Shown here in pieces: positions 1 to 64,000 of a stretch of DNA of 64,000 bases. Each line of letters opens with the position of its first letter. The first letter of the stretch is position 1. The stretch covers positions 62,001-126,000 of the forward strand of contig NZ_QTJU01000001.1 of the NCBI RefSeq assembly GCF_003412455.1. The letters are read 5' to 3'. Under the pieces are notes generated by a model. It worked only from the letters and a program-made list of their open reading frames with translations, did no database searches and was not told where the DNA came from. Source of the stretch: Deminuibacter soli (GTDB lineage Bacteria > Bacteroidota > Bacteroidia > Chitinophagales > Chitinophagaceae). The position numbers were made by a program, and so were the translations under genes.

Positions 1-81
1 AATGCTTCCTGTTCATGGGCTGAAGATACTGCATATGCCATTTGAATAAACACGCCGGTTACAACTTCGTACGCGCTTGTT

Positions 82-112
82 TTGGGTTAGCGCGCCGTTT
101 AAGGTATTTTTG
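82..112 (+). promoter_or_regulatory. Candidate Bacteroidota-type promoter of metG
   Basis: A TTG at 82-84 is followed after 20 bases by TATTTTTG at 105-112. This fits the Bacteroidota sigma-ABfr consensus (TTG, about 20 bp, TAnnTTTG). Transcription would begin near 118-120, giving a leader of about 55 nt before the metG start. Nothing else is supported in bases 1-174. A short open frame ending at 49 could be the tail of an upstream gene but is too short to call. Confidence 0.6.
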
Positions 113-174
113 TATTCTGTGGCGCGCTGCCCGGCCACTTTAAAAGTTCAGCAGCATAAAAAGAAGCACAGCAA

Positions 175-2331
175 ATGAATCAACCGAAACGATATTTAAT
201 TACAGCAGCCTTACCTTATGCCAACGGGTTAAAACACATTGGCCACCTTGCCGGCGCTTACCTGCCTGCGGATATTTATGTACGTTACCTGCGTGCACAA
301 AAAAGGGATGTTGCATTTGTATGCGGCAGTGATGAGCATGGAACAGCTATTCCTATCCAGGCCATGAAAGAAAATACCACGGCACAGGCCATCATTGATA
401 AATACCATCCCATTATTCAGCAGAACTTTGCTGACCTGGGTATTTCGTTCGATATTTACCACCGCACCAGCTCACCCATTCACCACGAAACAGCACGCGA
501 GTTTTTTACTTCGCTGCATGAAAGAGGCGAACTGGAAACAAAGGAAACAGAACAGTATTACGACGAAACGGCGCAGACCTTCCTGGCCGACCGTTATATA
601 AAAGGCACCTGCCCCAACTGTGGTAACGACAGCGCTTACGGCGACCAGTGCGAACGCTGCGGAACGGCACTGAGCCCGGATGAACTCATCAACCCGGTGA
701 GTACCTTAAGCGGCTTGCCCCCTGTTAAAAAACTTACCACGCACTGGTACCTGCCGTTAAACCGCCACGAAGAATTTCTGCGCAAGTGGATACTCGCCGA
801 TCACAAAGACGACTGGCGCGCAAGCGTGGTAGGCCAATGCAAAAGCTGGATTGACGGTGGCCTGCAGCCACGCGCCGTAACGCGCGATCTTGACTGGGGC
901 ATACAGGTACCGCTGCCGGAAGCACAAGGCAAAGTATTGTACGTATGGTTCGATGCGCCGATCGGTTACATCAGCGCTACCAAGCAATGGGCTATTGACA
1001 ACGGCAAAGACTGGCAGCCTTACTGGAACGATAAAGAAACCAAGCTGGTGCATTTTATTGGTAAAGACAACATCGTATTCCACTGCATCATTTTCCCGGT
1101 AATGCTGCAGCTGCACAACAACATACTGCCCGATAATGTGCCTGCCAACGAGTTTATGAACCTCGAAGGCGACAAAATGAGCACCAGCCGCAACTGGAAA
1201 CTGGAAATGCAGGATTACATTGATGACTTCATCAAGCCGGAAAACGGCGGCTCGCAAATGGCCGATGTGCTGCGTTATTATCTCACCGCCATTGCGCCGG
1301 AAACAAAAGACAGCGAGTTTACCTGGAAAGGTTTCCAGGATGCCAACAACAGCGAGCTGGTAGCCATATTCGGCAACTTCGTGAACCGCGCCTTTGTACT
1401 CATGCACAAACTGTGCAACGGCAAAGTGCCCGTGTTTCACAATGAGCTGATGGATGATACCGATAAAAAGATCATTGCCCAAATCAGTGCCACCAAGGAA
1501 AAAGTGGAAACACTGCTGGAGCAGTATAAGTTCAGGGAAGCACAGTTTGCGGTGATTGACCTGGCACGTGAAGGCAACCGCTACCTGCAGGAAAGAGAGC
1601 CCTGGAAAAAGGCATCACTGATTGAAAAGATCAACAAGGGCGAAGCAGAAGGCAATGTAGCGCAGCTGCAGCAGCTGATTGACAACAGCATGCACATTTC
1701 CCTGCAGTTAACTGCCAACCTGGCGATATTCATTAATCCATTCCTGCCCTTCACTGCGCAGAAAATGCTGCACATGATGAAGGTGGTAGATAAAATACTG
1801 GACTGGAGCAATGCCGGCAGTATGAAACTGCTGAGCGTTGGTTATTCACTGCGCGCACCGGAGCTGTTGTTCCGTAAAATTGAAGATGCAGAAATTACGC
1901 ACCAGGTAGAGAAACTGAAAGCTGGTCTGGCAGCAGCAACCGCTGCACAACAGGTTGCAGATACTAAAGCACAGGCCAGTGCAGCTGTTGAAATACCTGC
2001 TGTTAAGCCGGAGATTGTATATGAAGACTTTGAAAAACTCGACCTGCGCATAGGCACCATACTGGCAGCAGAAAAAGTGCCCAAGGCCGATAAACTGCTG
2101 AAACTGGAAGTAGACCTGGGTTTTGAAAAGCGCACCATTGTATCGGGCATTGCCCAGCATTTTGCGCCCGAAGCTATTGTAGGCAAACAGGTAGTGGTGG
2201 TAGCCAACCTGGCGCCGCGCAAGCTGCGGGGCATTGAAAGCCACGGCATGATACTGATGGCCGAGCACGATGGCAGACTGTTTTTCGTGAACCCCGAAGA
2301 AGCCATTGGCGCAGGCAACACGGTGAAATAG
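175..2331 (+). CDS. metG: Methionyl-tRNA synthetase with C-terminal tRNA-binding domain
   Basis: This cytoplasmic enzyme charges tRNA-Met with methionine using ATP. The class I signatures are complete: HIGH at residues 21-24 in the Rossmann catalytic domain, and KMSTS at about 334-338. The zinc knuckle has CxxC pairs at C146/C149 and C159/C162. An anticodon-binding helical domain follows, and then, after an Ala-rich linker, a Trbp111/EMAP-like OB-fold domain over roughly residues 615-718 (DFEKLDLRIGTI onward). The length of 718 aa suits the long bacterial form that dimerises through the C-terminal domain. The first ATG at 175 directly precedes the catalytic strand. The gene appears monocistronic, with a promoter at 82-112 and a terminator at 2358-2400. 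Identification is secure. Confidence 0.98.
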   Translation: MNQPKRYLITAALPYANGLKHIGHLAGAYLPADIYVRYLRAQKRDVAFVCGSDEHGTAIPIQAMKENTTAQAIIDKYHPIIQQNFADLGISFDIYHRTSSPIHHETAREFFTSLHERGELETKETEQYYDETAQTFLADRYIKGTCPNCGNDSAYGDQCERCGTALSPDELINPVSTLSGLPPVKKLTTHWYLPLNRHEEFLRKWILADHKDDWRASVVGQCKSWIDGGLQPRAVTRDLDWGIQVPLPEAQGKVLYVWFDAPIGYISATKQWAIDNGKDWQPYWNDKETKLVHFIGKDNIVFHCIIFPVMLQLHNNILPDNVPANEFMNLEGDKMSTSRNWKLEMQDYIDDFIKPENGGSQMADVLRYYLTAIAPETKDSEFTWKGFQDANNSELVAIFGNFVNRAFVLMHKLCNGKVPVFHNELMDDTDKKIIAQISATKEKVETLLEQYKFREAQFAVIDLAREGNRYLQEREPWKKASLIEKINKGEAEGNVAQLQQLIDNSMHISLQLTANLAIFINPFLPFTAQKMLHMMKVVDKILDWSNAGSMKLLSVGYSLRAPELLFRKIEDAEITHQVEKLKAGLAAATAAQQVADTKAQASAAVEIPAVKPEIVYEDFEKLDLRIGTILAAEKVPKADKLLKLEVDLGFEKRTIVSGIAQHFAPEAIVGKQVVVVANLAPRKLRGIESHGMILMAEHDGRLFFVNPEEAIGAGNTVK

Positions 2332-2357
2332 CTCCTGCTACAGGGAATAGAATGAAT

Positions 2358-2400
2358 AGGGAAACGATTGCAGCAATGCAGTGGTTTCCCTGTTTTGTTT
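2358..2400 (+). terminator. Intrinsic terminator of metG
   Basis: An 8-bp stem, AGGGAAAC at 2358-2365 and GTTTCCCT at 2384-2391, encloses a loop that can itself fold (TGCA/TGCA). It is followed by a T-rich run to 2400, and starts 27 bp after the metG stop. Confidence 0.75.
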
Positions 2401-2531
2401 CCCTTAATTCGCTAACCACGAACTAAAGGCCAGGTCATCTTTAGTGCCAACCTGCAATTCGCAGACAATCCCGCGCAGCATTATTCTGTACTCATTAAAT
2501 GCCTACATTAGCATGCACAGAACAGCAAACC

Positions 2532-4028
2532 ATGGCGCACATTATTGCAATAGACATCGGAACCACCAATTGTAAAGCCGTTACCGTAAATACCAAAGGG
2601 GAAATTTACCATACCTGTAAAATGGGTTATCCCATTATCCAGGAAACGCGCGGACAAAGTGAGCAGGACCCTGACCTTATTTTTCAAAGTGTGCTTACCA
2701 TGTTGCACGAAGCCCTCGGCGCCAGTGATGGCCGGGAAGTGCTGGCCATTAGTTTCAGCGCAGCCATGCACAGCGTTATAGCGGTAGATGCCACAGGCAA
2801 ACCCCTCACCCGCTCTATTACCTGGGCCGACACCCGCAGTGAACGCCGGGCCAATGAACTGCTGCAACGCCCCGATGCGGCAGATATATTCAGTCATACC
2901 GGCACGCCCATACACCCCATGTCCCCGCTGAGCAAACTCATCTGGCTGCGCGAAGAACAGCCTGATGTGTTTGCCCAAACGCACAAGTTTATCTCCATCA
3001 AAGAATACGTGTTTTACAAACTGTTTGGCAGGTATGTAGTAGATTACTCCATTGCCTCGGCCACCGGCCTGTTTGATGCCGAAACCAGTCAATGGTATGC
3101 CCCTGCCCTTGCAGCAGCGGGTATCCGTGCAGACCAGCTCTCTACCCCAATGAACTGCACACACAGCGAAACCGGCCTGCTGCCCGGAATAGCGCGCATA
3201 CTGCCTGCCGCACAAAACCTTCCTTTTGTGCTGGGTGCCAGTGATGGCACACTCGCCAACCTTGGCTGCGGTGCAGTTGCCCCCGGCGAAGCAGCACTCA
3301 CCATTGGCACCAGCGGCGCCGTTCGCGTTATCAGCGCCAACGCACCTGCTGATGCACATGCACGCCTGTTCCGCTATATTCTGACAGACAAATTATTCGT
3401 CACCGGCGGCCCTACCAACAACGGCGGTATCGCACTGCAATGGATAGCGCAGAAAGTATTGCAGCTGCCCCTGCAAAGCGATGAAGATTTTGAAAGACTG
3501 TGGCAGGTTGCCGCCACTGTACCGCCCGGTGCAGACAAACTCCTGTTCTTACCCTACCTGCTGGGCGAGCGTGCCCCTGTGTGGGATGCAGGCGCCAAAG
3601 GCGTGTTCCTGGGCCTCACCACCCGCCACCAGCCGCCGCATTTGCTGCGTGCCGTAATGGAGGGAATCCTGTTCGCCCTGCAGCAGGTACTTCAAACCGT
3701 GGAAGCCAATACCGGTACTGTCAACCGCATTTATGCAAGCGGTGGTTTTACCCATTCTGCCTTCTGGTTGCAATTGCTGGCAGACATCACCGGCAAAACC
3801 ATCATCCGCACCGATGGCGCCGATGCCTCGGCCATTGGTGCAGCCATGCTGGCCATGTACGCCCGCGGCATTATTCAAAACCCGCTGGATGTAAAACACC
3901 TGGTACAACACCTGTCTACCATTGAGCCCAACCCCGCCACCCACGCCACCTACCAGGCCTATTTCAACATATACGAAGGGTTATACCCCGCACTTAAACA
4001 ATCATTCACCCAACTCAATAACCTGTAA
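2532..4028 (+). CDS. gntK: FGGY-family gluconokinase
   Basis: Predicted to phosphorylate D-gluconate to 6-phosphogluconate for the pentose-phosphate or Entner-Doudoroff route, in the cytoplasm. The N-terminus carries the FGGY phosphate-1 motif DIGTTNCKA. The segment with TGTPIHPMSPLSKLIW, SIKEYVFYKLFG and DYSIASATGLFD is typical of the FGGY gluconate kinase subfamily rather than of xylulose or glycerol kinases. The second ATPase half has GASDGTLANLG, TIGTSGAVR and YASGGFTHS. An ATG at 2499 is in frame, but I chose 2532 because MAHIIAIDIG aligns with family N-termini. That gives 498 aa, the usual size. There is no gluconate permease or 6-phosphogluconate dehydrogenase next to it, so substrate assignment rests on subfamily resemblance. 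Confidence 0.85.
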   Translation: MAHIIAIDIGTTNCKAVTVNTKGEIYHTCKMGYPIIQETRGQSEQDPDLIFQSVLTMLHEALGASDGREVLAISFSAAMHSVIAVDATGKPLTRSITWADTRSERRANELLQRPDAADIFSHTGTPIHPMSPLSKLIWLREEQPDVFAQTHKFISIKEYVFYKLFGRYVVDYSIASATGLFDAETSQWYAPALAAAGIRADQLSTPMNCTHSETGLLPGIARILPAAQNLPFVLGASDGTLANLGCGAVAPGEAALTIGTSGAVRVISANAPADAHARLFRYILTDKLFVTGGPTNNGGIALQWIAQKVLQLPLQSDEDFERLWQVAATVPPGADKLLFLPYLLGERAPVWDAGAKGVFLGLTTRHQPPHLLRAVMEGILFALQQVLQTVEANTGTVNRIYASGGFTHSAFWLQLLADITGKTIIRTDGADASAIGAAMLAMYARGIIQNPLDVKHLVQHLSTIEPNPATHATYQAYFNIYEGLYPALKQSFTQLNNL

Positions 4029-4134
4029 CCCACACCAACAGGTACCACCCTGCCAAAAAAGAAATATTAAATCTTTTCCGCAGGAATGAAAATTCATTAA
4101 CTTGAACTAAATTAGTTGCATAGCTAACCAATTT

Positions 4135-4170
4135 AAGCTGCGAGCTACGAGCTTCTAGCTGCAAGCTTTT
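4135..4170. repeat. Left AGCTNNN heptamer repeat array flanking the S23-type gene
   Basis: Five tandem heptamers, each AGCT plus three variable bases, begin at 4136, 4143, 4150, 4157 and 4164, exactly 7 bp apart. The array ends 18 bp before the S23-type start codon. A related array in opposite sense lies at 4592-4633, just beyond the gene. Confidence 0.75.
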
Positions 4171-4187
4171 TAAAAACTCAGTTGACT

Positions 4188-4541
4188 ATGAGGGATTTTA
4201 AGAAATTGCTTGTGTGGCAGAAAGGGATTGATTTGTTTATCTATACAGACAAACTCGTTAGAAAATTGCCAGTTGCTGAACGTTACGAAACATGTTCTCA
4301 ACTCAGGCGTGCTGCATTATCCATTCCTTCCAATATCGCGGAAGGAAGTGCATATCACAGCCAGGCGCAATACAGGATATACCTGGAGAGATCGCTCGGA
4401 TCCGCTTTTGAAACTGAAACTGTATTGATTGCTATTGACAAATCATATCCTGACAGCTACGCTCATGAAATTGCGTACTGCACGTCTTTGGTGCTGGAGA
4501 TTCAAAAGATGTTGATGGCATTTCTTGTGAAATTGAAATAA
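4188..4541 (+). CDS. Four-helix-bundle protein (S23 / 23S rRNA intervening-sequence family)
   Basis: A 117-aa protein matching the S23/IVP family (TIGR02436, PF05635) by the pattern RDFKKLLVWQKG near the N-terminus, LRRAALSIPSNIAEG in the middle and YLERSLGSAFETETVL in the third helix. Family members are all-alpha pentameric bundles. Some lie inside intervening sequences of 23S rRNA genes, and the related Avd protein works with diversity-generating reverse transcriptases. The cellular role of free-standing copies is not established. A TTG two codons upstream (4182) could start translation, but the ATG at 4188 is preferred. The gene is isolated between a kinase and a beta-oxidation gene. It is tightly bracketed by AGCTNNN heptamer arrays, which suggests it travels as a small element. 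Confidence 0.85.
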   Translation: MRDFKKLLVWQKGIDLFIYTDKLVRKLPVAERYETCSQLRRAALSIPSNIAEGSAYHSQAQYRIYLERSLGSAFETETVLIAIDKSYPDSYAHEIAYCTSLVLEIQKMLMAFLVKLK

Positions 4542-4591
4542 AGCGGTTGAAAATAATTGTCATTCTCTGATATAATACCTATTCAGTCTAC

Positions 4592-4633
4592 AGGCTCAGG
4601 CTCGCAGCTCGAGGCTTGCAGCTTGTAGCTAAA
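4592..4633. repeat. Right RGCTNNN heptamer repeat array
   Basis: RGCT cores occur at 4593, 4599, 4606, 4613, 4620 and 4627, mostly 7 bp apart, between the S23-type stop (4541) and the next start codon (4644). Read on the minus strand the heptamers are AGCTACA, AGCTGCA, AGCCTCG and AGCTGCG. These resemble the left array read on the plus strand, so the two arrays act as degenerate inverted repeats. Confidence 0.7.
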
Positions 4634-4643
4634 AAATGTTCAT

Positions 4644-7022
4644 ATGAAAAGAGTTATCAAAAAGGTTGCAGTACTTGGAAGCGGCGTAATGGGGTCGAGG
4701 ATTGCCTGTCATTTTGCAGGCGTGGGGCTGCAGGTATTGCTGCTCGACATTGTTCCGAAAGATTTGCCTGCTGATGCCAAACCGGCGCAGCGCAACAAAA
4801 TTGTCAATGATGCCTTACAGGCTGCTGTAAAAAGCAACCCGTCTCCCCTGTACACCAAAGACGCACTCAAACGCATCAGTACCGGCAATTTTGACGATAA
4901 CATGAAAGATATCGCCACCTACGACTGGGTAATTGAAGTGGTGGTAGAGCGGCTGGATATCAAGCAACAGGTATACGAAAAAGTAGAGCAGTTCCGCAAG
5001 CCGGGCACGCTCATTACTTCCAATACTTCGGGTATTCCCATCAACCTGCTGTCTAAAGGGCGCAGTGATGATTTCAGGAAGCATTTCTGCGGCACACACT
5101 TTTTTAACCCGCCGCGCTACCTGCGTTTGCTCGAGATTATTCCTACCAGAGAAACAGATCCGGAGATCATTGATTTCCTGATGCACTACGGCGACCTGCA
5201 CCTCGGCAAAACCACGGTGCTGGCGAAAGACACACCGGCATTCATCGCCAACCGCATTGGTGTGTTTGGCATTATGAGCATTTTCAACAACATGGAAAAG
5301 CTGGGTCTTACTATCGATGAAGTGGATGCATTGACAGGCCCGCTTATTGGCCGGCCAAAATCAGCCACCTTCCGTACGGCAGATGTGGTGGGCATTGATA
5401 CCCTGGTGAATGTGGCCAAAGGCGTGGCGCAGAACTGCCCGGATGATGAAGCCAGGGCAGTATTTGCCATTCCCGCATGGCTCGAAACCATGGTGAACAA
5501 CAAATGGCTGGGGGATAAAACCGGGCAAGGGTTCTTCCAGAAAAGAAAGAGTGCAGGCGGTGAAAAGGAAATTGACGTGCTTGATTTAAAAACACTCGAA
5601 TACGGCCCCAGGCAGAAACCCAAATTCGCTTCGGTAGAAGCCGCCAAACCTGTAGAAGACCTGAAACAACGCCTCAAAATGCTGGCGGCAGGACAAGACA
5701 AGGCTGCTGAGTTTCTGCGTCATTTTCACTATGCATTGTTCTCTTATATCTCGCACCGCATCCCTGAAATAAGCGATGAACTGTATCGTATTGACGATGC
5801 CATGATGGCCGGTTTTGGCTGGGAAATAGGCGCATTTGAAAGCTGGGATACATTGGGTGTAGCCCGGTCAACCGAAGCACTGAAAGCAGCTGGTTATACC
5901 GTGGCGCCATGGGTAGAGGAAATGTTGCAGAAAGGCAATACCAGCTTTTATAAAATAGAACACGGCAAACGTTTATACTACGATGTGGCCTCGCAAACTT
6001 ATAAACCCGTGCCGGGTGGTGATGCCTTTATTATACTCAATCACCACAAGGAAAAAACAGTATGGAAAAACAGCAATGCATCGCTGGTAGATATCGGGGA
6101 TGATGTGGTGGCCCTGCAATGGAACACCAAAATGAACAGCATTGGCAGCGAAGTACTCGAGGCATTGAACAAAAGCATTGGCATTGCGGAAGAAAAATTC
6201 AAAGGACTGGTAATAGCCAATGATGGCCCCAATTTCAGCGCAGGCGCCAATGTGGGTATGATATTTATGTTTGCGGTTGAACAGGAATATGATGAGCTGG
6301 ATATGGCCATCCGCCTGTTCCAGAACAGCATGATGCGTGTGAGATATTCCGCTGTACCTATTGTAGTAGCACCACATGGCTTAACACTGGGCGGCGGTTG
6401 CGAAATGAACCTGCATGCTGATAAAGTGTATGCTGCAGCAGAAACCTATATCGGCCTGGTGGAGCTGGGTGTGGGCTTAATCCCCGGCGGCGGCGGCACC
6501 AAGGAGTTTGTGTTGCGCGCAGGTGATGAAATGCACGAAGACGAACCGGAAACCATTACCCTAAAAAACCGCTTCTTCAATATTGCCACTGCCAAAGTTG
6601 CCACCTCGGGCTTTGAAGCGTACGAACTGGGCATACTGCGCAAAGGCCACGATGAAGTGGTGCTGAACCAGGGTCGTAGAATTGCAGAAGCAAAAAATGC
6701 GGTGATAGAAATGTACAACCAGGGCTACACCATGCCTGTGCAACGCAAAGATGTAAAAGTGCTGGGCCGCTCTGCACTCGGTGCCTTGTATGCAGGCATA
6801 CATGCCATGTGGCGCGGTAATTATGCTACCGATCACGATGCACTGGTAGCACGCAAGCTGGCATACGTCATGTGCGGCGGTGATTTAAGTGAACAAAGCC
6901 TCGTATCTGAACAATATTTACTTGACCTGGAACGTGAAGCCTTCCTGAGTTTGTGCGGCGAGCGCAAAACGCTCGAACGCATACAGGGCGTGCTTAAAAC
7001 AGGCAAGCCGGTAAGAAATTAA
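4644..7022 (+). CDS. fadN: 3-hydroxyacyl-CoA dehydrogenase / enoyl-CoA hydratase fusion (FadN-like)
   Basis: Predicted to catalyse the hydration and NAD-dependent 3-hydroxyacyl-CoA oxidation steps of fatty-acid beta-oxidation. The dehydrogenase half comes first: the NAD-binding motif VLGSGVMGSRIA starts at residue 10, and the signature HFFNPPRYLRLLEIIP is at about 153-168. The crotonase half follows, with oxyanion residues in FSAGANVG, LTLGGGCEM and VELGVGLIPGGGGTKE. The order (dehydrogenase then hydratase) and the length of 792 aa match Bacillus FadN rather than E. coli FadB/FadJ. Thiolase and acyl-CoA dehydrogenase genes, which usually follow it in Bacteroidota, are absent here, and a strong terminator sits at 7052-7079. 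All visible catalytic motifs are intact. Confidence 0.93.
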   Translation: MKRVIKKVAVLGSGVMGSRIACHFAGVGLQVLLLDIVPKDLPADAKPAQRNKIVNDALQAAVKSNPSPLYTKDALKRISTGNFDDNMKDIATYDWVIEVVVERLDIKQQVYEKVEQFRKPGTLITSNTSGIPINLLSKGRSDDFRKHFCGTHFFNPPRYLRLLEIIPTRETDPEIIDFLMHYGDLHLGKTTVLAKDTPAFIANRIGVFGIMSIFNNMEKLGLTIDEVDALTGPLIGRPKSATFRTADVVGIDTLVNVAKGVAQNCPDDEARAVFAIPAWLETMVNNKWLGDKTGQGFFQKRKSAGGEKEIDVLDLKTLEYGPRQKPKFASVEAAKPVEDLKQRLKMLAAGQDKAAEFLRHFHYALFSYISHRIPEISDELYRIDDAMMAGFGWEIGAFESWDTLGVARSTEALKAAGYTVAPWVEEMLQKGNTSFYKIEHGKRLYYDVASQTYKPVPGGDAFIILNHHKEKTVWKNSNASLVDIGDDVVALQWNTKMNSIGSEVLEALNKSIGIAEEKFKGLVIANDGPNFSAGANVGMIFMFAVEQEYDELDMAIRLFQNSMMRVRYSAVPIVVAPHGLTLGGGCEMNLHADKVYAAAETYIGLVELGVGLIPGGGGTKEFVLRAGDEMHEDEPETITLKNRFFNIATAKVATSGFEAYELGILRKGHDEVVLNQGRRIAEAKNAVIEMYNQGYTMPVQRKDVKVLGRSALGALYAGIHAMWRGNYATDHDALVARKLAYVMCGGDLSEQSLVSEQYLLDLEREAFLSLCGERKTLERIQGVLKTGKPVRN

Positions 7023-7051
7023 TTGTTTTCCGGTTTACATGAGAAAATCAC

Positions 7052-7079
7052 GGCGCGGGCAAATTGCCTGCGCCTTTTT
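7052..7079 (+). terminator. Intrinsic terminator after fadN
   Basis: GGCGCGGGCA pairs with TGCCTGCGCC across a 3-base loop with one G-T wobble, and is followed by five T. It lies 30 bp after the fadN stop and just before the convergent KTSC gene stop. Confidence 0.85.
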
Positions 7080-7097
7080 ATGGCAGCCGTGCAATAA

Positions 7098-7313
7098 CTA
7101 ACGCACCTGTTTAAAGGCATATTGCTCTTTAATATACTGGTTGTAGTATTTCCCTTTCGAGTGCGCGCGCAACAATGCGCTGTAAATATGTCCGGGCACA
7201 TCCAGGTACTGGTATACATGACCGCTCTCTACAAATGCAATTTCCAGCACCTGGCTGCCAGGCTCATATCCGGCAGATTGAATAACAGATGAAACGACAG
7301 GTCTTCTGCGCAT
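7098..7313 (-). CDS. KTSC domain protein
   Basis: A 71-aa protein that is essentially one KTSC domain (PF13619). The visible pattern is SSVIQSAGYEPGSQVLEIAF, then VYQYLDVP, then the family-naming stretch AHSKGKYYNQYIKEQYAF. The family often occurs alone or fused to lysyl-tRNA-synthetase-like or phage-related proteins, and its biochemical role is unknown. It is convergent with fadN and shares the intervening terminator. The start at 7313 leaves only four residues before the domain. No signal peptide or membrane segment is seen. Confidence 0.8.
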   Translation of the reverse strand: MRRRPVVSSVIQSAGYEPGSQVLEIAFVESGHVYQYLDVPGHIYSALLRAHSKGKYYNQYIKEQYAFKQVR

Positions 7314-7446
7314 AAAACGGGAATTATAATTTCAGCAGGTTCGCCGCTTTTATCTGCATGTCAAAAAGGATACCATTGGCCAAACACTGTATTTACCGGC
7401 ATTTCAGGGCGCAGTAAACAAGAAAAATGATTATTTTTACCCATTA

Positions 7447-7462
7447 GCTAAAACGATTTACC
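7447..7462. promoter_or_regulatory. LacI-family operator candidate before the first GH92 gene
   Basis: The 12-bp core TAAAACGATTTA (7449-7460) is an imperfect palindrome (10 of 12 positions symmetric) centred on CG, as expected for LacI-family proteins. It lies 28 bp before the GH92 start. A TATTTTTA at 7432-7439, one base off the TAnnTTTG -7 element, lies just upstream, so a bound repressor would sit at the transcription start. Confidence 0.55.
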
Positions 7463-7489
7463 CTAAGTTATAATCTCGTTCTAAAACCA

Positions 7490-9787
7490 ATGTTGAAAAA
7501 AACTGTATCCACATCCCTCGCAGCGCTTAGCCTGTTGCTGGGATATCAAGCTCAGGCCCAGCTGGTTAAATACGTAAAACCCATCATCGGCACCGAGCGC
7601 ATGGGTCACACTTACCCCGGCGCTACCGTGCCTTTCGGCATGGTGCAGCTGAGCCCAGACACTGACACTATTCCTTATGAAATGAATGGCAAGTACAACC
7701 CCGACGTATACAAATACTGCGCAGGTTACCAGTACGAAGACAAAACCATTGTCGGTTTCAGCCACACGCATTTCAGCGGTACCGGCCACTCAGATCTTGG
7801 CGACTTCCTGGTTATGCCTACCACCGGTGAACTGAAACTGAATCCCGGTACAGCCGATGCGCCTCGCAGCGGTTACCGCTCCGCCTTCTCGCACACTACT
7901 GAAGTGGCAGAAGCGGCTTACTACAAGGTAAAACTGGAAGACTACAATATCACGGCCGAGCTGACAGCGACCAACCGTGTGGGCTTTCACCAGTACACCT
8001 TCCCTGCCAGCGATCAGTCGCACATTATCCTTGACCTGATGCACAATATCTATGGTTATGAGGATAAAAACGTGTGGACCGTATTGCGCATAGAAAACGA
8101 TACACTGGTTACCGGTTACCGCCAAACCAATGGCTGGGCCAGAACCCGTACTGAATATTTTGCCATCAGCTTCTCCAAACCTTTCTTCCAGTACGGCAAT
8201 AAAAATTTTTCTAAAAAGCAGGTATACCGCGGCTTCTGGGGCAAGTTTAACCAGAGCAGCAATTTCCCTGAAATAGCAGGCAAGCAGCTGCGTGCATATT
8301 TTGATTTCAAAACCACAGAAGGTGAAAAAATCAAACTCAAATTCGCCCTGTCACCTGTAAGCATTGCCGGTGCATTGCAAAACCTGCGCACCGAAGCACC
8401 GGGCTGGGATTTTGAAAAAGTAAAAGCCGATGGCCAGGCATTGTGGGAAAAAGAACTGTCTAAAATCACCATCCAAAGCAACAGTGATGAAGAGAAACAA
8501 AATTTCTACACTGCCATGTACCACGCATTCATTAACCCTACGGTGTATATGGATGTAGACGGTTCATACCGCGGACTGGATCAGCAGGTGCACCAGGCCA
8601 AAGACTTTACCAACTACACCACGTTCTCCCTGTGGGATACCCACCGTGCATTGCACCCGTTGTTTAACCTGGTACAGCCTGCGCGTAATGCAGACATGGT
8701 AAAATCCATGCTGGCACATTTTGATCAAAGCGCAGAGCATATGCTGCCCATCTGGTCGCACTATGGCAATGAGAACTGGTGTATGACGGGTTACCACAGT
8801 GTATCTGTTGTGGCAGATGCCTATGTAAAAGGCATTCTTACCAACGATGCCAACCGTGCACTGGATGCCTGCGTAACTACAGCACACAACCGTGGCTTTG
8901 ACGGCCTTAACTATTACATGGATAAAGGTTATATCCCTGCTGATAAAAACGGTTCTGCTGTTTCTACCACGCAGGAATATTCCTATGATGACTGGTGTAT
9001 AGCCCAGCTGGCGAAAAAGCTGAACAGGATGGATGTGTACAATGAATTCATCAAACGTTCAGAATACTATAAAAACGTGTATGATGCCAGTTCAGGTTTC
9101 ATGCGACCCAAACTGAGCGATGGCACATTCAGGGCAGCATTTGATCCGTTAAGCACCATCAACGAAGGCTTTATTGAAGGCAATGCCTGGAACTACACCT
9201 TGTATGTACCGCACGATCCTGCACAGCTTATTACACTCATGGGCGGCAAAAAACGTTTTGTACAATACCTCGATTCACTGTTTACCATGGAGCTGCCTGA
9301 TAAATACTTTGCCGAAACAGAAGACATTACCCGCGACGGTATTATCGGTAACTATGTTCACGGCAACGAACCTTCACACCATGTGGCCTACCTGTACAAC
9401 TGGGCTGGTGAGCCCTGGAAAACACAGGAACGTGTGCGCATGATCCTGAAAAAAATGTACGCGCCAAAATCTGACGGCCTGGGTGGTAACGATGATTGCG
9501 GGCAGATGAGCGCATGGTATATCTTCAGCACGCTTGGTTTTTACCCGGTTGCACCCGGCAGTGATCAGTATTCGCTGGGCAGCCCTGCAATAAATGGCGC
9601 CGTATTGAACCTTGAGAACGGAAAAACGTTTACTATCGAAGCGCAGAATCAAAGCGACAAAGCAGTATATGTAAAACAGGTATTGCTGAATGGCCAGCCT
9701 TTAAACAGGTTGTACATTACGCACAGCGAAATCATGAATGGCGGCAAGCTGGTATTTGTGATGAGCACCAAACCTGTAAAAAAATAA
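7490..9787 (+). CDS. GH92 exo-alpha-mannosidase, alpha-1,2 type
   Basis: Predicted calcium-dependent exo-acting alpha-mannosidase exported to the periplasm or outer surface. The first 23 residues form a signal peptide ending at the Ala-Gln-Ala-Gln stretch. The N-terminal beta-sandwich begins with KPIIGTERMGHTYPGATVPF, and the GFSHTHFSGTGHSDLGDF stretch is characteristic of GH92. The (alpha/alpha)6 catalytic domain holds the proposed acid E563 in GFIEGNAWNY, the plus-one subsite motif GNEPSHH (625-631) and the base region GGNDDCGQ with D668/D669. NEPSHH is typical of alpha-1,2-acting members. Length 765 aa is normal. It is preceded by a LacI-type operator and followed by a strong terminator, and belongs functionally with the GH92 and SusCD genes downstream. 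Confidence 0.93.
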   Translation: MLKKTVSTSLAALSLLLGYQAQAQLVKYVKPIIGTERMGHTYPGATVPFGMVQLSPDTDTIPYEMNGKYNPDVYKYCAGYQYEDKTIVGFSHTHFSGTGHSDLGDFLVMPTTGELKLNPGTADAPRSGYRSAFSHTTEVAEAAYYKVKLEDYNITAELTATNRVGFHQYTFPASDQSHIILDLMHNIYGYEDKNVWTVLRIENDTLVTGYRQTNGWARTRTEYFAISFSKPFFQYGNKNFSKKQVYRGFWGKFNQSSNFPEIAGKQLRAYFDFKTTEGEKIKLKFALSPVSIAGALQNLRTEAPGWDFEKVKADGQALWEKELSKITIQSNSDEEKQNFYTAMYHAFINPTVYMDVDGSYRGLDQQVHQAKDFTNYTTFSLWDTHRALHPLFNLVQPARNADMVKSMLAHFDQSAEHMLPIWSHYGNENWCMTGYHSVSVVADAYVKGILTNDANRALDACVTTAHNRGFDGLNYYMDKGYIPADKNGSAVSTTQEYSYDDWCIAQLAKKLNRMDVYNEFIKRSEYYKNVYDASSGFMRPKLSDGTFRAAFDPLSTINEGFIEGNAWNYTLYVPHDPAQLITLMGGKKRFVQYLDSLFTMELPDKYFAETEDITRDGIIGNYVHGNEPSHHVAYLYNWAGEPWKTQERVRMILKKMYAPKSDGLGGNDDCGQMSAWYIFSTLGFYPVAPGSDQYSLGSPAINGAVLNLENGKTFTIEAQNQSDKAVYVKQVLLNGQPLNRLYITHSEIMNGGKLVFVMSTKPVKK

Positions 9788-9821
9788 ACAGTCTTTTCTT
9801 TATAATCAGCATATAACAACC

Positions 9822-9849
9822 AACCGGGGTAGTCTTGCCCCGGTTTTTT
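9822..9849 (+). terminator. Intrinsic terminator after the first GH92 gene
   Basis: AACCGGGG at 9822-9829 pairs perfectly with CCCCGGTT at 9838-9845 across an 8-base loop, and the pairing runs into a T6 tract. Confidence 0.9.
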
Positions 9850-9878
9850 ATTGCCTGCCCTGCAACATGGCCTACTAC

Positions 9879-9909
9879 AAAAAAAGGCAGCCTGCTTTCG
9901 CAAACTGCC
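9879..9909 (-). terminator. Intrinsic terminator of the BSP-type peptidase gene
   Basis: On the minus strand GGCAG...CTGCC encloses an inner TGC-GAAA-GCA hairpin and is followed by seven T. It lies 35 bp past the peptidase stop. Confidence 0.7.
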
Positions 9910-9943
9910 CCTCATCATTATCAGTATTCTATTATCCCCGATT

Positions 9944-10660
9944 TTACAAAGCCGGCTGTTTGGCATAGGCATCCCACAATTCATCGAGGGTGCTGCCGGT
10001 AAGCTTTTTCCATATTTCCGGCGTATAGGTTTTGGTGCGCATGCTTTTATCGAGCGTTTGCACAATACCTGCTTTTTTGTTTTTCTCTAACCATACCAGG
10101 AAACGTGCAGTAATACGGTAAGCATTGTCGTAGTGTTGCGTAGGGGCAAATGCAGGTAAAGCCCATTTGGCGGCTGCATTGTTTACCCCATAATCGTAAC
10201 GTACATAATCGGCAATACCTTCGGTTAACCATCCCGGGCCTGCATCATCTGGATAAGCCTGCACAATGTGCATCACTTCATGTGTTACCACATCAATGTC
10301 TTCCGGATGTTTCAGCAGCCAGATGGGGTTATAACGTGCAACACCATCACCGGTGGCTGCAACACCATCATAAGATGGATCAATTACAAACGTAACCGTC
10401 TTTAAAGTAGCCTTGTTATAGCGTGCTGCTTCCTTGGGATAAACCGTAAAAAAGGCATCCACCATTTTTTGTTTGGTCACCATGCTGAATGCAGAATCTT
10501 CGTTAATGAAAATAAGCGTATAGCCGTTTTTTACAATAGAATCTTTGGTATGGAATTTTTGCTCCAGTGGTTGTTTTGCTGCCGATGCAGGTAAACAATG
10601 AATAGCTGAAATAGCTGCTGCTGCCAGCAGGCTGCCGATTTTTTTGTTGCGCATGCTCAT
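9944..10660 (-). CDS. Secreted basic-secretory-protein-family metallopeptidase
   Basis: A 238-aa exported protein with a signal peptide over residues 1-28 (ending at Pro-Ala-Ser-Ala-Ala). The core matches the plant BSP family (PF04450), a zinc-peptidase-like group. The metal motif HEVMH lies in VTHEVMHIVQAYP, and a downstream GWLTEGIADYVRYDYG supplies the likely third ligand Glu, the layout of HExxH plus distal Glu peptidases. The C-terminal half (RITARFLVWLEK and TLDELWDAY) also fits the family. It lies 55 bp after the second GH92 gene in the same direction, separated by a terminator hairpin. The neighbours suggest a role in trimming the protein part of mannosylated glycoproteins; this is inference. 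Confidence 0.85.
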   Translation of the reverse strand: MSMRNKKIGSLLAAAAISAIHCLPASAAKQPLEQKFHTKDSIVKNGYTLIFINEDSAFSMVTKQKMVDAFFTVYPKEAARYNKATLKTVTFVIDPSYDGVAATGDGVARYNPIWLLKHPEDIDVVTHEVMHIVQAYPDDAGPGWLTEGIADYVRYDYGVNNAAAKWALPAFAPTQHYDNAYRITARFLVWLEKNKKAGIVQTLDKSMRTKTYTPEIWKKLTGSTLDELWDAYAKQPAL

Positions 10661-10672
10661 AAAATATAGGAC

Positions 10673-10705
10673 ATAAAAAAAGGCGGCTGTTTGTGAACAA
10701 CCGCC
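10673..10705 (-). terminator. Intrinsic terminator between GH92-2 and the peptidase gene
   Basis: On the minus strand GGCGG pairs with CCGCC (10701-10705 with 10682-10686), with an inner GTT/AAC pairing, followed by a long T run. It would end GH92-2 transcripts or limit read-through into the peptidase gene that starts 13 bp later. Confidence 0.8.
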
Positions 10706-10715
10706 TTTGTTGCTG

Positions 10716-13004
10716 TTATTTTTTATCTGTAGAGAACGAGTAAGGGAAAGCCGTTGCGGTAGTGCCGCGTGTTTTGTTGGGGGTTGACTTCATGTCAGCA
10801 GACAGGCTGCCGCCTTTCAGTACATCCCAATGGCTGATCCAGTTTTTGCCATAGCTGGCACCGTTCAGTTTAAAGTCGTTTACATAACGGTTGGCATCGC
10901 TGTTAGCGTCTGCAGTAATGGTGAACTGCTTGCCATTTTCCAGGTTCAGGATCGCCTTTTTAAACAAAGGAGCGCCTAACACATACTGGTCGCTGGCAGG
11001 GGTAACAGGATAAAAGCCCAGGGAAGAGAACACATACCAGGCCGAGGTTTGGCCATTGTCTTCATCACCGCAATAACCATCGGGTGTGGGGCGGTAAAAC
11101 CTGTTGATGATTTCACGTACATGGTACTGTGTTTTCCAGGGTTCACCTGCATAGTTGTACAGGTATGCCATATGCTGGATAGGCTGGTTGCCGTGTGCAT
11201 ACTGGCCCATGTTGGCAATCTGCATTTCCCTGATCTCGTGAATGGTAGTGCCATAGTAGCTGTCGTCGAAAACAGGCGGCATTACAAACACAGAATCCAG
11301 CATCTGCACAAAATCTTTTTTGCCACCCATCAGGTCAATCAAACCATTGATGTCGTGGAATACGCTCCAGGTATAGTGCCAGCTGTTGCCTTCAGTAAAA
11401 GCATCACCCCATTTAAACGGATTGAACGGGGCCTGGAACTTGCCGTCTTTGTTTTTACCACGCATCAGTTTATGCTCAGGATCGAACAGGTTTTTATAAT
11501 TCTGGCTGCGTTTGGCATAGATATCAATTTCTGAAGCAGGTTTACCCAGCGCTTTGCCCAGCGCATAAATAGCATAGTCATCGTATGCGTATTCCAGTGT
11601 GCGGGCTGCATTTTCGTTGATGTTTACATCGTACGGTACATAACCCAGTTCGTTGTAGTATTGAACACCTTTACGGGCAACTGCATCCATCGGGCCTTCT
11701 GTGTTGGCATCTTTTTTCAGCGCTTCAAACAGGGTATTGATATCATAACCGCGGATGCCTTTCAGGTAAGCTTCTGCAACAATAGAGGCAGAGTTGTTTC
11801 CGATCATTACACTGCGGAAGCCAGGTGCAGACCATTCGGGCAGGTAACCGCCTTCCTTGAAATCGTTTACCAGGCCTTCCTGCATTTCTTTGGCAATAGA
11901 AGGATACATCAGGTTGAGGAAAGGATACAAGGCGCGGAAAGTATCCCAGAAGCCCGTGCCGCCAAACATATAACCGGGTACTACTTCACCGGTGTAAGGA
12001 CTGTAGTGAACAATTTTACCGGAAGCATCTACTTCATACATTTTCAGCGGGAAGAACAGCATGCGGTACAAGCAGGAATAGAAAGTGCGGATCTGGTCGA
12101 TAGAACCACCCTGCACCTGTACGCGACCCAGTACTTTGTTCCAGGCTGCTTTTGCATTTTGTGCAACGGTTTCAAAGCTTTTGCTGCCTACTTCCTGCAA
12201 GTTGGTCAGCGCCTGTTCAGGGCTGATATAGGAAGAAGCTACGCGGGCATTGATTTGCTGGCCACGTGAAGTTTTAAAAGATACCACGGCACCTACATGG
12301 TTGTCGGTCAGCTCCAGTGTGGAAGCAGACAATTCTTTACCATTGTAGGTATAGGTAGCGGTGAAAGGCTGATCGAACACCAGCACAAAATAGCTTTTGA
12401 AGTTTTTGGTAACACCGCCGCTGTTGCGGGTTGTGTAACCAATGATCTTGCGTTCTGCAGGAATAATTTTGATATAAGAACCCCTGTCCAGCGCATCAAC
12501 AATTACGTTAGCGCTGTCGGTAGCAGGGAAGGTGAAACGGAAACTGGCTGCACGTTCGGTTGGTGCAATTTCAGTGGTAACATCATGATCAGCGAGGTAA
12601 ACGCTGTAGTAATAAGGTTTTGACACCTCGGCTTTGTGTGAAAACCAGCTGGCGCGGTCGTGTTCGGTAAACACGGGTTTGCCGGTGGTAGGCATAATGG
12701 CAAATGCGCCATAATCGTTCATCCAGGGTGAAGGCTGGTGGGTTTGTTTAAAACCGTTGATTTTATCAGCAGCATACTGGTATGCCCAGCCATTACCCAT
12801 TTTACCTGTCTGGGGGCTCCACAGGTTCATACCCCAGGGTAAGGCAACCGCAGGATAAGTATTACCATTAGACAATTCAACTTTCGAATCGGTACCCATC
12901 AAAGGGTTTACCCATTCCACAGGATCATTTACCTGTGTAACCAACTGAGCAAAACTGCCGGCACCTGACAGTACCGCAGCGCATAACAAGGCTATTTTTT
13001 TCAT
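10716..13004 (-). CDS. GH92 glycosidase, divergent subtype (possible phosphomannose-uncapping or non-alpha-1,2 type)
   Basis: A 762-aa secreted GH92 enzyme with a signal peptide over residues 1-19. It starts the fold with VEWVNPLMGTDSKVELSNGN and continues with FKQTHQPSPWMNDYG, quite unlike the GFSHTH form of its neighbour at 7490. The acid motif is kept (FTEGNSWHY). The plus-one motif reads GNQPIQH (605-611), so the usual Glu is Gln607. The base region reads GDEDNGQ (646-652), keeping D649 but with Glu at 648. From memory, a Glu-to-Gln change at the plus-one subsite was reported for a GH92 that removes mannose-1-phosphate caps; I could not verify this. The gene follows a LacI regulator and has a LacI-type operator in its leader. 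The exact substrate is uncertain. Confidence 0.9.
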   Translation of the reverse strand: MKKIALLCAAVLSGAGSFAQLVTQVNDPVEWVNPLMGTDSKVELSNGNTYPAVALPWGMNLWSPQTGKMGNGWAYQYAADKINGFKQTHQPSPWMNDYGAFAIMPTTGKPVFTEHDRASWFSHKAEVSKPYYYSVYLADHDVTTEIAPTERAASFRFTFPATDSANVIVDALDRGSYIKIIPAERKIIGYTTRNSGGVTKNFKSYFVLVFDQPFTATYTYNGKELSASTLELTDNHVGAVVSFKTSRGQQINARVASSYISPEQALTNLQEVGSKSFETVAQNAKAAWNKVLGRVQVQGGSIDQIRTFYSCLYRMLFFPLKMYEVDASGKIVHYSPYTGEVVPGYMFGGTGFWDTFRALYPFLNLMYPSIAKEMQEGLVNDFKEGGYLPEWSAPGFRSVMIGNNSASIVAEAYLKGIRGYDINTLFEALKKDANTEGPMDAVARKGVQYYNELGYVPYDVNINENAARTLEYAYDDYAIYALGKALGKPASEIDIYAKRSQNYKNLFDPEHKLMRGKNKDGKFQAPFNPFKWGDAFTEGNSWHYTWSVFHDINGLIDLMGGKKDFVQMLDSVFVMPPVFDDSYYGTTIHEIREMQIANMGQYAHGNQPIQHMAYLYNYAGEPWKTQYHVREIINRFYRPTPDGYCGDEDNGQTSAWYVFSSLGFYPVTPASDQYVLGAPLFKKAILNLENGKQFTITADANSDANRYVNDFKLNGASYGKNWISHWDVLKGGSLSADMKSTPNKTRGTTATAFPYSFSTDKK

Positions 13005-13036
13005 TAGTGAGAATTAATAGGGTTCCAATATAGAAA

Positions 13037-13052
13037 ACTAAAACGTTTTTGC
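13037..13052. promoter_or_regulatory. LacI-family operator candidate before the second GH92 gene
   Basis: ACTAAAACGTTTTTGC holds the perfect 10-bp palindrome AAAACGTTTT (13040-13049) and matches the site at 7447-7462 in 12 of 16 positions. It sits 33 bp before the GH92-2 start, between that gene and the lacI stop. It is just downstream of a minus-strand -7 element at 13064-13071. Confidence 0.6.
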
Positions 13053-13063
13053 AAAACAGAAAA

Positions 13064-13071
13064 CAAAACTA
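13064..13071 (-). promoter_or_regulatory. Candidate -7 promoter element for the second GH92 gene
   Basis: CAAAACTA on the plus strand reads TAGTTTTG on the minus strand, a full TAnnTTTG match. It overlaps the lacI stop region. A well-spaced TTG further upstream was not found. The start site would fall near 13057, immediately before the operator at 13037-13052. Confidence 0.45.
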
Positions 13072-14085
13072 TTCCGAATTCCGCAAAATAAGACTGGTTT
13101 GCAGCTGCACCTGTCGTTTGGCCGGCCTGGTTTTGGCCTTGCCCAGCTCGCTCATCAGCAGATGTATGGCCGTTTCTGCAATTTCTTCGATCGGCTGCTG
13201 GATAATGGCAATGCCTTCGGGGTATAACCTGAAAATATCATGATCATCAAAACAGAGCATGGCAATATCTTTTGGTATATGCAAACCTGCGCGTACAATA
13301 CTCTCCAGGCCAAGTATACCGAGATAGTTGGTAGCAAAGAAAACGGCATCGAGTGATTTGTTCTTTAAAATAAAATCATTGATGGCACTCATGGCTTCCT
13401 GGCGCTGGTAAGGATACGGCACCTGCAGCAGGTATTCCTTTTTAAAGGGTATCTGTTTTTCTTTCAGTGTTTGTTTGTAGGCGTCGGTACGCTGGTGAAT
13501 CTGCACCAGGTCGAGATCTACATTCACAAACCCGATTTTACGGTAACCTTTTTTCAGGAGAAATTCCATGCCTTCGGTTACGCCCTGTGCATTGTCGACC
13601 ATTACATACGGCACATCAATCCCGGGGAAAAAACGGTCGATCAATACCACCGGTTTTTTGTGCTGTACCAGTTGCATAATGTCTTCTTCCATGCCAACGG
13701 AAGGCGTGATCAGGAAGCCATCTACCTGGTGTTGCGACAACATTCGCAGCAGCTCGCCGCCTTTGCCTGCATTGTTTTCGGTACTGCAATACACAATCTT
13801 GTAGCCGAATTTTTCAGCTTCCGCTTCAATGGTGCGGGCAAGTGTAGCAAAAAAGTGGTTGGAAATATCTTCTACCAGCAAACCCAGTATGCGGGTTTCG
13901 CCGGTACGCAGGCTAATGGCCACCTGGTTGGGTGTATATCCCTGCTGGCGCGCCACCTGCTCTACCCTTTCGGCAACTGCGGCTGTAATGCGCATTTGCT
14001 GGGCTTTACCGTTAAGAACAAAGGAAACCGTTGAAGGCGAAACGCCCGCCAGTTGGGCAATATCTTTCAGGGAAACTTTTTTCAT
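13069..14085 (-). CDS. LacI-family transcriptional regulator (mannoside locus, copy 1)
   Basis: A 338-aa DNA-binding regulator. The N-terminal helix-turn-helix SLKDIAQLAGVSPSTVSFV and hinge-region residues are typical of LacI. The rest is a periplasmic-binding-protein-like sugar sensor (ILGLLVEDISNHFFATLA, then FATNYLGILGLESI and CFDDHDIFRLYPEG). It is strikingly similar along its length to the regulator at 19644-20678, with an identical STVSFVLNGKA recognition stretch, so both probably recognise the same operator. The GH92-2 gene starts 64 bp downstream, with an operator in between. It likely represses or activates the GH92 and susCD genes in response to mannose or mannosides. The ligand is inferred from neighbours only. 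Confidence 0.93.
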   Translation of the reverse strand: MKKVSLKDIAQLAGVSPSTVSFVLNGKAQQMRITAAVAERVEQVARQQGYTPNQVAISLRTGETRILGLLVEDISNHFFATLARTIEAEAEKFGYKIVYCSTENNAGKGGELLRMLSQHQVDGFLITPSVGMEEDIMQLVQHKKPVVLIDRFFPGIDVPYVMVDNAQGVTEGMEFLLKKGYRKIGFVNVDLDLVQIHQRTDAYKQTLKEKQIPFKKEYLLQVPYPYQRQEAMSAINDFILKNKSLDAVFFATNYLGILGLESIVRAGLHIPKDIAMLCFDDHDIFRLYPEGIAIIQQPIEEIAETAIHLLMSELGKAKTRPAKRQVQLQTSLILRNSE

Positions 14086-14330
14086 AAAGCAAACTCAAAC
14101 TAATCACCGAATATAGGGGATTGTACTTGATTATAAAAGGCAAACCCTGTACAGGCGCACCTTTTATTAATTATTCAACGGTATGCCCCGGTATAATGGG
14201 GCGTAAACAGGCGCAAAACCAGTAATCCGCCGGGGTATAGTCACCATTGCAGGCACAAACTTATTGTACCCGGCAAATGCATGGCAATATTGCCTGTTGT
14301 GTAAGGGGCTGCCATACAGGAATATCACGC

Positions 14331-14358
14331 AAAAGGGCAGCCCATGGGCTGCCCTTTT
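14331..14358 (-). terminator. Intrinsic terminator after susD
   Basis: A perfect palindrome centred on CCATGG, GGGCAGCCCATGGGCTGCCC (14335-14354), is flanked by A4 on the left and T4 on the right, so it can work in both directions. It lies 18 bp past the susD stop. A second, weaker hairpin (GCCCC/GGGGC, about 14183-14203) follows before the lacI start. The rest of 14086-14376 shows nothing. Confidence 0.85.
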
Positions 14359-14376
14359 ATCTAACACCGCAATTCA

Positions 14377-15897
14377 TTACCATCCTTCATTCTGGTGGCC
14401 TTGCAGGTTTTTGTTGTTGTCTATTTCACGACGGGGGATACCAAACAGCTCATACTTTTTGGTAAGTACCGGGCCGTAAGTAAAGGTGAACCCTTCGAAG
14501 TTTTCAAAAGTGCCTTTGTCTGTGTTGTACACTTTCAAAGTACGCACCATATCAAACCATATTTTGTTCTCAAAAGACAGCTCATGGTATTTTTCACGCC
14601 ATACTGCTTCTTTGAAATCCTGCTGGCTTAAGCCTGCGAGATCAGCCAAACCTGCACGGCGGCGTACCTGGTTAACAGCATCGTAAGCTGCCTGTGTAGG
14701 GCCACCGTTTGCTTCGTTTGCGGCCTCAGCATAAATCAACAGCAATTCTGCATAGCGCATAATTGTCCAGTTGATATCACTTTGCGGCGTAGAGCTGGTT
14801 GCAGCAACGGCATCATAATACTTGTACAGGTATGGTGCGCCAAACTCAACAGTTTGTGAAGGGTCTTTATACAAAGGAGCTTTGGTGTAGTAGAACTGGC
14901 GCTCCTGTGTACGTTTGTCGCCTGCTTCATATGATTTGAAGTAAGCGCTTGTTGGACGTAACAGACCGTATTCATCGCTAAAATTGCTGGTGCCTTTTCC
15001 GCGGGGAATCATGTAAGCACACAATGTGCTGTTGATATTTGCGGCAACAGAATAATTGCTCTGCAAAATAAATTCCCCTTTGTTTTTATCAGCCTGGTTG
15101 TGCAGCTGGTCGTAGCTGGCAAACAGCGTGTACCAATTACCGTTTATTACCTCGGCAGCTTTGTCGGCAGCTTTTTTATAATACTCAGCACCCTTGTTCA
15201 AAGGGTTGCCGGCCATAGTGAGGTAAACACTTGACAACAGTGATTTAACAGCGCCCAGTGAGGTTCTGCCGGTGTTATCAGTGTTGGGCAGACCTGAAGC
15301 TTCAGCAGCGGTAAGATCAGATACGATCAGGCTGTAGATACTGTCAACAGAACTGCGGCCCAATGTAAGGTTGGGATCATTGGGGCCTGTAATAGGCTCA
15401 ACCTGGTAAGGAACAGCACCAAAAATGCGTACCAGGTAGAAATAATTCAATGCACGGAAAAAGTATGCCTGACCTACCAGCTGTTTTCTTGCTACAGAAT
15501 CCATGGGAACACCAGGGATACGCTTGATAGACAGGTTGGCATTGGCAATTGCTTTGTAGCATCCGCGCCACCACGAATAGAAATAGTTATTGTCGTTATC
15601 TGATGTAAGCGTGCGCAGTGTTCCGTTGTAGATACTCTGTGCAGCCTCAGGCGATTCGCTTAAACCGGTGGGGTATTCAAGTAAAAGAAAAGGACTTTCG
15701 CCGTATGTACCAGCACCATCAGTGATAAAACGCATATCGGCATACAGCTCATTTACTGCAGCTGTAGCCTGCTCTGCACTGGTGAAAAATTGGTCTTGTG
15801 TGAAATTGGAAGGATTTTTTTCCTCCAGGAATTTGTTACATCCGGTACCGGCTGCAACAACCGAAGCAAGCATGATTATTTGTGAGAACCGTTTCAT
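14377..15897 (-). CDS. susD: SusD/RagB-family outer-membrane glycan-binding lipoprotein
   Basis: A surface lipoprotein that captures oligosaccharide for import through its SusC partner. The signal peptide ends in a lipobox-like AAGTGC, with Cys20 as the lipid anchor. The N-terminal SusD region has FLEEKNPSNFTQDQFFTSAEQA, and the tetratricopeptide-like helices have the family phrase QAYFFRALNYFYLVRIFGAVP. The C-terminal part has DINWTIMRYAELLLIYAEAAN and the EKYHELSFENKIWFDMVRT pattern. Length 506 aa is typical. It lies 59 bp after susC in the same operon and ends at a strong palindromic terminator. Given the GH92 neighbours, the ligand is likely a mannoside, but susD sequence alone does not show this. 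Confidence 0.95.
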   Translation of the reverse strand: MKRFSQIIMLASVVAAGTGCNKFLEEKNPSNFTQDQFFTSAEQATAAVNELYADMRFITDGAGTYGESPFLLLEYPTGLSESPEAAQSIYNGTLRTLTSDNDNNYFYSWWRGCYKAIANANLSIKRIPGVPMDSVARKQLVGQAYFFRALNYFYLVRIFGAVPYQVEPITGPNDPNLTLGRSSVDSIYSLIVSDLTAAEASGLPNTDNTGRTSLGAVKSLLSSVYLTMAGNPLNKGAEYYKKAADKAAEVINGNWYTLFASYDQLHNQADKNKGEFILQSNYSVAANINSTLCAYMIPRGKGTSNFSDEYGLLRPTSAYFKSYEAGDKRTQERQFYYTKAPLYKDPSQTVEFGAPYLYKYYDAVAATSSTPQSDINWTIMRYAELLLIYAEAANEANGGPTQAAYDAVNQVRRRAGLADLAGLSQQDFKEAVWREKYHELSFENKIWFDMVRTLKVYNTDKGTFENFEGFTFTYGPVLTKKYELFGIPRREIDNNKNLQGHQNEGW

Positions 15898-15956
15898 AAT
15901 TTAATTTTTAAATTTCCGTAAACACATTCCTTTCTTTTAAACGCATGTATCTGTTA

Positions 15957-18900
15957 TTAGAAACCCACGTTTACACCAAACAGGAAAGTTCTTGGCTTGG
16001 GGTAATCAAAGAATGAGATACCCTGTGCAAAAGGCGCTCCCGGATAAGTAGTAACCTCGGGATCGTAGCCTGTAAACTTAGTGCTCAGGAAAAAGTTCTG
16101 AACAGAAGCATATACACGCAGCCTGCTGAATTTCAGTTTGTCTGTGATGCGTTTAGAAAAGTTATAACCCAGCAGCAGGTTTTTACCACGGATAAACGAA
16201 CCATCTTCAATCATGCGGCTGTTAATGGTAGTTGCGTAGTAGCTCTGTGCAGGCCTGTTCTGTGCAATCATGGTATTCTGGTGATCAGGTGTCCAGCCAT
16301 CCAATACGGTGGTATAGCTATTTGCCTGTCCTGTACGGTCTTCACCAGAGTGACGGGTGAGGTTCAGTACATCGTTACCGTAAGAGTACTGGATTTCTAC
16401 AGCCAGGTCGAAGTTTTTGTAAGAGAATGTATTCAGGAATGTACCATAACCATCAGGTGCACCTTTACCCAGTATCACACGGTCTTTGTCATCAATGTTG
16501 CCGTCGTTGTTAACGTCACGGTATTTGATATCACCTGGCAGAGCATGGTAAGCAGCAGCAGTGGCAGCTTCTTTAGTACCCCAGGTACCTTCGCGGATTA
16601 AACCGTAAAAAGAACCCACGGGCTGGCCAATACGCAGTACATTGGTTTTGGTAATAAACTGCGGATCAGGGAAAATATCATCATTGGATGCGCCCAGCGC
16701 GGTTACTTTGTTTTTGTTCAACGCGATGTTGAAAGTGGTATTCCAGGTGAAATCTTTGGTGCTGATGTTGGTTGTGTTCAGCGTAAGCTCAATACCCTTG
16801 TTGGTCATGTCACCAATGTTTTTATACACGGTTTCATATCCGCTTGCGGCAGGCACTGGCACATTCAGCAACATGTCTGATGTTTTCTTGTAATAGAAGT
16901 CAACATCGAGGTTGATCCTGTTTTTCAATAAACCAAGTTCAAACCCTGCGTCTGCCTGGCTGGTTTTTTCCCATTTCAAATCAGGATTAGCCAGGGTTCC
17001 GATACCTACTGTAGAAACACGGTTGCCGCCAATTATCGCAGTACCTGTAGACAGGCTGGCGAGTGATTGGTAAGCGCCAATCTCTGAGTTACCGATTAAA
17101 CCATAGCTGGTACGGAACTTCAGGTTGGAGATAACCGGGTTGCCTTTCAGGAAATCTTCGTCAGACGCTTTCCATGCAAAAGCACCTGAAGGGAAGAATC
17201 CGTATTTGCTGTCTTTACCGAATTTTGAAGAACCGTCTGCACGGCCTGTAACGGTGAACAGGTATTTGTTATCGATGCTATAGTTAACACGACCAAAATA
17301 GGAGTTCATTTCCCAGTTGTATGCACTTGAAGACGGATTTTGCGGACGTGCACCTGCACCCAGGTTGTTCCACTGATAGAAATCGTCTGTGAATCCCTGT
17401 GACCCTGCGCGGGTGTCGAAATTGGTGAATTTCTGCCAGCTTAAACCCAACAAAGCGTTCAGGTTCTGGTTGTGTGCAATTTTTTTATCGTAAGTCAGGT
17501 AGTTTTCAAACTGCCAGTAATTGTTGCGCAGATTGTCAACATAAGCATTACCCTGCTGATCGTAGCTTAAGCCACGCAGATTACGGCCAGAGTAAAAATC
17601 TTCCTGTACGTTGTCGACATCAAAACCGATACTTGAACGCAACTGCAAACCAGGCAGCAGGTTCAGGTTGGCGTAGATGTTACCGAGGGTAGACTGTGTT
17701 TTGAAGATATCTCTCCTGTTCTGCGTAATAGCAACAGGGTTTATACCGCCTTCCATGTTAGGATAGTAGTAGTTTGAACCATCTGTGCCATCTGCAAATT
17801 TCAGCGGAACCAGCGGCAGCGTTTCAATCATCATACGGGTAACACTCAGGCTACCGTCGCCATCACCAATTACACGGTTTTCTTCTACATGATTAAAAGT
17901 AACTGTACCACCTACTTTCAACCAGTCTTTTACCTGGCTGTCAAACACAAAACGTGCAGAATAGCGTTTCAGCTGGCTGGTGAGGATGATACCGTTTTCA
18001 TTGGCGTAGTTCAGGAACAAACCATAAGTTGTTTTTTCATTACCGCCAGTGAATGAAAGGTTCTGGTTGTGAGAAAATGCATTGCGTGTAGCTTCTTTCT
18101 GCCAATCTGTATTGTACAGCGGGTTACCGCTGGCATCAAAGAAACGCGGATCGTTCCTGTTTTTCAGGAAATTGATATGGTCTGTGTATTTACCCTGTGC
18201 ATAACCAACAGAATCATATTTCTTCAGGTTATCAGCATTGTATGAGTTTTCCTCAACCTGCAAAAACTGCTGTGAGTTAAGTACGCTCAGTTCTTTAGGC
18301 AGGTGACCGATGCTGTAATATGAATCGTAGTTCACCTGTGAAATACCCTTTTTACCACGTTTGGTGGTAACCATGATTACACCATTGGCACCACGTGCAC
18401 CGTAGATCGCAGTTGCAGAAGCGTCTTTCAGTACGTCGATGGTTTCAATGTCGTTCGGGTTTAAATAATTGATGTTACCTACACCAATCACACCGTCAAC
18501 AACGTACAACGGACCATTGCTGGCGCTGATAGAAGTATAGCCGCGGATATGCACCGCAGTCTGACCACCTGGACGGCCAGAATTGGTGGCAATGTTAACA
18601 CCGGCAGAACGGCCGGCCAGCATTTGTTCAACGTTGGTTGCAGGGCGCTGTTGCAGTTCAGCAGCTTTTACTGAAGCCACTGCACCGGTAACATCACTTT
18701 TTTTGCGGGTACCATAACCTACCACTACTACATCTTCCAGTACACTTTTGCTCTGCGCATGTAAAGAAAGACTGATAGCAGACTGTTCACCTACCGGTAC
18801 TTCCTGTGTATCGTAGCCGGTATAGCTAATCACCAACACTGCATCTGCACCAGGCACACTGATATGAAACTCACCTTCATCGTTGGTGGTTGTTCCTTTT

Positions 18901-19070
18901 GCAGAATTTTTAAGTTGAATAGAAGCGCCTGCGAGTGGTTTGTTAGCGGCGTCTGTGATTTTACCCGAAATAACCCGGGTCTGCGCCTGCGCTATCCCGT
19001 GCAGGGATACAAGTAGCAGCAGCATCCATTGGAGGAAGTGCCTCATTTTCTTTTTGCGTTCCATAGACAA
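15957..19070 (-). CDS. susC: SusC/RagA-family TonB-linked outer-membrane transporter
   Basis: A TonB-dependent 22-strand barrel that imports glycan fragments with the SusD lid. After a basic N-terminus and signal peptide (about 1-29, ending Ala-Gln-Ala-Gln), a carboxypeptidase-regulatory-like domain runs to about residue 110 (ISGKITDAANKPLAGASIQL). The plug domain follows, with VVVGYGTRKKSDVTGAV, LAGRSAGVNI and the SusC/RagA signature ASATAIYGARGANGVIMVTT. The barrel ends with FPYP-like turns and the C-terminal FLFGVNVGF. Length 1037 aa is usual. There is no N-terminal STN domain, and no FecR/ECF pair is nearby, so regulation is more likely by the LacI proteins on either side; an operator-like site lies at 19187-19202. 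An in-frame ATG at codon 9 is an alternative start. Confidence 0.95.
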   Translation of the reverse strand: MSMERKKKMRHFLQWMLLLLVSLHGIAQAQTRVISGKITDAANKPLAGASIQLKNSAKGTTTNDEGEFHISVPGADAVLVISYTGYDTQEVPVGEQSAISLSLHAQSKSVLEDVVVVGYGTRKKSDVTGAVASVKAAELQQRPATNVEQMLAGRSAGVNIATNSGRPGGQTAVHIRGYTSISASNGPLYVVDGVIGVGNINYLNPNDIETIDVLKDASATAIYGARGANGVIMVTTKRGKKGISQVNYDSYYSIGHLPKELSVLNSQQFLQVEENSYNADNLKKYDSVGYAQGKYTDHINFLKNRNDPRFFDASGNPLYNTDWQKEATRNAFSHNQNLSFTGGNEKTTYGLFLNYANENGIILTSQLKRYSARFVFDSQVKDWLKVGGTVTFNHVEENRVIGDGDGSLSVTRMMIETLPLVPLKFADGTDGSNYYYPNMEGGINPVAITQNRRDIFKTQSTLGNIYANLNLLPGLQLRSSIGFDVDNVQEDFYSGRNLRGLSYDQQGNAYVDNLRNNYWQFENYLTYDKKIAHNQNLNALLGLSWQKFTNFDTRAGSQGFTDDFYQWNNLGAGARPQNPSSSAYNWEMNSYFGRVNYSIDNKYLFTVTGRADGSSKFGKDSKYGFFPSGAFAWKASDEDFLKGNPVISNLKFRTSYGLIGNSEIGAYQSLASLSTGTAIIGGNRVSTVGIGTLANPDLKWEKTSQADAGFELGLLKNRINLDVDFYYKKTSDMLLNVPVPAASGYETVYKNIGDMTNKGIELTLNTTNISTKDFTWNTTFNIALNKNKVTALGASNDDIFPDPQFITKTNVLRIGQPVGSFYGLIREGTWGTKEAATAAAYHALPGDIKYRDVNNDGNIDDKDRVILGKGAPDGYGTFLNTFSYKNFDLAVEIQYSYGNDVLNLTRHSGEDRTGQANSYTTVLDGWTPDHQNTMIAQNRPAQSYYATTINSRMIEDGSFIRGKNLLLGYNFSKRITDKLKFSRLRVYASVQNFFLSTKFTGYDPEVTTYPGAPFAQGISFFDYPKPRTFLFGVNVGF

Positions 19071-19643
19071 GTTTTGATTTGTGGTTCTTATTTAAAAACT
19101 CATGTGCAAAGCTTTATCGGCAGGCAATACAGCAGTACTGCCAGTCAGTTTTTAACAACGATTTGTTTGCTTTTTTACAAACGAGTAAAATAACGATTTA
19201 GCAAAAGGGAATGTTTTTGGCGCGAAAAATAAAATTTTCAGCCATTATGTTTCTGATTAAAGGCAAGCTGCACATCGTTTATGCAGAGTATTGCAGTCAA
19301 TCAGCAACCAGTACTTACCATTATAACATACTATAGTAACCGGTGCCTTTTGCGTTTTTTTAGGGACGAACTCTAAAAACAGGGTGCAAATAAGAGCATT
19401 ATTTCGATTTAGCCAAATGTGTTCGTATCATTTGGACGATTTCTTTTCAGCCAAATATTATACCACATATACTGAGGCATATTTCATTTATTTTTTTTCA
19501 CAATTGTTGGATCGGATTGTTTTTTTACGGTTATTTCACGCGTGCGCGCTTTAATATATTACTGTGCATGAAATAATAAAACAGCTGAAACACTGGCACA
19601 GCAACAGTTTCAGCGAACAATTAAAAGTCGTGGAGAGAGCTGT
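19071..19643. other. Long intergenic region upstream of susC
   Basis: 573 bp without a credible gene lie between the susC start and the stop of the second lacI gene. The region is AT-rich and holds the operator-like site at 19187-19202, a similar half-site CGATTTAGC at 19405-19413, and a looser AACAACGATTTG at 19154-19165. It should contain the susC promoter, but I found no full TAnnTTTG element on the minus strand. Confidence 0.6.
19187..19202. promoter_or_regulatory. LacI-family operator candidate upstream of susC
   Basis: On the minus strand the site reads GCTAAATCGTTATTTT. Its left half GCTAAA and central CG are the same as in the site before the first GH92 gene (7447-7462). It lies 117-132 bp before the susC start. 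The half CGATTTAGC recurs at 19405-19413. Confidence 0.5.
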
Positions 19644-20678
19644 TTATTTCTGCAGTGTAGAACCGCGTACAATTAATGCAGGAGGTAGCTCAACCAAATC
19701 TTTACCTGTTACTTCATGCATTACCTGTTGTTTGCCCAGTTTACTCATGAGCAAATCAATAGATGCCTGTGCAATTTCTTCGATTGGTTGTTGTATGATG
19801 GTAATACCACCGGGGTATAAGCGAAAGATATCATGATCGTCAAAACAAATCATGGCAAGGTTTTGCGGGATACTCAGTTTGAGTTTGGTAATACTTTCCA
19901 GTCCTGTTACACCCAAATAGTTGGTGGCGAAAAATACAGCGTCAATGCCCTTGTTGTTTGCCAGGAAATCGCAGATGGCCTGCACTGATTTTTCTTTGCT
20001 GTAATCGTACGGCAGTTTCAGTATCCACTGCTCGTTGGGTTTCAGTTTGTGCTTTTTAAGTGAATCGGTATAGGCACGGGTACGGTCGTGCACCTGTATC
20101 AGGTCAAGATCAACCGTAACCCAGGCAATATTGCGGTAACCCTGTTTTATTAAGTGTTCCATGCCTTCGGTCACACCTGCATAACTGTTTACCAGCACAT
20201 GCGGTATTTGCAGCCCTGGAAAATAACTGTCGATTAATATAACGGGTTTGCGTTGCGCAATAAGCTGCTGGATATCTTTTTCCATCCCTGCTGCAGGCGT
20301 AATCAGGTAACCATCCAGCTGGCGCTGTGAAAGCATGCGTATCATTTCATTGCCCCTGTTGCCATTGTTTTCAGTGCTGCAGTACACTACTTTATAGCCA
20401 TGCGCTTCGGCCTTGTCTTCAATAATCCTGGCCAGTGAGGCGAAGAAATTACCGGCAATGCTTTCGACAATTAACCCGAGAATTTTAGTTTGCCCTGTGC
20501 GCAGGCTTACAGCAATCTGGTTGGGATAATAACCTGCTTTTTTTGCAGCAGCAGTAATTTTATCTGCCACTACCTGGCTGATACGCATTTCCTTTGCCTT
20601 GCCATTTAATACAAATGACACGGTAGAAGGCGAGGCGCCAACCATCGCAGCAATATCTTTCAGTGAAACACGTTTCAT
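19644..20678 (-). CDS. LacI-family transcriptional regulator (mannoside locus, copy 2)
   Basis: A 344-aa LacI-type regulator and clear paralogue of the one at 13069-14085. It shares SLKDIA at the N-terminus, the recognition stretch SPSTVSFVLNGKA, the phrase KVVYCSTENN, and the sensor-pocket stretch FDDHDIFRLYPGG followed by TIIQQPIEEIA. The DNA-binding helix-turn-helix covers about residues 4-25, and the two-lobed sugar-sensing domain covers about 60-340. It is placed upstream of the susC leader and transcribed in the same direction, so it could control susCD and, through the shared site type, both GH92 genes. The difference between the two paralogues in ligand or activity cannot be read from sequence. 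Confidence 0.93.
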   Translation of the reverse strand: MKRVSLKDIAAMVGASPSTVSFVLNGKAKEMRISQVVADKITAAAKKAGYYPNQIAVSLRTGQTKILGLIVESIAGNFFASLARIIEDKAEAHGYKVVYCSTENNGNRGNEMIRMLSQRQLDGYLITPAAGMEKDIQQLIAQRKPVILIDSYFPGLQIPHVLVNSYAGVTEGMEHLIKQGYRNIAWVTVDLDLIQVHDRTRAYTDSLKKHKLKPNEQWILKLPYDYSKEKSVQAICDFLANNKGIDAVFFATNYLGVTGLESITKLKLSIPQNLAMICFDDHDIFRLYPGGITIIQQPIEEIAQASIDLLMSKLGKQQVMHEVTGKDLVELPPALIVRGSTLQK

Positions 20679-20741
20679 AGCAGGTTTATTGAAAAGAAGC
20701 AGTAGACGTACAAACAGGTAAAATAAGTTAAAAACAATTAA

Positions 20742-22208
20742 CTACAAACAAGATTGCAAAATTTGCACCGTTTCTTTCAGCTCTGCCGTATTTAATGAAG
20801 CAAATCCCATACGCAATCCATTCGTTGGCTCCTTTCCGTAACTGTAAGGCAGGTCACTGTTAATGAGCAGTCCTTTTTTTGCAGCTTTTGCCCCCAGCAC
20901 CTTTAACGGATACTTCTTTTTAAACCGTACCCACACCGCCATGCCGCCATTTGGTTTTGTAAATTCCACTGCATCTCCCAAATGCGATTCCAGCTCCCTG
21001 CACAGTACATCACGGCGCTCGCTGTACAGCTTGTTTGTTTTTTTGATATGCCGGTCAACTGTGCCGTTTTGCAGCAGCATGGCCATGACTTCTTCGGTCA
21101 GGTTATCGCCGCGAATATCAATCAGCTTGCGAAGCCGCGTTGCCTGTTCAATAAAACCGGCAGGAGCTATCATAAATCCGCAGCGTATGGAAAGTGCCAG
21201 TGATTTGGAGAACGAACCAATATAAATTACGTTACCGCCATGGTCTGCACTGGCCAGCGGCAATATAGGCGCAGAAGCGTAATGAAAATCATAATCATAG
21301 TCGTCTTCAATTACTGCCAGCCTGTATTTGCGTATCAGCTGCAGCAGCTCCATACGCCTTTCTGCGCTCAGTGTTACCGTGGTGGGATGATGGTGGTGCG
21401 GGATAATGTAGAGCATTTTTATTTTCCGCGTTTTGCACAATGCCGCCACTGCTGCCACATCAATACCACCCGCATCAACAGGTACACGTATCAATTTTGC
21501 ACCAAGCTGTTCAAAACACAACTCTGCCAAAAAATAACCGGGACTGCCTACTATTACGGCATCGCCCGGTTTAATCAACATAGCTGCCGCAAGGTAAATA
21601 CTCATCTGCGCACCGCGTGTCATCAGCACATGGTCTGTTGTAATGCTTAACCCGCGCGTATCAGCGAGATGTGGCACCATTGCCCTGCGCAAATGCATGT
21701 TGCCCTGCGAACTGCCGTATGACAGTGCAGCAGCATAACCGGGTTGTGCAAGAAACTGCCGCATGGCCTGCGCCCATTCATTCACCGGCGCCAGTCTGGT
21801 ATCGGGAAATCCATCATTCACTACCAGTTTAAATTTCTCCTTGCCGGGTGTGGCATATCCTATCTCAGGCATGTCATCAAAACAAAAACCGGTATCGGCG
21901 CCATAACTGTTTACCGGCACCTTGCTTTTAAATGTGCGCGGTTTTATGCTCGGCAGGTTCGATGCTACCATTACTCCCTTGCGCGGCAGGTTTACCACCC
22001 AGTCCATACTGCTTAGCTCTTCATAGGCAGCCACAATGGTTTTACGGTGCAACTGCAGGGTACCGGCCATTACACGGCTGGCAGGTAAAAAACTACCAGG
22101 CTTTATCACTCCCCGCTGTATCAATCCCGCCAGCTGGTGCGCCAGTTGCTGGTACACGGGAATCCTGTTCTCTTTTTCAATGGAGATCAATGTTTGATAA
22201 GGCAACAT
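20742..22208 (-). CDS. MocR/PdxR-type GntR regulator with aminotransferase domain
   Basis: A 488-aa regulator with a GntR winged helix (about residues 10-80: RIPVYQQLAHQLAGLIQRG, then LPASRVMAGTLQLHRKTIV) fused to a fold-type-I aminotransferase domain that binds PLP. The PLP lysine lies in YIGSFSKSL, and the aspartate-rich EDDYDYDFHY holds the ring-nitrogen Asp. Such proteins sense PLP or an amino acid-PLP adduct rather than act as enzymes. The gene is divergent from an AhpD-like gene. The 110-bp gap carries a textbook MocR operator (direct repeats plus an inverted repeat of TGGACTA). It probably controls that neighbour and itself; pdxST genes are not present here, so a vitamin B6 role is not shown. 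Confidence 0.92.
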   Translation of the reverse strand: MLPYQTLISIEKENRIPVYQQLAHQLAGLIQRGVIKPGSFLPASRVMAGTLQLHRKTIVAAYEELSSMDWVVNLPRKGVMVASNLPSIKPRTFKSKVPVNSYGADTGFCFDDMPEIGYATPGKEKFKLVVNDGFPDTRLAPVNEWAQAMRQFLAQPGYAAALSYGSSQGNMHLRRAMVPHLADTRGLSITTDHVLMTRGAQMSIYLAAAMLIKPGDAVIVGSPGYFLAELCFEQLGAKLIRVPVDAGGIDVAAVAALCKTRKIKMLYIIPHHHHPTTVTLSAERRMELLQLIRKYRLAVIEDDYDYDFHYASAPILPLASADHGGNVIYIGSFSKSLALSIRCGFMIAPAGFIEQATRLRKLIDIRGDNLTEEVMAMLLQNGTVDRHIKKTNKLYSERRDVLCRELESHLGDAVEFTKPNGGMAVWVRFKKKYPLKVLGAKAAKKGLLINSDLPYSYGKEPTNGLRMGFASLNTAELKETVQILQSCL

Positions 22209-22212
22209 GGCT

Positions 22213-22255
22213 GGACTACTTATTGTTGTATAATTGGACTACCAAGATAGTCCAA
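22213..22255. promoter_or_regulatory. MocR-type operator between the regulator and the AhpD-like gene
   Basis: A perfect inverted repeat, TTGGACTA (22234-22241) and TAGTCCAA (22248-22255), is separated by 6 bp. A third half-site GGACTA at 22213-22218 stands in direct repeat, 23 bp from the next. Two direct plus one inverted half-sites is the layout known for MocR/PdxR proteins. The palindrome ends 8 bp before the -7 element of the plus-strand gene, a position suited to activation. Confidence 0.75.
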
Positions 22256-22263
22256 TTGCGTAA

Positions 22264-22271
22264 TAACTTTG
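22264..22271 (+). promoter_or_regulatory. -7 promoter element of the AhpD-like gene
   Basis: TAACTTTG is a full TAnnTTTG match, about 48 bp before the start codon. No well-spaced TTG is seen upstream; instead the -33 region is occupied by the MocR operator, as expected for an activated promoter. Confidence 0.65.
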
Positions 22272-22318
22272 CACTACAGAACAACGGAAATTATTATTCA
22301 GCTATAAACTAAGGCATT

Positions 22319-22762
22319 ATGGAACCACGTTTTTCAATGTACAAAGTACAACCGGAAGCTTACAAGGCACTGCTCGCGATGGAAGAGTATTTAAAAACAA
22401 CTTCCCTCACGGAAACACAGAAAGAACTCATTAAAATACGTGCTTCACAAATCAATGGCTGCGCATTTTGTATTGACATGCACACAAAAGATGCACGCAA
22501 ACACGGCGAAACCGAGCAGCGCATTTACCTGCTCAATGCATGGCGCGAAGCACCACACTATACCGAAGAAGAACGTATTATGCTGGCGATGACTGAAGAA
22601 ATTACGCTGATTCACCGGCACGGCCTGTCTGCAGAAACCTACCGGAAAGCCATCGCTGCATTTGGCGAAGTGGTAACCGCACAAATAATCATGGCCATCA
22701 TTAACATCAATGCATGGAACAGGATTGGCGTTGCGCTGCACATGCAGCCGCCCATGCACTAG
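22319..22762 (+). CDS. AhpD-like carboxymuconolactone decarboxylase family protein
   Basis: A 147-aa all-helical protein of the CMD/AhpD family. The redox motif is INGCAFCIDMHTKDARKHGE, with a CxxC pair followed by the conserved His. In characterised AhpD proteins this pair gives alkylhydroperoxidase or disulfide reductase activity. The second half (YTEEERIMLAMTEEIT) also follows the family. It is cytoplasmic, with no signal peptide. It is divergent from the MocR regulator and has its own -7 element beside the operator, so it is the likely regulated target. Its physiological substrate is not evident. Confidence 0.92.
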   Translation: MEPRFSMYKVQPEAYKALLAMEEYLKTTSLTETQKELIKIRASQINGCAFCIDMHTKDARKHGETEQRIYLLNAWREAPHYTEEERIMLAMTEEITLIHRHGLSAETYRKAIAAFGEVVTAQIIMAIININAWNRIGVALHMQPPMH

Positions 22763-22781
22763 CCGGCAATTCAATTTTATT

Positions 22782-22816
22782 AAACAGGCCATCGTAGCAA
22801 TACCATGGCCTGTTTT
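22782..22816. terminator. Bidirectional terminator between the AhpD-like and HxlR genes
   Basis: ACAGGCCAT at 22784-22792 pairs with ATGGCCTGT at 22805-22813 across a 12-base loop, with T-runs on the plus strand and A-runs upstream. It serves two convergent genes. Confidence 0.8.
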
Positions 22817-22825
22817 GTTTGTTGC

Positions 22826-23230
22826 CTACACTGTTTCTTCGTGCGCTTCTTCCAGTATATGCGGCAGCAGGCCCAGTTTACTCAAGCTGGGCTTGCCTTG
22901 TTTTTCCATTTGCTTTTCTCCCCAATCGCGCAGCAGGCGGATAAAAGGGATCAGTTCTGCACCGGCTTCAGACAAAGCATATTCCACGCGCGGCGGTACT
23001 TCTGCAAATACATGACGGGTAATCAGTCCGTCAGCCTCCAGTTCTCGCAGCGCCTGCGTAAGCATTTTAGGCGTTACGCCAACAATACTGCGACGTAAGG
23101 CACCATAACGCGTAATGCCCAGGTCCAGGTGAAAAATAATACGCCCTTTGTATTTGCCGCCTATGCGCTGAAAGGCAAAATCTACAGAACACTGCGGTTC
23201 CTGGTCGGGTATTGCGGACTTTTTTTGCAT
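22826..23230 (-). CDS. HxlR-family transcriptional regulator
   Basis: A 134-aa winged-helix regulator. The HxlR pattern is clear: Cys14 in PQCSVDFAFQRIGGKYKG, then ITRYGALRRSIVGVTPKMLTQALREL for the recognition helix, and DGLITRHVFAEVPPRVEYAL for the wing. The single N-terminal Cys matches the sensing residue of family members that respond to electrophiles, quinones, aldehydes or disulfide stress. The gene is divergent from an MDR oxidoreductase across 121 bp, the usual arrangement for an HxlR regulator and its target. It is convergent with the AhpD-like gene at a shared terminator. Confidence 0.93.
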   Translation of the reverse strand: MQKKSAIPDQEPQCSVDFAFQRIGGKYKGRIIFHLDLGITRYGALRRSIVGVTPKMLTQALRELEADGLITRHVFAEVPPRVEYALSEAGAELIPFIRLLRDWGEKQMEKQGKPSLSKLGLLPHILEEAHEETV

Positions 23231-23351
23231 GGAACTAAACTTTTTTTAATTGATTGTCAATAATAGTTTCTTTTGGGTAGCTAGCTTACAAAAAAGTGCA
23301 TACTTGTTTTAAAGATAGTAATGATTCAGCTTTGTTATCAAATAAAATGAT

Positions 23352-24353
23352 ATGAAAGCAATTCAATTGACAGGATTTTCGATAGCACAGCTTCAGCCCG
23401 CTGAACTGCCCATACCCCAGCCTGCACGTGGTGAAGTATTGATACAGGTAAAAGCTGTTTCCCTGAATTATATAGACGGCGCATTGGCCACCGGCAAATA
23501 CCCTGTAAAACCTGCCTTCCCGCATATTCCCGTGGCAGATGGGGCCGGCGTAATTGCAGCTGTAGGCGAAGACGTTACCGGCTGGCAGCCGGGCGACCGT
23601 GTAGTATCACATTTTATACAGCAATGGCTGGGTGGCATTAACACACCGGCTACCAATGCCGCGCGCACAGGAATATCTGTTCCCGGCATGCTGGCAGAAT
23701 ATGTTGTATTGCCCGCCTATGCACTGTTGGCCATTCCTGCCTTTCTCAGTTTTGAAGAAGCAGCCTCCCTGCCTATTGCAGGTGTTACAGCCTGGAACAG
23801 CCTTATTGAAACAGGAGGTGTAACGGCAGGCCAAACCGTGCTTACCCAGGGCACCGGCGGCGTATCGCTGTTTGCATTGCAGGTAGCGAAAATGGTGGGC
23901 GCCAGGGTAATTGCCACTACCGGTTCTCCTGAAAAAGAAGCGCAACTGAAAGCAGCAGGTGCATGGGAAGTATTGAACTACAAAACCAATCCGCAATGGG
24001 TGCAGCAGGTGCTGGAGTTAACCGGAGGCAAAGGTGCAGACGCAACCATCGATGTTGCCGGTACTGTAAATGAATCGGCTGCAGCGGTAAAACTCGGCGG
24101 GTATGTGGGACTTACGGGTTTTTTAGCGGACACCAGCATACAATTAAACCTGTTACCGGTTATTTCACGCGCCATACGCTTACAGGGATTATCTGTTGGC
24201 AGCAAGGCCAGCTTCAGCAATTTTTTACAGGCACTGGAACGCACCAACACACGCCCTTTTACCAGCCGTATTTTCCCGCTTGCTGAAACACAGGAAGCTT
24301 ATCATTATTTCCAGAGCGGCAAACATTTCGGGAAGGTGATTATACAACCCTGA
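23352..24353 (+). CDS. Zinc-independent MDR oxidoreductase (quinone-reductase-like)
   Basis: A 333-aa medium-chain dehydrogenase/reductase predicted to reduce quinones, enones or aldehydes with NAD(P)H. The GroES-like N-terminal half has LNYIDGALATGKYPVKPAFPH and the stretch DGAGVIAAVGEDVTGWQPGD. The cofactor half has GVTAWNSLIETGGVTAGQTV and a nucleotide-binding loop in TGGVSLFALQVAKMVGARV. The catalytic zinc ligands of alcohol dehydrogenases and the four-Cys structural zinc loop are missing, which favours the quinone-reductase branch. It is divergent from the HxlR gene and followed after 83 bp by a YciI-like gene. The set looks like a small electrophile-stress unit. Confidence 0.9.
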   Translation: MKAIQLTGFSIAQLQPAELPIPQPARGEVLIQVKAVSLNYIDGALATGKYPVKPAFPHIPVADGAGVIAAVGEDVTGWQPGDRVVSHFIQQWLGGINTPATNAARTGISVPGMLAEYVVLPAYALLAIPAFLSFEEAASLPIAGVTAWNSLIETGGVTAGQTVLTQGTGGVSLFALQVAKMVGARVIATTGSPEKEAQLKAAGAWEVLNYKTNPQWVQQVLELTGGKGADATIDVAGTVNESAAAVKLGGYVGLTGFLADTSIQLNLLPVISRAIRLQGLSVGSKASFSNFLQALERTNTRPFTSRIFPLAETQEAYHYFQSGKHFGKVIIQP

Positions 24354-24436
24354 TCGCGGAATTTAACACCACAACTGTTGCACAGGCGGCGACTATGGGA
24401 CAATTCGGTTGTAACTTACAGGTAAAATCAGCAATC

Positions 24437-24727
24437 ATGTTTCTACTGGAATTGACCTATAAAGTTTCGCAGGCAGAAGTAGATGAACGGATGCCGGCAC
24501 ACGCAGCTTATCTCAATGCATCCCACGACCGTGGCGAAGTTATTTTTGCAGGTTATAAAAGTCCGCGCACAGGCGGTTTGATTGTAGCCAACTTTAATGA
24601 TAAGACTGCGGTAGAATGTTTTGTACACAAAGACCCTTTTTACCTGGGCCATGTGGCTGACTACAGGATTGTGGAATTCAGCCCGCAGCTGGGTAAGGAG
24701 CTTTTTGGCGCTGCAGTGCAGGCTTAA
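24437..24727 (+). CDS. YciI-like protein
   Basis: A 96-aa ferredoxin-fold protein of the YciI/YCII family. It begins MFLLELTYKVSQAEVDERMP, continues with HAAYLNASHDRGEVIFAGYKSPRT, and has the family phrase FVHKDPFYLGHVADYRIVEF with a conserved His-Asp pair. The reading frame extends upstream to 24395, but the ATG at 24437 fits the family start. The stop overlaps the stop of the convergent gene at 24724 by 4 bp. The family includes dehydrochlorinase-like and stress-linked members, and no firm reaction can be assigned. It probably shares a transcript with the MDR gene. Confidence 0.85.
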   Translation: MFLLELTYKVSQAEVDERMPAHAAYLNASHDRGEVIFAGYKSPRTGGLIVANFNDKTAVECFVHKDPFYLGHVADYRIVEFSPQLGKELFGAAVQA

Positions 24728-26886
24728 GGCATCCGCTGCAACCCCTCCCAGCGCACATGCCATGCGCCGTTTTTGGGAAAACCGGGGTTGGAAACAGTGC
24801 ACCCGTCGTAACCGGCGCACATCATGGCGATGGCTGCAAGCAGCGCACCGTTGCCGGGCAGGTATACGCTTGCACTGCCGGTTTGATAATTATGCCCGTT
24901 CGGCAGCCAGCGGTTGCTGTCAAAATCCATAAACAGGGCTTCCAATGCGCGATCAGGCATGTCAAGCCTGGTCGCAGCCATTGCCGCAAACGGGAAATCC
25001 CAGCCTGTTGTTTGCTCCCAGTACCAGTTATACCATACCCAGTTAAACGTGTGCCGCATGGGGGCAGCATTTACCCGCCCGGTTTCGGGCAGCCACCCCC
25101 ATATACCCAACAGACCAGGATGCCCGGAACGGTACTGCACATTGGTATAAGTATCCGGGGCGCTTTCGGCAGCCAGGTAAACGCCATCAGGGGCCTGCAA
25201 AGGGGCCAGGTGCTGCATCACTTCATCCCAGTGCGCATTGGGCTTTAAACCACACCGTACACGCCATTGCTGTGCAACAGCCAGTGCCTGGTACCAGCAG
25301 GACAGTTCAAAGGCCGGGTTCACGCTTTTTCCTGAATCCGTTATTTGCCCGCCGGCCGGCAGCCCGCTGTTTAACTGGTACTGGCCGCTGGCAGCATCAA
25401 GCACCACATACGAAGCCATAAAATCAGCTGTTGCAAACACCATGGATTTATACCGCCGCAACAACACAGTATCGGGCCTGCTGCGGTAACACAACTCAGC
25501 CAGTAATACCGGCTGCGCCTGCTGCCATAAACTGAAAGCGCCTGCCGTGCCCGGACTTTCCAGGCCTGATGTATCACTGCTCCACGGCCATCGCGCGCCC
25601 TGGTAGCCTTGCCGCCTCGCAATAGCACAGGCTTTATCAAACACGGCTGCATACCATTGTACAGACTGTTCCAGCAAAGCCCCCCTGCCCCATAAAGCAA
25701 ACTGCGCCTGCAGCCACCAGTGATCATCCAGTGTGGGTTTGCCGTAATTGCTGTTACCTGTTAAACCTGTTTGCTGTGCAGGATAATGCCCTGCGCACTG
25801 TACTTTCAGCAGGTATTGCGATAACACCACCCGGCGTTCCAGTTCAAGCGCCCTTGCATCTGTACTGCCGGTGAAATCAACCGCTGCGCCCTTTGTCCAG
25901 TATTGTTTCCAGGCTGCTGCACTGTTTTGTTCCGTGGCAGCAAAACCGGGCAGGCTATCCGGCAGCAGTTGCCTTGTAAAAGCACAGCTAAAGGCAAACG
26001 TATCGGTGGGTGCAGGTGAAAGCTGGTAATAATGCGATCTTGCTTTTAACACTGCTGCCGGCGATTCCCAGGATGCGTGTATAAAATAATAACTGGAATC
26101 AAGCACATGCATCAGCTGCATGCTATGCGCCTGCTGCATTTTGATAAATGAAATATGACTGCCCTGTGCCTGCCAGTTATTGCCTGCATCTGTTGCCTTA
26201 CCGGTTGGATAAGGCAGGCGTATGCGTATTTTCAATCTTCCTTCCTGCAGCAGGGGGGAGACTACGCGAACAGCAATGGCATCCCTTTCCTGGTGCGCCA
26301 CCGTAAGCACGGTTACCGGCTGCTCTTCTACAGTAAACAGGCTGGTGATTTCACCGGTCCATAAATTCAATTGCTGCTGTACAGGATGTATGTCTTCAAT
26401 AGTGGCTGCAGTTCCGTTTTTTTTAATGATATCAAACCCGATATTGCCCAACTGCAGGCGATGCGCATTCTGCCTGAAAAATTCAGCAGCATCATGGTTG
26501 CGGTCTGGCCCGTTCCACTGTACGGCATACCCTGCGGGTTTTCCGTTGAAGCTGTAATTCTTATAAGTTTCTTCCCTGCGGTAATGATTGGCGTTGATGA
26601 AACTGTGCCAGCCCCATTCGCTCTGCGTAGCCAGGGGAATGCCGCCTGCATAGGCACCGGGGAAAGATTGCAGGCCCGTACCATCTACCGTAAAGGCAAA
26701 GCGGCCATTACCCACGGTTAATGCACTCAGCGAATCGAAAGTAGTATTTACAACAGTGTGACGCATCACAAGCGCATAGCGGTCTATTTTTTGTGCACCG
26801 GCAGCAGAACAAAACAGCAGGCTGCCCAGCAAGGCAGCAGCACTGCCTTTTAAACATGCGGGAATGCGGTGTTTACTACAAAACAT
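24724..26886 (-). CDS. Secreted six-hairpin glycosidase-like protein (GH65-related)
   Basis: A 720-aa exported protein with a signal peptide over about residues 1-31. A beta-rich N-terminal domain opens with RYALVMRHTVVNTTFDSLSA and TVGNGRFAFTVDGTGLQSFP, a start seen in a set of uncharacterised Bacteroidota glycosidases related to GH65/GH95 clans. The C-terminal half looks like an (alpha/alpha)6 barrel, with LDDHWWLQAQFALWGRG, GARWPWSSDTSGLESPG and TTGWDFPFAAMAATRLDMPD. The acidic residues in these motifs (Asp or Glu after Trp) are candidate catalytic residues. The substrate is unknown. It lies just downstream of the rhamnose operon, but no rhamnosidase family signature is seen. It is convergent with the YciI gene. 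Confidence 0.6.
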   Translation of the reverse strand: MFCSKHRIPACLKGSAAALLGSLLFCSAAGAQKIDRYALVMRHTVVNTTFDSLSALTVGNGRFAFTVDGTGLQSFPGAYAGGIPLATQSEWGWHSFINANHYRREETYKNYSFNGKPAGYAVQWNGPDRNHDAAEFFRQNAHRLQLGNIGFDIIKKNGTAATIEDIHPVQQQLNLWTGEITSLFTVEEQPVTVLTVAHQERDAIAVRVVSPLLQEGRLKIRIRLPYPTGKATDAGNNWQAQGSHISFIKMQQAHSMQLMHVLDSSYYFIHASWESPAAVLKARSHYYQLSPAPTDTFAFSCAFTRQLLPDSLPGFAATEQNSAAAWKQYWTKGAAVDFTGSTDARALELERRVVLSQYLLKVQCAGHYPAQQTGLTGNSNYGKPTLDDHWWLQAQFALWGRGALLEQSVQWYAAVFDKACAIARRQGYQGARWPWSSDTSGLESPGTAGAFSLWQQAQPVLLAELCYRSRPDTVLLRRYKSMVFATADFMASYVVLDAASGQYQLNSGLPAGGQITDSGKSVNPAFELSCWYQALAVAQQWRVRCGLKPNAHWDEVMQHLAPLQAPDGVYLAAESAPDTYTNVQYRSGHPGLLGIWGWLPETGRVNAAPMRHTFNWVWYNWYWEQTTGWDFPFAAMAATRLDMPDRALEALFMDFDSNRWLPNGHNYQTGSASVYLPGNGALLAAIAMMCAGYDGCTVSNPGFPKNGAWHVRWEGLQRMP

Positions 26887-27037
26887 ATGGTTAACAAATA
26901 GGGCTGCCGGCTACAGTCAGGCGCATATAGCTGCCTGGCTTTGAAGCATGCATGAACAATATTGCCGGTTAATATACGGCAAAAAATCAGAAGGCAGTAA
27001 CAGCAGTGCAGGCGCCCTTATTGCACTGAAGTTTCCG

Positions 27038-27787
27038 TTATTTTTTAAAGAAGAGTTTCAGTTTCTCGTTGATGTAATACACCACATCCTCATCTGTCAG
27101 GTGTGCACGCAGCCATTTATACTCAGGCCGGTATTTCTGCATAAATGTATCGAGTGTATCGCCGTGTAACCCGGTGTACTGTGATACCAGTTCGGGATTA
27201 AAGCGGTAGTTGATATAGTTCTCTTTTTCAAACGAATCAAAATCACCGATCGCTGTTTTTTTGGCGCGTTCTTTTTTCTTGAAAAAGCGGTCCAGGTTCA
27301 GGCCAACGCCTGCACCCGAATTACCATTGGCAAGTGCCTTGGTGCGCGGCCCGCCAATATCGGCGTAAAAGTTTTCGCGCCTGCGGATACTGTCTTTCTG
27401 GTATTGCGTATATTTTGCGGTAGTAGTTGTAACCGTTACGCCTTCAAGCGTATTCAGCTGGGCCATGAATACATGAAGCGTATCGGGCAATATCCTGTTG
27501 CAGTGAACGGTATCGAACCGGTAGCCATTGGCATCGAAAAAAAGCAGGTCGCCGAAATTCACCAGTATGGTAAAAGATCCGTCTGTACCTACGCTTACGC
27601 TTTTGCGGGTATTTTCATTGGTAACCACGGCCGTTTTAACCGGCTCGTGATTCATGCTGTCTTTTACAAAGCCATGTACAATACGCTTCTGCGCCAGCAC
27701 CGGCAAAACTGCCAGCAGCAACAGCGACAAGAGCAGGTGTTTTTTGCTAACCTTACCGTGATTCTTACATAGGGTTCCCAGGAGCAT
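27038..27787 (-). CDS. Exported carboxypeptidase-regulatory-like domain protein
   Basis: A 249-aa exported protein. A hydrophobic stretch (KKHLLLSLLLLAVLPVLA) forms the signal peptide, followed at once by a carboxypeptidase-D-regulatory-like beta-sandwich (HGFVKDSMNHEPVKTAVVTN, then GTDGSFTILVNFGDLLFF). The remaining 150 residues are charged (FFKKKERAKK, FDSFEKENYINYRF) and resemble small Bacteroidota proteins of unknown role that keep the surface-receptor N-terminal fold without a barrel. The start at 27787 leaves a long polar lead before the hydrophobic core, so a later non-ATG start is possible. No operon partner is obvious. Confidence 0.7.
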   Translation of the reverse strand: MLLGTLCKNHGKVSKKHLLLSLLLLAVLPVLAQKRIVHGFVKDSMNHEPVKTAVVTNENTRKSVSVGTDGSFTILVNFGDLLFFDANGYRFDTVHCNRILPDTLHVFMAQLNTLEGVTVTTTTAKYTQYQKDSIRRRENFYADIGGPRTKALANGNSGAGVGLNLDRFFKKKERAKKTAIGDFDSFEKENYINYRFNPELVSQYTGLHGDTLDTFMQKYRPEYKWLRAHLTDEDVVYYINEKLKLFFKK

Positions 27788-27923
27788 TAGTATGGATTCT
27801 TTAGTTAGTTAACCGGATATGATTGTCCGGCAATATACCAACACTCGTGGATGTATTTTGTTAATTTATCGGTGATTATGGCAGAAAAATGTGCGTATGT
27901 TACATTTTTCCGATGTGCCTGTG

Positions 27924-28502
27924 TTATACCAGGAAAAGGGTCATTGTACGCGGACCGTGGGCACCCAGCACAAGCGATTGTTCAATGTCTGCCGTTTTTG
28001 ACGGACCTGCAATAAAAACCCCGTAACCGTAACGCTGGTTATGCAACTGCAGGTAGGCATCGTGCATGGTGGCTACCAGGGTACTTTCTTCCAGCACCAT
28101 TGCCAGGTGCTCGGCAATAAAGGCAGCAGCACGCTGCACAATATCCTGTTCGGTTACCCATACCGCACCGTTCTCGCAAACGCCCAGCTGTGCTTTAAAC
28201 ACAGCCAGCTGTACATTTTCAAGGCTATGCGCAGGCGCATTGCTCCAGCCTGTTTCCGCAATACCTGCCAGTTGAGGCAGTGAACTGATGATGCGTGTGC
28301 CTTCGGGAAATGCTTCGCGGATATGCGCGATTATTTCTTCAAAACTGCGCACCCGCACTACCCTGCCACCGATGGACTGCAGTGTGTTTACAAAACGTTC
28401 TGTATCGGGCTGCTGCGCAGTAAAACCAGTGATACCGGGCAATGGCTGCGCTCCGGGTTTGTTGCTGCGTATGGCGGATAATATCTTGTTTCTGCTGCTC
28501 AT
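27924..28502 (-). CDS. lutC: LutC: LUD-domain subunit of L-lactate oxidation complex
   Basis: A 192-aa cytoplasmic LUD-domain protein. It starts MSSRNKILSAIRSNKP, and the C-terminus has GYGVFIAGPSKTADIEQSLVLGAHGPRTMT, cut here into the family motifs AGPSKTADIEQ and GAHGPRTM. With LutA and LutB it converts L-lactate to pyruvate. The frame extends 13 codons upstream into lutB, but MSSRNKI at 28502 fits family N-termini and leaves an 8-bp gap to lutB. It is the last gene of the rhamnose operon, which makes it the terminal step that consumes the lactate made by RhaEW. Confidence 0.92.
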   Translation of the reverse strand: MSSRNKILSAIRSNKPGAQPLPGITGFTAQQPDTERFVNTLQSIGGRVVRVRSFEEIIAHIREAFPEGTRIISSLPQLAGIAETGWSNAPAHSLENVQLAVFKAQLGVCENGAVWVTEQDIVQRAAAFIAEHLAMVLEESTLVATMHDAYLQLHNQRYGYGVFIAGPSKTADIEQSLVLGAHGPRTMTLFLV

Positions 28503-28510
28503 GTGCACTT

Positions 28511-29890
28511 CTATCCCTGTTTTTTGTTTTGTGCATACCATTCCCTGAACGATTGTTTCGGCGCCTCAGGCATGTTGCGTTGTTTGTACCATGGGTTTAA
28601 ACGGTTGTTCACCAGCCAGGGCATATTGCGCAGCACCCAGCGGCCTGCTTTACCCGCCAATGTGTATACCTTGGGCTGCGACAATGTGGTTGCCATTACT
28701 TTCATGGCTGCTGTTTTAGCTGCAGGGGAATGACCGTTTTGAGTAATAACCTGCCGCCATTGGTACAGCTGGTTGTGAATGTCAATTTTTACCGGGCAAA
28801 CATTGGAGCAGGAGCCGCATAAGGTTGAAGCAAAAGGTAAGTCGGCATATTGCTTCATGTCAAGATTAGGTGCAAGAATTGAACCGATAGGCCCTGCAAT
28901 AGCTGTATGATAACTATGGCCGCCGCTGCGGCGATACACGGGACAGGTGTTCATACAAGCCGCGCAGCGGATGCACTTCAGCGAATTACGGAATTGCTCA
29001 CGACCCAGCTGTACGGTGCGGCCGTTATCTACAATTACCAGGTGCATTTGCTGGCCTGGCCGGGGTTTGGCGAAATGACTGGAGTAGGTGGTCACCGGCT
29101 GCCCTGTTGCGCTGCGGGTAAGCAAACGCAGAAACACACCCAGGTGCTCACGGCGCGGTATAATTTTCTCGATGCCCATGCTGGCAATGTGTACATCTGC
29201 AAGATGCGCGCCCATATCGGCGTTGCCTTCATTGGTACATACAACAAACTCGCCTGTTTCTGCAACTGCGAAGTTTACACCGGTGAGCGCTACTTTGCGC
29301 GACATAAACACTTCACGCACATGCAGCCTGGCTGCATGTGTCAGCAACTGCGGGTCTGCATTGCCTTCCGGCGTACCCAGGTATTTGTGAAACAGCTCGC
29401 CTATTTCTTCTTTTTTGATATGAATGCAGGGCAATACAATATGGCTCGGTGGTTCTTTCAGCAACTGCACAATTCTTTCGCCCAGGTCAGAATCAATTAC
29501 TTCCACACCATGTTCGGCAAGGTATTCGTTTAAGTGGCATTCTTCGGTAAGCATGGATTTGCTTTTCACCATGCGTGTTACGCCCTGTTGCTGCAGCAGG
29601 CTATGCACAATGCGGTTGTGTTCTGCCGCATCTGCCGCCCAGTGCACGGTAACGCCGTTCTGCTGTGCATTGCGTTCAAATTCTTCAAGATAGTCTGCCA
29701 GGTTGCCCAGCACATGGTGTTTTATCTGCGAAGCTGCTTCACGCAGGGCTTCCCATTCAGGCACCTGCCAAACAATTTTGTCCCGCTTCTGCCGTATCCA
29801 CCACAGCGTTTCATCGTGCCAGTTAACCCTGGATTCGTTCCCGTTGAACTTGCGGGCTAAATCTGCATGTTGTTGATTTGATTGTTCCAT
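28511..29890 (-). CDS. lutB: LutB: iron-sulfur LUD protein of L-lactate oxidation complex
   Basis: A 459-aa protein with an N-terminal LUD domain and a C-terminal ferredoxin-like part that carries two 4Fe-4S motifs: CIRCAACMNTCP and CGSCSNVCP. The LUD part shows KSKSMLTEECHLNEYL, GVNFAVAETGEFVV and TNEGNADM. It probably passes electrons from L-lactate oxidation to LutA or to the quinone pool. It lies 8 bp before lutC and 104 bp after lutA in the same direction. Family assignment is secure. Its use in lactaldehyde-derived lactate oxidation is inferred from the operon. Confidence 0.95.
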   Translation of the reverse strand: MEQSNQQHADLARKFNGNESRVNWHDETLWWIRQKRDKIVWQVPEWEALREAASQIKHHVLGNLADYLEEFERNAQQNGVTVHWAADAAEHNRIVHSLLQQQGVTRMVKSKSMLTEECHLNEYLAEHGVEVIDSDLGERIVQLLKEPPSHIVLPCIHIKKEEIGELFHKYLGTPEGNADPQLLTHAARLHVREVFMSRKVALTGVNFAVAETGEFVVCTNEGNADMGAHLADVHIASMGIEKIIPRREHLGVFLRLLTRSATGQPVTTYSSHFAKPRPGQQMHLVIVDNGRTVQLGREQFRNSLKCIRCAACMNTCPVYRRSGGHSYHTAIAGPIGSILAPNLDMKQYADLPFASTLCGSCSNVCPVKIDIHNQLYQWRQVITQNGHSPAAKTAAMKVMATTLSQPKVYTLAGKAGRWVLRNMPWLVNNRLNPWYKQRNMPEAPKQSFREWYAQNKKQG

Positions 29891-29994
29891 GAAAAAATGC
29901 CATTACGTACAAGCGGCAGGCGCTAAAATTCAGTGAAAAGCAAAAAGACAAATTCAAGTGTATTGGCAGTATGCTCAGTTATTGTTGCCAGCCT

Positions 29995-30747
29995 TTAAAC
30001 AGTGGCCGGCTGCAATACAGCTGCGTTCAGTATTTCAGCAATATGTATTACCTGTACTTTACTGCCCCGGCGTTTCAGTATACCTTCCATATGCATCAGG
30101 CAACTCATGTCCACACCGGTGATATACTGTACATCGTGCTGCAGGTGATCGGCCACACGGTCTTTTCCCATTTTAACAGACACGGCTTCTTCCGTTACAC
30201 AAAAGGTGCCGCCAAAACCGCAGCACTCGTCTTTACGGTTGAGCGATACCAGCTCAATACCTTTCACCTGCTGCAATAACTGCAGGGGTTTCGAAAAGGG
30301 TGGAGCAACCAGCTCGCTCATCTGCGCCAGGTGCAACCCTCTTTGCCCGTGGCAACTCTGGTGCATGCCTACCCGGTAAGGGAAGTATGCATCAATGGTA
30401 GTTACCTGCAATACATCGGTTAAAAACTCGGTGAGTTCATACAGCTTGCGGCGTATGCCCAATGCTGCCTGTTCGTTGGATGCATGCAGGTGATCTTTTA
30501 CATGCAGGGTGCAGCTGCCTGAAGGGCATACGACGTAATCATAGTCTGCAAACAGCGTTGTAAAATGTTCGTTGCACGAATGCGTTAAATGTTCATAGCC
30601 TGAGTTGGCCATTGGCTGCCCGCAGCAGGTTTGTGCTGCAGGAAACGATACGGAGCAACCGTACTTCTCGAGCAGTTCCAGTGTGGCAATGGCAGCACGC
30701 GGATAAAACTGGTCTACATAACAGGGAATGAAGAGGCCTATTGTCAT
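29995..30747 (-). CDS. lutA: LutA: CCG-domain subunit of L-lactate oxidation complex
   Basis: A 250-aa protein of the LutA/YkgE type with two cysteine-rich CCG-type domains. The visible motifs are AAQTCCGQPMANSGY in the first half and DECCGFGGTFCV in the second, with CPSGSC and HQSCHGQRG between them; these bind iron-sulfur clusters in relatives. I moved the start in to 30747 (MTIGLFIPCYVDQFYP), since the longer frame runs into rhaB. With that start the ATG overlaps the rhaB stop by 4 bp (ATGA), suggesting translational coupling of rhamnulose phosphorylation and lactate oxidation. It works with lutB and lutC downstream. Confidence 0.93.
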   Translation of the reverse strand: MTIGLFIPCYVDQFYPRAAIATLELLEKYGCSVSFPAAQTCCGQPMANSGYEHLTHSCNEHFTTLFADYDYVVCPSGSCTLHVKDHLHASNEQAALGIRRKLYELTEFLTDVLQVTTIDAYFPYRVGMHQSCHGQRGLHLAQMSELVAPPFSKPLQLLQQVKGIELVSLNRKDECCGFGGTFCVTEEAVSVKMGKDRVADHLQHDVQYITGVDMSCLMHMEGILKRRGSKVQVIHIAEILNAAVLQPATV

Positions 30748-32132
30748 ATATGCATTTTCTGCGTTACCGTATAATGCTGCATGGTAACCAGGTCGGCCGG
30801 CAAAGGCTGTGTATTCCAATGCGGGTGAATGGCCAGTGCCGCACCGGCAGCAGTGGCCTGTGCCACGGCAGCAGCATACACTTCCATGTGCGGAAAAGCA
30901 ATCGCCAGCAAATGCATATACACCGGGTTTTTACTGAAACCTCCGTCCACAAATATCCTGCGTACGGGCGTGTCCTGGATTACCAGCCGGGTACTTTGCT
31001 GCTGCAAACTGATAATATCAGCCATTAAACAATGATAAGCCTGCTCATACGATTGAAACGAATTCAGATCGCGCCACGCAAATACCGATTGCTTTAATGC
31101 TTTATCGTTTGCTGCAGGTAGGGTAACCGGGGGCAGTGTTTGCAAAGATGCAATAATATCGGGATTGAAACGGATGCTGTTGTAAAAATTGACCGGCACG
31201 CCAAAATGTACCGCCAGCTTTTTGGTTTGCTGCTCATGCTCATCACCCGAAAACAAACGTGATGCTTTCACCGGCCTGCCGTGGTATTCCATGTAACACA
31301 AGCAATCCTGGTTCAGTTCATCGGCAGTTAATGGTTGTTTGTTAAACGGGTTGAGGCTGATACACCAGGTGCCGGTTGAAATAAGCACAAAGGGATCTGT
31401 GAACGATAACAGGTAAGGAATTAATGCAGCAGAGCTATCGTGCATGCCAATGCCTACTGCTACCGGGTGACCGTTGATAACGCATGCAATCGTTTCTTCA
31501 TCACCCAACAAGGGCGGCAGTTTTTTATCCAGTTGTTCCTGTAGTACCCAGTTGTGATAGGTATTCCGGTTAAAATCCCACAGCTGTGTATGGCAACCGA
31601 TACTGGTAATATCACTGTAATATTTATTCGTAAGCAGTGAGCTGATGTATTGCGGCAAATGCAGCGACCAGGTGATGCGCTCATACAACTGCGGTTGCCG
31701 GTATTTGATGCGGTACAACTGCATGCCTGCATTTAAACTGCCCAGCGCAGGCGATGCAGTACAGCTTGTAATTGCCTGTTCTCCGCCATAGGTAGTATAA
31801 AATTGTTGTTGAAGGGCAGCAGGGTAAGGTTTCAGGTAATTATACAAAGGTGTCATCACCCGCCCCCGCGCATCGAGGTGCACCATGCTGGCGCCATAGG
31901 TAGAAAAATTGATGGCCCGTATATCATATGCTCTCATTGACAACAGGCGTGTTATTGCATCAACGACCCATTGCGCCAATAATCCAATATCTTCACAGGG
32001 CTGCCCGTCTTCATCGGTTGTTTCAGACAATTGTGCAGTGAATTCTTCAACAATGGCATATTGCTCATTAAAGAGAAATGCTTTTTTATTGGTTTTCCCA
32101 ATATCCAGTATGGCAACAACAGGGATAGGCAT
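30744..32132 (-). CDS. rhaB: Rhamnulokinase (FGGY family)
   Basis: A 462-aa FGGY kinase expected to phosphorylate L-rhamnulose at C1. The phosphate-binding motif DIGKTNKKAFLF is near the N-terminus, the central GIGMHDSSAALIPYLL holds the catalytic Asp, and STGTWCISLNPFNKQPL and VDGGFSKNPVYM mark the second ATPase half. The sequence is not close to E. coli RhaB, but similar kinases sit in rhamnose operons of many Bacteroidota. The 5-prime neighbour rhaI is 11 bp away, and lutA overlaps its stop. The rhamnulose specificity comes mainly from context. Confidence 0.88.
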   Translation of the reverse strand: MPIPVVAILDIGKTNKKAFLFNEQYAIVEEFTAQLSETTDEDGQPCEDIGLLAQWVVDAITRLLSMRAYDIRAINFSTYGASMVHLDARGRVMTPLYNYLKPYPAALQQQFYTTYGGEQAITSCTASPALGSLNAGMQLYRIKYRQPQLYERITWSLHLPQYISSLLTNKYYSDITSIGCHTQLWDFNRNTYHNWVLQEQLDKKLPPLLGDEETIACVINGHPVAVGIGMHDSSAALIPYLLSFTDPFVLISTGTWCISLNPFNKQPLTADELNQDCLCYMEYHGRPVKASRLFSGDEHEQQTKKLAVHFGVPVNFYNSIRFNPDIIASLQTLPPVTLPAANDKALKQSVFAWRDLNSFQSYEQAYHCLMADIISLQQQSTRLVIQDTPVRRIFVDGGFSKNPVYMHLLAIAFPHMEVYAAAVAQATAAGAALAIHPHWNTQPLPADLVTMQHYTVTQKMHI

Positions 32133-32143
32133 GGATGATGATT

Positions 32144-33418
32144 TTATAAGCCGGTAGCAACAGCGCCGGCACCGCGTTCTTTCACCAGGCGGTCGCGCAC
32201 TTTTAAAGAACGGAACAAATGCAGGGGCTGCAATGCACCACCTGCCCGCAACCTGGCTTCTGCCACCAGTGGCCGCACATCGGTTCTGTAAGCCTGCTGC
32301 AATATTTCCTGCGCCATGGTTACATCATTCTGTTCCTGTGCTTCCTGCAGCGCTTTGGTGTTAACCAGCAATGCCTGGGCATAGGCTATTTTGATTGCTT
32401 CCACTGCCTGCAGCAAATCTTCCAGCGGATCTTTTACATTGTGCGAGGCATCAATCATCCAGCCGAGGTCACTGACATGATTCATACCGCGTGCATCCAT
32501 GCCTTCTACCAGCTCATTGAAAATGAGAAACAGCTGGTAAGGATTAATGCTGCCGGTAGTTAAATCATCATCGCCGTATTTTGAATCGTTAAAATGGAAA
32601 CCACCGAGCTTGCCTTCATTCAGCAGCAGGGCTACAATCTGTTCAATATTGGCATTGGGCAGGTGATGTCCCAGATCAACCAATGTATACGCTTTGCTGC
32701 CAAGTTTGGTAGCAAGCGTGTACGACTGGCCCCAGTCGCCTACCGTGGTAGAATAAAAATTGGGTTCAAATGCCTTGTATTCAATAAACACTTTCCAGTC
32801 ACCCGGTAATGCTGCGTAAATCTCCTGCAAACTTTCAAGCGTACGCTGGTAGGCTTTCCTGAAATTGAGCTGACCGGGAAAGCTGCTGCCATCTGCCAGC
32901 CATACACTCAGCACATTTGAGCCAAGTTCCTGCCCGTAGCGTATCACTTCTATATTGTGTTCAATGGCCTGTTTGCGTACTGCTTTATCAGTATGCTGCA
33001 GTGAACCGAATTTATAACTATGGGCCTGCTCCGGCTGATCCTGGAAGGTATTGGAATTCATCGCATCAAAATGCAGCCCGAACTGTGCAGCCAGCGCTTT
33101 TAAAGAGGCAGCACTGGTAGGTATATCCCATGGAATATGTAACGAAACCGCATCACTTGAACGGTTGAGTGTATGCAGTAAACCCACATCTTCTATTTTC
33201 TCTTCCAGGCTGCGCGGTTCTCCGCCCCCTGAAAATCGACCGAAGCGTGTACCGCCTGTGCCCAATGCCCAGCTGGGAATGGCTATCTGGAAATCAACCA
33301 GTTTTTGCAGCAAACTGTCTACCTGGGGCACCTGCCCGGCCAGTTGTTCAAAACGGCGCTGGTGTGCAGTTGCGGCACTATTATTATGTTCCTGTATGGC
33401 ATATTTTTCAATCAGCAT
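32144..33418 (-). CDS. rhaI: L-rhamnose isomerase, RhaI type
   Basis: A 424-aa TIM-barrel isomerase that interconverts L-rhamnose and L-rhamnulose with a divalent metal. It resembles the Pseudomonas stutzeri/rhizobial type rather than E. coli RhaA: IPSWALGTGGTRFGRF near the N-terminus, and KVFIEYKAFEPNFYST with the first metal Glu. LVDLGHHLPNANIEQI and GGFHFNDSKYGDDDL supply further ligands, and LGWMIDASHNVKDPLED follows near the C-terminus. Length fits the family. It lies between rhaM (16 bp) and rhaB (11 bp). Confidence 0.93.
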   Translation of the reverse strand: MLIEKYAIQEHNNSAATAHQRRFEQLAGQVPQVDSLLQKLVDFQIAIPSWALGTGGTRFGRFSGGGEPRSLEEKIEDVGLLHTLNRSSDAVSLHIPWDIPTSAASLKALAAQFGLHFDAMNSNTFQDQPEQAHSYKFGSLQHTDKAVRKQAIEHNIEVIRYGQELGSNVLSVWLADGSSFPGQLNFRKAYQRTLESLQEIYAALPGDWKVFIEYKAFEPNFYSTTVGDWGQSYTLATKLGSKAYTLVDLGHHLPNANIEQIVALLLNEGKLGGFHFNDSKYGDDDLTTGSINPYQLFLIFNELVEGMDARGMNHVSDLGWMIDASHNVKDPLEDLLQAVEAIKIAYAQALLVNTKALQEAQEQNDVTMAQEILQQAYRTDVRPLVAEARLRAGGALQPLHLFRSLKVRDRLVKERGAGAVATGL

Positions 33419-33434
33419 GGCAAATCGTTATGGA

Positions 33435-33746
33435 TTATGGCAAATAAAAAACCGGTTTTAAAGGGATGCTTACCGGTGAAGCATCGGCATTCGTTTCCAT
33501 GATATCGCTCATATAGTGCCACCAGCGCTGCATTACCGGGTGTACAGGCAAATCATGCAGCAGCAGCGGATCATTTACCTGCAACACAGCGAACAAAACC
33601 AGCGTTTGTTCATCCAGGAATATCGCGTATTCGCTGATGCCTGTTTGTTTCAGTAAGTTAACCAAATCCGGCCAAATGGCATCATGGCGTTTCTGGTATT
33701 CCGCTGCCATACCCGGCAACAGTTTCATGGTAAATGACTGCCACAT
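33435..33746 (-). CDS. rhaM: L-rhamnose mutarotase
   Basis: A 103-aa protein that interconverts the alpha and beta anomers of L-rhamnose. It matches E. coli RhaM along its whole length: FTMKLLPGMAAEYQKRHDAI, WPDLVNLLKQTGISEYAIFL, MQRWWHYMSDIMETN and the C-terminal FYLP. The active-site His in KRHDAIWP and the paired Trp in RWWHYM are present. It sits between rhaEW and rhaI in the operon, 11 and 16 bp from them. Confidence 0.95.
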   Translation of the reverse strand: MWQSFTMKLLPGMAAEYQKRHDAIWPDLVNLLKQTGISEYAIFLDEQTLVLFAVLQVNDPLLLHDLPVHPVMQRWWHYMSDIMETNADASPVSIPLKPVFYLP

Positions 33747-33757
33747 ATATTGGTTGT

Positions 33758-35887
33758 TTAACGCAGAAATGCATTGGCTACACCGCCGTCTACATTCAGT
33801 ATGTTACCGGTCGATTTATCCAGCAGCCCGCCCACAAAAGCAAAACAGGCATTTGCAATATCTTCCGGCAGAATTACTTCGTTCAGTAAAGTGCGGCGTG
33901 CATAAAAAGCCGGCAGCTCTTCTACCTTTACACCATAGGCTTTGGCACGGCCTTCTGCCCATGCGCCTTCCCATATTTTACTGTCAGCAATTACAGCATC
34001 CGGGTTTACCACGTTTACACGGATATGATCTTTACCCAGCTCTGCAGCATTCAACCTGCTCAGGTGCAGTTGTGCTGCTTTGGCAGAGCCATAACCCGCA
34101 TTGTTGGGACCGGATACCAGTGCATTTTTACTTACAATATTGAGTATATCACCGCCCAGCTGCTGCGCACGCAATACTTCCACTGCGGCCTGCGTTACCA
34201 GGAACTGGCCTTTCACCAGTACATCATATAGCAAGTCCCAGTCTTTCGCAGTATGCTCTTCAATAGGTTTTGAAATAGATAGCCCTGCACAGTTCACCAC
34301 AATATCAATACCGCCAAATGCAACAGCTGCTGTTTTAAATGCCCGGGTAATGGCTTCTGCACTGGTAACATCGAGCGCTACTGAAGCATAGGCATCTTTG
34401 CCAAACTGCTTGTCAAATTCGGCAACGGCACCCTGTAAACGGCTTTCATCATTATCATTCAGCACCACGCAGGCGCCTTCCTGTACCAGCTTGCGGGCAA
34501 TGGCCTTGCCTATACCACCTGCGCTGCCGGTTACCAATACAATTTTCCCGCTCAGCGCTTTGGGTTTGGGCATGCGTTGCAGCTTGGCTTCTTCCAGCAG
34601 CCAGTATTCTATGTTAAAAGCTTCCTGTCTTGGCAATGAAGTGTACGAAGAAATGGCTTCTGAACCGCGCATTACGTTAATGGCGTTAATATAAAATTCA
34701 GCAGCCACGCGCGCCGTTTGTTTGTTGCGTGCAAACGTAAACATGCCTACACCGGGGTACAGGATCACAACAGGGTTGGGATCGCGCATGGCAGGACTAT
34801 CAGCATGTTTGCAATTATTGTAATAAGCGGCGTACATGTCGCGGTAATCACTGAAAGCCCCATTGAGCTGTGCTTTAACGGCAGCTGTATCAGTGAGGTC
34901 GGCGCCAGGTGCCAGCTGCAATACCAGCGGACTTATTTTTGTTCTCAAAAAATGATCGGGACAGCTGGTACCCATTGGGGCAAGCCGGTCAAGATCGTTT
35001 GAATTAATAAACGTTAACACACGTGCATCATCGGTAAAATGGCCCACCATGTGTTGCTGGGCCGAGCACAGGCCGCGCAGCACAGGCGCCAGTGCAGCAG
35101 CCTGCGCCAGTCTTTGTTCAGGTGGCAGCGCCTGTATCTTTTCTCCTCCAAACACCTTTCCTTTCTGCTGTACTTTGTCTGCTACATATTGCGCGCAGCG
35201 CTCAATTACTTCCAGGGTGTTGATATAACTTTCATAAGCTGTATCGCCCCAGGTAAACAAACCATGCGAGCCCAGCATAATACCCCTGATACCCGGGTTT
35301 TCATCGAGGCATTGTTTCAGCTTTAACCCCAAATCAAAGCCGGGGCGCTGCCATTCAACCCAGCCGATGGTGCCGCCAAACAGTTCTTTTGTAATGGCCT
35401 TACCGTCTTTGGCTGCCGCAATGGCTATCGCTGCATCAGGGTGCAGGTGATCGATGTGTTTAAAAGGTAAAAATCCATGTAAGGGTGTATCAATGGAAGG
35501 TGCCTGAGAAGCCAGGTCAAATATGCAATGGTTAAACAACTGCACCATTTCATCTTCATGCTCAATACCACGGTACACATTGGTTAAACTGCGCAGGCGG
35601 TTTACGTACAATGCAGCAAGACCGCTCCGTTTCAGTGTGCCCAGGTCGCCGCCTGAACCTTTCACCCACATTACTGCTGTTGCCTCACCGGTAAGCGGAT
35701 CTTTTTCTGTTACCTTACAGGAAGTATTGCCACCGCCGTAATTGGTTAAACGCAGATCTGCACCCAGCAGGTTGCTCCGGTAAATAAGCAAAGCCACCTC
35801 ATCACCTGCCATTGAAGCCGCCTTTTCATCATCCCATAAATAACTTACGTGCTTAAACTGCGTTGTTGTACCTACTGTCATATTCAA
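33758..35887 (-). CDS. rhaEW: Bifunctional rhamnulose-1-phosphate aldolase / L-lactaldehyde dehydrogenase
   Basis: A 709-aa two-domain fusion. Residues 1 to about 420 form a class II aldolase domain (LTNYGGGNTSCKV, then DTPLHGFLPFKHIDHLHP with the zinc His residues, and LGSHGLFTWGDTAYESYIN) that would split L-rhamnulose 1-phosphate into DHAP and L-lactaldehyde. Residues from about 445 to 709 form a short-chain dehydrogenase (nucleotide loop VTGSAGGIGKAIA; catalytic YGSAK with an upstream Ser) that would oxidise lactaldehyde to L-lactate with NAD. This domain order matches the RhaEW enzymes described in non-enteric rhamnose pathways. It lies 27 bp after rhaT and 11 bp before rhaM. Confidence 0.95.
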   Translation of the reverse strand: MNMTVGTTTQFKHVSYLWDDEKAASMAGDEVALLIYRSNLLGADLRLTNYGGGNTSCKVTEKDPLTGEATAVMWVKGSGGDLGTLKRSGLAALYVNRLRSLTNVYRGIEHEDEMVQLFNHCIFDLASQAPSIDTPLHGFLPFKHIDHLHPDAAIAIAAAKDGKAITKELFGGTIGWVEWQRPGFDLGLKLKQCLDENPGIRGIMLGSHGLFTWGDTAYESYINTLEVIERCAQYVADKVQQKGKVFGGEKIQALPPEQRLAQAAALAPVLRGLCSAQQHMVGHFTDDARVLTFINSNDLDRLAPMGTSCPDHFLRTKISPLVLQLAPGADLTDTAAVKAQLNGAFSDYRDMYAAYYNNCKHADSPAMRDPNPVVILYPGVGMFTFARNKQTARVAAEFYINAINVMRGSEAISSYTSLPRQEAFNIEYWLLEEAKLQRMPKPKALSGKIVLVTGSAGGIGKAIARKLVQEGACVVLNDNDESRLQGAVAEFDKQFGKDAYASVALDVTSAEAITRAFKTAAVAFGGIDIVVNCAGLSISKPIEEHTAKDWDLLYDVLVKGQFLVTQAAVEVLRAQQLGGDILNIVSKNALVSGPNNAGYGSAKAAQLHLSRLNAAELGKDHIRVNVVNPDAVIADSKIWEGAWAEGRAKAYGVKVEELPAFYARRTLLNEVILPEDIANACFAFVGGLLDKSTGNILNVDGGVANAFLR

Positions 35888-35914
35888 AAATTTATAGTCA
35901 GTTGTTGCGATTGT

Positions 35915-36970
35915 TTATTTCAGCGAATTGCCGTAACCCACCACCAGCACAGATGCCAGTATGCAAACAAGTCCGGCAATAAAGTTCACGAGTGTTTTAC
36001 GGCTTACGCCCTTCCATTCTTTCAGTGCAAGTCCCCAAAGGTTAGATACTAGGATAATACAGGCCATATGCAGTATCCACGAGCTGGCGCCGTTGCCCAG
36101 TTTGCTTTCGCCCATGCCGTAGAAAAAGAACTGCAGAAACCAGGTAGTGCCTGCCGCTGCTGCAAGAAGATAGTTTTTAGCAAGCGGTGAACGCGTATCG
36201 GTATAGTTGCGGTAGGTTTTATTTTTACGGTTCAGGAAAAAGCACCAGATAAAATTGGTGGTTAATCCGCCCCAAAGCAAAACCACGTAAATAACATTGT
36301 TCTGGTACAGCGGGTTAATGCCCTGCTGCACGGCTGCATAAGCCATGGGCTTGCCTGCTTCTATGCCGTAGTTAAAACAGGCACTCAGCACACCGGATAC
36401 CACAGCTACCATCAAACCCTTTGTAAGGTTAAATTCTGAAACACTTTGTTTTTTATCCGCATCAGGCAGCTCCCGTTCTTTCAGCACACCGGCATAACCG
36501 CATATGGAAATACCTGCCAGGCAAAGCACCACACCTGCCAGTACCACCTGGCCCCAGTGCGTGTGCAGCATATCGCTGAAACTCACCTTTCCCTGCTGCG
36601 GTGAAAAGTTGTAATAAACAGCAGGCAGCAATGCGCCAAAGGCCGAACAAAAACCAAGTACAATGGAGTTACCCAGCGACATGCCCAGGTACCGCACCCC
36701 CAGTCCGTAGGTTAACCCGCCAATGCCCCACAATACACCCCAGGTATACACCCAGCTGAGTGTTGCACCTTCTGTTTCGCCGATAATCTGGCTAAACCCC
36801 GGTATGGTTAACCAGGCAGCCAGTGGCGGAACAATCAGCCAGGAAAAAAGACCACCGATAATCCAGTAACTTTCCCAGGCCCAGCTTTTGATTTTCTTAA
36901 AGGGCATATAAAAACTGCCCGATGCAAACCCTCCGGTAAAATGGTAAATAACCCCGGCAATAACTCCCAT
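35915..36970 (-). CDS. rhaT: L-rhamnose/proton symporter
   Basis: A 351-aa inner-membrane transporter of the RhaT family with about ten predicted membrane segments. It starts GVIAGVIYHFTGGFASGSFY, continues MPFKKIKSWAWESYWIIGG, and has the family phrase WGIGGLTYGLGVRYLGMSLG. It imports L-rhamnose with a proton. As first gene of the operon it faces the divergent GntR regulator across 241 bp. The start at 36970 leaves just one residue before the first membrane segment, as in family members. Confidence 0.95.
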   Translation of the reverse strand: MGVIAGVIYHFTGGFASGSFYMPFKKIKSWAWESYWIIGGLFSWLIVPPLAAWLTIPGFSQIIGETEGATLSWVYTWGVLWGIGGLTYGLGVRYLGMSLGNSIVLGFCSAFGALLPAVYYNFSPQQGKVSFSDMLHTHWGQVVLAGVVLCLAGISICGYAGVLKERELPDADKKQSVSEFNLTKGLMVAVVSGVLSACFNYGIEAGKPMAYAAVQQGINPLYQNNVIYVVLLWGGLTTNFIWCFFLNRKNKTYRNYTDTRSPLAKNYLLAAAAGTTWFLQFFFYGMGESKLGNGASSWILHMACIILVSNLWGLALKEWKGVSRKTLVNFIAGLVCILASVLVVGYGNSLK

Positions 36971-36990
36971 AAGGTTTCTGTTTTTTCGTA

Positions 36991-37079
36991 TGTAAGCAAT
37001 CGTTATGGCTCAGCTGCAGTGTTCTGCAATTCTTAAAAAAATGCGGTAATACTCCAGTCAGCCACATTGTGTAAGCAAT
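36991..37079. promoter_or_regulatory. Paired direct repeats in the rhaT/gntR divergent region
   Basis: TGTAAGCAAT occurs at 36991-37000 and again at 37070-37079, 79 bp apart, in the 241-bp gap between rhaT and the divergent regulator. Ten-base identity in such a short gap makes it a candidate operator pair for the GntR-type regulator. No -7 element with full consensus was found. Confidence 0.4.
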
Positions 37080-37211
37080 GCCTGTTAAAGATAGAATTCC
37101 TTATTACAGAGCCGTCATGCACCGTCATGCCTCTGTGGCCGGCTTATCTATTGGCCATTGCCATTTCAGGTATTTCATTTAGGTTTGATATGCACCACAA
37201 CGATTGCATGC

Positions 37212-38243
37212 ATGAAAAAACCACCTGTTTTCCAATACCTGTTTATCGATTATCTTTCTGCCACACCCAAGTACCTGCAGCTGGCCAATTGCGTGGTAAA
37301 AGCCATTGATGCAGGTGCCCTGAAAGAAAATGATGTACTACCCTCCATCAACGAACTGAGCTTTGAATTTGAGATATCCCGCGATACTGCCGAAAAAGGG
37401 TACAAACACCTCAAAAAAATAGGCATACTCGGGTCTGTACCAGGCAAGGGGTATTATATCAAAACAACCGCCTTAAACCAGCCGCGCAAAATATTCCTGC
37501 TGTTTAACAAACTCAGCGCCCACAAAAAAATTGTATACGATTCGTTTGTTGCCGCATTGGGCGATACCGCAACAGTGGATTTTTATGTGTACAACAATGA
37601 TTTTACCCTGTTCAAAAAACTGGTAACACAAAGCCGGCAGGATTATACGCATTACGTCATTATCCCGCATTTTATAGAAGGCGGCGAAAATGCCTGCGAT
37701 ATTATCAATACACTGCCACCCGAAAAGCTGGTGCTGATGGATAAACTGGTAAAAGGGGTGAACGGCTCTTATGCAGCCGTGTACGAGCGCTTTGGAGAAG
37801 ATATTTATCATGCACTGGAACAGGCCCGCGAAGCATTGAGTAAATACCATACTATCAAGATCATCTTTCCTGAGCATACGTATTACTCCCGTGAAATACC
37901 GGATGGTGTATACCGCTTTTGCCAGCAATATGCCTTTAACTATAAACTGGTACACGATATTGCCGGCGAAACAATACAGTCCGGCGAAGCCTACATCAAT
38001 GTAATGGAAAACGACCTGGTAACCCTGATTGAAAAAATACTGGCAGGCAAATTAAAAGTAGGTAAAGAGGTAGGTGTTATCTCTTACAATGAAACACCAC
38101 TGAAGAAAATTATCCTGGATGGCATCACCACCGTATCAACCGATTTTACCATGATGGGTGAAAAGGCCGCGGCATTAATTCTTGAACAATCGCACGAGCA
38201 TGTGGCCATACCCTTCCGGCTAACCATGCGCTCTTCCCTGTAA
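37212..38243 (+). CDS. GntR-type regulator with LacI-like sugar-sensing domain (rhamnose operon regulator)
   Basis: A 343-aa regulator. The N-terminal winged helix shows KYLQLANCVVKAIDAGALKE, LPSINELSFEFEISRDTAEK and GYKHLKKIGILGSVPGKGYY, a GntR-type DNA-binding domain. The remaining 260 residues form a periplasmic-binding-protein-like domain (SAHKKIVYDSFVAALGD, YVIIPHFIEGG, VGVISYNETPLKKIIL). Such hybrids are common local regulators of sugar operons in Bacteroidota. The frame runs upstream to 37158, but MKKPPVFQYLFIDYLS at 37212 fits relatives. The divergent placement next to rhaT makes it the probable rhamnose regulator. Confidence 0.9.
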   Translation: MKKPPVFQYLFIDYLSATPKYLQLANCVVKAIDAGALKENDVLPSINELSFEFEISRDTAEKGYKHLKKIGILGSVPGKGYYIKTTALNQPRKIFLLFNKLSAHKKIVYDSFVAALGDTATVDFYVYNNDFTLFKKLVTQSRQDYTHYVIIPHFIEGGENACDIINTLPPEKLVLMDKLVKGVNGSYAAVYERFGEDIYHALEQAREALSKYHTIKIIFPEHTYYSREIPDGVYRFCQQYAFNYKLVHDIAGETIQSGEAYINVMENDLVTLIEKILAGKLKVGKEVGVISYNETPLKKIILDGITTVSTDFTMMGEKAAALILEQSHEHVAIPFRLTMRSSL

Positions 38244-38276
38244 AAAAAATCCTCCTCACCAGGGGCAAGGAGGATT
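38241..38276 (-). terminator. Intrinsic terminator of the MscS-type gene
   Basis: On the minus strand AATCCTCCT (38276-38268) pairs with AGGAGGATT (38256-38248) and runs into eight T. It abuts the stop of the convergent gntR gene. Confidence 0.85.
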
Positions 38277-38295
38277 CGTTATCTGCGGCAATAAA

Positions 38296-40692
38296 TTACA
38301 TCACTTTAATACCATTGCCTTTCAAACGCTGGTAAATAGACAGCAGCAATTCGCTGCGCACTTCATGCTCCTTGTATACGCTGCTTACCCAGAAACGTGC
38401 GGTTACCTGCACCTGCGCATCGTTAATAGCACTCACCAGTACATCTGCCGGCATTTTCTGAATCAGGCTTTCATGCTCCTGCAACGCATCCATAATGGCC
38501 GTACGCGCAAGGTCGAGTTGCTCTACAGGCTGTATGGTGAATGTAAGTGCAGTGCGAACATGGTTATTGCTGAGCGTCCAGTTTACAACCCTGCCCGAAA
38601 GCAGGTCACCATTGGGCATAATCACTTCTGCACCTTCACTGGTAATAATACGGCTTGAGCGGATGCCGATATCGCGCACCTTGCCCTTCTTATCTCCTAC
38701 TTCAATAAAATCGCCCAGCTGCAGGGGTTTCTCAAAAATGAGGATGATGCCCGATACCAGGTTGTTTACAATATTCTGCAAGCCCAAACCAATACCTACA
38801 CCCAATGCACCGAGTACTACGGTTATTTTATCAACCGGCAAACCGCTCGCCGCGATAGCCAGTAAAAAACCGATGAGTAAAACAGTCAAACGCAGTATAG
38901 CCAGTTTGGATCCTTTCTTCTCCATTTCACCGCTGAAATCGCCAGAGGTTTCACCAAAGAAATAACCCACGTATTTCTGCAAAATGTTCGACACATAAAT
39001 AATGGCAAAGAACAATACAATATTGCCAATGCTGAAAGTGGTGCTGCCAATGGTGTGCGAGCGCGTAAGCGTGCGGCTGATGATGCTGTACAGCGCATTG
39101 TACAGGTTCAGGTTGGTGGTGAAAATGATAATCCAGCATACAATTACAATAACAGACAACAATCTGTTTAAACCTTTCTGTACTTTATCATAATCAAAAA
39201 CAGCTTTCACACCACCTTTTATACGGCTGGCAATCATTTGCAGGTAAAATGCCTCGGTAAGCAGTTGCATAAATATGGTTAAGCCCACCATTTGGGTTAA
39301 ACCGAATATTGCAGCACTGCCCATTACTTTGGCCACACTTAACCTGCCGATGATGTTGCAGAAAGCAGCCAGTATATTAAACACGATGTACACAATAGTT
39401 ATTGGCCGTACAAAACCTTTCAGGGCCTTTTGTTTGCGCAGGTACTGTAACAGTTTCCAGCCAAAACCCACAGAAGCCAGGTGAATCAGCAACAGTGATA
39501 TACGCAGTAATTTGCCCGGCGTTACAATTACATTGGTAAATGCCAGGGCAATGTACAACCCCACCATTACCAGCCAGTATTTAAAGAACACCGGCTCACC
39601 ATTGCGCTTAAAGAAGATGGTGAGTGTAATGAGCAGGAAAAACTGCATGGTTTCCACGTACACCGATGGCGGGTTTAAATCAAAGAAGGGTGCGGCATTA
39701 AACAATATTACCACACTGGCCAGTATCGGCAGCGGTGTTAAATAAGTGAAAGTAAAATCAGCCTTACTAATGTCCACACCGGCCTTTTTCACTTTACGGT
39801 AATTGCTGAATACCCATGCAAAAAACAGGGCTCCGGTAAGCAGTATCCACAGCCAGTTATCATTGTGTTTCTTAAAATAATACTGCAATACACGCCGCTG
39901 GCTGTTATACGATTTACGGGCCATTGCTACCACACCGGCCGAGGTAGTATCTTCATGTATATTCCAGATACAGGCATACTCCTGCCCCAGTGCCGCAACG
40001 CCTGTTTTACGCAGCTGCTGGCGTATCTGCTGCTGCAGCTCCATAGCAAGAAAATAACTGTTGGATACCGATGCCTGCAGTTCGTTTATTTTGGTGAGAT
40101 TGGTAGAAGTACCCTGTGTGGCCAGCTTCCATTTTTTCCTGATATCGGTGAGCTCGTTCTGGTACAACCTGCGAAAAAGTGTGTCTTTATACAACTGGTT
40201 CAGCATGGTATCGCGCATAAAGGTTTCCATTTTGCTGTGCATGCTGAGCAAATTGTCGTTGTAGTCAAACAGCTGGCTGCGCCAGTCATTTATCTGCTGC
40301 TGCATATCGCCCAGCAGCACTTTAAACATTTGCAGGTTGCGGGTATTCAGCACCCGGTTATACAACGTAAGGTTTTCTTTAATCACCTGCAGGTTGGCCT
40401 GTATATCGGGCAGCCCCTGTTCAATGTCATGGGTATCGAACCCGCGGTCTGTAACATTGTTAATACGATTTAGCGTGGCATGTACTTCTTCCATGCGCCG
40501 CAGCAGGCTGTCATCTCCTACCAATGTATCGGGCCTGGCACCTTTTTCACTGAAACTATCTCCCTGCACGCGCCTGGTTTGGGCGCTGGTTAACTGGGAA
40601 CAACTAAACAGCAGCAGCGTTATAATGGTCAATAAACGTACTGCGCGGCTCAATTGTATGAGCCGGAATGATGGAATAAAAGGGTTATGCAT
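38296..40692 (-). CDS. Large MscS-family mechanosensitive channel
   Basis: A 798-aa inner-membrane channel of the MscS superfamily in its large form. An N-terminal signal-like segment (RAVRLLTIITLLLFSCSQ) leads to about 270 residues of mostly helical periplasmic sequence. About ten membrane segments follow, then the MscS pore and cytoplasmic domain: LGALGVGIGLGLQNIVNNLV, SGIILIFEKPLQLGDFIEV and IITSEGAEVIMPNGDLLSG. It should open on hypo-osmotic membrane tension. An in-frame ATG 14 codons upstream (40734) is an alternative start. The gene stands alone, converging with gntR and diverging from the CpsB gene. Confidence 0.9.
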   Translation of the reverse strand: MHNPFIPSFRLIQLSRAVRLLTIITLLLFSCSQLTSAQTRRVQGDSFSEKGARPDTLVGDDSLLRRMEEVHATLNRINNVTDRGFDTHDIEQGLPDIQANLQVIKENLTLYNRVLNTRNLQMFKVLLGDMQQQINDWRSQLFDYNDNLLSMHSKMETFMRDTMLNQLYKDTLFRRLYQNELTDIRKKWKLATQGTSTNLTKINELQASVSNSYFLAMELQQQIRQQLRKTGVAALGQEYACIWNIHEDTTSAGVVAMARKSYNSQRRVLQYYFKKHNDNWLWILLTGALFFAWVFSNYRKVKKAGVDISKADFTFTYLTPLPILASVVILFNAAPFFDLNPPSVYVETMQFFLLITLTIFFKRNGEPVFFKYWLVMVGLYIALAFTNVIVTPGKLLRISLLLIHLASVGFGWKLLQYLRKQKALKGFVRPITIVYIVFNILAAFCNIIGRLSVAKVMGSAAIFGLTQMVGLTIFMQLLTEAFYLQMIASRIKGGVKAVFDYDKVQKGLNRLLSVIVIVCWIIIFTTNLNLYNALYSIISRTLTRSHTIGSTTFSIGNIVLFFAIIYVSNILQKYVGYFFGETSGDFSGEMEKKGSKLAILRLTVLLIGFLLAIAASGLPVDKITVVLGALGVGIGLGLQNIVNNLVSGIILIFEKPLQLGDFIEVGDKKGKVRDIGIRSSRIITSEGAEVIMPNGDLLSGRVVNWTLSNNHVRTALTFTIQPVEQLDLARTAIMDALQEHESLIQKMPADVLVSAINDAQVQVTARFWVSSVYKEHEVRSELLLSIYQRLKGNGIKVM

Positions 40693-40872
40693 ATTGGGGT
40701 GTAAAACTGGTGTATCAATTCTGTTGGGAAACAAACGCTAAAATACCCTTTTAAATTGTACATTATACCTCACCTGCAGTTGTTCCGGCATCATTTTTTA
40801 TGCTTTTTTAAAGGTTTGAATTAAGCCATTACAGCTATTTTTACATCATCTAATCCCAACTGCCCTACTACT

Positions 40873-41640
40873 ATGTTTAAGCTTTTTTCATCTGCATCCC
40901 GCACCAGCCGCAACGAGGTTTTACCCAAAGACTTCTCGTTTTTAAAAACAGATATCCATTCGCACTTGATTCCCGGTATTGATGATGGTTCACCGGATGT
41001 GGCAGAAAGCATTGTATTGATTAAACATATGCAACGGTTGGGCTTTAGCCGCATTGTTACCACGCCGCATATTAAATGGGAGCGTTACCCCAATACACGC
41101 GAAACCATAACCGCCGGTCTGCAACAGCTGCAGGCAGGTATGGCTGCCGAGCAGATTAATTTTGAAGTGCGGGCAGCAGCCGAATATTACCTTGATGATC
41201 ATTTCTTTTCCCTGCTCGATAAACAGGAACCCCTGTTAACCATCGATGAAAACAAGGTACTGGTCGAGTTTTCTTTTTATGCAGAACCCTTTCAGCCGCA
41301 CGATACCTTTTTCAGAATACAGACAGCCGGTTACCAGCCCGTGCTGGCACATCCCGAGCGCTATGGTTATTTCCATGAGCGGAAAGAGATGTACAAAACA
41401 CTGAAGAATGCAGGTGCCATGCTGCAACTGAACCTACTGGCATTAACCGGTTATTATGGTAAAAAGGCACAACAGGTAAGTGAGTGGATGCTGAAAGAAG
41501 GCCTGTACGATTTCTGTGGCACAGATATGCACCATACCAAACACGCCGAAGGCCTCAAAGACCTGATCAGCAGCCGCCAGCTGCAGCTGTTGCAGCAATA
41601 CCCATCTTTCCGCAACGCCGGCTTAGGCGGCACGCAGTAA
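40873..41640 (+). CDS. CpsB/YwqE-type PHP-domain tyrosine-protein phosphatase
   Basis: A 255-aa metal-dependent phosphatase of the polymerase-and-histidinol-phosphatase fold. The metal motif is TDIHSHLIPGIDDGSPD. Further ligands lie in VTTPHI, VRAAAEYYLDD, PVLAHPERYG and FCGTDMHHTK. Relatives remove phosphate from the tyrosine-rich tail of capsule autokinases, which here would be the Wzc-type protein at 47012-49390. It converges with the exopolysaccharide genes and ends in a strong terminator. A weak -7-like TATTTTTA lies at 40836-40843, spaced 17 bp from a TTG. Confidence 0.93.
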   Translation: MFKLFSSASRTSRNEVLPKDFSFLKTDIHSHLIPGIDDGSPDVAESIVLIKHMQRLGFSRIVTTPHIKWERYPNTRETITAGLQQLQAGMAAEQINFEVRAAAEYYLDDHFFSLLDKQEPLLTIDENKVLVEFSFYAEPFQPHDTFFRIQTAGYQPVLAHPERYGYFHERKEMYKTLKNAGAMLQLNLLALTGYYGKKAQQVSEWMLKEGLYDFCGTDMHHTKHAEGLKDLISSRQLQLLQQYPSFRNAGLGGTQ

Positions 41641-41668
41641 AACAGATAAACCACAAACACACAACACA

Positions 41669-41701
41669 AAGGCCGCAAAGCGATTAAGCTTTGCGGCCTT
41701 G
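41669..41701. terminator. Intrinsic terminator between cpsB and the sugar transferase gene
   Basis: AAGGCCGCAAAGC (41669-41681) pairs perfectly with GCTTTGCGGCCTT (41688-41700), a 13-bp stem. T or A tracts are modest, but the stem is strong and lies between convergent genes. Confidence 0.8.
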
Positions 41702-41773
41702 CCCTTAAATGAATAAGCCCCAATCGTAATTGAGGCTATTCATCGGGGGTATTCAGATAATCAATTTGCTTGC

Positions 41774-42505
41774 CTAGTGACCGCCGTTGTTTCTTTCCAC
41801 CATATTCCAGAAAGTTCTGAATACGATATGCAGGTCGAGATACGGCGTCCATTTTTCAATGTACAGTACATCGAAACGGATCCTTGTTTTGGTTCTTATT
41901 TTATTTTCGTTGTGGTCTGCAACATCACCGCGGTAGCCGTTCACCTGCGATAAACCGGTAATGCCGGGGCGAACAAGATGCCTGCGTTCAATATCGAAGC
42001 CATCCACCATTTCCTGGTATTTGCTGTGAAAGCTGATAGCATGCGGGCGCGGGCCTACAACACTCATATCGCCTTTCAGTACATTGAAAAACTGCGGAAA
42101 CTCATCAAGATTGGTTTTACGCAGGAAGCTTCCTACCCTGGTAATGCGGCTGTCGTTTTTAGTAGTAGGTGTATATTGATTGTGGCCGGTACTTTTGGTA
42201 GCCACACGTTTCATAGAACGGAACTTAAAACATTTGAAATGCCTGCCATTCAACCCCACCCTATCTTGGAAAAAGAATACGGGGAATCCCGATTCAATGA
42301 TAATTGCCAGCATGATAATGGGGAATAGCCAGCTAAATACAAATAGAATCAGGCACAGCGAGAACGCCACATCGAAGATGCGTTTTCTCAGACTGTAATT
42401 GACCATGTTCGCATTGTTTACAATGCGCAGGTCGCGTTCACCTGTAACAGGGGAATCGATGTTTAACACCAGAACGGGCGGCGTTCCAATAGCATTCTTC
42501 AGCAT
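41774..42505 (-). CDS. Priming sugar transferase (undecaprenyl-phosphate type)
   Basis: A 243-aa member of the bacterial sugar transferase family (PF02397) that starts repeat-unit assembly by loading a sugar phosphate on undecaprenyl phosphate at the inner membrane. It has a single membrane segment ([20 protein letters not shown]) followed by the catalytic part: [48 protein letters not shown] and [16 protein letters not shown]. It lacks the N-terminal multi-span region of WcaJ-type enzymes, so it is the short form. It is the last gene of the leftward exopolysaccharide set, 258 bp after the GT4 gene. Confidence 0.94.
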
Positions 42506-42763
42506 AAGAAATTGGTTTGCACGGTTAGGTACTGTAATTCCAGGGACATTAGATTAGCAATTTTTATTCAATGGGCATTTCATTCGCACAGCATTCAACA
42601 GGCAAAGCAATCATAAAGCATTAAGTATGGCAGGGGAAGAAAAATGTTCAGGAAGGTATAGGATTCTGAAGGTTTTTACTAAACAGCTACAATTGTACCA
42701 AGTTGACCAAAAGCACTGCATTTTTTATTTCATTACCACCTCACCTAAACATTGGAATGTATA

Positions 42764-43972
42764 CTAAACCGGCTGAGCCTTGGCTCCCGAATTTTTGTTT
42801 GCGTTAATAATCACAGGTTGCGAAAATGTTTTACCGGTGAAGAACAACTGGTATTTGTTCTCTACAAAATTTTTGATGGCTTCCACAAACCCGCCCTCAT
42901 CAAATTTCAGCGCGTGTTTCCTGATAAACACCGGATCAAACGTCAACGTTTCAAACTGGTTCACTGCTTCAACCAGGCACTCGCGCGTTTGCTCTTTAAA
43001 GAACAAGGCCGTTGCTTTCGAAGCATCATTGGTATAAGGCACCATTGAATCCAGCACACCACCCACACCATAAGCAATCACCGGTCTGCCCGATGCATTG
43101 GCCTCCAGCGGTGCAATGCCGTAATCTTCGTGCTGGGGGTTTATCAGCGCTTTACAGCCGGCGTATAAATCAGCCAGCTCATTGGCAGGTAAACCGCTTT
43201 TAAACATGATATTGGGGTTACCCGCTGCCAGTTGCCTGCAAAGCGGCTCCTGTGAACCTTTCCCCACTATCACCAGCTTCTTGCCGGGCATCTGGTTAAA
43301 TGCCTCAATTACCAAATCTATTTTTTTGTACGGTTCAAACCTAGACACTATCAGGTAATAGTCGTGATTTTTCTCGTTTTCGTTGGAAACATGAAAATAA
43401 CTGCAACGAACCGGCGGGTTAATTACGGTAACCGGCTGCTTGGGCGCGTAAGCTTTTTCAATACGGGGCTTTACTTCACTTGAATTGGTCAAAAACCAGT
43501 GTGTTTTCTGCGCAGCCTTGCGGTCTATCTGTTGTAAACGTTTAATAACCCAGTTATAGGCCATTTTCTTCAACAGCTTTGCACCAGACACCACGCTGTA
43601 GGTATCGCCTGCCCAGGCCAGCCTGAAAGGCGTATGGCAATAGGTAATCACCAGTGCATGCCTGGCCACCTTTACATATTTCGCACAATGCGTAGTACTC
43701 ATCAGTATTACATCATATGCTTCCAGGTTCAGCGCCTGCATGCTCCATATTCCGATCGGGAAGAAAAAGCGGCGCAGGTTTACGTCGTCTTTCACATACC
43801 GGCCAAACCAGCTGGTACGCACGTCGCATGACTTGAATTCAGGAAAAGTACGATCTGCATTGTAGCTCAGCGTATATATAGGTGCATCGGGAAAAGCCTG
43901 GTGAAAACTAAGTGTAACCTGTTCTCCCCCGCCTTTCCGTACCAGCTCATCCTGCACAATAGCGATTTTCAT
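42764..43972 (-). CDS. GT4-family glycosyltransferase
   Basis: A 402-aa GT-B glycosyltransferase. The N-terminal half starts MKIAIVQDELVRKGGGEQVT. The C-terminal half has the donor-binding stretch YYLIVSRFEPYKKIDLVIEA and the E-x7-E type motif in EDYGIAPLEANASGRPVIAY. It would add a sugar, perhaps mannose, to the growing lipid-linked repeat unit at the inner membrane face. A candidate promoter lies at 44286-44316, so this gene and the sugar transferase may form a separate transcript with a leader of about 300 nt. The acceptor and donor are not evident. Confidence 0.92.
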   Translation of the reverse strand: MKIAIVQDELVRKGGGEQVTLSFHQAFPDAPIYTLSYNADRTFPEFKSCDVRTSWFGRYVKDDVNLRRFFFPIGIWSMQALNLEAYDVILMSTTHCAKYVKVARHALVITYCHTPFRLAWAGDTYSVVSGAKLLKKMAYNWVIKRLQQIDRKAAQKTHWFLTNSSEVKPRIEKAYAPKQPVTVINPPVRCSYFHVSNENEKNHDYYLIVSRFEPYKKIDLVIEAFNQMPGKKLVIVGKGSQEPLCRQLAAGNPNIMFKSGLPANELADLYAGCKALINPQHEDYGIAPLEANASGRPVIAYGVGGVLDSMVPYTNDASKATALFFKEQTRECLVEAVNQFETLTFDPVFIRKHALKFDEGGFVEAIKNFVENKYQLFFTGKTFSQPVIINANKNSGAKAQPV

Positions 43973-44435
43973 AGACTGTATTGCATTTTAAAATGGGTAA
44001 TAGTTCAGTGCACACGACATGCGTGCACATACTTTTTTAAAGGGGGGATGCATTGCGGTCTTTCGGTTGAGGATAGTTGTTCGCCCGGCTGCATTGTTCA
44101 TGCACCGGTATACGGTTCACGCGGGTTAAAACAACTGGTAATTTTTTATTCATTAACCACCGTTCCGGGTTGGTACAGCAGTTAGTAAGGCATGCAATCA
44201 GTTCAGGCAATTAGGGGGTTCAGGGAATCAATCAGGTAAGATTAAGGTATACAAGATCGGGAAAGGATTAATTCTGTTGCTTAGTCAAATATAAATATTC
44301 CGAAAGAATTTTTCAAAAATTTTCACATTTGACCAGCATTATTATTTATTTTTTAATGCATCGTATCAATAATACCTGTTATGTATTTTTTTGCAGATGT
44401 GTGCAAATTCAATGCCATGATAAGGATGCCGCCTT
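43973..44435. other. Intergenic region between the GT4 and polymerase genes
   Basis: 463 bp, AT-rich on the polymerase side, with no credible gene. It holds a minus-strand promoter candidate at 44286-44316. The remaining 310 bases would be the GT4 leader; no strong hairpin or riboswitch-like fold was recognised by eye. Confidence 0.6.
44286..44316 (-). promoter_or_regulatory. Candidate promoter of the GT4/sugar-transferase transcript
   Basis: On the minus strand TTG (44316-44314), a 20-bp spacer and TATATTTG (44293-44286) give a complete Bacteroidota promoter match, 314 bp upstream of the GT4 start. Confidence 0.6.
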
Positions 44436-45713
44436 TTAATTAAATAAAAACTTTTCCGGCAGCTCTGGCGCGTAAGCGGGAGCAGGCTTGTTTTGCGCCT
44501 GCCTGTGATAATTTACCCTGGCACTTACTATCACCATCAGCAATACCAGCGGCAATGCGTTGGATGGCGTGGTAAAACGGTGCTCCGTTAAACTCATACA
44601 GGCAATGTTCAGCAGGTATAGCAATAAGCTGTATTTGGGCATGAAATACGTTTCGTCATCCAGTTTGTTGATAAACCCGTACATACTGCACACAAAGCCA
44701 ATAAACAATACAATACCCACAATTCCCTCTTCACCTGCAATGTGGAAGTAAGAGTTATGCGCATGGCCATCGTTGTATACTTTGCGCTTCTGGCCGTTAT
44801 AGTTCACAAAATCTATCTTCGATTTAAACTGGAACGGTTTGTCGTTCACCGCACCCAAACCACCGCCTACAATGGGTGAATGCAGAAACAGGTCAATCCC
44901 CGATGGCCAGTTGTAATAAAGGCGCAGCATTACGTTCGCCGTTTTGCCATCTACACCGGCGCCGCCCAGCAGGTAGGCTTCCTTGCGGTTTTCGTAGTTC
45001 AGTTTGCGGTATACATCAAAGTGCTGCAAGGATGAACGGGCTTCCAGCATCAGCACGATAAAGATGCTGATAAACGCAAACCAGCCCCTGGTTTTACCAC
45101 TGAGAAAGAAAAAGCAGCAAAGACTGAATACAATACCCAGCAGCGACCCCCTCGAAAAGGTGGCCAGCAGGTATATGAGGTTGATGAAAATGAGCGAAGC
45201 ACTGATAATTGTACGCTCTTTGCGCCAGTTAATAAAGGCAAGTGTAAATACGAAGCTGAAAAAACCACCTGCCGCATTACGGGCTATAAACAGGCCGCCG
45301 AATGATTGTGCTGCCGATAAATGCCCGTGAAACATAGCTACCGTTACTATAAAGGCCAACCCGTTTACCAGTGTGGTAATGAGCAGGAAATAGCGGATTA
45401 CCTTATCTACATCGATATTGTAGCTCAGCAGCGGTATGAGGAATAACGGAATGTACGATACAATAAAGTTCCCGTCGTACCTGAAAAAACCGTACTCCAG
45501 CAAAGCGCCGGGATCGTAGGTCATTACCGATATAAAAGAGAAAATGAAAAACGCCCCCAGCCAGAGCAGGTACCTGGGTATCATGGGCGTTTTAAATAAC
45601 AGCACCGGCAGCAGTACAAAGCTTAAACCACTGGCAGCTGCACTGATGGGTACAAAGTTGGTCACGCAGCAAATGAAGCTGATGACAACTACTATTAAAA
45701 TGGCTCTGGTCAT
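44436..45713 (-). CDS. O-antigen ligase / Wzy-like polymerase
   Basis: A 425-aa integral membrane protein with about ten predicted spans and one large periplasmic loop (about residues 230-340), the layout of the PF04932 ligase/polymerase family. The loop carries YNWPSGIDLFLHSPIVGGGL and the His in NDGHAHNSYFHIAGEEGIVG, a typical family motif near the loop end. It would polymerise lipid-linked repeat units in the periplasm. It follows the beta-helix gene by 18 bp. Confidence 0.9.
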   Translation of the reverse strand: MTRAILIVVVISFICCVTNFVPISAAASGLSFVLLPVLLFKTPMIPRYLLWLGAFFIFSFISVMTYDPGALLEYGFFRYDGNFIVSYIPLFLIPLLSYNIDVDKVIRYFLLITTLVNGLAFIVTVAMFHGHLSAAQSFGGLFIARNAAGGFFSFVFTLAFINWRKERTIISASLIFINLIYLLATFSRGSLLGIVFSLCCFFFLSGKTRGWFAFISIFIVLMLEARSSLQHFDVYRKLNYENRKEAYLLGGAGVDGKTANVMLRLYYNWPSGIDLFLHSPIVGGGLGAVNDKPFQFKSKIDFVNYNGQKRKVYNDGHAHNSYFHIAGEEGIVGIVLFIGFVCSMYGFINKLDDETYFMPKYSLLLYLLNIACMSLTEHRFTTPSNALPLVLLMVIVSARVNYHRQAQNKPAPAYAPELPEKFLFN

Positions 45714-45731
45714 TGGTTTTTACTAAATAAA

Positions 45732-46949
45732 TCAGTTCATCTGTACATTCTTGTACATACGAACCCTTTTTACGTTACTGAGGTTGGGCGGCAAACAACC
45801 GATAAATTTATTGCCGCTGATCTCAGTTGAATCAATCCCGTTTTCAAATACAAAACGGATGCCCTTGGTTATAGCGTTGTTCCTGATTTTGGTGCCCACA
45901 ATTTTGTAACGGCCACCGGTGAATATGGAAAAATCGCCATTGGCGTTGTCGTTAAACTTGCTGTTCGATACCACGTTGTTGGATGATTCGAAATGCACGG
46001 CCGTATAATAGCTCTGCGATGCAGACCCGCAATGATCAAACTTGCACTTGTCAGCTACTGATGGGTGATAGCTTCTGAACCACAGGCCCCTGCTTCTGCA
46101 ATTGGTAAAAGTGGTATTGGTGATATTGGCCTCACTGCTTTCAGATACGCCGATACCTTCAAACAGGTCTTTAACAGTACAGCTGTCTATTTTTACATCT
46201 ACCAGTTTGTTTTTGCCGTTACCCTCCAGCCAGATGCCGCAGTTGCCGCCGCCGGTGCCATCGGCCGTGCAGCGGATAAAACTGGTGCCCGGCGCATCAT
46301 CTGCACCAAACAGGTCGCCGTTGGCATTAAAGTGCTCCGAAACACAGTTGCGGATTATGGTATTGGTGCTGCCATCGCCTGCAATGATCTGTGCTTTTGA
46401 ATCGCCTGTCCAGTTACGCTGGCCCGAGGCTATGCAGTTGCTGACCTCACAATTATTGCTTACGCCTTTATCGCTGTTAAAACGGCCTATCCAGATGCTG
46501 TAGTTAAACCCGTTGATGGTTTTAACCGATTCTACCCTGCCGTTCTGCACATTCGCAAACACCAGGCAGCCTTCGTTGATGCCTTTGGCAAAATCGAGCG
46601 TTAAGCCTGTAACGGTTACATCACTGGTATTGTGTGAGGCTACTAATGCACCACGCAGTGGCGTAGCCAGGGATATGATGGTTTTATCAATGCCTGCACC
46701 AGCCAGCTGCACGCCGCTGGGTACATACAAGGTTGAATCTATCGTATAGGTTCCGGCATCCAGCTGCACACGGCTGCCTTTCTGTTGCTGGGCCTGGCGC
46801 AATGCTTCTGCAATGGCGGGCCTTGCATTACCGCTGACCGGTTTTACTTTTATCACGTTCTGTGCGTATAACACAGCCGACAGCAGTACCAGGGCACCCG
46901 TAACGCCCATGCTTTTACACCTGAATGCGGTTAACCATCTGTTGCGCAT
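45732..46949 (-). CDS. Secreted right-handed beta-helix protein
   Basis: A 405-aa exported protein: signal peptide over about residues 1-30, then a pectate-lyase-like solenoid. It opens with KPVSGNARPAIAEALRQAQQ and LDAGTYTIDSTLYVPSGVQL, and then shows repeating short strands such as TNTIIRNCVSEHFNANGD and NITNTTFTNCRSRGLWF. Proteins like this in exopolysaccharide loci act as lyases, hydrolases or epimerases on the polymer, or as secreted processing factors. No clear catalytic triad can be assigned by eye. It lies between the wzc gene (62 bp) and the polymerase gene. Confidence 0.85.
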   Translation of the reverse strand: MRNRWLTAFRCKSMGVTGALVLLSAVLYAQNVIKVKPVSGNARPAIAEALRQAQQQKGSRVQLDAGTYTIDSTLYVPSGVQLAGAGIDKTIISLATPLRGALVASHNTSDVTVTGLTLDFAKGINEGCLVFANVQNGRVESVKTINGFNYSIWIGRFNSDKGVSNNCEVSNCIASGQRNWTGDSKAQIIAGDGSTNTIIRNCVSEHFNANGDLFGADDAPGTSFIRCTADGTGGGNCGIWLEGNGKNKLVDVKIDSCTVKDLFEGIGVSESSEANITNTTFTNCRSRGLWFRSYHPSVADKCKFDHCGSASQSYYTAVHFESSNNVVSNSKFNDNANGDFSIFTGGRYKIVGTKIRNNAITKGIRFVFENGIDSTEISGNKFIGCLPPNLSNVKRVRMYKNVQMN

Positions 46950-47011
46950 AACTGTAATTTTTATGCTGCAATCTACACCAGCTTAAGGCAGCTTGCAGCA
47001 TATTTAACAAC

Positions 47012-49390
47012 TTAACTTCTGGTGAACATCCGTTTCCAAACGGGTTTCTTTTCGCTTGCGCCATAACCGTAGCCATAGCCATAACCATAGCCGTAACCGG
47101 CGCTTGCTTTCTTCACATCGTTTACCACAATGTGAATTTTGCGCAGCACGTTTTCGTTACGCAACTGCTCCGGTAAGGCCAGCTGGCTTTTCAGTGTGTA
47201 GCCATCGCGCACTACATACAGGGTGGCATCTGCAAAGCGGGATATAATCTGTGCATCGGTTACCAGGCCAATCGGTGCGGTATCTACCAATATGCAATCG
47301 AAATTGCTTTTCAGGTACTCAAATAACTCATCTACCCTTTCGCCCAGCAGCAACTCTGCAGGGTTGGGCGGTACCGGACCGGAATTAACCAGGTATACGT
47401 TTTTATGAATGGAAGTTTGCTTAATGATGGTTGCAGGCATCAGTTCATCCTGTACCATGTAATTGGTAAAGCCGTTTACATTGTTAATGCCCAGCAATGA
47501 CGACAGTTTGGGTTTACGCAGGTCAAATTCAACCAACACTACTTTTTTACCGGCAATGGCCATGGCATGCGCCAGGTTTACCGAAATAAAAGATTTACCC
47601 TCACCACTCATGCTCGAGGTAAACATCAGCACTTTTTCCTTGTTGCGGCCCAGTACATATTGCAGGTTGGTACGCAATGCCCTAAACTGCTCTGCCACAA
47701 CCGAACTCGCATTGTCACGCAGCACCAGCTCAGCCCCACGGCCGCTGGAATGGTATACTTCGCCGATAATATTGATATCGGTATGCGAAATAATGTCTTT
47801 CTTACCTTTTACTTTGTTGTTCAGCAGCTCTTTCAGGTTTACCCACAGGAAGGAGATAAATACCGATGCACCAATCACAATGGCTACTACCAGCAGCTTT
47901 CTCGGACTGAAGGGGTCGCGTTCAGATTTGGGATAATCAATAATAGATGCATCTGCAATATTGGATGTTTTAGAGATCGCTGTTTCCTCCCTTTTCTTCA
48001 GCAAAAACACGTACAGCTCCTGGCGTATGCTCTGCTCACGCACAAAGTCGAGGTAATGACGCTCTTTTTCAGGCGCGGTACGCAGTTGCTGCTGGTACAC
48101 ATCGCCTTGTTTGGTTGACTGGTTTTCGGCGATCTTCAAACCGTTTTTAATGTTCACCAGGCCAGAAAGAATGTCCTGGCGCAGGTTTTCGATCTGCAGG
48201 TCCAGGTTGGCAATCATCGGGCTGCTTTCGGCCAGTGACATCGATTGCCTGTCGCGCTCAACCAGTATGGTATTGTAACGGTCAACCAGCTGGCTCAGCG
48301 TCCTGTTTTCCATGATCAGCGAAGAAGGCACCACGCGTTTGTTGTTCTGTTTATCGCGCAGGTAGTTCTCGAGGTTTTCTATAATGTAAAGCTGTGTTCT
48401 TTGCTCGGCAATTGATTTTACATAATCGTTGGTATTCTGCACCAGTACCTTGGCCTGCTCATCTACATCAGAAAGCATATTGTTCTGCTTGTACTGCACC
48501 AGTTCCGATTCAATGCCATACAGCTCTTTACTCACCAGCTTCAAACGCTCGTCTATAAAAACAAGGGTCGAATCGGCAATCCTGTTCTTGTTATCGGCAT
48601 TTGCCTGCAAATAGGCATTAATAAGCTCGTGCAGCACGCTCTCCCCTTTTTGCGGGATAGAACTTTGGTAGGTAAGGTTAACAGTAGTGGTGTTTTTGTC
48701 AGATACCATAATGGTAAGGTCATTCATCAGCCCTTCTACGGTACGGTCAAAATCGCTGATGGCTACCTGGTATTTACCAACAGGATTAAATGGCGCTGAG
48801 AAGTTGCGCAGTACAGCAATTTCACCCACACCAGGCAGCTTTACCGGGTCGCCATATTGAAAAACAGCAGTAGGCTTGGTTTTGCTGCCTTTGTCATCGT
48901 AAGAGAGCCGGTAATGACTGCGGTCTACAGAATCTATATCGAATACCAGCCCGTTTATTTTAGCACCTATCTTCAGCGGCTTTACAATAAAAGGCACTTC
49001 TTCTACCCACAGTTCGGTGGGTTTTACCATGCCTTTGGACTGGTATTTAATGTTGAGGTTAAGATTGTTTACCACCCTTTCGGCCAGCAGGCGCGATTTC
49101 AGCACTTCCACTTCATTGTCAACATTGCTTTTATCATTGAAGAGATTACCCACATCCATTATATCGCTGGCACCGCTTTTATCACCGGTTTTAATAAGCA
49201 CCTCTGCATTGATTTTGTACATGCGGGTAGCATAGTGCATGTATACATAGGCCAGTACCATCAATAAAATGAAGGTAATCAGCAGGTATTTCCAGTTTTT
49301 GATATAGTTGGCAAAAATGGCCCGTATGTCTATCAGGTCTTCGCTGATGGTTTTAGGCATCTTCCCGTTTTTGTGTGCTGTTAGTTCCAT
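47012..49390 (-). CDS. Wzc-type tyrosine autokinase and chain-length regulator
   Basis: A 792-aa inner-membrane co-polymerase. A Wzz domain with its first membrane span (KYLLITFILLMVLAYVYMHY) starts at about residue 33, a long periplasmic coiled coil follows, and a second span lies at about 515-530. The cytoplasmic BY-kinase domain has Walker A SSMSGEGKSFISVNLA, a second Walker motif VLVEFDLRKP, and Walker B CILVDTAPIG. The C-terminal tail is a run of six Gly-Tyr pairs, the expected autophosphorylation site, encoded by a hexanucleotide-like repeat at 47061-47098. It works with the Wza exporter 16 bp upstream, and the CpsB-type phosphatase at 40873 is its likely antagonist. Confidence 0.95.
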   Translation of the reverse strand: MELTAHKNGKMPKTISEDLIDIRAIFANYIKNWKYLLITFILLMVLAYVYMHYATRMYKINAEVLIKTGDKSGASDIMDVGNLFNDKSNVDNEVEVLKSRLLAERVVNNLNLNIKYQSKGMVKPTELWVEEVPFIVKPLKIGAKINGLVFDIDSVDRSHYRLSYDDKGSKTKPTAVFQYGDPVKLPGVGEIAVLRNFSAPFNPVGKYQVAISDFDRTVEGLMNDLTIMVSDKNTTTVNLTYQSSIPQKGESVLHELINAYLQANADNKNRIADSTLVFIDERLKLVSKELYGIESELVQYKQNNMLSDVDEQAKVLVQNTNDYVKSIAEQRTQLYIIENLENYLRDKQNNKRVVPSSLIMENRTLSQLVDRYNTILVERDRQSMSLAESSPMIANLDLQIENLRQDILSGLVNIKNGLKIAENQSTKQGDVYQQQLRTAPEKERHYLDFVREQSIRQELYVFLLKKREETAISKTSNIADASIIDYPKSERDPFSPRKLLVVAIVIGASVFISFLWVNLKELLNNKVKGKKDIISHTDINIIGEVYHSSGRGAELVLRDNASSVVAEQFRALRTNLQYVLGRNKEKVLMFTSSMSGEGKSFISVNLAHAMAIAGKKVVLVEFDLRKPKLSSLLGINNVNGFTNYMVQDELMPATIIKQTSIHKNVYLVNSGPVPPNPAELLLGERVDELFEYLKSNFDCILVDTAPIGLVTDAQIISRFADATLYVVRDGYTLKSQLALPEQLRNENVLRKIHIVVNDVKKASAGYGYGYGYGYGYGASEKKPVWKRMFTRS
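47061..47098 (-). repeat. In-frame Gly-Tyr hexanucleotide repeat in the wzc tail
   Basis: Six consecutive Gly-Tyr codon pairs, with only synonymous third-base changes, make a 6-bp-period repeat. Slippage would change the number of phosphorylatable tyrosines in steps of one without a frameshift. Confidence 0.8.
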
Positions 49391-49406
49391 ATAATATTTT
49401 AATGCC

Positions 49407-50210
49407 TTATTTTTTAATTACCAAAAGAAGCAGTGTAGCGAAGGAAAGCAGCAGCGACAGGTACCTTGCGGTGTTTTCCACGTCTACATTGGCTGCAAAT
49501 GCCTTGGTTGGTTCTACATACACGATATCATTTTTCTTCAGGTAATAAAAGTCAGAACGAAACACATCAGAAGAATTGAGATTAACCCTGCCGTATAATT
49601 TTTTGCCATTGCTGTCGAGATCGCGTATAACCAGGATGTTTTCACGGCGGCCATACACGCTTAAATCGCCTGCATAACCGAGGGCATCGAGAATCGTTAC
49701 TTTTTCATTCGGCATTACATACATGGCCGGACGTGTAACCTGTCCGAGCACAGATATCTTGAAATTGGAGATACGTACGTTAACGGTAGGATTCTTAAAT
49801 ATGGATTCAAAACGATGCGTAAGCGTATCGCTTGCCGCCACGGTAGTTAAGCCACTCAGTTTTACCCGTCCTATCTGCGGTAATGAAATACGGCCATCCT
49901 TGTCAACCAGGTACCCGGCTGTAGCAGGGAAAGCCCCGATACCGGTTGAGCTGGCGCCCAGCGATGGCGTTTGCACTGCCGCTGCATTAATGGTATTGGT
50001 CAGCTGCGGGTCAAGCGTATAAATCTTAACGTCTACAATATCATCCGGCTGAATCACTACCTGTTCAAAGCCCTTTACATAAATGGTGTCCTTCAGCTTG
50101 TCTCTTAAATCCTGGAAATACGATAATTTTTTTGAACTGTAACAAGATGCGAATAAGCAACTTACAATGATGAAACCTACTGCTGTCGCAGCCTTCCTGT
50201 ATCCATGCAT
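49407..50210 (-). CDS. Wza-type polysaccharide export lipoprotein
   Basis: A 267-aa outer-membrane export protein. The signal peptide ends at a lipobox-like LFASC, with Cys23 as the anchor. The polysaccharide export domain follows (VVIQPDDIVDVKIYTLDPQL), then an SLBB-like domain (ISNFKISVLGQVTRPAMYVM). The C-terminal end has a hydrophobic segment (YLSLLLSFATLLLLVI), which in relatives crosses the outer membrane or anchors the oligomer. It is the first gene of the leftward exopolysaccharide operon, 16 bp before wzc. Confidence 0.93.
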   Translation of the reverse strand: MHGYRKAATAVGFIIVSCLFASCYSSKKLSYFQDLRDKLKDTIYVKGFEQVVIQPDDIVDVKIYTLDPQLTNTINAAAVQTPSLGASSTGIGAFPATAGYLVDKDGRISLPQIGRVKLSGLTTVAASDTLTHRFESIFKNPTVNVRISNFKISVLGQVTRPAMYVMPNEKVTILDALGYAGDLSVYGRRENILVIRDLDSNGKKLYGRVNLNSSDVFRSDFYYLKKNDIVYVEPTKAFAANVDVENTARYLSLLLSFATLLLLVIKK

Positions 50211-50691
50211 GCGTTATGTCTATTTATTTTAAAAGGAATAAGGATTACCATTTACCAATACCCCGCGGGAATATTGTCCAGGCTTCGAAATCGTTATTAT
50301 CAGGCAAGCAACAACATTAGCAACTGTCTTTCGAGGGGGAGTAGGTAAAGGATATGGAGATATAACAACCAAATATGTTATCAATTCAAAACAAGCGCAT
50401 TCTTCAGTGGAAAATTAGCTTTATATGGCTAGTTCCCCAAATTTTTCACAGGAAAAACAACTACACTCACGACTTATTTTCAGGTGTTTACCAAGCAACG
50501 GCCTATATCGCACGCATTCCTTTTGTATGGTCGTATCGGTTTAAACAAGAAATGTGCCATAGCTACCCCGGTTATCAGTCATTTTATTAATACGTGTGCC
50601 TGCGTGTATAAACATCGGTAACAGCTGTTGGTCACATCATGAAAAAAGCGCGAAGATAACTCTCCGCGCTTTTTACCAATATAGCAGTTTA
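50211..50691. other. Intergenic region upstream of wza
   Basis: 481 bp between the wza start and the stop of the barrel-protein gene. A 71-codon frame at 50375-50590 has no recognisable features and is not called. The right end holds the terminator at 50643-50674. The exopolysaccharide operon promoter should lie here, but no full TTG/TAnnTTTG pair was found on the minus strand. Confidence 0.5.
50643..50674 (-). terminator. Intrinsic terminator of the barrel-protein gene
   Basis: AAAAAGCGCG (50643-50652) pairs with CGCGCTTTTT (50665-50674), so the minus-strand transcript ends in a GC stem and T-run, 18 bp past the stop. Confidence 0.85.
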
Positions 50692-53418
50692 TTATAATGT
50701 TACCGGCCCCTGCCCTTCTTCATTGCCTTTGTTTTCGGCAGGCGGCGTAAACTTGTTGAGGCGTATGTTCAGGCTCAGCAGCAAAAAGCGCGATAATACA
50801 TTGGCCCTGGTATCCTGTATATAGTTATCGCCTGTACTGCGCCAGATGTTCACGTTCTGCTTCAGCAAATCGTAGCCTTTCAGCTTCAGCCATATATCCC
50901 TTTTTTTGCTGAAATATTGTACCACATCTGCATTCAGCATGTTGATGGAGGTGTTGTAACCCGCACTTTGCCCCGTTGTTTGCCTGAAATCATAATCGAT
51001 GGTTACTTCTGTGGTAGGCGTTGGATTGAGACGTATATTGGGGTTTACACTCCAGAAATACGATACATTGTTTAAACCCGGCTGTAATGAATACTGCCCT
51101 TCCTGGCGACTGAAAGCGAAGTTGGCATTCAGGTCTATCCATTCCGGTGTATCATAAATAAACCCGGTATTGAGTTTTGCGTAAGTAGATTGGTTAATAT
51201 TTTCCGCACTATTCAGCAAACTTGTTGTTTTGTTGCCGTTGGCATATAAACTTACGTTCCATTTCAGTTTATCGGTGCCCAGCTTCAAAGGGCGGAAATA
51301 GGAGAACCATGCATTCCAGTTATAGGCACCATCCATGTTTACCGGTTTGGATATTTGCACACCGGTGTTGTTGTCAAAATCGTTGCTGTTTACAATATTG
51401 TCAACAACCTGCGAAAACTGGGCATTGGAGTTAAAGCCCGTTTCCTTTTTTGCATTGTAATAATTGAAATAATATTTCACTGTGTGTATCTCTGAATATT
51501 TCAGATCAGGGTTACCGGTTTTTATAAACAAGGGGTTGGTGTTATCTACCACAGGCTGTAACTGGCCTGATTGCGGTGCACGCAGACTGAAATTATAATA
51601 AATGTTGAACTTGGTTGATTTGGTGCTGTACCAGTAGTTCACGGCAGGTGCAAAGCCATCAAATTTTTGCTGGTACTTGTTGCTGCTATCGAGCGATTTG
51701 CTCATGGTTAATGCATCCTGCCAGCGCACGCCCACACCAAAACCATTTTTGGTATTGCCATAGTTGTAGGTAACGCCGGCCGTGTGGTTGTAGTTGCGGT
51801 TATCGAAATGGTTGCTGAGGGTATCGTTGGGTATATCATATACCAGGCTGGTGTCGTTAAAATCCAGCGTGCGTTTCAGCACATTGCTGGCGCCATAGTT
51901 CAGGTTATAGCTAAAGTTAAGCGAACTGTTTTTACCCAGCGGTTCAGTGTAACTCACGCTGGTACCCAGATTGGTGCCACGGTTCGTTATTTTGCCGTAC
52001 TGGTTCAGCAATTGCTGGTAGTTGCTGTCGTTAACCGGGAAATAGTAGTTGTTCGAAACATTAAAGGTTTTGCTGTTGGTATTGTTGATATTGTTGTTGA
52101 AAGAGAAAAAGATATTCCTGCGCGATTCCCTGAAACGCCTGTTAATGCTGAACTGCCCGTTAAAGTTGGGTGTGTTGGATTTGTTGCTGTTGGTACGGTC
52201 GCCATTGTTCAGCTGCACCTTGGTAGGCAGCGCTGAATTAAATACCGAACTGAAATTATAATCAGAAGTGCCATAAGCCGCATTCTGGTTAAACCGGATA
52301 AAAGTGAGTGTATCGGGCTTCCATTCAAAATACAAACCGGCATAGGTGTTCTGGTTAATGGTGGTGCTGTTATTGTCTTCGAGATAGTTGGTGGTAGAAT
52401 CGGTAAAGATGTTTTGCCTGTTGATGCTCTGCATACGTTTGCTGCGGTTGTAATCGTAACCGGCATAGGTATTAAAGGTAAAGTTCTGCCCTATTTTATT
52501 GGCATAGTTCAGCTTCAGCTGGCGTATATCGGTAATACCGTTCCAGGTGTTGTAATAGCTCTGGTCATCGGTGCCGGTGCCATTGTCTACACGGCCGGTG
52601 TTATTGGCTGCTGCTACAATAGATACCTTCTTATCGTTGTTAAAGAAGTTGGTATTAGAGCGGCCTTCATACCGTTTGTCGGTGCCATAGCCAATATAGT
52701 CGGTGCCAAACAAACCGCGTTTGCGGTTTTTCTTTAAAGTGATGTTGATGATCTTTTCACGCTGCCCGTCTTCCACGTGCGTAGCCAGGGCCTGGTCGCT
52801 TTTTTTATCGATGATCTGTATTTTCTCAATGATATCTGCCGGGAAGTTTTGCGTAACTGCTTTTAAATCACCGCCGAAAAATGGCTTGCCATCTACATAA
52901 ATCTGCGTAATGGCTTCACCCTGTGCTTTAATGCCGCCGTCTTTATCTACTTCCACGCCGGGTAGCTTTTTAAATACATCTTCTACGGTGCCGTTCTTTT
53001 TCACTTTTACGGCCGATGCACTGAATTCCGTGGTATCGGTTTTCACCACCACTTTGGGGCGCCTGGCCACAATGGTTACTGCGCCGAGCGATTCATAGCC
53101 CGGCTGCAGGAAAATAGAATCGCCCGTTTTAGGCGCGTTGTTTTTTACAACCAGGTTACGGGTGTACTCCTGGTAACTCATTACCTGTATGGTTAGGCGG
53201 TAACTGCCCGGGGCAAGGTTCGAAAACTGGAAATGGCCGGTGCTGTCTGTCAGCAGCATGCCGCGCACGACCGAATCTTTGGTCAGTAACTGTACTGTAG
53301 CCCCGGTGACCGGTTCCCTGGTGCCCGCAGCATATACACCACCTTTCACCTGACCACGCTGTGCCCAAACAGCGCCCGTCAGCATTACCAACAGTACAAC
53401 AGATAAAACCCTAAACAT
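50692..53418 (-). CDS. TonB-receptor-like outer-membrane beta-barrel protein (PF14905 type)
   Basis: A 908-aa outer-membrane protein. The signal peptide (about 1-19, MFRVLSVVLLVMLTGAVWA) is followed by a carboxypeptidase-regulatory-like domain (QVKGGVYAAGTREPVTGATV) and a plug-like region with KLPGVEVDKDGGIKAQGEAI and TQIYVDGKPFFGGDLKAV. The rest is a long Asn/Tyr/Thr-rich barrel. No SusD partner is near, so it belongs to the outer membrane beta-barrel family rather than to the SusC group. I moved the start in to 53418, which gives a clean signal peptide; an ATG at 53463 is in frame. Its cargo is unknown. Confidence 0.9.
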   Translation of the reverse strand: MFRVLSVVLLVMLTGAVWAQRGQVKGGVYAAGTREPVTGATVQLLTKDSVVRGMLLTDSTGHFQFSNLAPGSYRLTIQVMSYQEYTRNLVVKNNAPKTGDSIFLQPGYESLGAVTIVARRPKVVVKTDTTEFSASAVKVKKNGTVEDVFKKLPGVEVDKDGGIKAQGEAITQIYVDGKPFFGGDLKAVTQNFPADIIEKIQIIDKKSDQALATHVEDGQREKIINITLKKNRKRGLFGTDYIGYGTDKRYEGRSNTNFFNNDKKVSIVAAANNTGRVDNGTGTDDQSYYNTWNGITDIRQLKLNYANKIGQNFTFNTYAGYDYNRSKRMQSINRQNIFTDSTTNYLEDNNSTTINQNTYAGLYFEWKPDTLTFIRFNQNAAYGTSDYNFSSVFNSALPTKVQLNNGDRTNSNKSNTPNFNGQFSINRRFRESRRNIFFSFNNNINNTNSKTFNVSNNYYFPVNDSNYQQLLNQYGKITNRGTNLGTSVSYTEPLGKNSSLNFSYNLNYGASNVLKRTLDFNDTSLVYDIPNDTLSNHFDNRNYNHTAGVTYNYGNTKNGFGVGVRWQDALTMSKSLDSSNKYQQKFDGFAPAVNYWYSTKSTKFNIYYNFSLRAPQSGQLQPVVDNTNPLFIKTGNPDLKYSEIHTVKYYFNYYNAKKETGFNSNAQFSQVVDNIVNSNDFDNNTGVQISKPVNMDGAYNWNAWFSYFRPLKLGTDKLKWNVSLYANGNKTTSLLNSAENINQSTYAKLNTGFIYDTPEWIDLNANFAFSRQEGQYSLQPGLNNVSYFWSVNPNIRLNPTPTTEVTIDYDFRQTTGQSAGYNTSINMLNADVVQYFSKKRDIWLKLKGYDLLKQNVNIWRSTGDNYIQDTRANVLSRFLLLSLNIRLNKFTPPAENKGNEEGQGPVTL

Positions 53419-53790
53419 ATCAATTAATTTACAATGTAACATTAAACAAGAATCCTGCAACAATATTAAACCGATTTAGCTTTAGTGGGTTGAAATTTGT
53501 TTCAGGAAGGACGGGGAGCCCGGAAAATACGAAAGGAATAATTGTAACTGCGACACTTTTCGGTAAAACCTGTCAGAACATCGATGGTTATCCTATTAGC
53601 CGGTGCAAGGATTAAAACAACCGGATGGCCTTAAGGCCACCCTAACAAGACGTTGGAGAGGCTTTTTCGACTTTTTTCTAATAGCACCACCGGTTTTGCT
53701 GTCATTCCAGCATCGCCGGAGGATCGTCCGACGATCGTTTGGGAAAAAATTCGCCCCGGCTAAGCCGGGGCGGGACTGAGGTGAATTTTA
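53419..53790. other. Intergenic region between the barrel and kup genes
   Basis: 372 bp with no credible gene. From right to left it holds the kup terminator (53744-53772), a perfect odd palindrome GATCGTC-C-GACGATC (53722-53736), and a hairpin built on GGCCTTAAGGCC (about 53628-53647). It must contain the barrel-gene promoter. Confidence 0.6.
53744..53772 (-). terminator. Intrinsic terminator of kup
   Basis: CGCCCCGGC (53752-53760) pairs perfectly with GCCGGGGCG (53764-53772) across three bases. On the minus strand it runs into AATTTTTT. Confidence 0.9.
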
Positions 53791-55773
53791 TTAAGACCCT
53801 ATTCTTTTCAGCGGCAAATGCTCCTTTTGGGCAATAATCAGCGGTACATATTCCAGTACCGTATCCGAAGCATCCAGGCCAAAGGCCTTCTGGTCGGTTT
53901 GAGAAATGCGTTTCAGGAAGAAATAGGCATCCAGTATAAAATCTTCTTTTACGGTGAGTTCATTTTCAATAGAAAGAAAACGTTCAATGATCACGTAGGT
54001 AATATCGGTATGAAAATCCTTCCGGTCAAGGCATTCGTAGCAATCGTGCGTAGCCAGCTGTTTGGCTTCACTCATTTCCTGCATTACACGTTTCAATAGT
54101 GAATGCACACGCGGTTGTATACGAAAACCAATCCTGAAATCAACGCGGATAATCTTGTCTTCCACCAGCTCGTGCACATCGTATTCCATGGTGTACGGGG
54201 CGTCTGTACGGTCAATATGCACAAACCAGTATACATCTGCACGTTTGGGCTTTTTATAGAGAATGGATTCAACAATACGCTTTTCTATCTGGCTTTTGCT
54301 GTTGGCCTTGGTAAGGTATACGAGGTGGGTGCCGTATTTGCTGATGCTCATGTCTGTACCCAGGTGCTCCATCAAGGGAATAAACGGCTTAATGTTCGTG
54401 AATTGCAGGTAACGGTTGGTGATTTTGCGTGCGCGGTACCAGATAAACATGATGAAGGTTAAACCCAGCTCAAAGAACAGGAACATCCAGCGTTGTTTTA
54501 TCTTGGCCACATTGGCAATAAAAAACGCGCTCTCCACCGTAATGAAAATAAGCATGGTAGCCGCAATAAGTAACAGCGGCCATTTGCGTACATAACGCAT
54601 GTACATGTACATCAGGCAGGTGGTCATCAGCATGGCTACTACAATGGAAAATCCATAGGCTGCTTCCATATGTCCCGATTCGCGGAAATACAACATCATG
54701 CCCACGCAACCCAGGCACAAAATCCAGTTGATGCTGGGGATATAGCTTTGTCCTTTTACCGTGGTAGGAAACTTGATACGCACCCTTGGCCAGAAATTCA
54801 TACTGATGGCTTCGCTGATTAACGTAAACGACCCGCTGATTAATGCCTGGCTGGCAATGATGGTGGCCAGTGTGGCAATTACAATACCGGGCACCAGGAA
54901 CCACTCCGGCATCAGTTCATAAAAGGGATTCAGTCCGTTAAGCTTGGATTGGTTGTGCGAGAGTATCCATGCACCCTGACCCAGGTAGTTTACCACCAGC
55001 GCCAGTTTTACAAATATCCAGCTGCCCTGTATGTTTTTGCGGCCGCAATGTCCCAGATCTGAATACAGGGCTTCCGCACCTGTGCTGCACAGGAAAACGG
55101 CGCCGAGCAGCCAGAATCCCTTCGGATAATTCACCAGCAAATTATAAGCGTACCAGGGGTTCAATGCGCGGATGATAGCCGGGTTGTGCAGTACAGGCAC
55201 CACACCCAGCACCAGTATCATGGAAAACCATACAAACATGATAGGACCAAAAGCTGCCCCCACCACCTTGGTACCAAAACGCTGGAAAAAGAACAGCAGC
55301 GAAATAATCGCGATCACTATACCAACGGTAAGATTGTTACCGGGTACAATAATTTTTTCGAGGCCTTTTACACCATTCAAACCCTCAATAGCCGATGCCA
55401 CGGAAATGGGCGGGGTAATAATACCATCTGCCAGCAGGGTGGCTGCACCCAGAATAGCGGGGATGTATACCCATTTTGCATAGCGGCGGATAAGGGCGTA
55501 CAGCGAAAACACGCCGCCCTCCCCCTTATTGTCTGCCCGCAGGGTAAGAATCACGTATTTAAAAGTGGTTTGCAGGGTAAGCGTCCAGAACACACAGGAA
55601 ATACCACCATATACCAGTATATCGGATATATCTCTTTTACCGAGGATGGATTTGAAAACATAGAGTGGAGAGGTTCCGATGTCTCCGTAAATAATGCCGA
55701 GGGTAATCAATAAACCAGCAATACTCAGTTTGCTGAGATCAGGGTGGGCGTGGGAACCGGATTTTGTGCTCAT
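53791..55773 (-). CDS. kup: Kup-family potassium uptake transporter
   Basis: A 660-aa inner-membrane potassium/proton symporter with about twelve spans in the first 450 residues and a cytoplasmic C-terminal tail. The family signature GIIYGDIGTSPLYVFKSIL is near the N-terminus, followed by NKGEGGVFSLYALIRR, ADGIITPPISVASAIEGL and STGAEALYSDLGHCGRKNI. The frame reaches 55809, but MSTKSGSHAHPDLS at 55773 leaves a normal hydrophilic lead. A terminator-like hairpin in its leader (55816-55843) may attenuate it. It stands alone. Confidence 0.95.
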   Translation of the reverse strand: MSTKSGSHAHPDLSKLSIAGLLITLGIIYGDIGTSPLYVFKSILGKRDISDILVYGGISCVFWTLTLQTTFKYVILTLRADNKGEGGVFSLYALIRRYAKWVYIPAILGAATLLADGIITPPISVASAIEGLNGVKGLEKIIVPGNNLTVGIVIAIISLLFFFQRFGTKVVGAAFGPIMFVWFSMILVLGVVPVLHNPAIIRALNPWYAYNLLVNYPKGFWLLGAVFLCSTGAEALYSDLGHCGRKNIQGSWIFVKLALVVNYLGQGAWILSHNQSKLNGLNPFYELMPEWFLVPGIVIATLATIIASQALISGSFTLISEAISMNFWPRVRIKFPTTVKGQSYIPSINWILCLGCVGMMLYFRESGHMEAAYGFSIVVAMLMTTCLMYMYMRYVRKWPLLLIAATMLIFITVESAFFIANVAKIKQRWMFLFFELGLTFIMFIWYRARKITNRYLQFTNIKPFIPLMEHLGTDMSISKYGTHLVYLTKANSKSQIEKRIVESILYKKPKRADVYWFVHIDRTDAPYTMEYDVHELVEDKIIRVDFRIGFRIQPRVHSLLKRVMQEMSEAKQLATHDCYECLDRKDFHTDITYVIIERFLSIENELTVKEDFILDAYFFLKRISQTDQKAFGLDASDTVLEYVPLIIAQKEHLPLKRIGS

Positions 55774-55815
55774 ACAGATGTATATCTTTCTTGAAAAAGA
55801 AGATAGCAAGCAAAA

Positions 55816-55843
55816 GGGAGGCGCAATATTTTTATAGCCTCCC
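55816..55843 (-). promoter_or_regulatory. Terminator-shaped hairpin in the kup leader
   Basis: GGGAGGC (55816-55822) pairs with GCCTCCC (55837-55843) across 14 bases. On the minus strand it is followed by TTTT. It lies about 43 bp upstream of the kup start and no minus-strand gene precedes it, so it could act as a transcription attenuator. Confidence 0.4.
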
Positions 55844-55936
55844 CGTTTTCATAAGGCTGCGAAATTACGCCGCCGCACTATACCGGCGCATTTTTTCGTG
55901 GATAATTTAACAGGAAATATCCCCGGTTTACCGTCG

Positions 55937-55957
55937 TAACTTTGAACAAACGTTTGT
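55937..55957 (+). promoter_or_regulatory. -7 element and adjoining operator-like palindrome for the repeat-protein gene
   Basis: TAACTTTG (55937-55944) matches TAnnTTTG. One base later lies the perfect 12-bp palindrome ACAAACGTTTGT (55946-55957), right where transcription would start. The gene start is 220 bp further on, so the leader would be long. No well-spaced TTG was found upstream. Confidence 0.45.
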
Positions 55958-56176
55958 ACCCGGGGTAGATTTCCCGCGTGTGCAGCACCGGGTTAAAAGG
56001 CAGCTTTAGCCAGGCAGGCAAGCAGCGCGATTTAACAGTAAAATGCGTTAATTCAACCGGGTAAAAACGTTAAAAGCCGATAATACCGGCGTAACTTGTT
56101 AAGGCTTTTGTAATGTTGCACAGGCGATGTAACAATTTCATTAGCTATACATCTAAAGTTTAAATATCGTTTTCAT

Positions 56177-58459
56177 ATGAATACTGTACGATTAGTTATC
56201 CTGTGCGTTTTCGCAGCCTTTGGGTTTACTGCGGCAAATGCGCAGTACGAATGGCCAAAGGTGATCAATGCCAGTGACGGATCGGTGATAAAAGTGTACG
56301 AGCCCCAGCCCGAATCTTTTGCCGGCAATGTGTTGAAATCACGTTCCGCGATCTCCTTCCAGGCAGCCGGACAAACTGAACCCGTGTTTGGTACTTTCTG
56401 GTCTGTATCTACTGTTGAAACAGACCGTGACAACCGCCGTGTAAGCGTGCAGTCTGTTCATGTACCCAACGTAAAATTCCCCAGCGATGTAGATGCCAAT
56501 GCCATCAGCTTTGTAAAAACCACGCTTGAAGCACAGTTGCCTGCTGTAGAAAGCGATTTGCCGCTGGATGCCATTCTTACCTCACTGGATGAAACCAAGG
56601 AAGAAAAGAAACTCTCCAGCAACTTCAACAACAAACCGCCTAAAATTTACTACGCCAGCAATCCTTCTTTGCTGATTACCATCGATGGTACGCCCAAGCT
56701 GAAACACAACAGCGACTGGGATGTGGATGCAGTAGTAAACACGCCGTTTACCATTGTTAAAAACAACGACAACAACTATTACCTGTACGGTGGTAAAAAA
56801 TGGTACCGCGCCAAAGACGCGCTGGGCCCTTACAACTACACCAGCGATGTACCCGGTAATCTTAAAAAAATTGAAACATCGGTTAATGCAGCCAACAATG
56901 CAGATCCTGGTTACAGCGATTCTGCAGCCAATGCCAGGGCCAATGTGGTATCTGATATCATTGTTACCACACAGCCTGCCGAGCTCATTCAGACAAAAGG
57001 CGATCCGCATTTCACCAGCATTGACGGTACCAGCCTTCAGTATGCTGACAATTCTGAAAACGATATCTTCTACAACCAGAACGATCAGCAGTATTATGTA
57101 TTGATTTCAGGCAGATGGTTTACCTCTTCTAAAATAGATGGATCCTGGTCATATATCTCATCCGGCAGCCTGCCTTCAGATTTTGCGAAGATCCCTGAAG
57201 GTTCGCCGAAAGACAATGTGCTGGCCAGCATAGCCGGTACACAGGCAGCCCGCGAAGCGGTAATGGATGCACAGATTCCGCAAACGGCAAAGGTTGACCG
57301 CCGTACTGCCACTACCAATGTTACGTACGATGGTGCCCCGCGTTTTGAAGCAATACCCGGTACACACCTGCAGTATGCCACCAACACACAGAGCTCTGTA
57401 TTGAATTACAATGGCAGGTATTACGCCGTTGATAAAGGCGTATGGTTTGTATCCGACAGCCCTACAGGCCCATGGACAGTAAGTACCGACCGCCCTGACG
57501 ATGTGGAATCTATTCCGCCGAGCAGCCCGGCCTACAACCTGAAATATGTATATGTATATGATTCTTCACCTGATTATGTATACATGGGTTACACACCCGG
57601 TTACCTCAACAACTACGTGTACGAAGCTACCGTAGTGTATGGTACCGGTTATGCCTACACACCATGGTGGGGTAATTACTACTACCCCCGCCCGTATACC
57701 TGGGGTTTTGGTGTATCCTACAACCCCTGGTGGGGATGGGGACTTGGTTTCGGCTTCAGCACAGGCTGGTTTAATGTAGGCTTCGGCTCAGGTATCTGGG
57801 GCGGCTGGGGCGGTGGCTGGTGGGGGCCTGCCATTTACCGTCCTCCGTATCACTACTGGGGTGGCTACTATGGTCATGGTTACTATGGCCACGGTTATTA
57901 CGGACGTGGCGGTTACGGCTATGGCGGATTTAACCGCACCGTTGTATACAACAGAACAACCGTAAACAATATTTACAACTATCGCAGGGATGTGGTAAGC
58001 AACAACCGTAACATAGGTCCGCGCCGCACATTCGGCAGCACACCACGTAACGTGAATACACCCGGCACCGGCAGCAACCCGGGCATCGGCGGCCGTTCAA
58101 TGAATAACAACAACCGTGTATTCAGCGACAGGCAGGGCAATGTTTACCAGCAGGGCGGCAGAACTACCAACACACAGGGCAATGCCGGCCAGTGGCAGCA
58201 ACGCAACAACAGCAACAGAAGCTGGCAGCCGGTTGACAATAACCGCAGCGAGGTAATACAAAACCTGAACCGCCAGCAGCAGCAGCAAAGCCGCGGCGAG
58301 CAACGCACACAAAACTTCCAGCAATTCAGGAACAATGCCGGTTTCAGCAGGCCCTCCTCTTCAGGCGCACCCAGCTTTAGCCGTCCTTCATCAAGCGGTG
58401 GTGGTGGTTTCAGCCGCCCTTCATCTGGCGGTGGCGGCAGCAGGCCTTCCAGGAGATAA
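56177..58459 (+). CDS. Secreted repeat protein with Gly/Tyr/Trp-rich and Asn/Gln/Ser-rich tail
   Basis: A 760-aa exported protein of unknown function. Signal peptide 1-22. After an N-terminal domain (EWPKVINASDGSVIKVYEPQ) come three copies of a roughly 65-residue module, starting near residues 170, 274 and 385. Their shared pattern is a loop such as GTHLQYATNT, a strand YNGRYYAVDKGVWF and the end SPTGPWTV. Residues from about 460 to 590 are extremely rich in Tyr, Gly and Trp (for example YGTGYAYTPWWGNYYYPRPY). The last 170 are rich in Asn, Gln, Ser and Arg and end in SFSRPSSSGG-like repeats. Similar proteins occur in other bacteria without assigned roles; the tail looks suited to surface or matrix adhesion, which is inference. 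A strong terminator follows. Confidence 0.75.
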   Translation: MNTVRLVILCVFAAFGFTAANAQYEWPKVINASDGSVIKVYEPQPESFAGNVLKSRSAISFQAAGQTEPVFGTFWSVSTVETDRDNRRVSVQSVHVPNVKFPSDVDANAISFVKTTLEAQLPAVESDLPLDAILTSLDETKEEKKLSSNFNNKPPKIYYASNPSLLITIDGTPKLKHNSDWDVDAVVNTPFTIVKNNDNNYYLYGGKKWYRAKDALGPYNYTSDVPGNLKKIETSVNAANNADPGYSDSAANARANVVSDIIVTTQPAELIQTKGDPHFTSIDGTSLQYADNSENDIFYNQNDQQYYVLISGRWFTSSKIDGSWSYISSGSLPSDFAKIPEGSPKDNVLASIAGTQAAREAVMDAQIPQTAKVDRRTATTNVTYDGAPRFEAIPGTHLQYATNTQSSVLNYNGRYYAVDKGVWFVSDSPTGPWTVSTDRPDDVESIPPSSPAYNLKYVYVYDSSPDYVYMGYTPGYLNNYVYEATVVYGTGYAYTPWWGNYYYPRPYTWGFGVSYNPWWGWGLGFGFSTGWFNVGFGSGIWGGWGGGWWGPAIYRPPYHYWGGYYGHGYYGHGYYGRGGYGYGGFNRTVVYNRTTVNNIYNYRRDVVSNNRNIGPRRTFGSTPRNVNTPGTGSNPGIGGRSMNNNNRVFSDRQGNVYQQGGRTTNTQGNAGQWQQRNNSNRSWQPVDNNRSEVIQNLNRQQQQQSRGEQRTQNFQQFRNNAGFSRPSSSGAPSFSRPSSSGGGGFSRPSSGGGGSRPSRR

Positions 58460-58476
58460 TTAAACAAACAATACAT

Positions 58477-58514
58477 AAAAAAGAGACTGCCCTGTAAAGA
58501 GCAGTCTCTTTTTT
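58477..58514 (+). terminator. Intrinsic terminator of the repeat-protein gene
   Basis: AAAAAAGAGACTGC (58477-58490) pairs perfectly with GCAGTCTCTTTTTT (58501-58514) across 10 bases, forming the stem and T-run of a classic terminator. Confidence 0.93.
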
Positions 58515-58523
58515 ATTCACAGC

Positions 58524-58544
58524 AACAAGCTGCAAGCTTGTTTT
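58524..58544. repeat. Two-unit AGCTNNN heptamer hairpin
   Basis: AACAAGCT (58524-58531), three bases, then AGCTTGTT (58535-58542) form a perfect 8-bp hairpin. AGCT cores at 58528 and 58535 are 7 bp apart, the same period and unit (AGCTGCA) as the arrays around the S23-type gene. It may also act as a second terminator. Confidence 0.6.
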
Positions 58545-58634
58545 CTCTAAACCGCCCAGGCAATAAGTATAGGCGATATTTAATACTCGCTTAAAATCAC
58601 TCTCCAAGGGAGCCCTTTGGACACGACTGACAAC

Positions 58635-61600
58635 TCACGATTCATGTTCTCTCACGGCCTTCAGCCATCCGGCAGCATCCTGTACAATAACTCCCCCGGC
58701 AATACATTGTTCTACCGCATCCTGTATGCCTTTGCGCACATCGTCGGTAATGCGCACAAAACCCAGGCGCCTCGCAACGACCAATGCAGCGGCTTCAGGC
58801 TGTATGGCAATGGCATCGGCAACAGATTCCTGTATGGCAAGCGACATTTCCTCGGGTGCGATATAGGCAAGCCTGCGCGATACGGCGGGCAACGCACTTC
58901 TGTCGCGCACAACCGGCACAGCCATTTCAATATGCCATAAAAAGCCATCGCGTGTTACAATACGTTTCGATTGTGCCGATAGCTGTACAGCCTGCTGAAA
59001 ATGTTCTTTCATACGTGTTCCCATACGCGCCAGGCCTGCTGCTTCTACCAGTCTGCGCGCAGCTTCCTCCATATGCACAGGGCTTTCTACGCGCACCACT
59101 TCTTCCAGCCAGCCGGCCAGTACAGGCAGGGGATGCTGGTGAAATTCCTGCTGTGCAATTTCAGCCGGAACAGTGGCCAGCTGATAAGGCGCAGCACCTT
59201 CTTCCTGTTCATCTGCCGCTTCCCTGTTAATGGTGGCAGGTGGTGTATCTTCTTTTATTATGACTGTTTCTGTCTGCTCCTGCGCCTGGCTGCGGGCCTG
59301 CTCCAGTGCCTGCACCAGCAGGTCTTTTTCTTTCTGCGGGTTGCGGAACCAGTCTGTGCTCCATACCCGGTACAAATGCCAGCCCATGCCCTGCAATACC
59401 TGGTAACGCAGTCGTTCGCGGTCGCGCGCACTCTGCGTGCTGTGGTAACTGAAGCCATCACATTCAATACCCAGCAGGTAACGGCCCGGCACTTCCGGGT
59501 CGGCAATGGCAAGGTCTATACGGCAGCCGGTTGCACCTACCTGTTCGTGTACGGTGTATCCCATCTCACGCAGTGTGGCAGCCAGGTATTTTTCAAAAGG
59601 CATCTCTTTCTGAAACGGCGACTGCTCACTTTCCTGCAAACGGCCATGTTGTGCATAGTGCAGGAAGCTCTTCAACGCGCGCACGCCATAAGCCTTGCTG
59701 CGTGTGGCATCTATATCATCGGCCGTAATATTGGTAAACACTTCACAACGCAGTTTGGCGCGTGTGATTAATACATTGAGCCTGCGCTCGCCACCATCAT
59801 TATTCAGCGGACCAAACAACATGCTCAGCGAGCCATCTGCCGTGCGGCCATAACCAATGCTGATAAAAATAACATCGCGTTCATCGCCCTGCACATTCTC
59901 CAGGTTCTTTACAAAGAAGGGTTCATCTGCATGCTGCTGTAAATATTTCTCCAGCTCAGGCATTTTGCGGCGGCGTGTTTCCAATGCGTGCTGTATGGCC
60001 TGCATTTGCGCCGTACTGAAAGCAACCACACCCAAGGTAAGTGTGGGAGAATTGCGTGCATGCGCTACCACGGCATCAGCCACGGCCTCTGCTTCCAGCG
60101 GGTTGCTGCGGGTATTGCCCCTGTCGTACACCGTATGCGCCAGGTGATGAAACAGCAAACCCAGCTGATCTTTACTGCCCGCGCCAGGGAATATCACCAG
60201 CTTGTTTTCATAAAACTCCCGGTTGCTTAAGCTGATCAATGACTGGTGGCGGCTGCGGTAATGCCAGCGCAGCATGCGTTGCGAAGCCCCCTGCGCATCG
60301 CACAAACCAAGAATGCTGGGCATATCGGCAGTTACATTGTCTTCATCATCTGTTTCACGGGTAAGTGTATCAAAGAAACTGGTGGGCGGCAACTGTTTGT
60401 TATCCCCTACCACTACCAGCTGTTTGCCGCGCAGTATGGCACCCAGTGCATCTACCGGTCGTACCTGGCTTGCTTCATCAAAAATCACGAGATCGAAAGT
60501 GAGACTACCCGGCGGCAAAAAATTGGCGATAGACAGCGGGCTCATCATAAACACCGGCTTAATGGCCTGTATGGCCATACCTGCTTCCTGCACCAGCTTG
60601 CGCAAAGGTTTATGTCTTGCTTTTTTATTAAACTCCGTACGCAGCACATTCACCTGCCCACCTGCTTCTGCGCCCGGCATGTGCTCCCAGTGTTTCAGCG
60701 CTACCTGCAGGCGGTTGTACTGCAGGTTCAGTTGATCCAGCCTGCAGAACTGCTGCACCATGGTTTCGTGGCTGGCCCTTTCAAAACGGCGCAGGCTTGG
60801 GTGTGCGGTAATGGCTGTTTCCAGTATAAACTCATACCATGTTTTTTGCAGGGCAGGTTTCAGCTGCTCTTTTGCACCAGCCCATTGCACACAACATTGC
60901 AGCAGTGATTGCAACTGTTCGGCAGCCGCTGTTTCGGCCAGTGTGTTCCATTGTATTACCTGGTGAAGTTCCGGCAAACGCTGCTGCCATTGCTGCAACA
61001 GGTTTTGCTGTTCTTCAAAACTGCGGTGCATTAAAAACACCATGTCAGGAAACCGCATTTCTTCTGCCAGCTGCAATTGTTCTATCAGCTTATCCAGCAC
61101 AACACCATGCTGGTGCAGGGCTTTCAGCAGTATCAGCTGCTGTTGCTGCGCCCATGCCGCATCGTGGTGTTTAGCCAGGAAACGCAGCAAACCTGCCGGG
61201 TATTTACCCTGCTGCACCTGCTGGTGCAGGCCGGTGATATAGGTGGTGATGGTTTGCAAAACATCCCACTGCACATTCTTTTGCCAGCGGTTGCCATACA
61301 ATTGCGCAGCCAGTGCTGCATGCTCCTGCACCAATGCTTTCAGGCGTTTGGCTTCCAGTATATCGTTTACGTATTGCAGTTTGGTATTCGTATCTGCCGG
61401 TAATGCTGTGGTGCACAAAGCTGCCAGCGTTCGGTTGGCCTGCCGCCAGGAACTGTTTAAAAACTTATACCATTTATCGCCATAGGCCAGCAGGTGTTGC
61501 CGCAGGGGCAATACGTCCTGGTCCCATGCTTCGGGTATCAGCACTCCGGCATATTGTTGTTGCAGCTGGTACAAACGGGTACCGCTGGCGAGTAATTCGT

Positions 61601-63374
61601 TAATATCGGTTTCGCGCAGCAGCCAGTCTGCATGCAGCACATCAATACCCTGTAAATCGGGCTGTTCGCTTAGCAACTGCAGCATATCGGCCAGGTCAAT
61701 TCCCTGTTTGCGGTTCACAGGCAAATCCAGCTCCATCAACGCAGCAGTATCCTGTGCCTGCAGGCGCAGGCCGTCAACCGCCACCAGCGCACCTGCCAGC
61801 GTAACTGCTACTGCTTCCTGTGCGGCGGGCAGCAATACTTTCAGCTGCGAGCCCCAGAACAACAGTTGCTGCGGTATGGCATTCATCTGCTGCAGCCTGG
61901 CCTGCACCTGCTCGGCAAAAGCAACGGCGCGGTTAAAACGCGCGGCATCCCATTGCTGCAATCCGTCAACAGCCAGCACAGGCAGGTTTTCAAAAGGCAG
62001 TGCTTTCAGCTGTACCAGGTAACCGATGGCCTGCTGGGGTGTAACAGCGGTTTGCAATACTGCCGTGTTCATGGCTATGCAGTAATCATTGAGTTCTGCG
62101 CGGCATTGCTCCAGGTAACCCAGCTCATCCTGCAGTTGTGAAGCAGCGGGTTTACCAAGGTCCATGGTGCGGCGCAGCTCGTTGTGCAGTTCTTTTTTAT
62201 TGGCCTTGTTGCTGTGCAGTTCAAGACAGGCATCACCCAGGTGAATGGCATCGAGCCTGCGTTTCACCACATCCAGCGCTGCCTGCTTTTCTGCTACAAA
62301 CAATACCTTTTTGCCCTGCCCTATGGCATTGGCGATAATGTTGGTAATGGTTTGCGATTTGCCTGTACCGGGTGGCCCCTGAATTACCAGGCTGCGGCCT
62401 TCCTGTACGGCCAGCATAGACAATACCTGGCTGCTGTCTGCATCCAACACCTGGTACAGCTGCTGTGCAGCAGGGAGGTGATCAATAAAACTGTCTTCTG
62501 CAACACCCGGTGCAGTATCGCTGAAACCTGCACCAAACAGGCTTTGCAGGATATTGTGTGCTTCCGGTTTGGCAGTCTCCGGCCATTCATCTGCATCGAG
62601 ATCGTGATAAATGAGAAACTTGCCGAACGAGAAAAAGCTCAGCACAATTTCTTCTGCAGCCAGCTCCCATCCTTTCATGCCTTCAATGCTTTGCGCAACG
62701 GCAGCAAAATAGGCAGGCACATCAATGGCGTCTTCCTCGGGCAAAGCGGGTAAACTGATGTTGAAATCAGCTTTCAGCCGCGCCTGCAGACTTAAATTGG
62801 TTTCTACATCACCGCCTGAATAACGCAGGCGAAAACGCTCCCTTGCACTGCTGCGTTCGAGTGTTACGGGAACCAGTATCAGCGGTGCTTTGCGCTTTTC
62901 GCCGGCGGGTGATTCTTCGTACCAGTGCAGCATACCCAGGGCCAGGTACAGGATATTTACCCCTTGTTCTTCCAGGCTGGTGCGTGCTGCATAATAGGTA
63001 TTGAGCAGCCGTGTTTGTAATGATTGTTCGTTTTCGGCTGTTTGTAAATTGAGATCGGTATAGGTTGTTTCGGCAACAGGCGGCTCTATGGTGGCAGCGG
63101 CAGTCATCATTTCAGCGACCTGCTGCGGTGACGCCTGCGCTGCAACAGTTTCAGTTACTGTTTCGGCAACTGTTTCCTTTGCAGCAGCGCGTGGCAGAAA
63201 GCGCATGGCCTTTCCTTGTTGCACCAGTATATCGTACAGGGCAACGGATTGTTCCCCGGTAACCTGTACACCGCGGGCTTGTTGTAAACGGTAGTTCAGC
63301 AATGGATTGCGCAAACCCAGATCGAGCAGCTCCCTGCGTGCCGATTCCAGTTTACTGCGCGTTTGTTCCTGCAT
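58635..63374 (-). CDS. Giant DUF4011 / SF1 helicase / Vsr-like endonuclease / DUF3320 protein
   Basis: A 1579-aa single-chain enzyme. It opens with a DUF4011 region (KLESARRELLDLGLRNPLLN). Walker A lies at about residue 330 (GPPGTGKSQTITNIIANAI). Some 540 residues of helical, Gln/Leu-rich insertion follow, then Walker B FDEAS at about 965 with GDNKQLPPTSFF. The C-terminal SF1 motifs are NVQGDERDVIFISIGYG and LNVLITRAKLRCEVF. Next is an MTES_1575/Vsr-like PD-(D/E)xK nuclease at about 1260-1360 (RIDLAI, then LGIECDG with YHST), and last a DUF3320 domain at about 1430-1560 (ESPVHMEEAARRLVEAA). Proteins of this build have been proposed as antiphage or nucleic-acid surveillance factors. No methylase or partner gene is visible on its left; its right side reaches the window edge. 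Confidence 0.88.
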   Translation of the reverse strand: MQEQTRSKLESARRELLDLGLRNPLLNYRLQQARGVQVTGEQSVALYDILVQQGKAMRFLPRAAAKETVAETVTETVAAQASPQQVAEMMTAAATIEPPVAETTYTDLNLQTAENEQSLQTRLLNTYYAARTSLEEQGVNILYLALGMLHWYEESPAGEKRKAPLILVPVTLERSSARERFRLRYSGGDVETNLSLQARLKADFNISLPALPEEDAIDVPAYFAAVAQSIEGMKGWELAAEEIVLSFFSFGKFLIYHDLDADEWPETAKPEAHNILQSLFGAGFSDTAPGVAEDSFIDHLPAAQQLYQVLDADSSQVLSMLAVQEGRSLVIQGPPGTGKSQTITNIIANAIGQGKKVLFVAEKQAALDVVKRRLDAIHLGDACLELHSNKANKKELHNELRRTMDLGKPAASQLQDELGYLEQCRAELNDYCIAMNTAVLQTAVTPQQAIGYLVQLKALPFENLPVLAVDGLQQWDAARFNRAVAFAEQVQARLQQMNAIPQQLLFWGSQLKVLLPAAQEAVAVTLAGALVAVDGLRLQAQDTAALMELDLPVNRKQGIDLADMLQLLSEQPDLQGIDVLHADWLLRETDINELLASGTRLYQLQQQYAGVLIPEAWDQDVLPLRQHLLAYGDKWYKFLNSSWRQANRTLAALCTTALPADTNTKLQYVNDILEAKRLKALVQEHAALAAQLYGNRWQKNVQWDVLQTITTYITGLHQQVQQGKYPAGLLRFLAKHHDAAWAQQQQLILLKALHQHGVVLDKLIEQLQLAEEMRFPDMVFLMHRSFEEQQNLLQQWQQRLPELHQVIQWNTLAETAAAEQLQSLLQCCVQWAGAKEQLKPALQKTWYEFILETAITAHPSLRRFERASHETMVQQFCRLDQLNLQYNRLQVALKHWEHMPGAEAGGQVNVLRTEFNKKARHKPLRKLVQEAGMAIQAIKPVFMMSPLSIANFLPPGSLTFDLVIFDEASQVRPVDALGAILRGKQLVVVGDNKQLPPTSFFDTLTRETDDEDNVTADMPSILGLCDAQGASQRMLRWHYRSRHQSLISLSNREFYENKLVIFPGAGSKDQLGLLFHHLAHTVYDRGNTRSNPLEAEAVADAVVAHARNSPTLTLGVVAFSTAQMQAIQHALETRRRKMPELEKYLQQHADEPFFVKNLENVQGDERDVIFISIGYGRTADGSLSMLFGPLNNDGGERRLNVLITRAKLRCEVFTNITADDIDATRSKAYGVRALKSFLHYAQHGRLQESEQSPFQKEMPFEKYLAATLREMGYTVHEQVGATGCRIDLAIADPEVPGRYLLGIECDGFSYHSTQSARDRERLRYQVLQGMGWHLYRVWSTDWFRNPQKEKDLLVQALEQARSQAQEQTETVIIKEDTPPATINREAADEQEEGAAPYQLATVPAEIAQQEFHQHPLPVLAGWLEEVVRVESPVHMEEAARRLVEAAGLARMGTRMKEHFQQAVQLSAQSKRIVTRDGFLWHIEMAVPVVRDRSALPAVSRRLAYIAPEEMSLAIQESVADAIAIQPEAAALVVARRLGFVRITDDVRKGIQDAVEQCIAGGVIVQDAAGWLKAVREHES

Positions 63375-63434
63375 GTGCGTGGCTTTTTTATTGCGATTGT
63401 GCTAATATAACGATGGGTGCACAAGATAATTGTC

Positions 63435-63506
63435 AGTTCAATGGTTTCGCAGTTCAATTGTTTCATAGTTCAATTGTTCAATGGTTTCATTGTTCAATGG
63501 TTTTAC
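63435..63506. repeat. Degenerate 16-bp tandem repeat
   Basis: About 4.5 units close to AGTTCAATGGTTTCAT start at 63435, 63451, 63467, 63475 (shifted) and 63491. The unit differs by TT/GG swaps. It lies 60 bp upstream of the helicase gene. Confidence 0.65.
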
Positions 63507-63782
63507 ACAGGTATCACTTAACTACCGAAACTTCAAACATTAAACATTAAACCTTTAACAGTCATTTGCAATTCCTTGCGTACGTCATATTTCAGAAGCA
63601 TTTCTATGGAATTTTGAGAAAATTTTAACGATTATACCAGCACTAAAAAATTGATTTACAGGAGCATAAATATCGAGGAAAGAAACATCAAACGGGGGAT
63701 TTGTAAAAAGGGATTTTTGAAATAGATTCCGCATTATCTTCGCATACACCCAAAAAAAAGGGTCCACTGTAGAAACAGCCGA

Positions 63783-63914
63783 CCTCTAACGATTGCTTGC
63801 CATATGAAAAATCTTCGAATTCTTTTTGTGGATGGTAGTCGTCTAGTTTTCCGCTTCCATCATCAAACCTCTAACAATTGCCGCCCTTCGATTGCTTGCT
63901 GTATGAGATTTTTT
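63783..63914. repeat. Pair of imperfect direct repeats
   Basis: CCTCTAACGATTGC (63783-63796) recurs as CCTCTAACAATTGC (63868-63881). CGATTGCTTGC at 63790-63800 recurs at 63889-63899, and each copy is followed by a similar TATGA plus T/A-rich stretch. The repeats may be remnants of a small element whose other end is outside the window. Confidence 0.5.
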
Positions 63915-64000
63915 ATTAACACTGTAAAATTACAAGCGATTTCCTCACCCTGCAAAACAACTTATTCGTGTTTTTATCATGGCAAAGCCGATAAAAAATT

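Follow-up and report, generated by a model that had tools for sequence, protein, structure and literature searches.

Within the window, i.e., the whole stretch of 64,000 nucleotides of Deminuibacter soli DNA that was analyzed, a small gene of the S23 type lies between two inverted arrays of short tandem repeats. The features are listed below with their coordinates and strands.

4112..4131, no strand assigned: operator-like motif TTAGTTGCATAGCTAACCAA, upstream of the S23 unit; the same motif stands before the orthologous gene in relatives
4136..4167, plus strand: left array of five AGCT cores (AGCTGCGAGCTACGAGCTTCTAGCTGCAAGCT) at 4136, 4143, 4150, 4157, and 4164, exactly 7 bp apart
4188..4541, plus strand: S23 (23S_rRNA_IVP) four-helix-bundle gene of 117 aa, with its ATG at 4188 and its stop at 4541
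4593..4630, minus strand: right array, the inverted counterpart of the left one, with six RGCT cores (GGCTCAGGCTCGCAGCTCGAGGCTTGCAGCTTGTAGCT) at 4593, 4599, 4606, 4613, 4620, and 4627
4644..7022, plus strand: downstream host gene of the 3-hydroxyacyl-CoA dehydrogenase/enoyl-CoA hydratase type, as read from the sequence, whose leader received the unit
58528..58538, no strand assigned: two-core AGCT array without S23, part of the palindrome AACAAGCTGCAAGCTTGTT and perhaps a short copy of the dispersed kind

The first-pass annotation of this DNA had described an S23-type gene with AGCT cores at exact 7-bp steps from 4136 to 4164 on its left and inverted RGCT cores at mostly 7-bp steps from 4593 to 4627 on its right. 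All of this was recovered on re-reading, the steps of the right array being 6, 7, 7, 7, and 7 bp. The ORF matched the profiles PF05635 and TIGR02436 with 81.7 and 82.2 bits (curated cut-offs of 33.8 and 24, respectively) and is a member of the S23 family, the only family matched between the two arms. With equal base frequencies, a run of five AGCT cores spaced by 7 bp would arise about 6e-8 times per 64 kb by chance. The folding of the arrays as RNA, which the annotation had proposed as a check, was found in the predicted fold of positions 4130-4640, where the arms pair around the S23 ORF (z -3.64). A two-unit copy of the heptamer reported at 58524-58544 is present and shares its AACAAGCT...AGCTTGTT form with other arrays in this genome, but taken alone it is near chance, with about one such array expected per window. 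The unit itself is located in protein-gene surroundings, between the motif TTAGTTGCATAGCTAACCAA and the start codon (4644) of the 3-hydroxyacyl-CoA dehydrogenase gene. The palindrome-like motif TTAGTTGCATAACTAACTAA is conserved before this gene in most genera of the family (window 4112-4131; L138-L166) and is probably an operator.

Inverted arms of period 7 were found to accompany most S23 genes. Arms were scored by alignment of the upstream flank to the reverse-complemented downstream flank, with a threshold of at least 14. In a sample of 60 S23 loci, taken from about 18 genera belonging to the family of the window genome, 52 of 60 S23 genes (87%) reached this score compared to 6% of 393 control genes, while only 7% of mismatched flank pairs and 7% of flanks in direct orientation did so. 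Arms occurred at 84% of 118 S23 genes and at 14.5% of size- and gap-matched genes (p 4e-29, with loci that are not fully independent). Across about 140 S23 genes, 76-87% were bracketed by inverted arrays of mostly 7-bp period (9-15% in controls vs 84%), and about 15-25% of S23 genes had no detectable arms. Period-7 arrays occurred at 2.0 per kb beside S23 genes and at 0.12 per kb elsewhere. Among the array periods at S23 genes, 7 was enriched, 8 weakly so, and the multiple 14 also appeared, while all others were near zero. Arrays hold about 4-6 heptamer units. Chance or composition as the source of the arms was rejected by the period test and the two control comparisons. The search for AGCTNNN arrays around S23 genes that had been suggested thus returned a strong enrichment of inverted arrays, but AGCTNNN is only one of many words borne by S23 loci and was rejected as a defining feature.

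The same plan was present at eight of eight plasmid S23 loci (seven cyanobacterial, one from Riemerella) and at 60 of 79 S23 loci in named genomes, mostly Bacteroidota. It also appeared in records of Atribacterota, Patescibacteria, Clostridia, and Chlorobiota, some of which are metagenome bins. An S23 gene between heptamer arrays is a recurrent insert between operon genes in many bacterial phyla. Bacteroidota-like S23 genes were also seen in records labelled Methanophagales, Limnohabitans, and Treponema (within L225-L303), some of which may be contaminant contigs within metagenome bins. An alignment of diverse S23 proteins gave no conserved stretch for scanning. Carriage of the unit by phages was rejected: a phage collection queried with the XCC0516 sequence gave no match, and some of the 11 S23 loci in viral contigs lack arms.

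The units sit tightly in the gaps between operon genes. Both neighbours were co-directional with S23 at 116 of 137 loci and both opposite at 7. Relative to the upstream stop codon, the left arm begins at a median of -3 bp (IQR -11 to 6); for the end of the right arm relative to the next start, the median is 5 bp (IQR -6 to 16). Purines are frequent in left arms (0.63), which contain 0.70 stop trinucleotides per 7 bp compared to 0.36 in their reverse complement; all three frames are closed in 61 of 103 left arms and in 22 of 103 reverse complements. Recurrent addresses are argC-argD, moxR-DUF58, hemB-hemL, uridine phosphorylase-dapF, and pepP-pssA, where the names of chromosomal neighbours are our own reading of the translations. 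In Cyanobacteria, cas6-cas4 recurs and RNR beta-alpha is another site. The S23 units L222 and L320 (plasmids of Pseudanabaena galeata and Anabaena sp. 90) lie within type I-D CRISPR operons, in the cas6/cas4 gap. A CRISPR link of '23S rRNA IVP' has been listed (PMC10910872), which may reflect passenger units such as these and not a CRISPR function.

The region is likely to be a free-standing, mRNA-borne selfish unit of the intervening-sequence type, with a logic similar to that of REPINs and RAYTs. The minimal unit would measure about 0.45-0.55 kb and consist of the left heptamer array, the S23 gene, and the inverted right array. It would have been inserted into an operon stop/start gap, in the window into the 5' leader of the downstream gene, and would be transcribed together with the host operon. 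Through pairing of its arms, the unit could then loop S23 out in a hairpin open to RNase III cleavage. We propose that such a cut would be harmless because each neighbouring gene retains its own translation signals, and that the upstream protein would still terminate because the left arm holds stop codons.

In the family tree, S23 proteins cluster by chromosomal address, with 12 groups in 11 changes compared to 27.7 when shuffled, which indicates that most S23 genes are vertically inherited. They are under purifying selection with dN/dS of 0.02-0.16, dS being saturated in some pairs. Near-identical S23 copies within one genome were seen only in a recombined plasmid segment. The small mobile unit suggested by the first-pass annotation is supported in large part, as a discrete unit with empty sites and many addresses, but its copies are mostly old vertical residents. 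Word similarity was compared with S23 identity for 115 loci. Words were alike in 1-2% of pairs below 35% protein identity, while similar words occurred in 8, 33, and 90% of pairs at S23 identities of 45-55, 55-65, and 65-80%, respectively, across unrelated addresses. None of 5000 permutations reached the observed mean of this word-S23 link, and similar words in opposite orientation practically never occurred. In the clade of the window S23 (L083, L055, L053, L066, L060, and L078), all words are of the type AGC(T)NNN, as judged by eye from the locus list and the tree. Since the word tracks the S23 clade across addresses, gene and arrays travel and evolve as a single unit. This link, the placement at operon stop/start gaps, and the multiplicity of words go beyond the earlier annotation.

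Vertical inheritance at conserved addresses and purifying selection on S23 would also fit a domesticated regulatory module. Here, S23 would be a ring-shaped RNA- or DNA-binding regulator, with a logic like that of TRAP or CsrA, which binds tandem heptamers; the flanking arrays would autoregulate S23 and tune the operon, and dispersed arrays would form its regulon. The arrays, with about 4-6 units, come close to the five subunits of the Xanthomonas S23 ring (PMC4990558), and a regulatory role has been proposed for the heptamers of Beggiatoaceae (PMC4679880). Against such a module, the host genes are functionally unrelated (argC-argD, hemB-hemL, moxR, RNR, cas6-cas4, and a Tra-type gene) and the addresses vary between genera. 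The unit is also dispensable, as near-identical relatives with empty sites show, and we regard the module as unlikely.

At the window address, the motif TTAGTTGCATAGCTAACCAA and the dehydrogenase gene occur without the unit in about 25 related genera, where the motif lies 24-190 bp before the start codon. The presence of this motif ahead of the dehydrogenase start in relatives defines the left boundary of the empty site. One related genome (G014) carries an orthologous unit with AGC arrays at this address. The comparison of strains for empty sites, as had been recommended, gave precise, array-free empty sites at 82-95% DNA identity. The site next to an integrase gene is filled in Calothrix brevissima and empty in Nostoc carneum, Tolypothrix, and Aulosira (plasmids, 82-91% DNA identity), and the Calothrix brevissima unit occupies what is a 3-bp stop/start gap in the empty relatives. 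The site at a Tra-type gene is filled in Nostoc C052 and N. edaphicum and empty in C057 (95% DNA identity), while the RNR gene site is filled in N. edaphicum and empty in Calothrix NIES-4105 (86% DNA identity). No arrays were present at these three cyanobacterial plasmid empty sites, and no clear target-site duplication was seen by eye at the three empty/filled junctions. On the plasmids of C052 and N. edaphicum, the unit shows 99-100% identity, apart from one 7-bp unit gained or lost, and its flanks 76-97%. The higher identity of the unit in this pair indicates that it has spread more recently than the DNA around it, through recombination or insertion. The annotation would have been refuted had arrays shown no enrichment around S23 genes and no presence/absence polymorphism; instead, the enrichment is strong and empty sites exist.

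S23-less array pairs were also found at the Tra-type site, one with the same word in Nostoc ATCC 53789 and one with a different word on a C057 plasmid (L326 and L332). Such inverted pairs without S23, and the location of the Coxiella rRNA intervening sequence in a hairpin helix (PMC4990558), would agree with arrays as a passive host feature, produced by slippage and hairpin correction, into whose hairpins S23 genes land. However, arrays are missing from the empty sites of three loci, the word follows the S23 clade from one address to another, and S23-free relatives have no GTGA arrays. The idea that arrays were target hairpins before S23 arrived is therefore disfavoured, and this explanation is very improbable.

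Arrays away from S23 genes were located in noncoding DNA at one tenth of the S23-adjacent density. An inverted partner within 1.5 kb was found for 30 of 74 S23-distant arrays, often 5-100 bp off. Genome-wide array densities rest on pattern matches and sampled stretches. The sampled stretches of six S23-free genomes (340 kb) contained 2 arrays, those of seven S23 genomes (464 kb) about 40. GTGARTN triples occurred in 0 of 15 S23-free and in 23 of 46 other genomes (p 4e-4, no phylogenetic correction). The AGCT count alone separated carriers from S23-free genomes weakly (p 0.05), and the S23-free genome G036 had 5 AGCT triples. S23-less arrays matched the S23 words of their own genome with 14.2 compared to 9.3 for other genomes, the own genome being the better match in 11 of 15 genomes. 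The match was strong in G021, G022, and G052 and weak or absent in G008, G028, G030, and G053. In the selfish-unit reading, which we favour, S23, of which a solved relative is a homopentamer, would most likely recognise its own word, and the S23-less dispersed arrays would be dependent copies, which a resident S23 unit spreads in trans or maintains, much as RAYTs do with REPINs.

The likeness to 23S rRNA intervening sequences that had been pointed out was confirmed by the S23 ORF within terminal inverted repeats, and these sequences are real relatives of the unit. In Coxiella, RNase III cuts the intervening sequence, which has a terminal stem of 28 bp and carries tandem GACAGAT heptamers ahead of the S23 ORF (PMC4990558). 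Intervening sequences of Coxiella, Leptospira, and others share with the present unit an S23 ORF in about 0.4-0.5 kb and terminal inverted repeats that pair in RNA, a pairing that is predicted for the window. While they are located in rRNA helices, the present unit lies in mRNA operon gaps, its arms consist of several heptamer units each, with words specific to the clade, its S23 is under purifying selection, and related arrays are dispersed in the genome. No rRNA was found near 14 S23 loci of other groups, by which an rRNA context for S23 genes of odd phyla was rejected.

REPIN/RAYT (TnpA-REP) systems share a resident vertical gene between inverted repeats and, on average though not in every carrier genome, dispersed repeats related to it (see also PMC3116915 and PMC8266576). 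In contrast to them, the present unit has no Y1 HUH transposase, some carrier genomes lack Y1_Tnp, and the repeats are tandem heptamer arrays with many words per genome instead of single palindromes. Unlike an insertion sequence or DNA transposon, the unit has no transposase and no clear target duplication at three junctions. Among known heptamer families, about 185 GGGAATC arrays are present per Xanthomonas genome, 70-75 cases being inverted pairs (PMC4692102), GGGGA(C/T)T heptamers represent the Nostoc family (PMC4692102, PMC4679880), and TAACTGA arrays are known from Beggiatoaceae, Cyanobacteria, and some Bacteroidetes (PMC4679880). The families of Xanthomonas, Nostoc, and Beggiatoaceae also form intergenic arrays, in Xanthomonas often as inverted pairs, whereas the present arrays bracket S23 genes and share their words. 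The term S23 is absent from the texts of PMC4692102 and PMC4679880. Solved S23 relatives are 2GSC (XCC0516) and 2RLD, and the Xanthomonas S23 protein is reported to form a ring of five subunits (PMC4990558).

S23 is homologous to Avd, the essential accessory protein of diversity-generating retroelements (PF05635; PMC10053308), which differ from the present unit by their reverse transcriptase, TR, and VR. Although this homology, the 116:7 sense bias within co-directional pairs, and the one Y1_Tnp gene of Deminuibacter soli could point to cargo moved in trans by an Avd/DGR-like reverse transcriptase partner or a Y1/REP transposase, such dependence is not supported and highly unlikely, as RVT_1 matches are absent from Deminuibacter soli and most S23 carriers, and the S23-rich genomes G025 and G053 lack matches to RVT_1 and Y1_Tnp alike.

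The heptamer-bracketed S23 insert suggests a widespread, apparently undescribed kind of minimal selfish element. In the open literature, a scope leaving out most subscription journals and all preprints, no paper was found that joins S23 genes and heptamer arrays as a general rule. To our knowledge, S23 has no catalytic function; this, the mainly vertical inheritance, and the partial cognate relation of arrays and S23 words are the main weaknesses of the selfish-unit reading. The finding ties together the function of the widespread S23 family, the way in which rRNA intervening sequences arose, and the heptamer repeats known from many genomes. If the reading is right, few known selfish units that encode a protein are as small, their harmless lifestyle within operons is new, and clear predictions follow, e.g., for XCC0516 in Xanthomonas. 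More tentatively, and with considerable doubt, S23 may be a sequence-specific array protein whose pentamer reads tandem heptamers, about one per subunit, and which with host enzymes multiplies and spreads its own unit and the S23-less arrays. A single selfish family without a transposase would in that case have left much of the heptamer repeat content seen in Bacteroidota, Cyanobacteria, and perhaps Xanthomonas, and would also be the source of rRNA intervening sequences.

The Deminuibacter soli genome (5.83 Mb), for which the nearest named S23 loci point to Chitinophagaceae as the most likely family, contains 178 AGCTN3AGCTN3AGCT matches compared to about 0.35 expected. It has five S23 genes, with AGCT arrays only at the one in the window. 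The other four are flanked on both sides by inverted short tandem repeats of other sequence, as seen by eye, and two of these four fall below the later arm-score threshold. TCGANNN (AGCTNNN read backwards) was rejected as a neutral control, being itself a word of this genome. At L199, L200, L203, L204, and L210, all from Deminuibacter soli, AGCT arrays are combined with arrays of the TCGA word and with longer repeats (CGAGAATCGAGACATCGACACGTCGAGACTATCTTAGCGAGTGCC; TCGCCGGAGGCGATTTA) into composite intergenic mosaics, some of them in tandem. At L197 (G056:C1:23000-27000), identical AGCT array stretches recur every 144 bp (locus positions 1771, 1915, and 2059) and form a higher-order tandem repeat.
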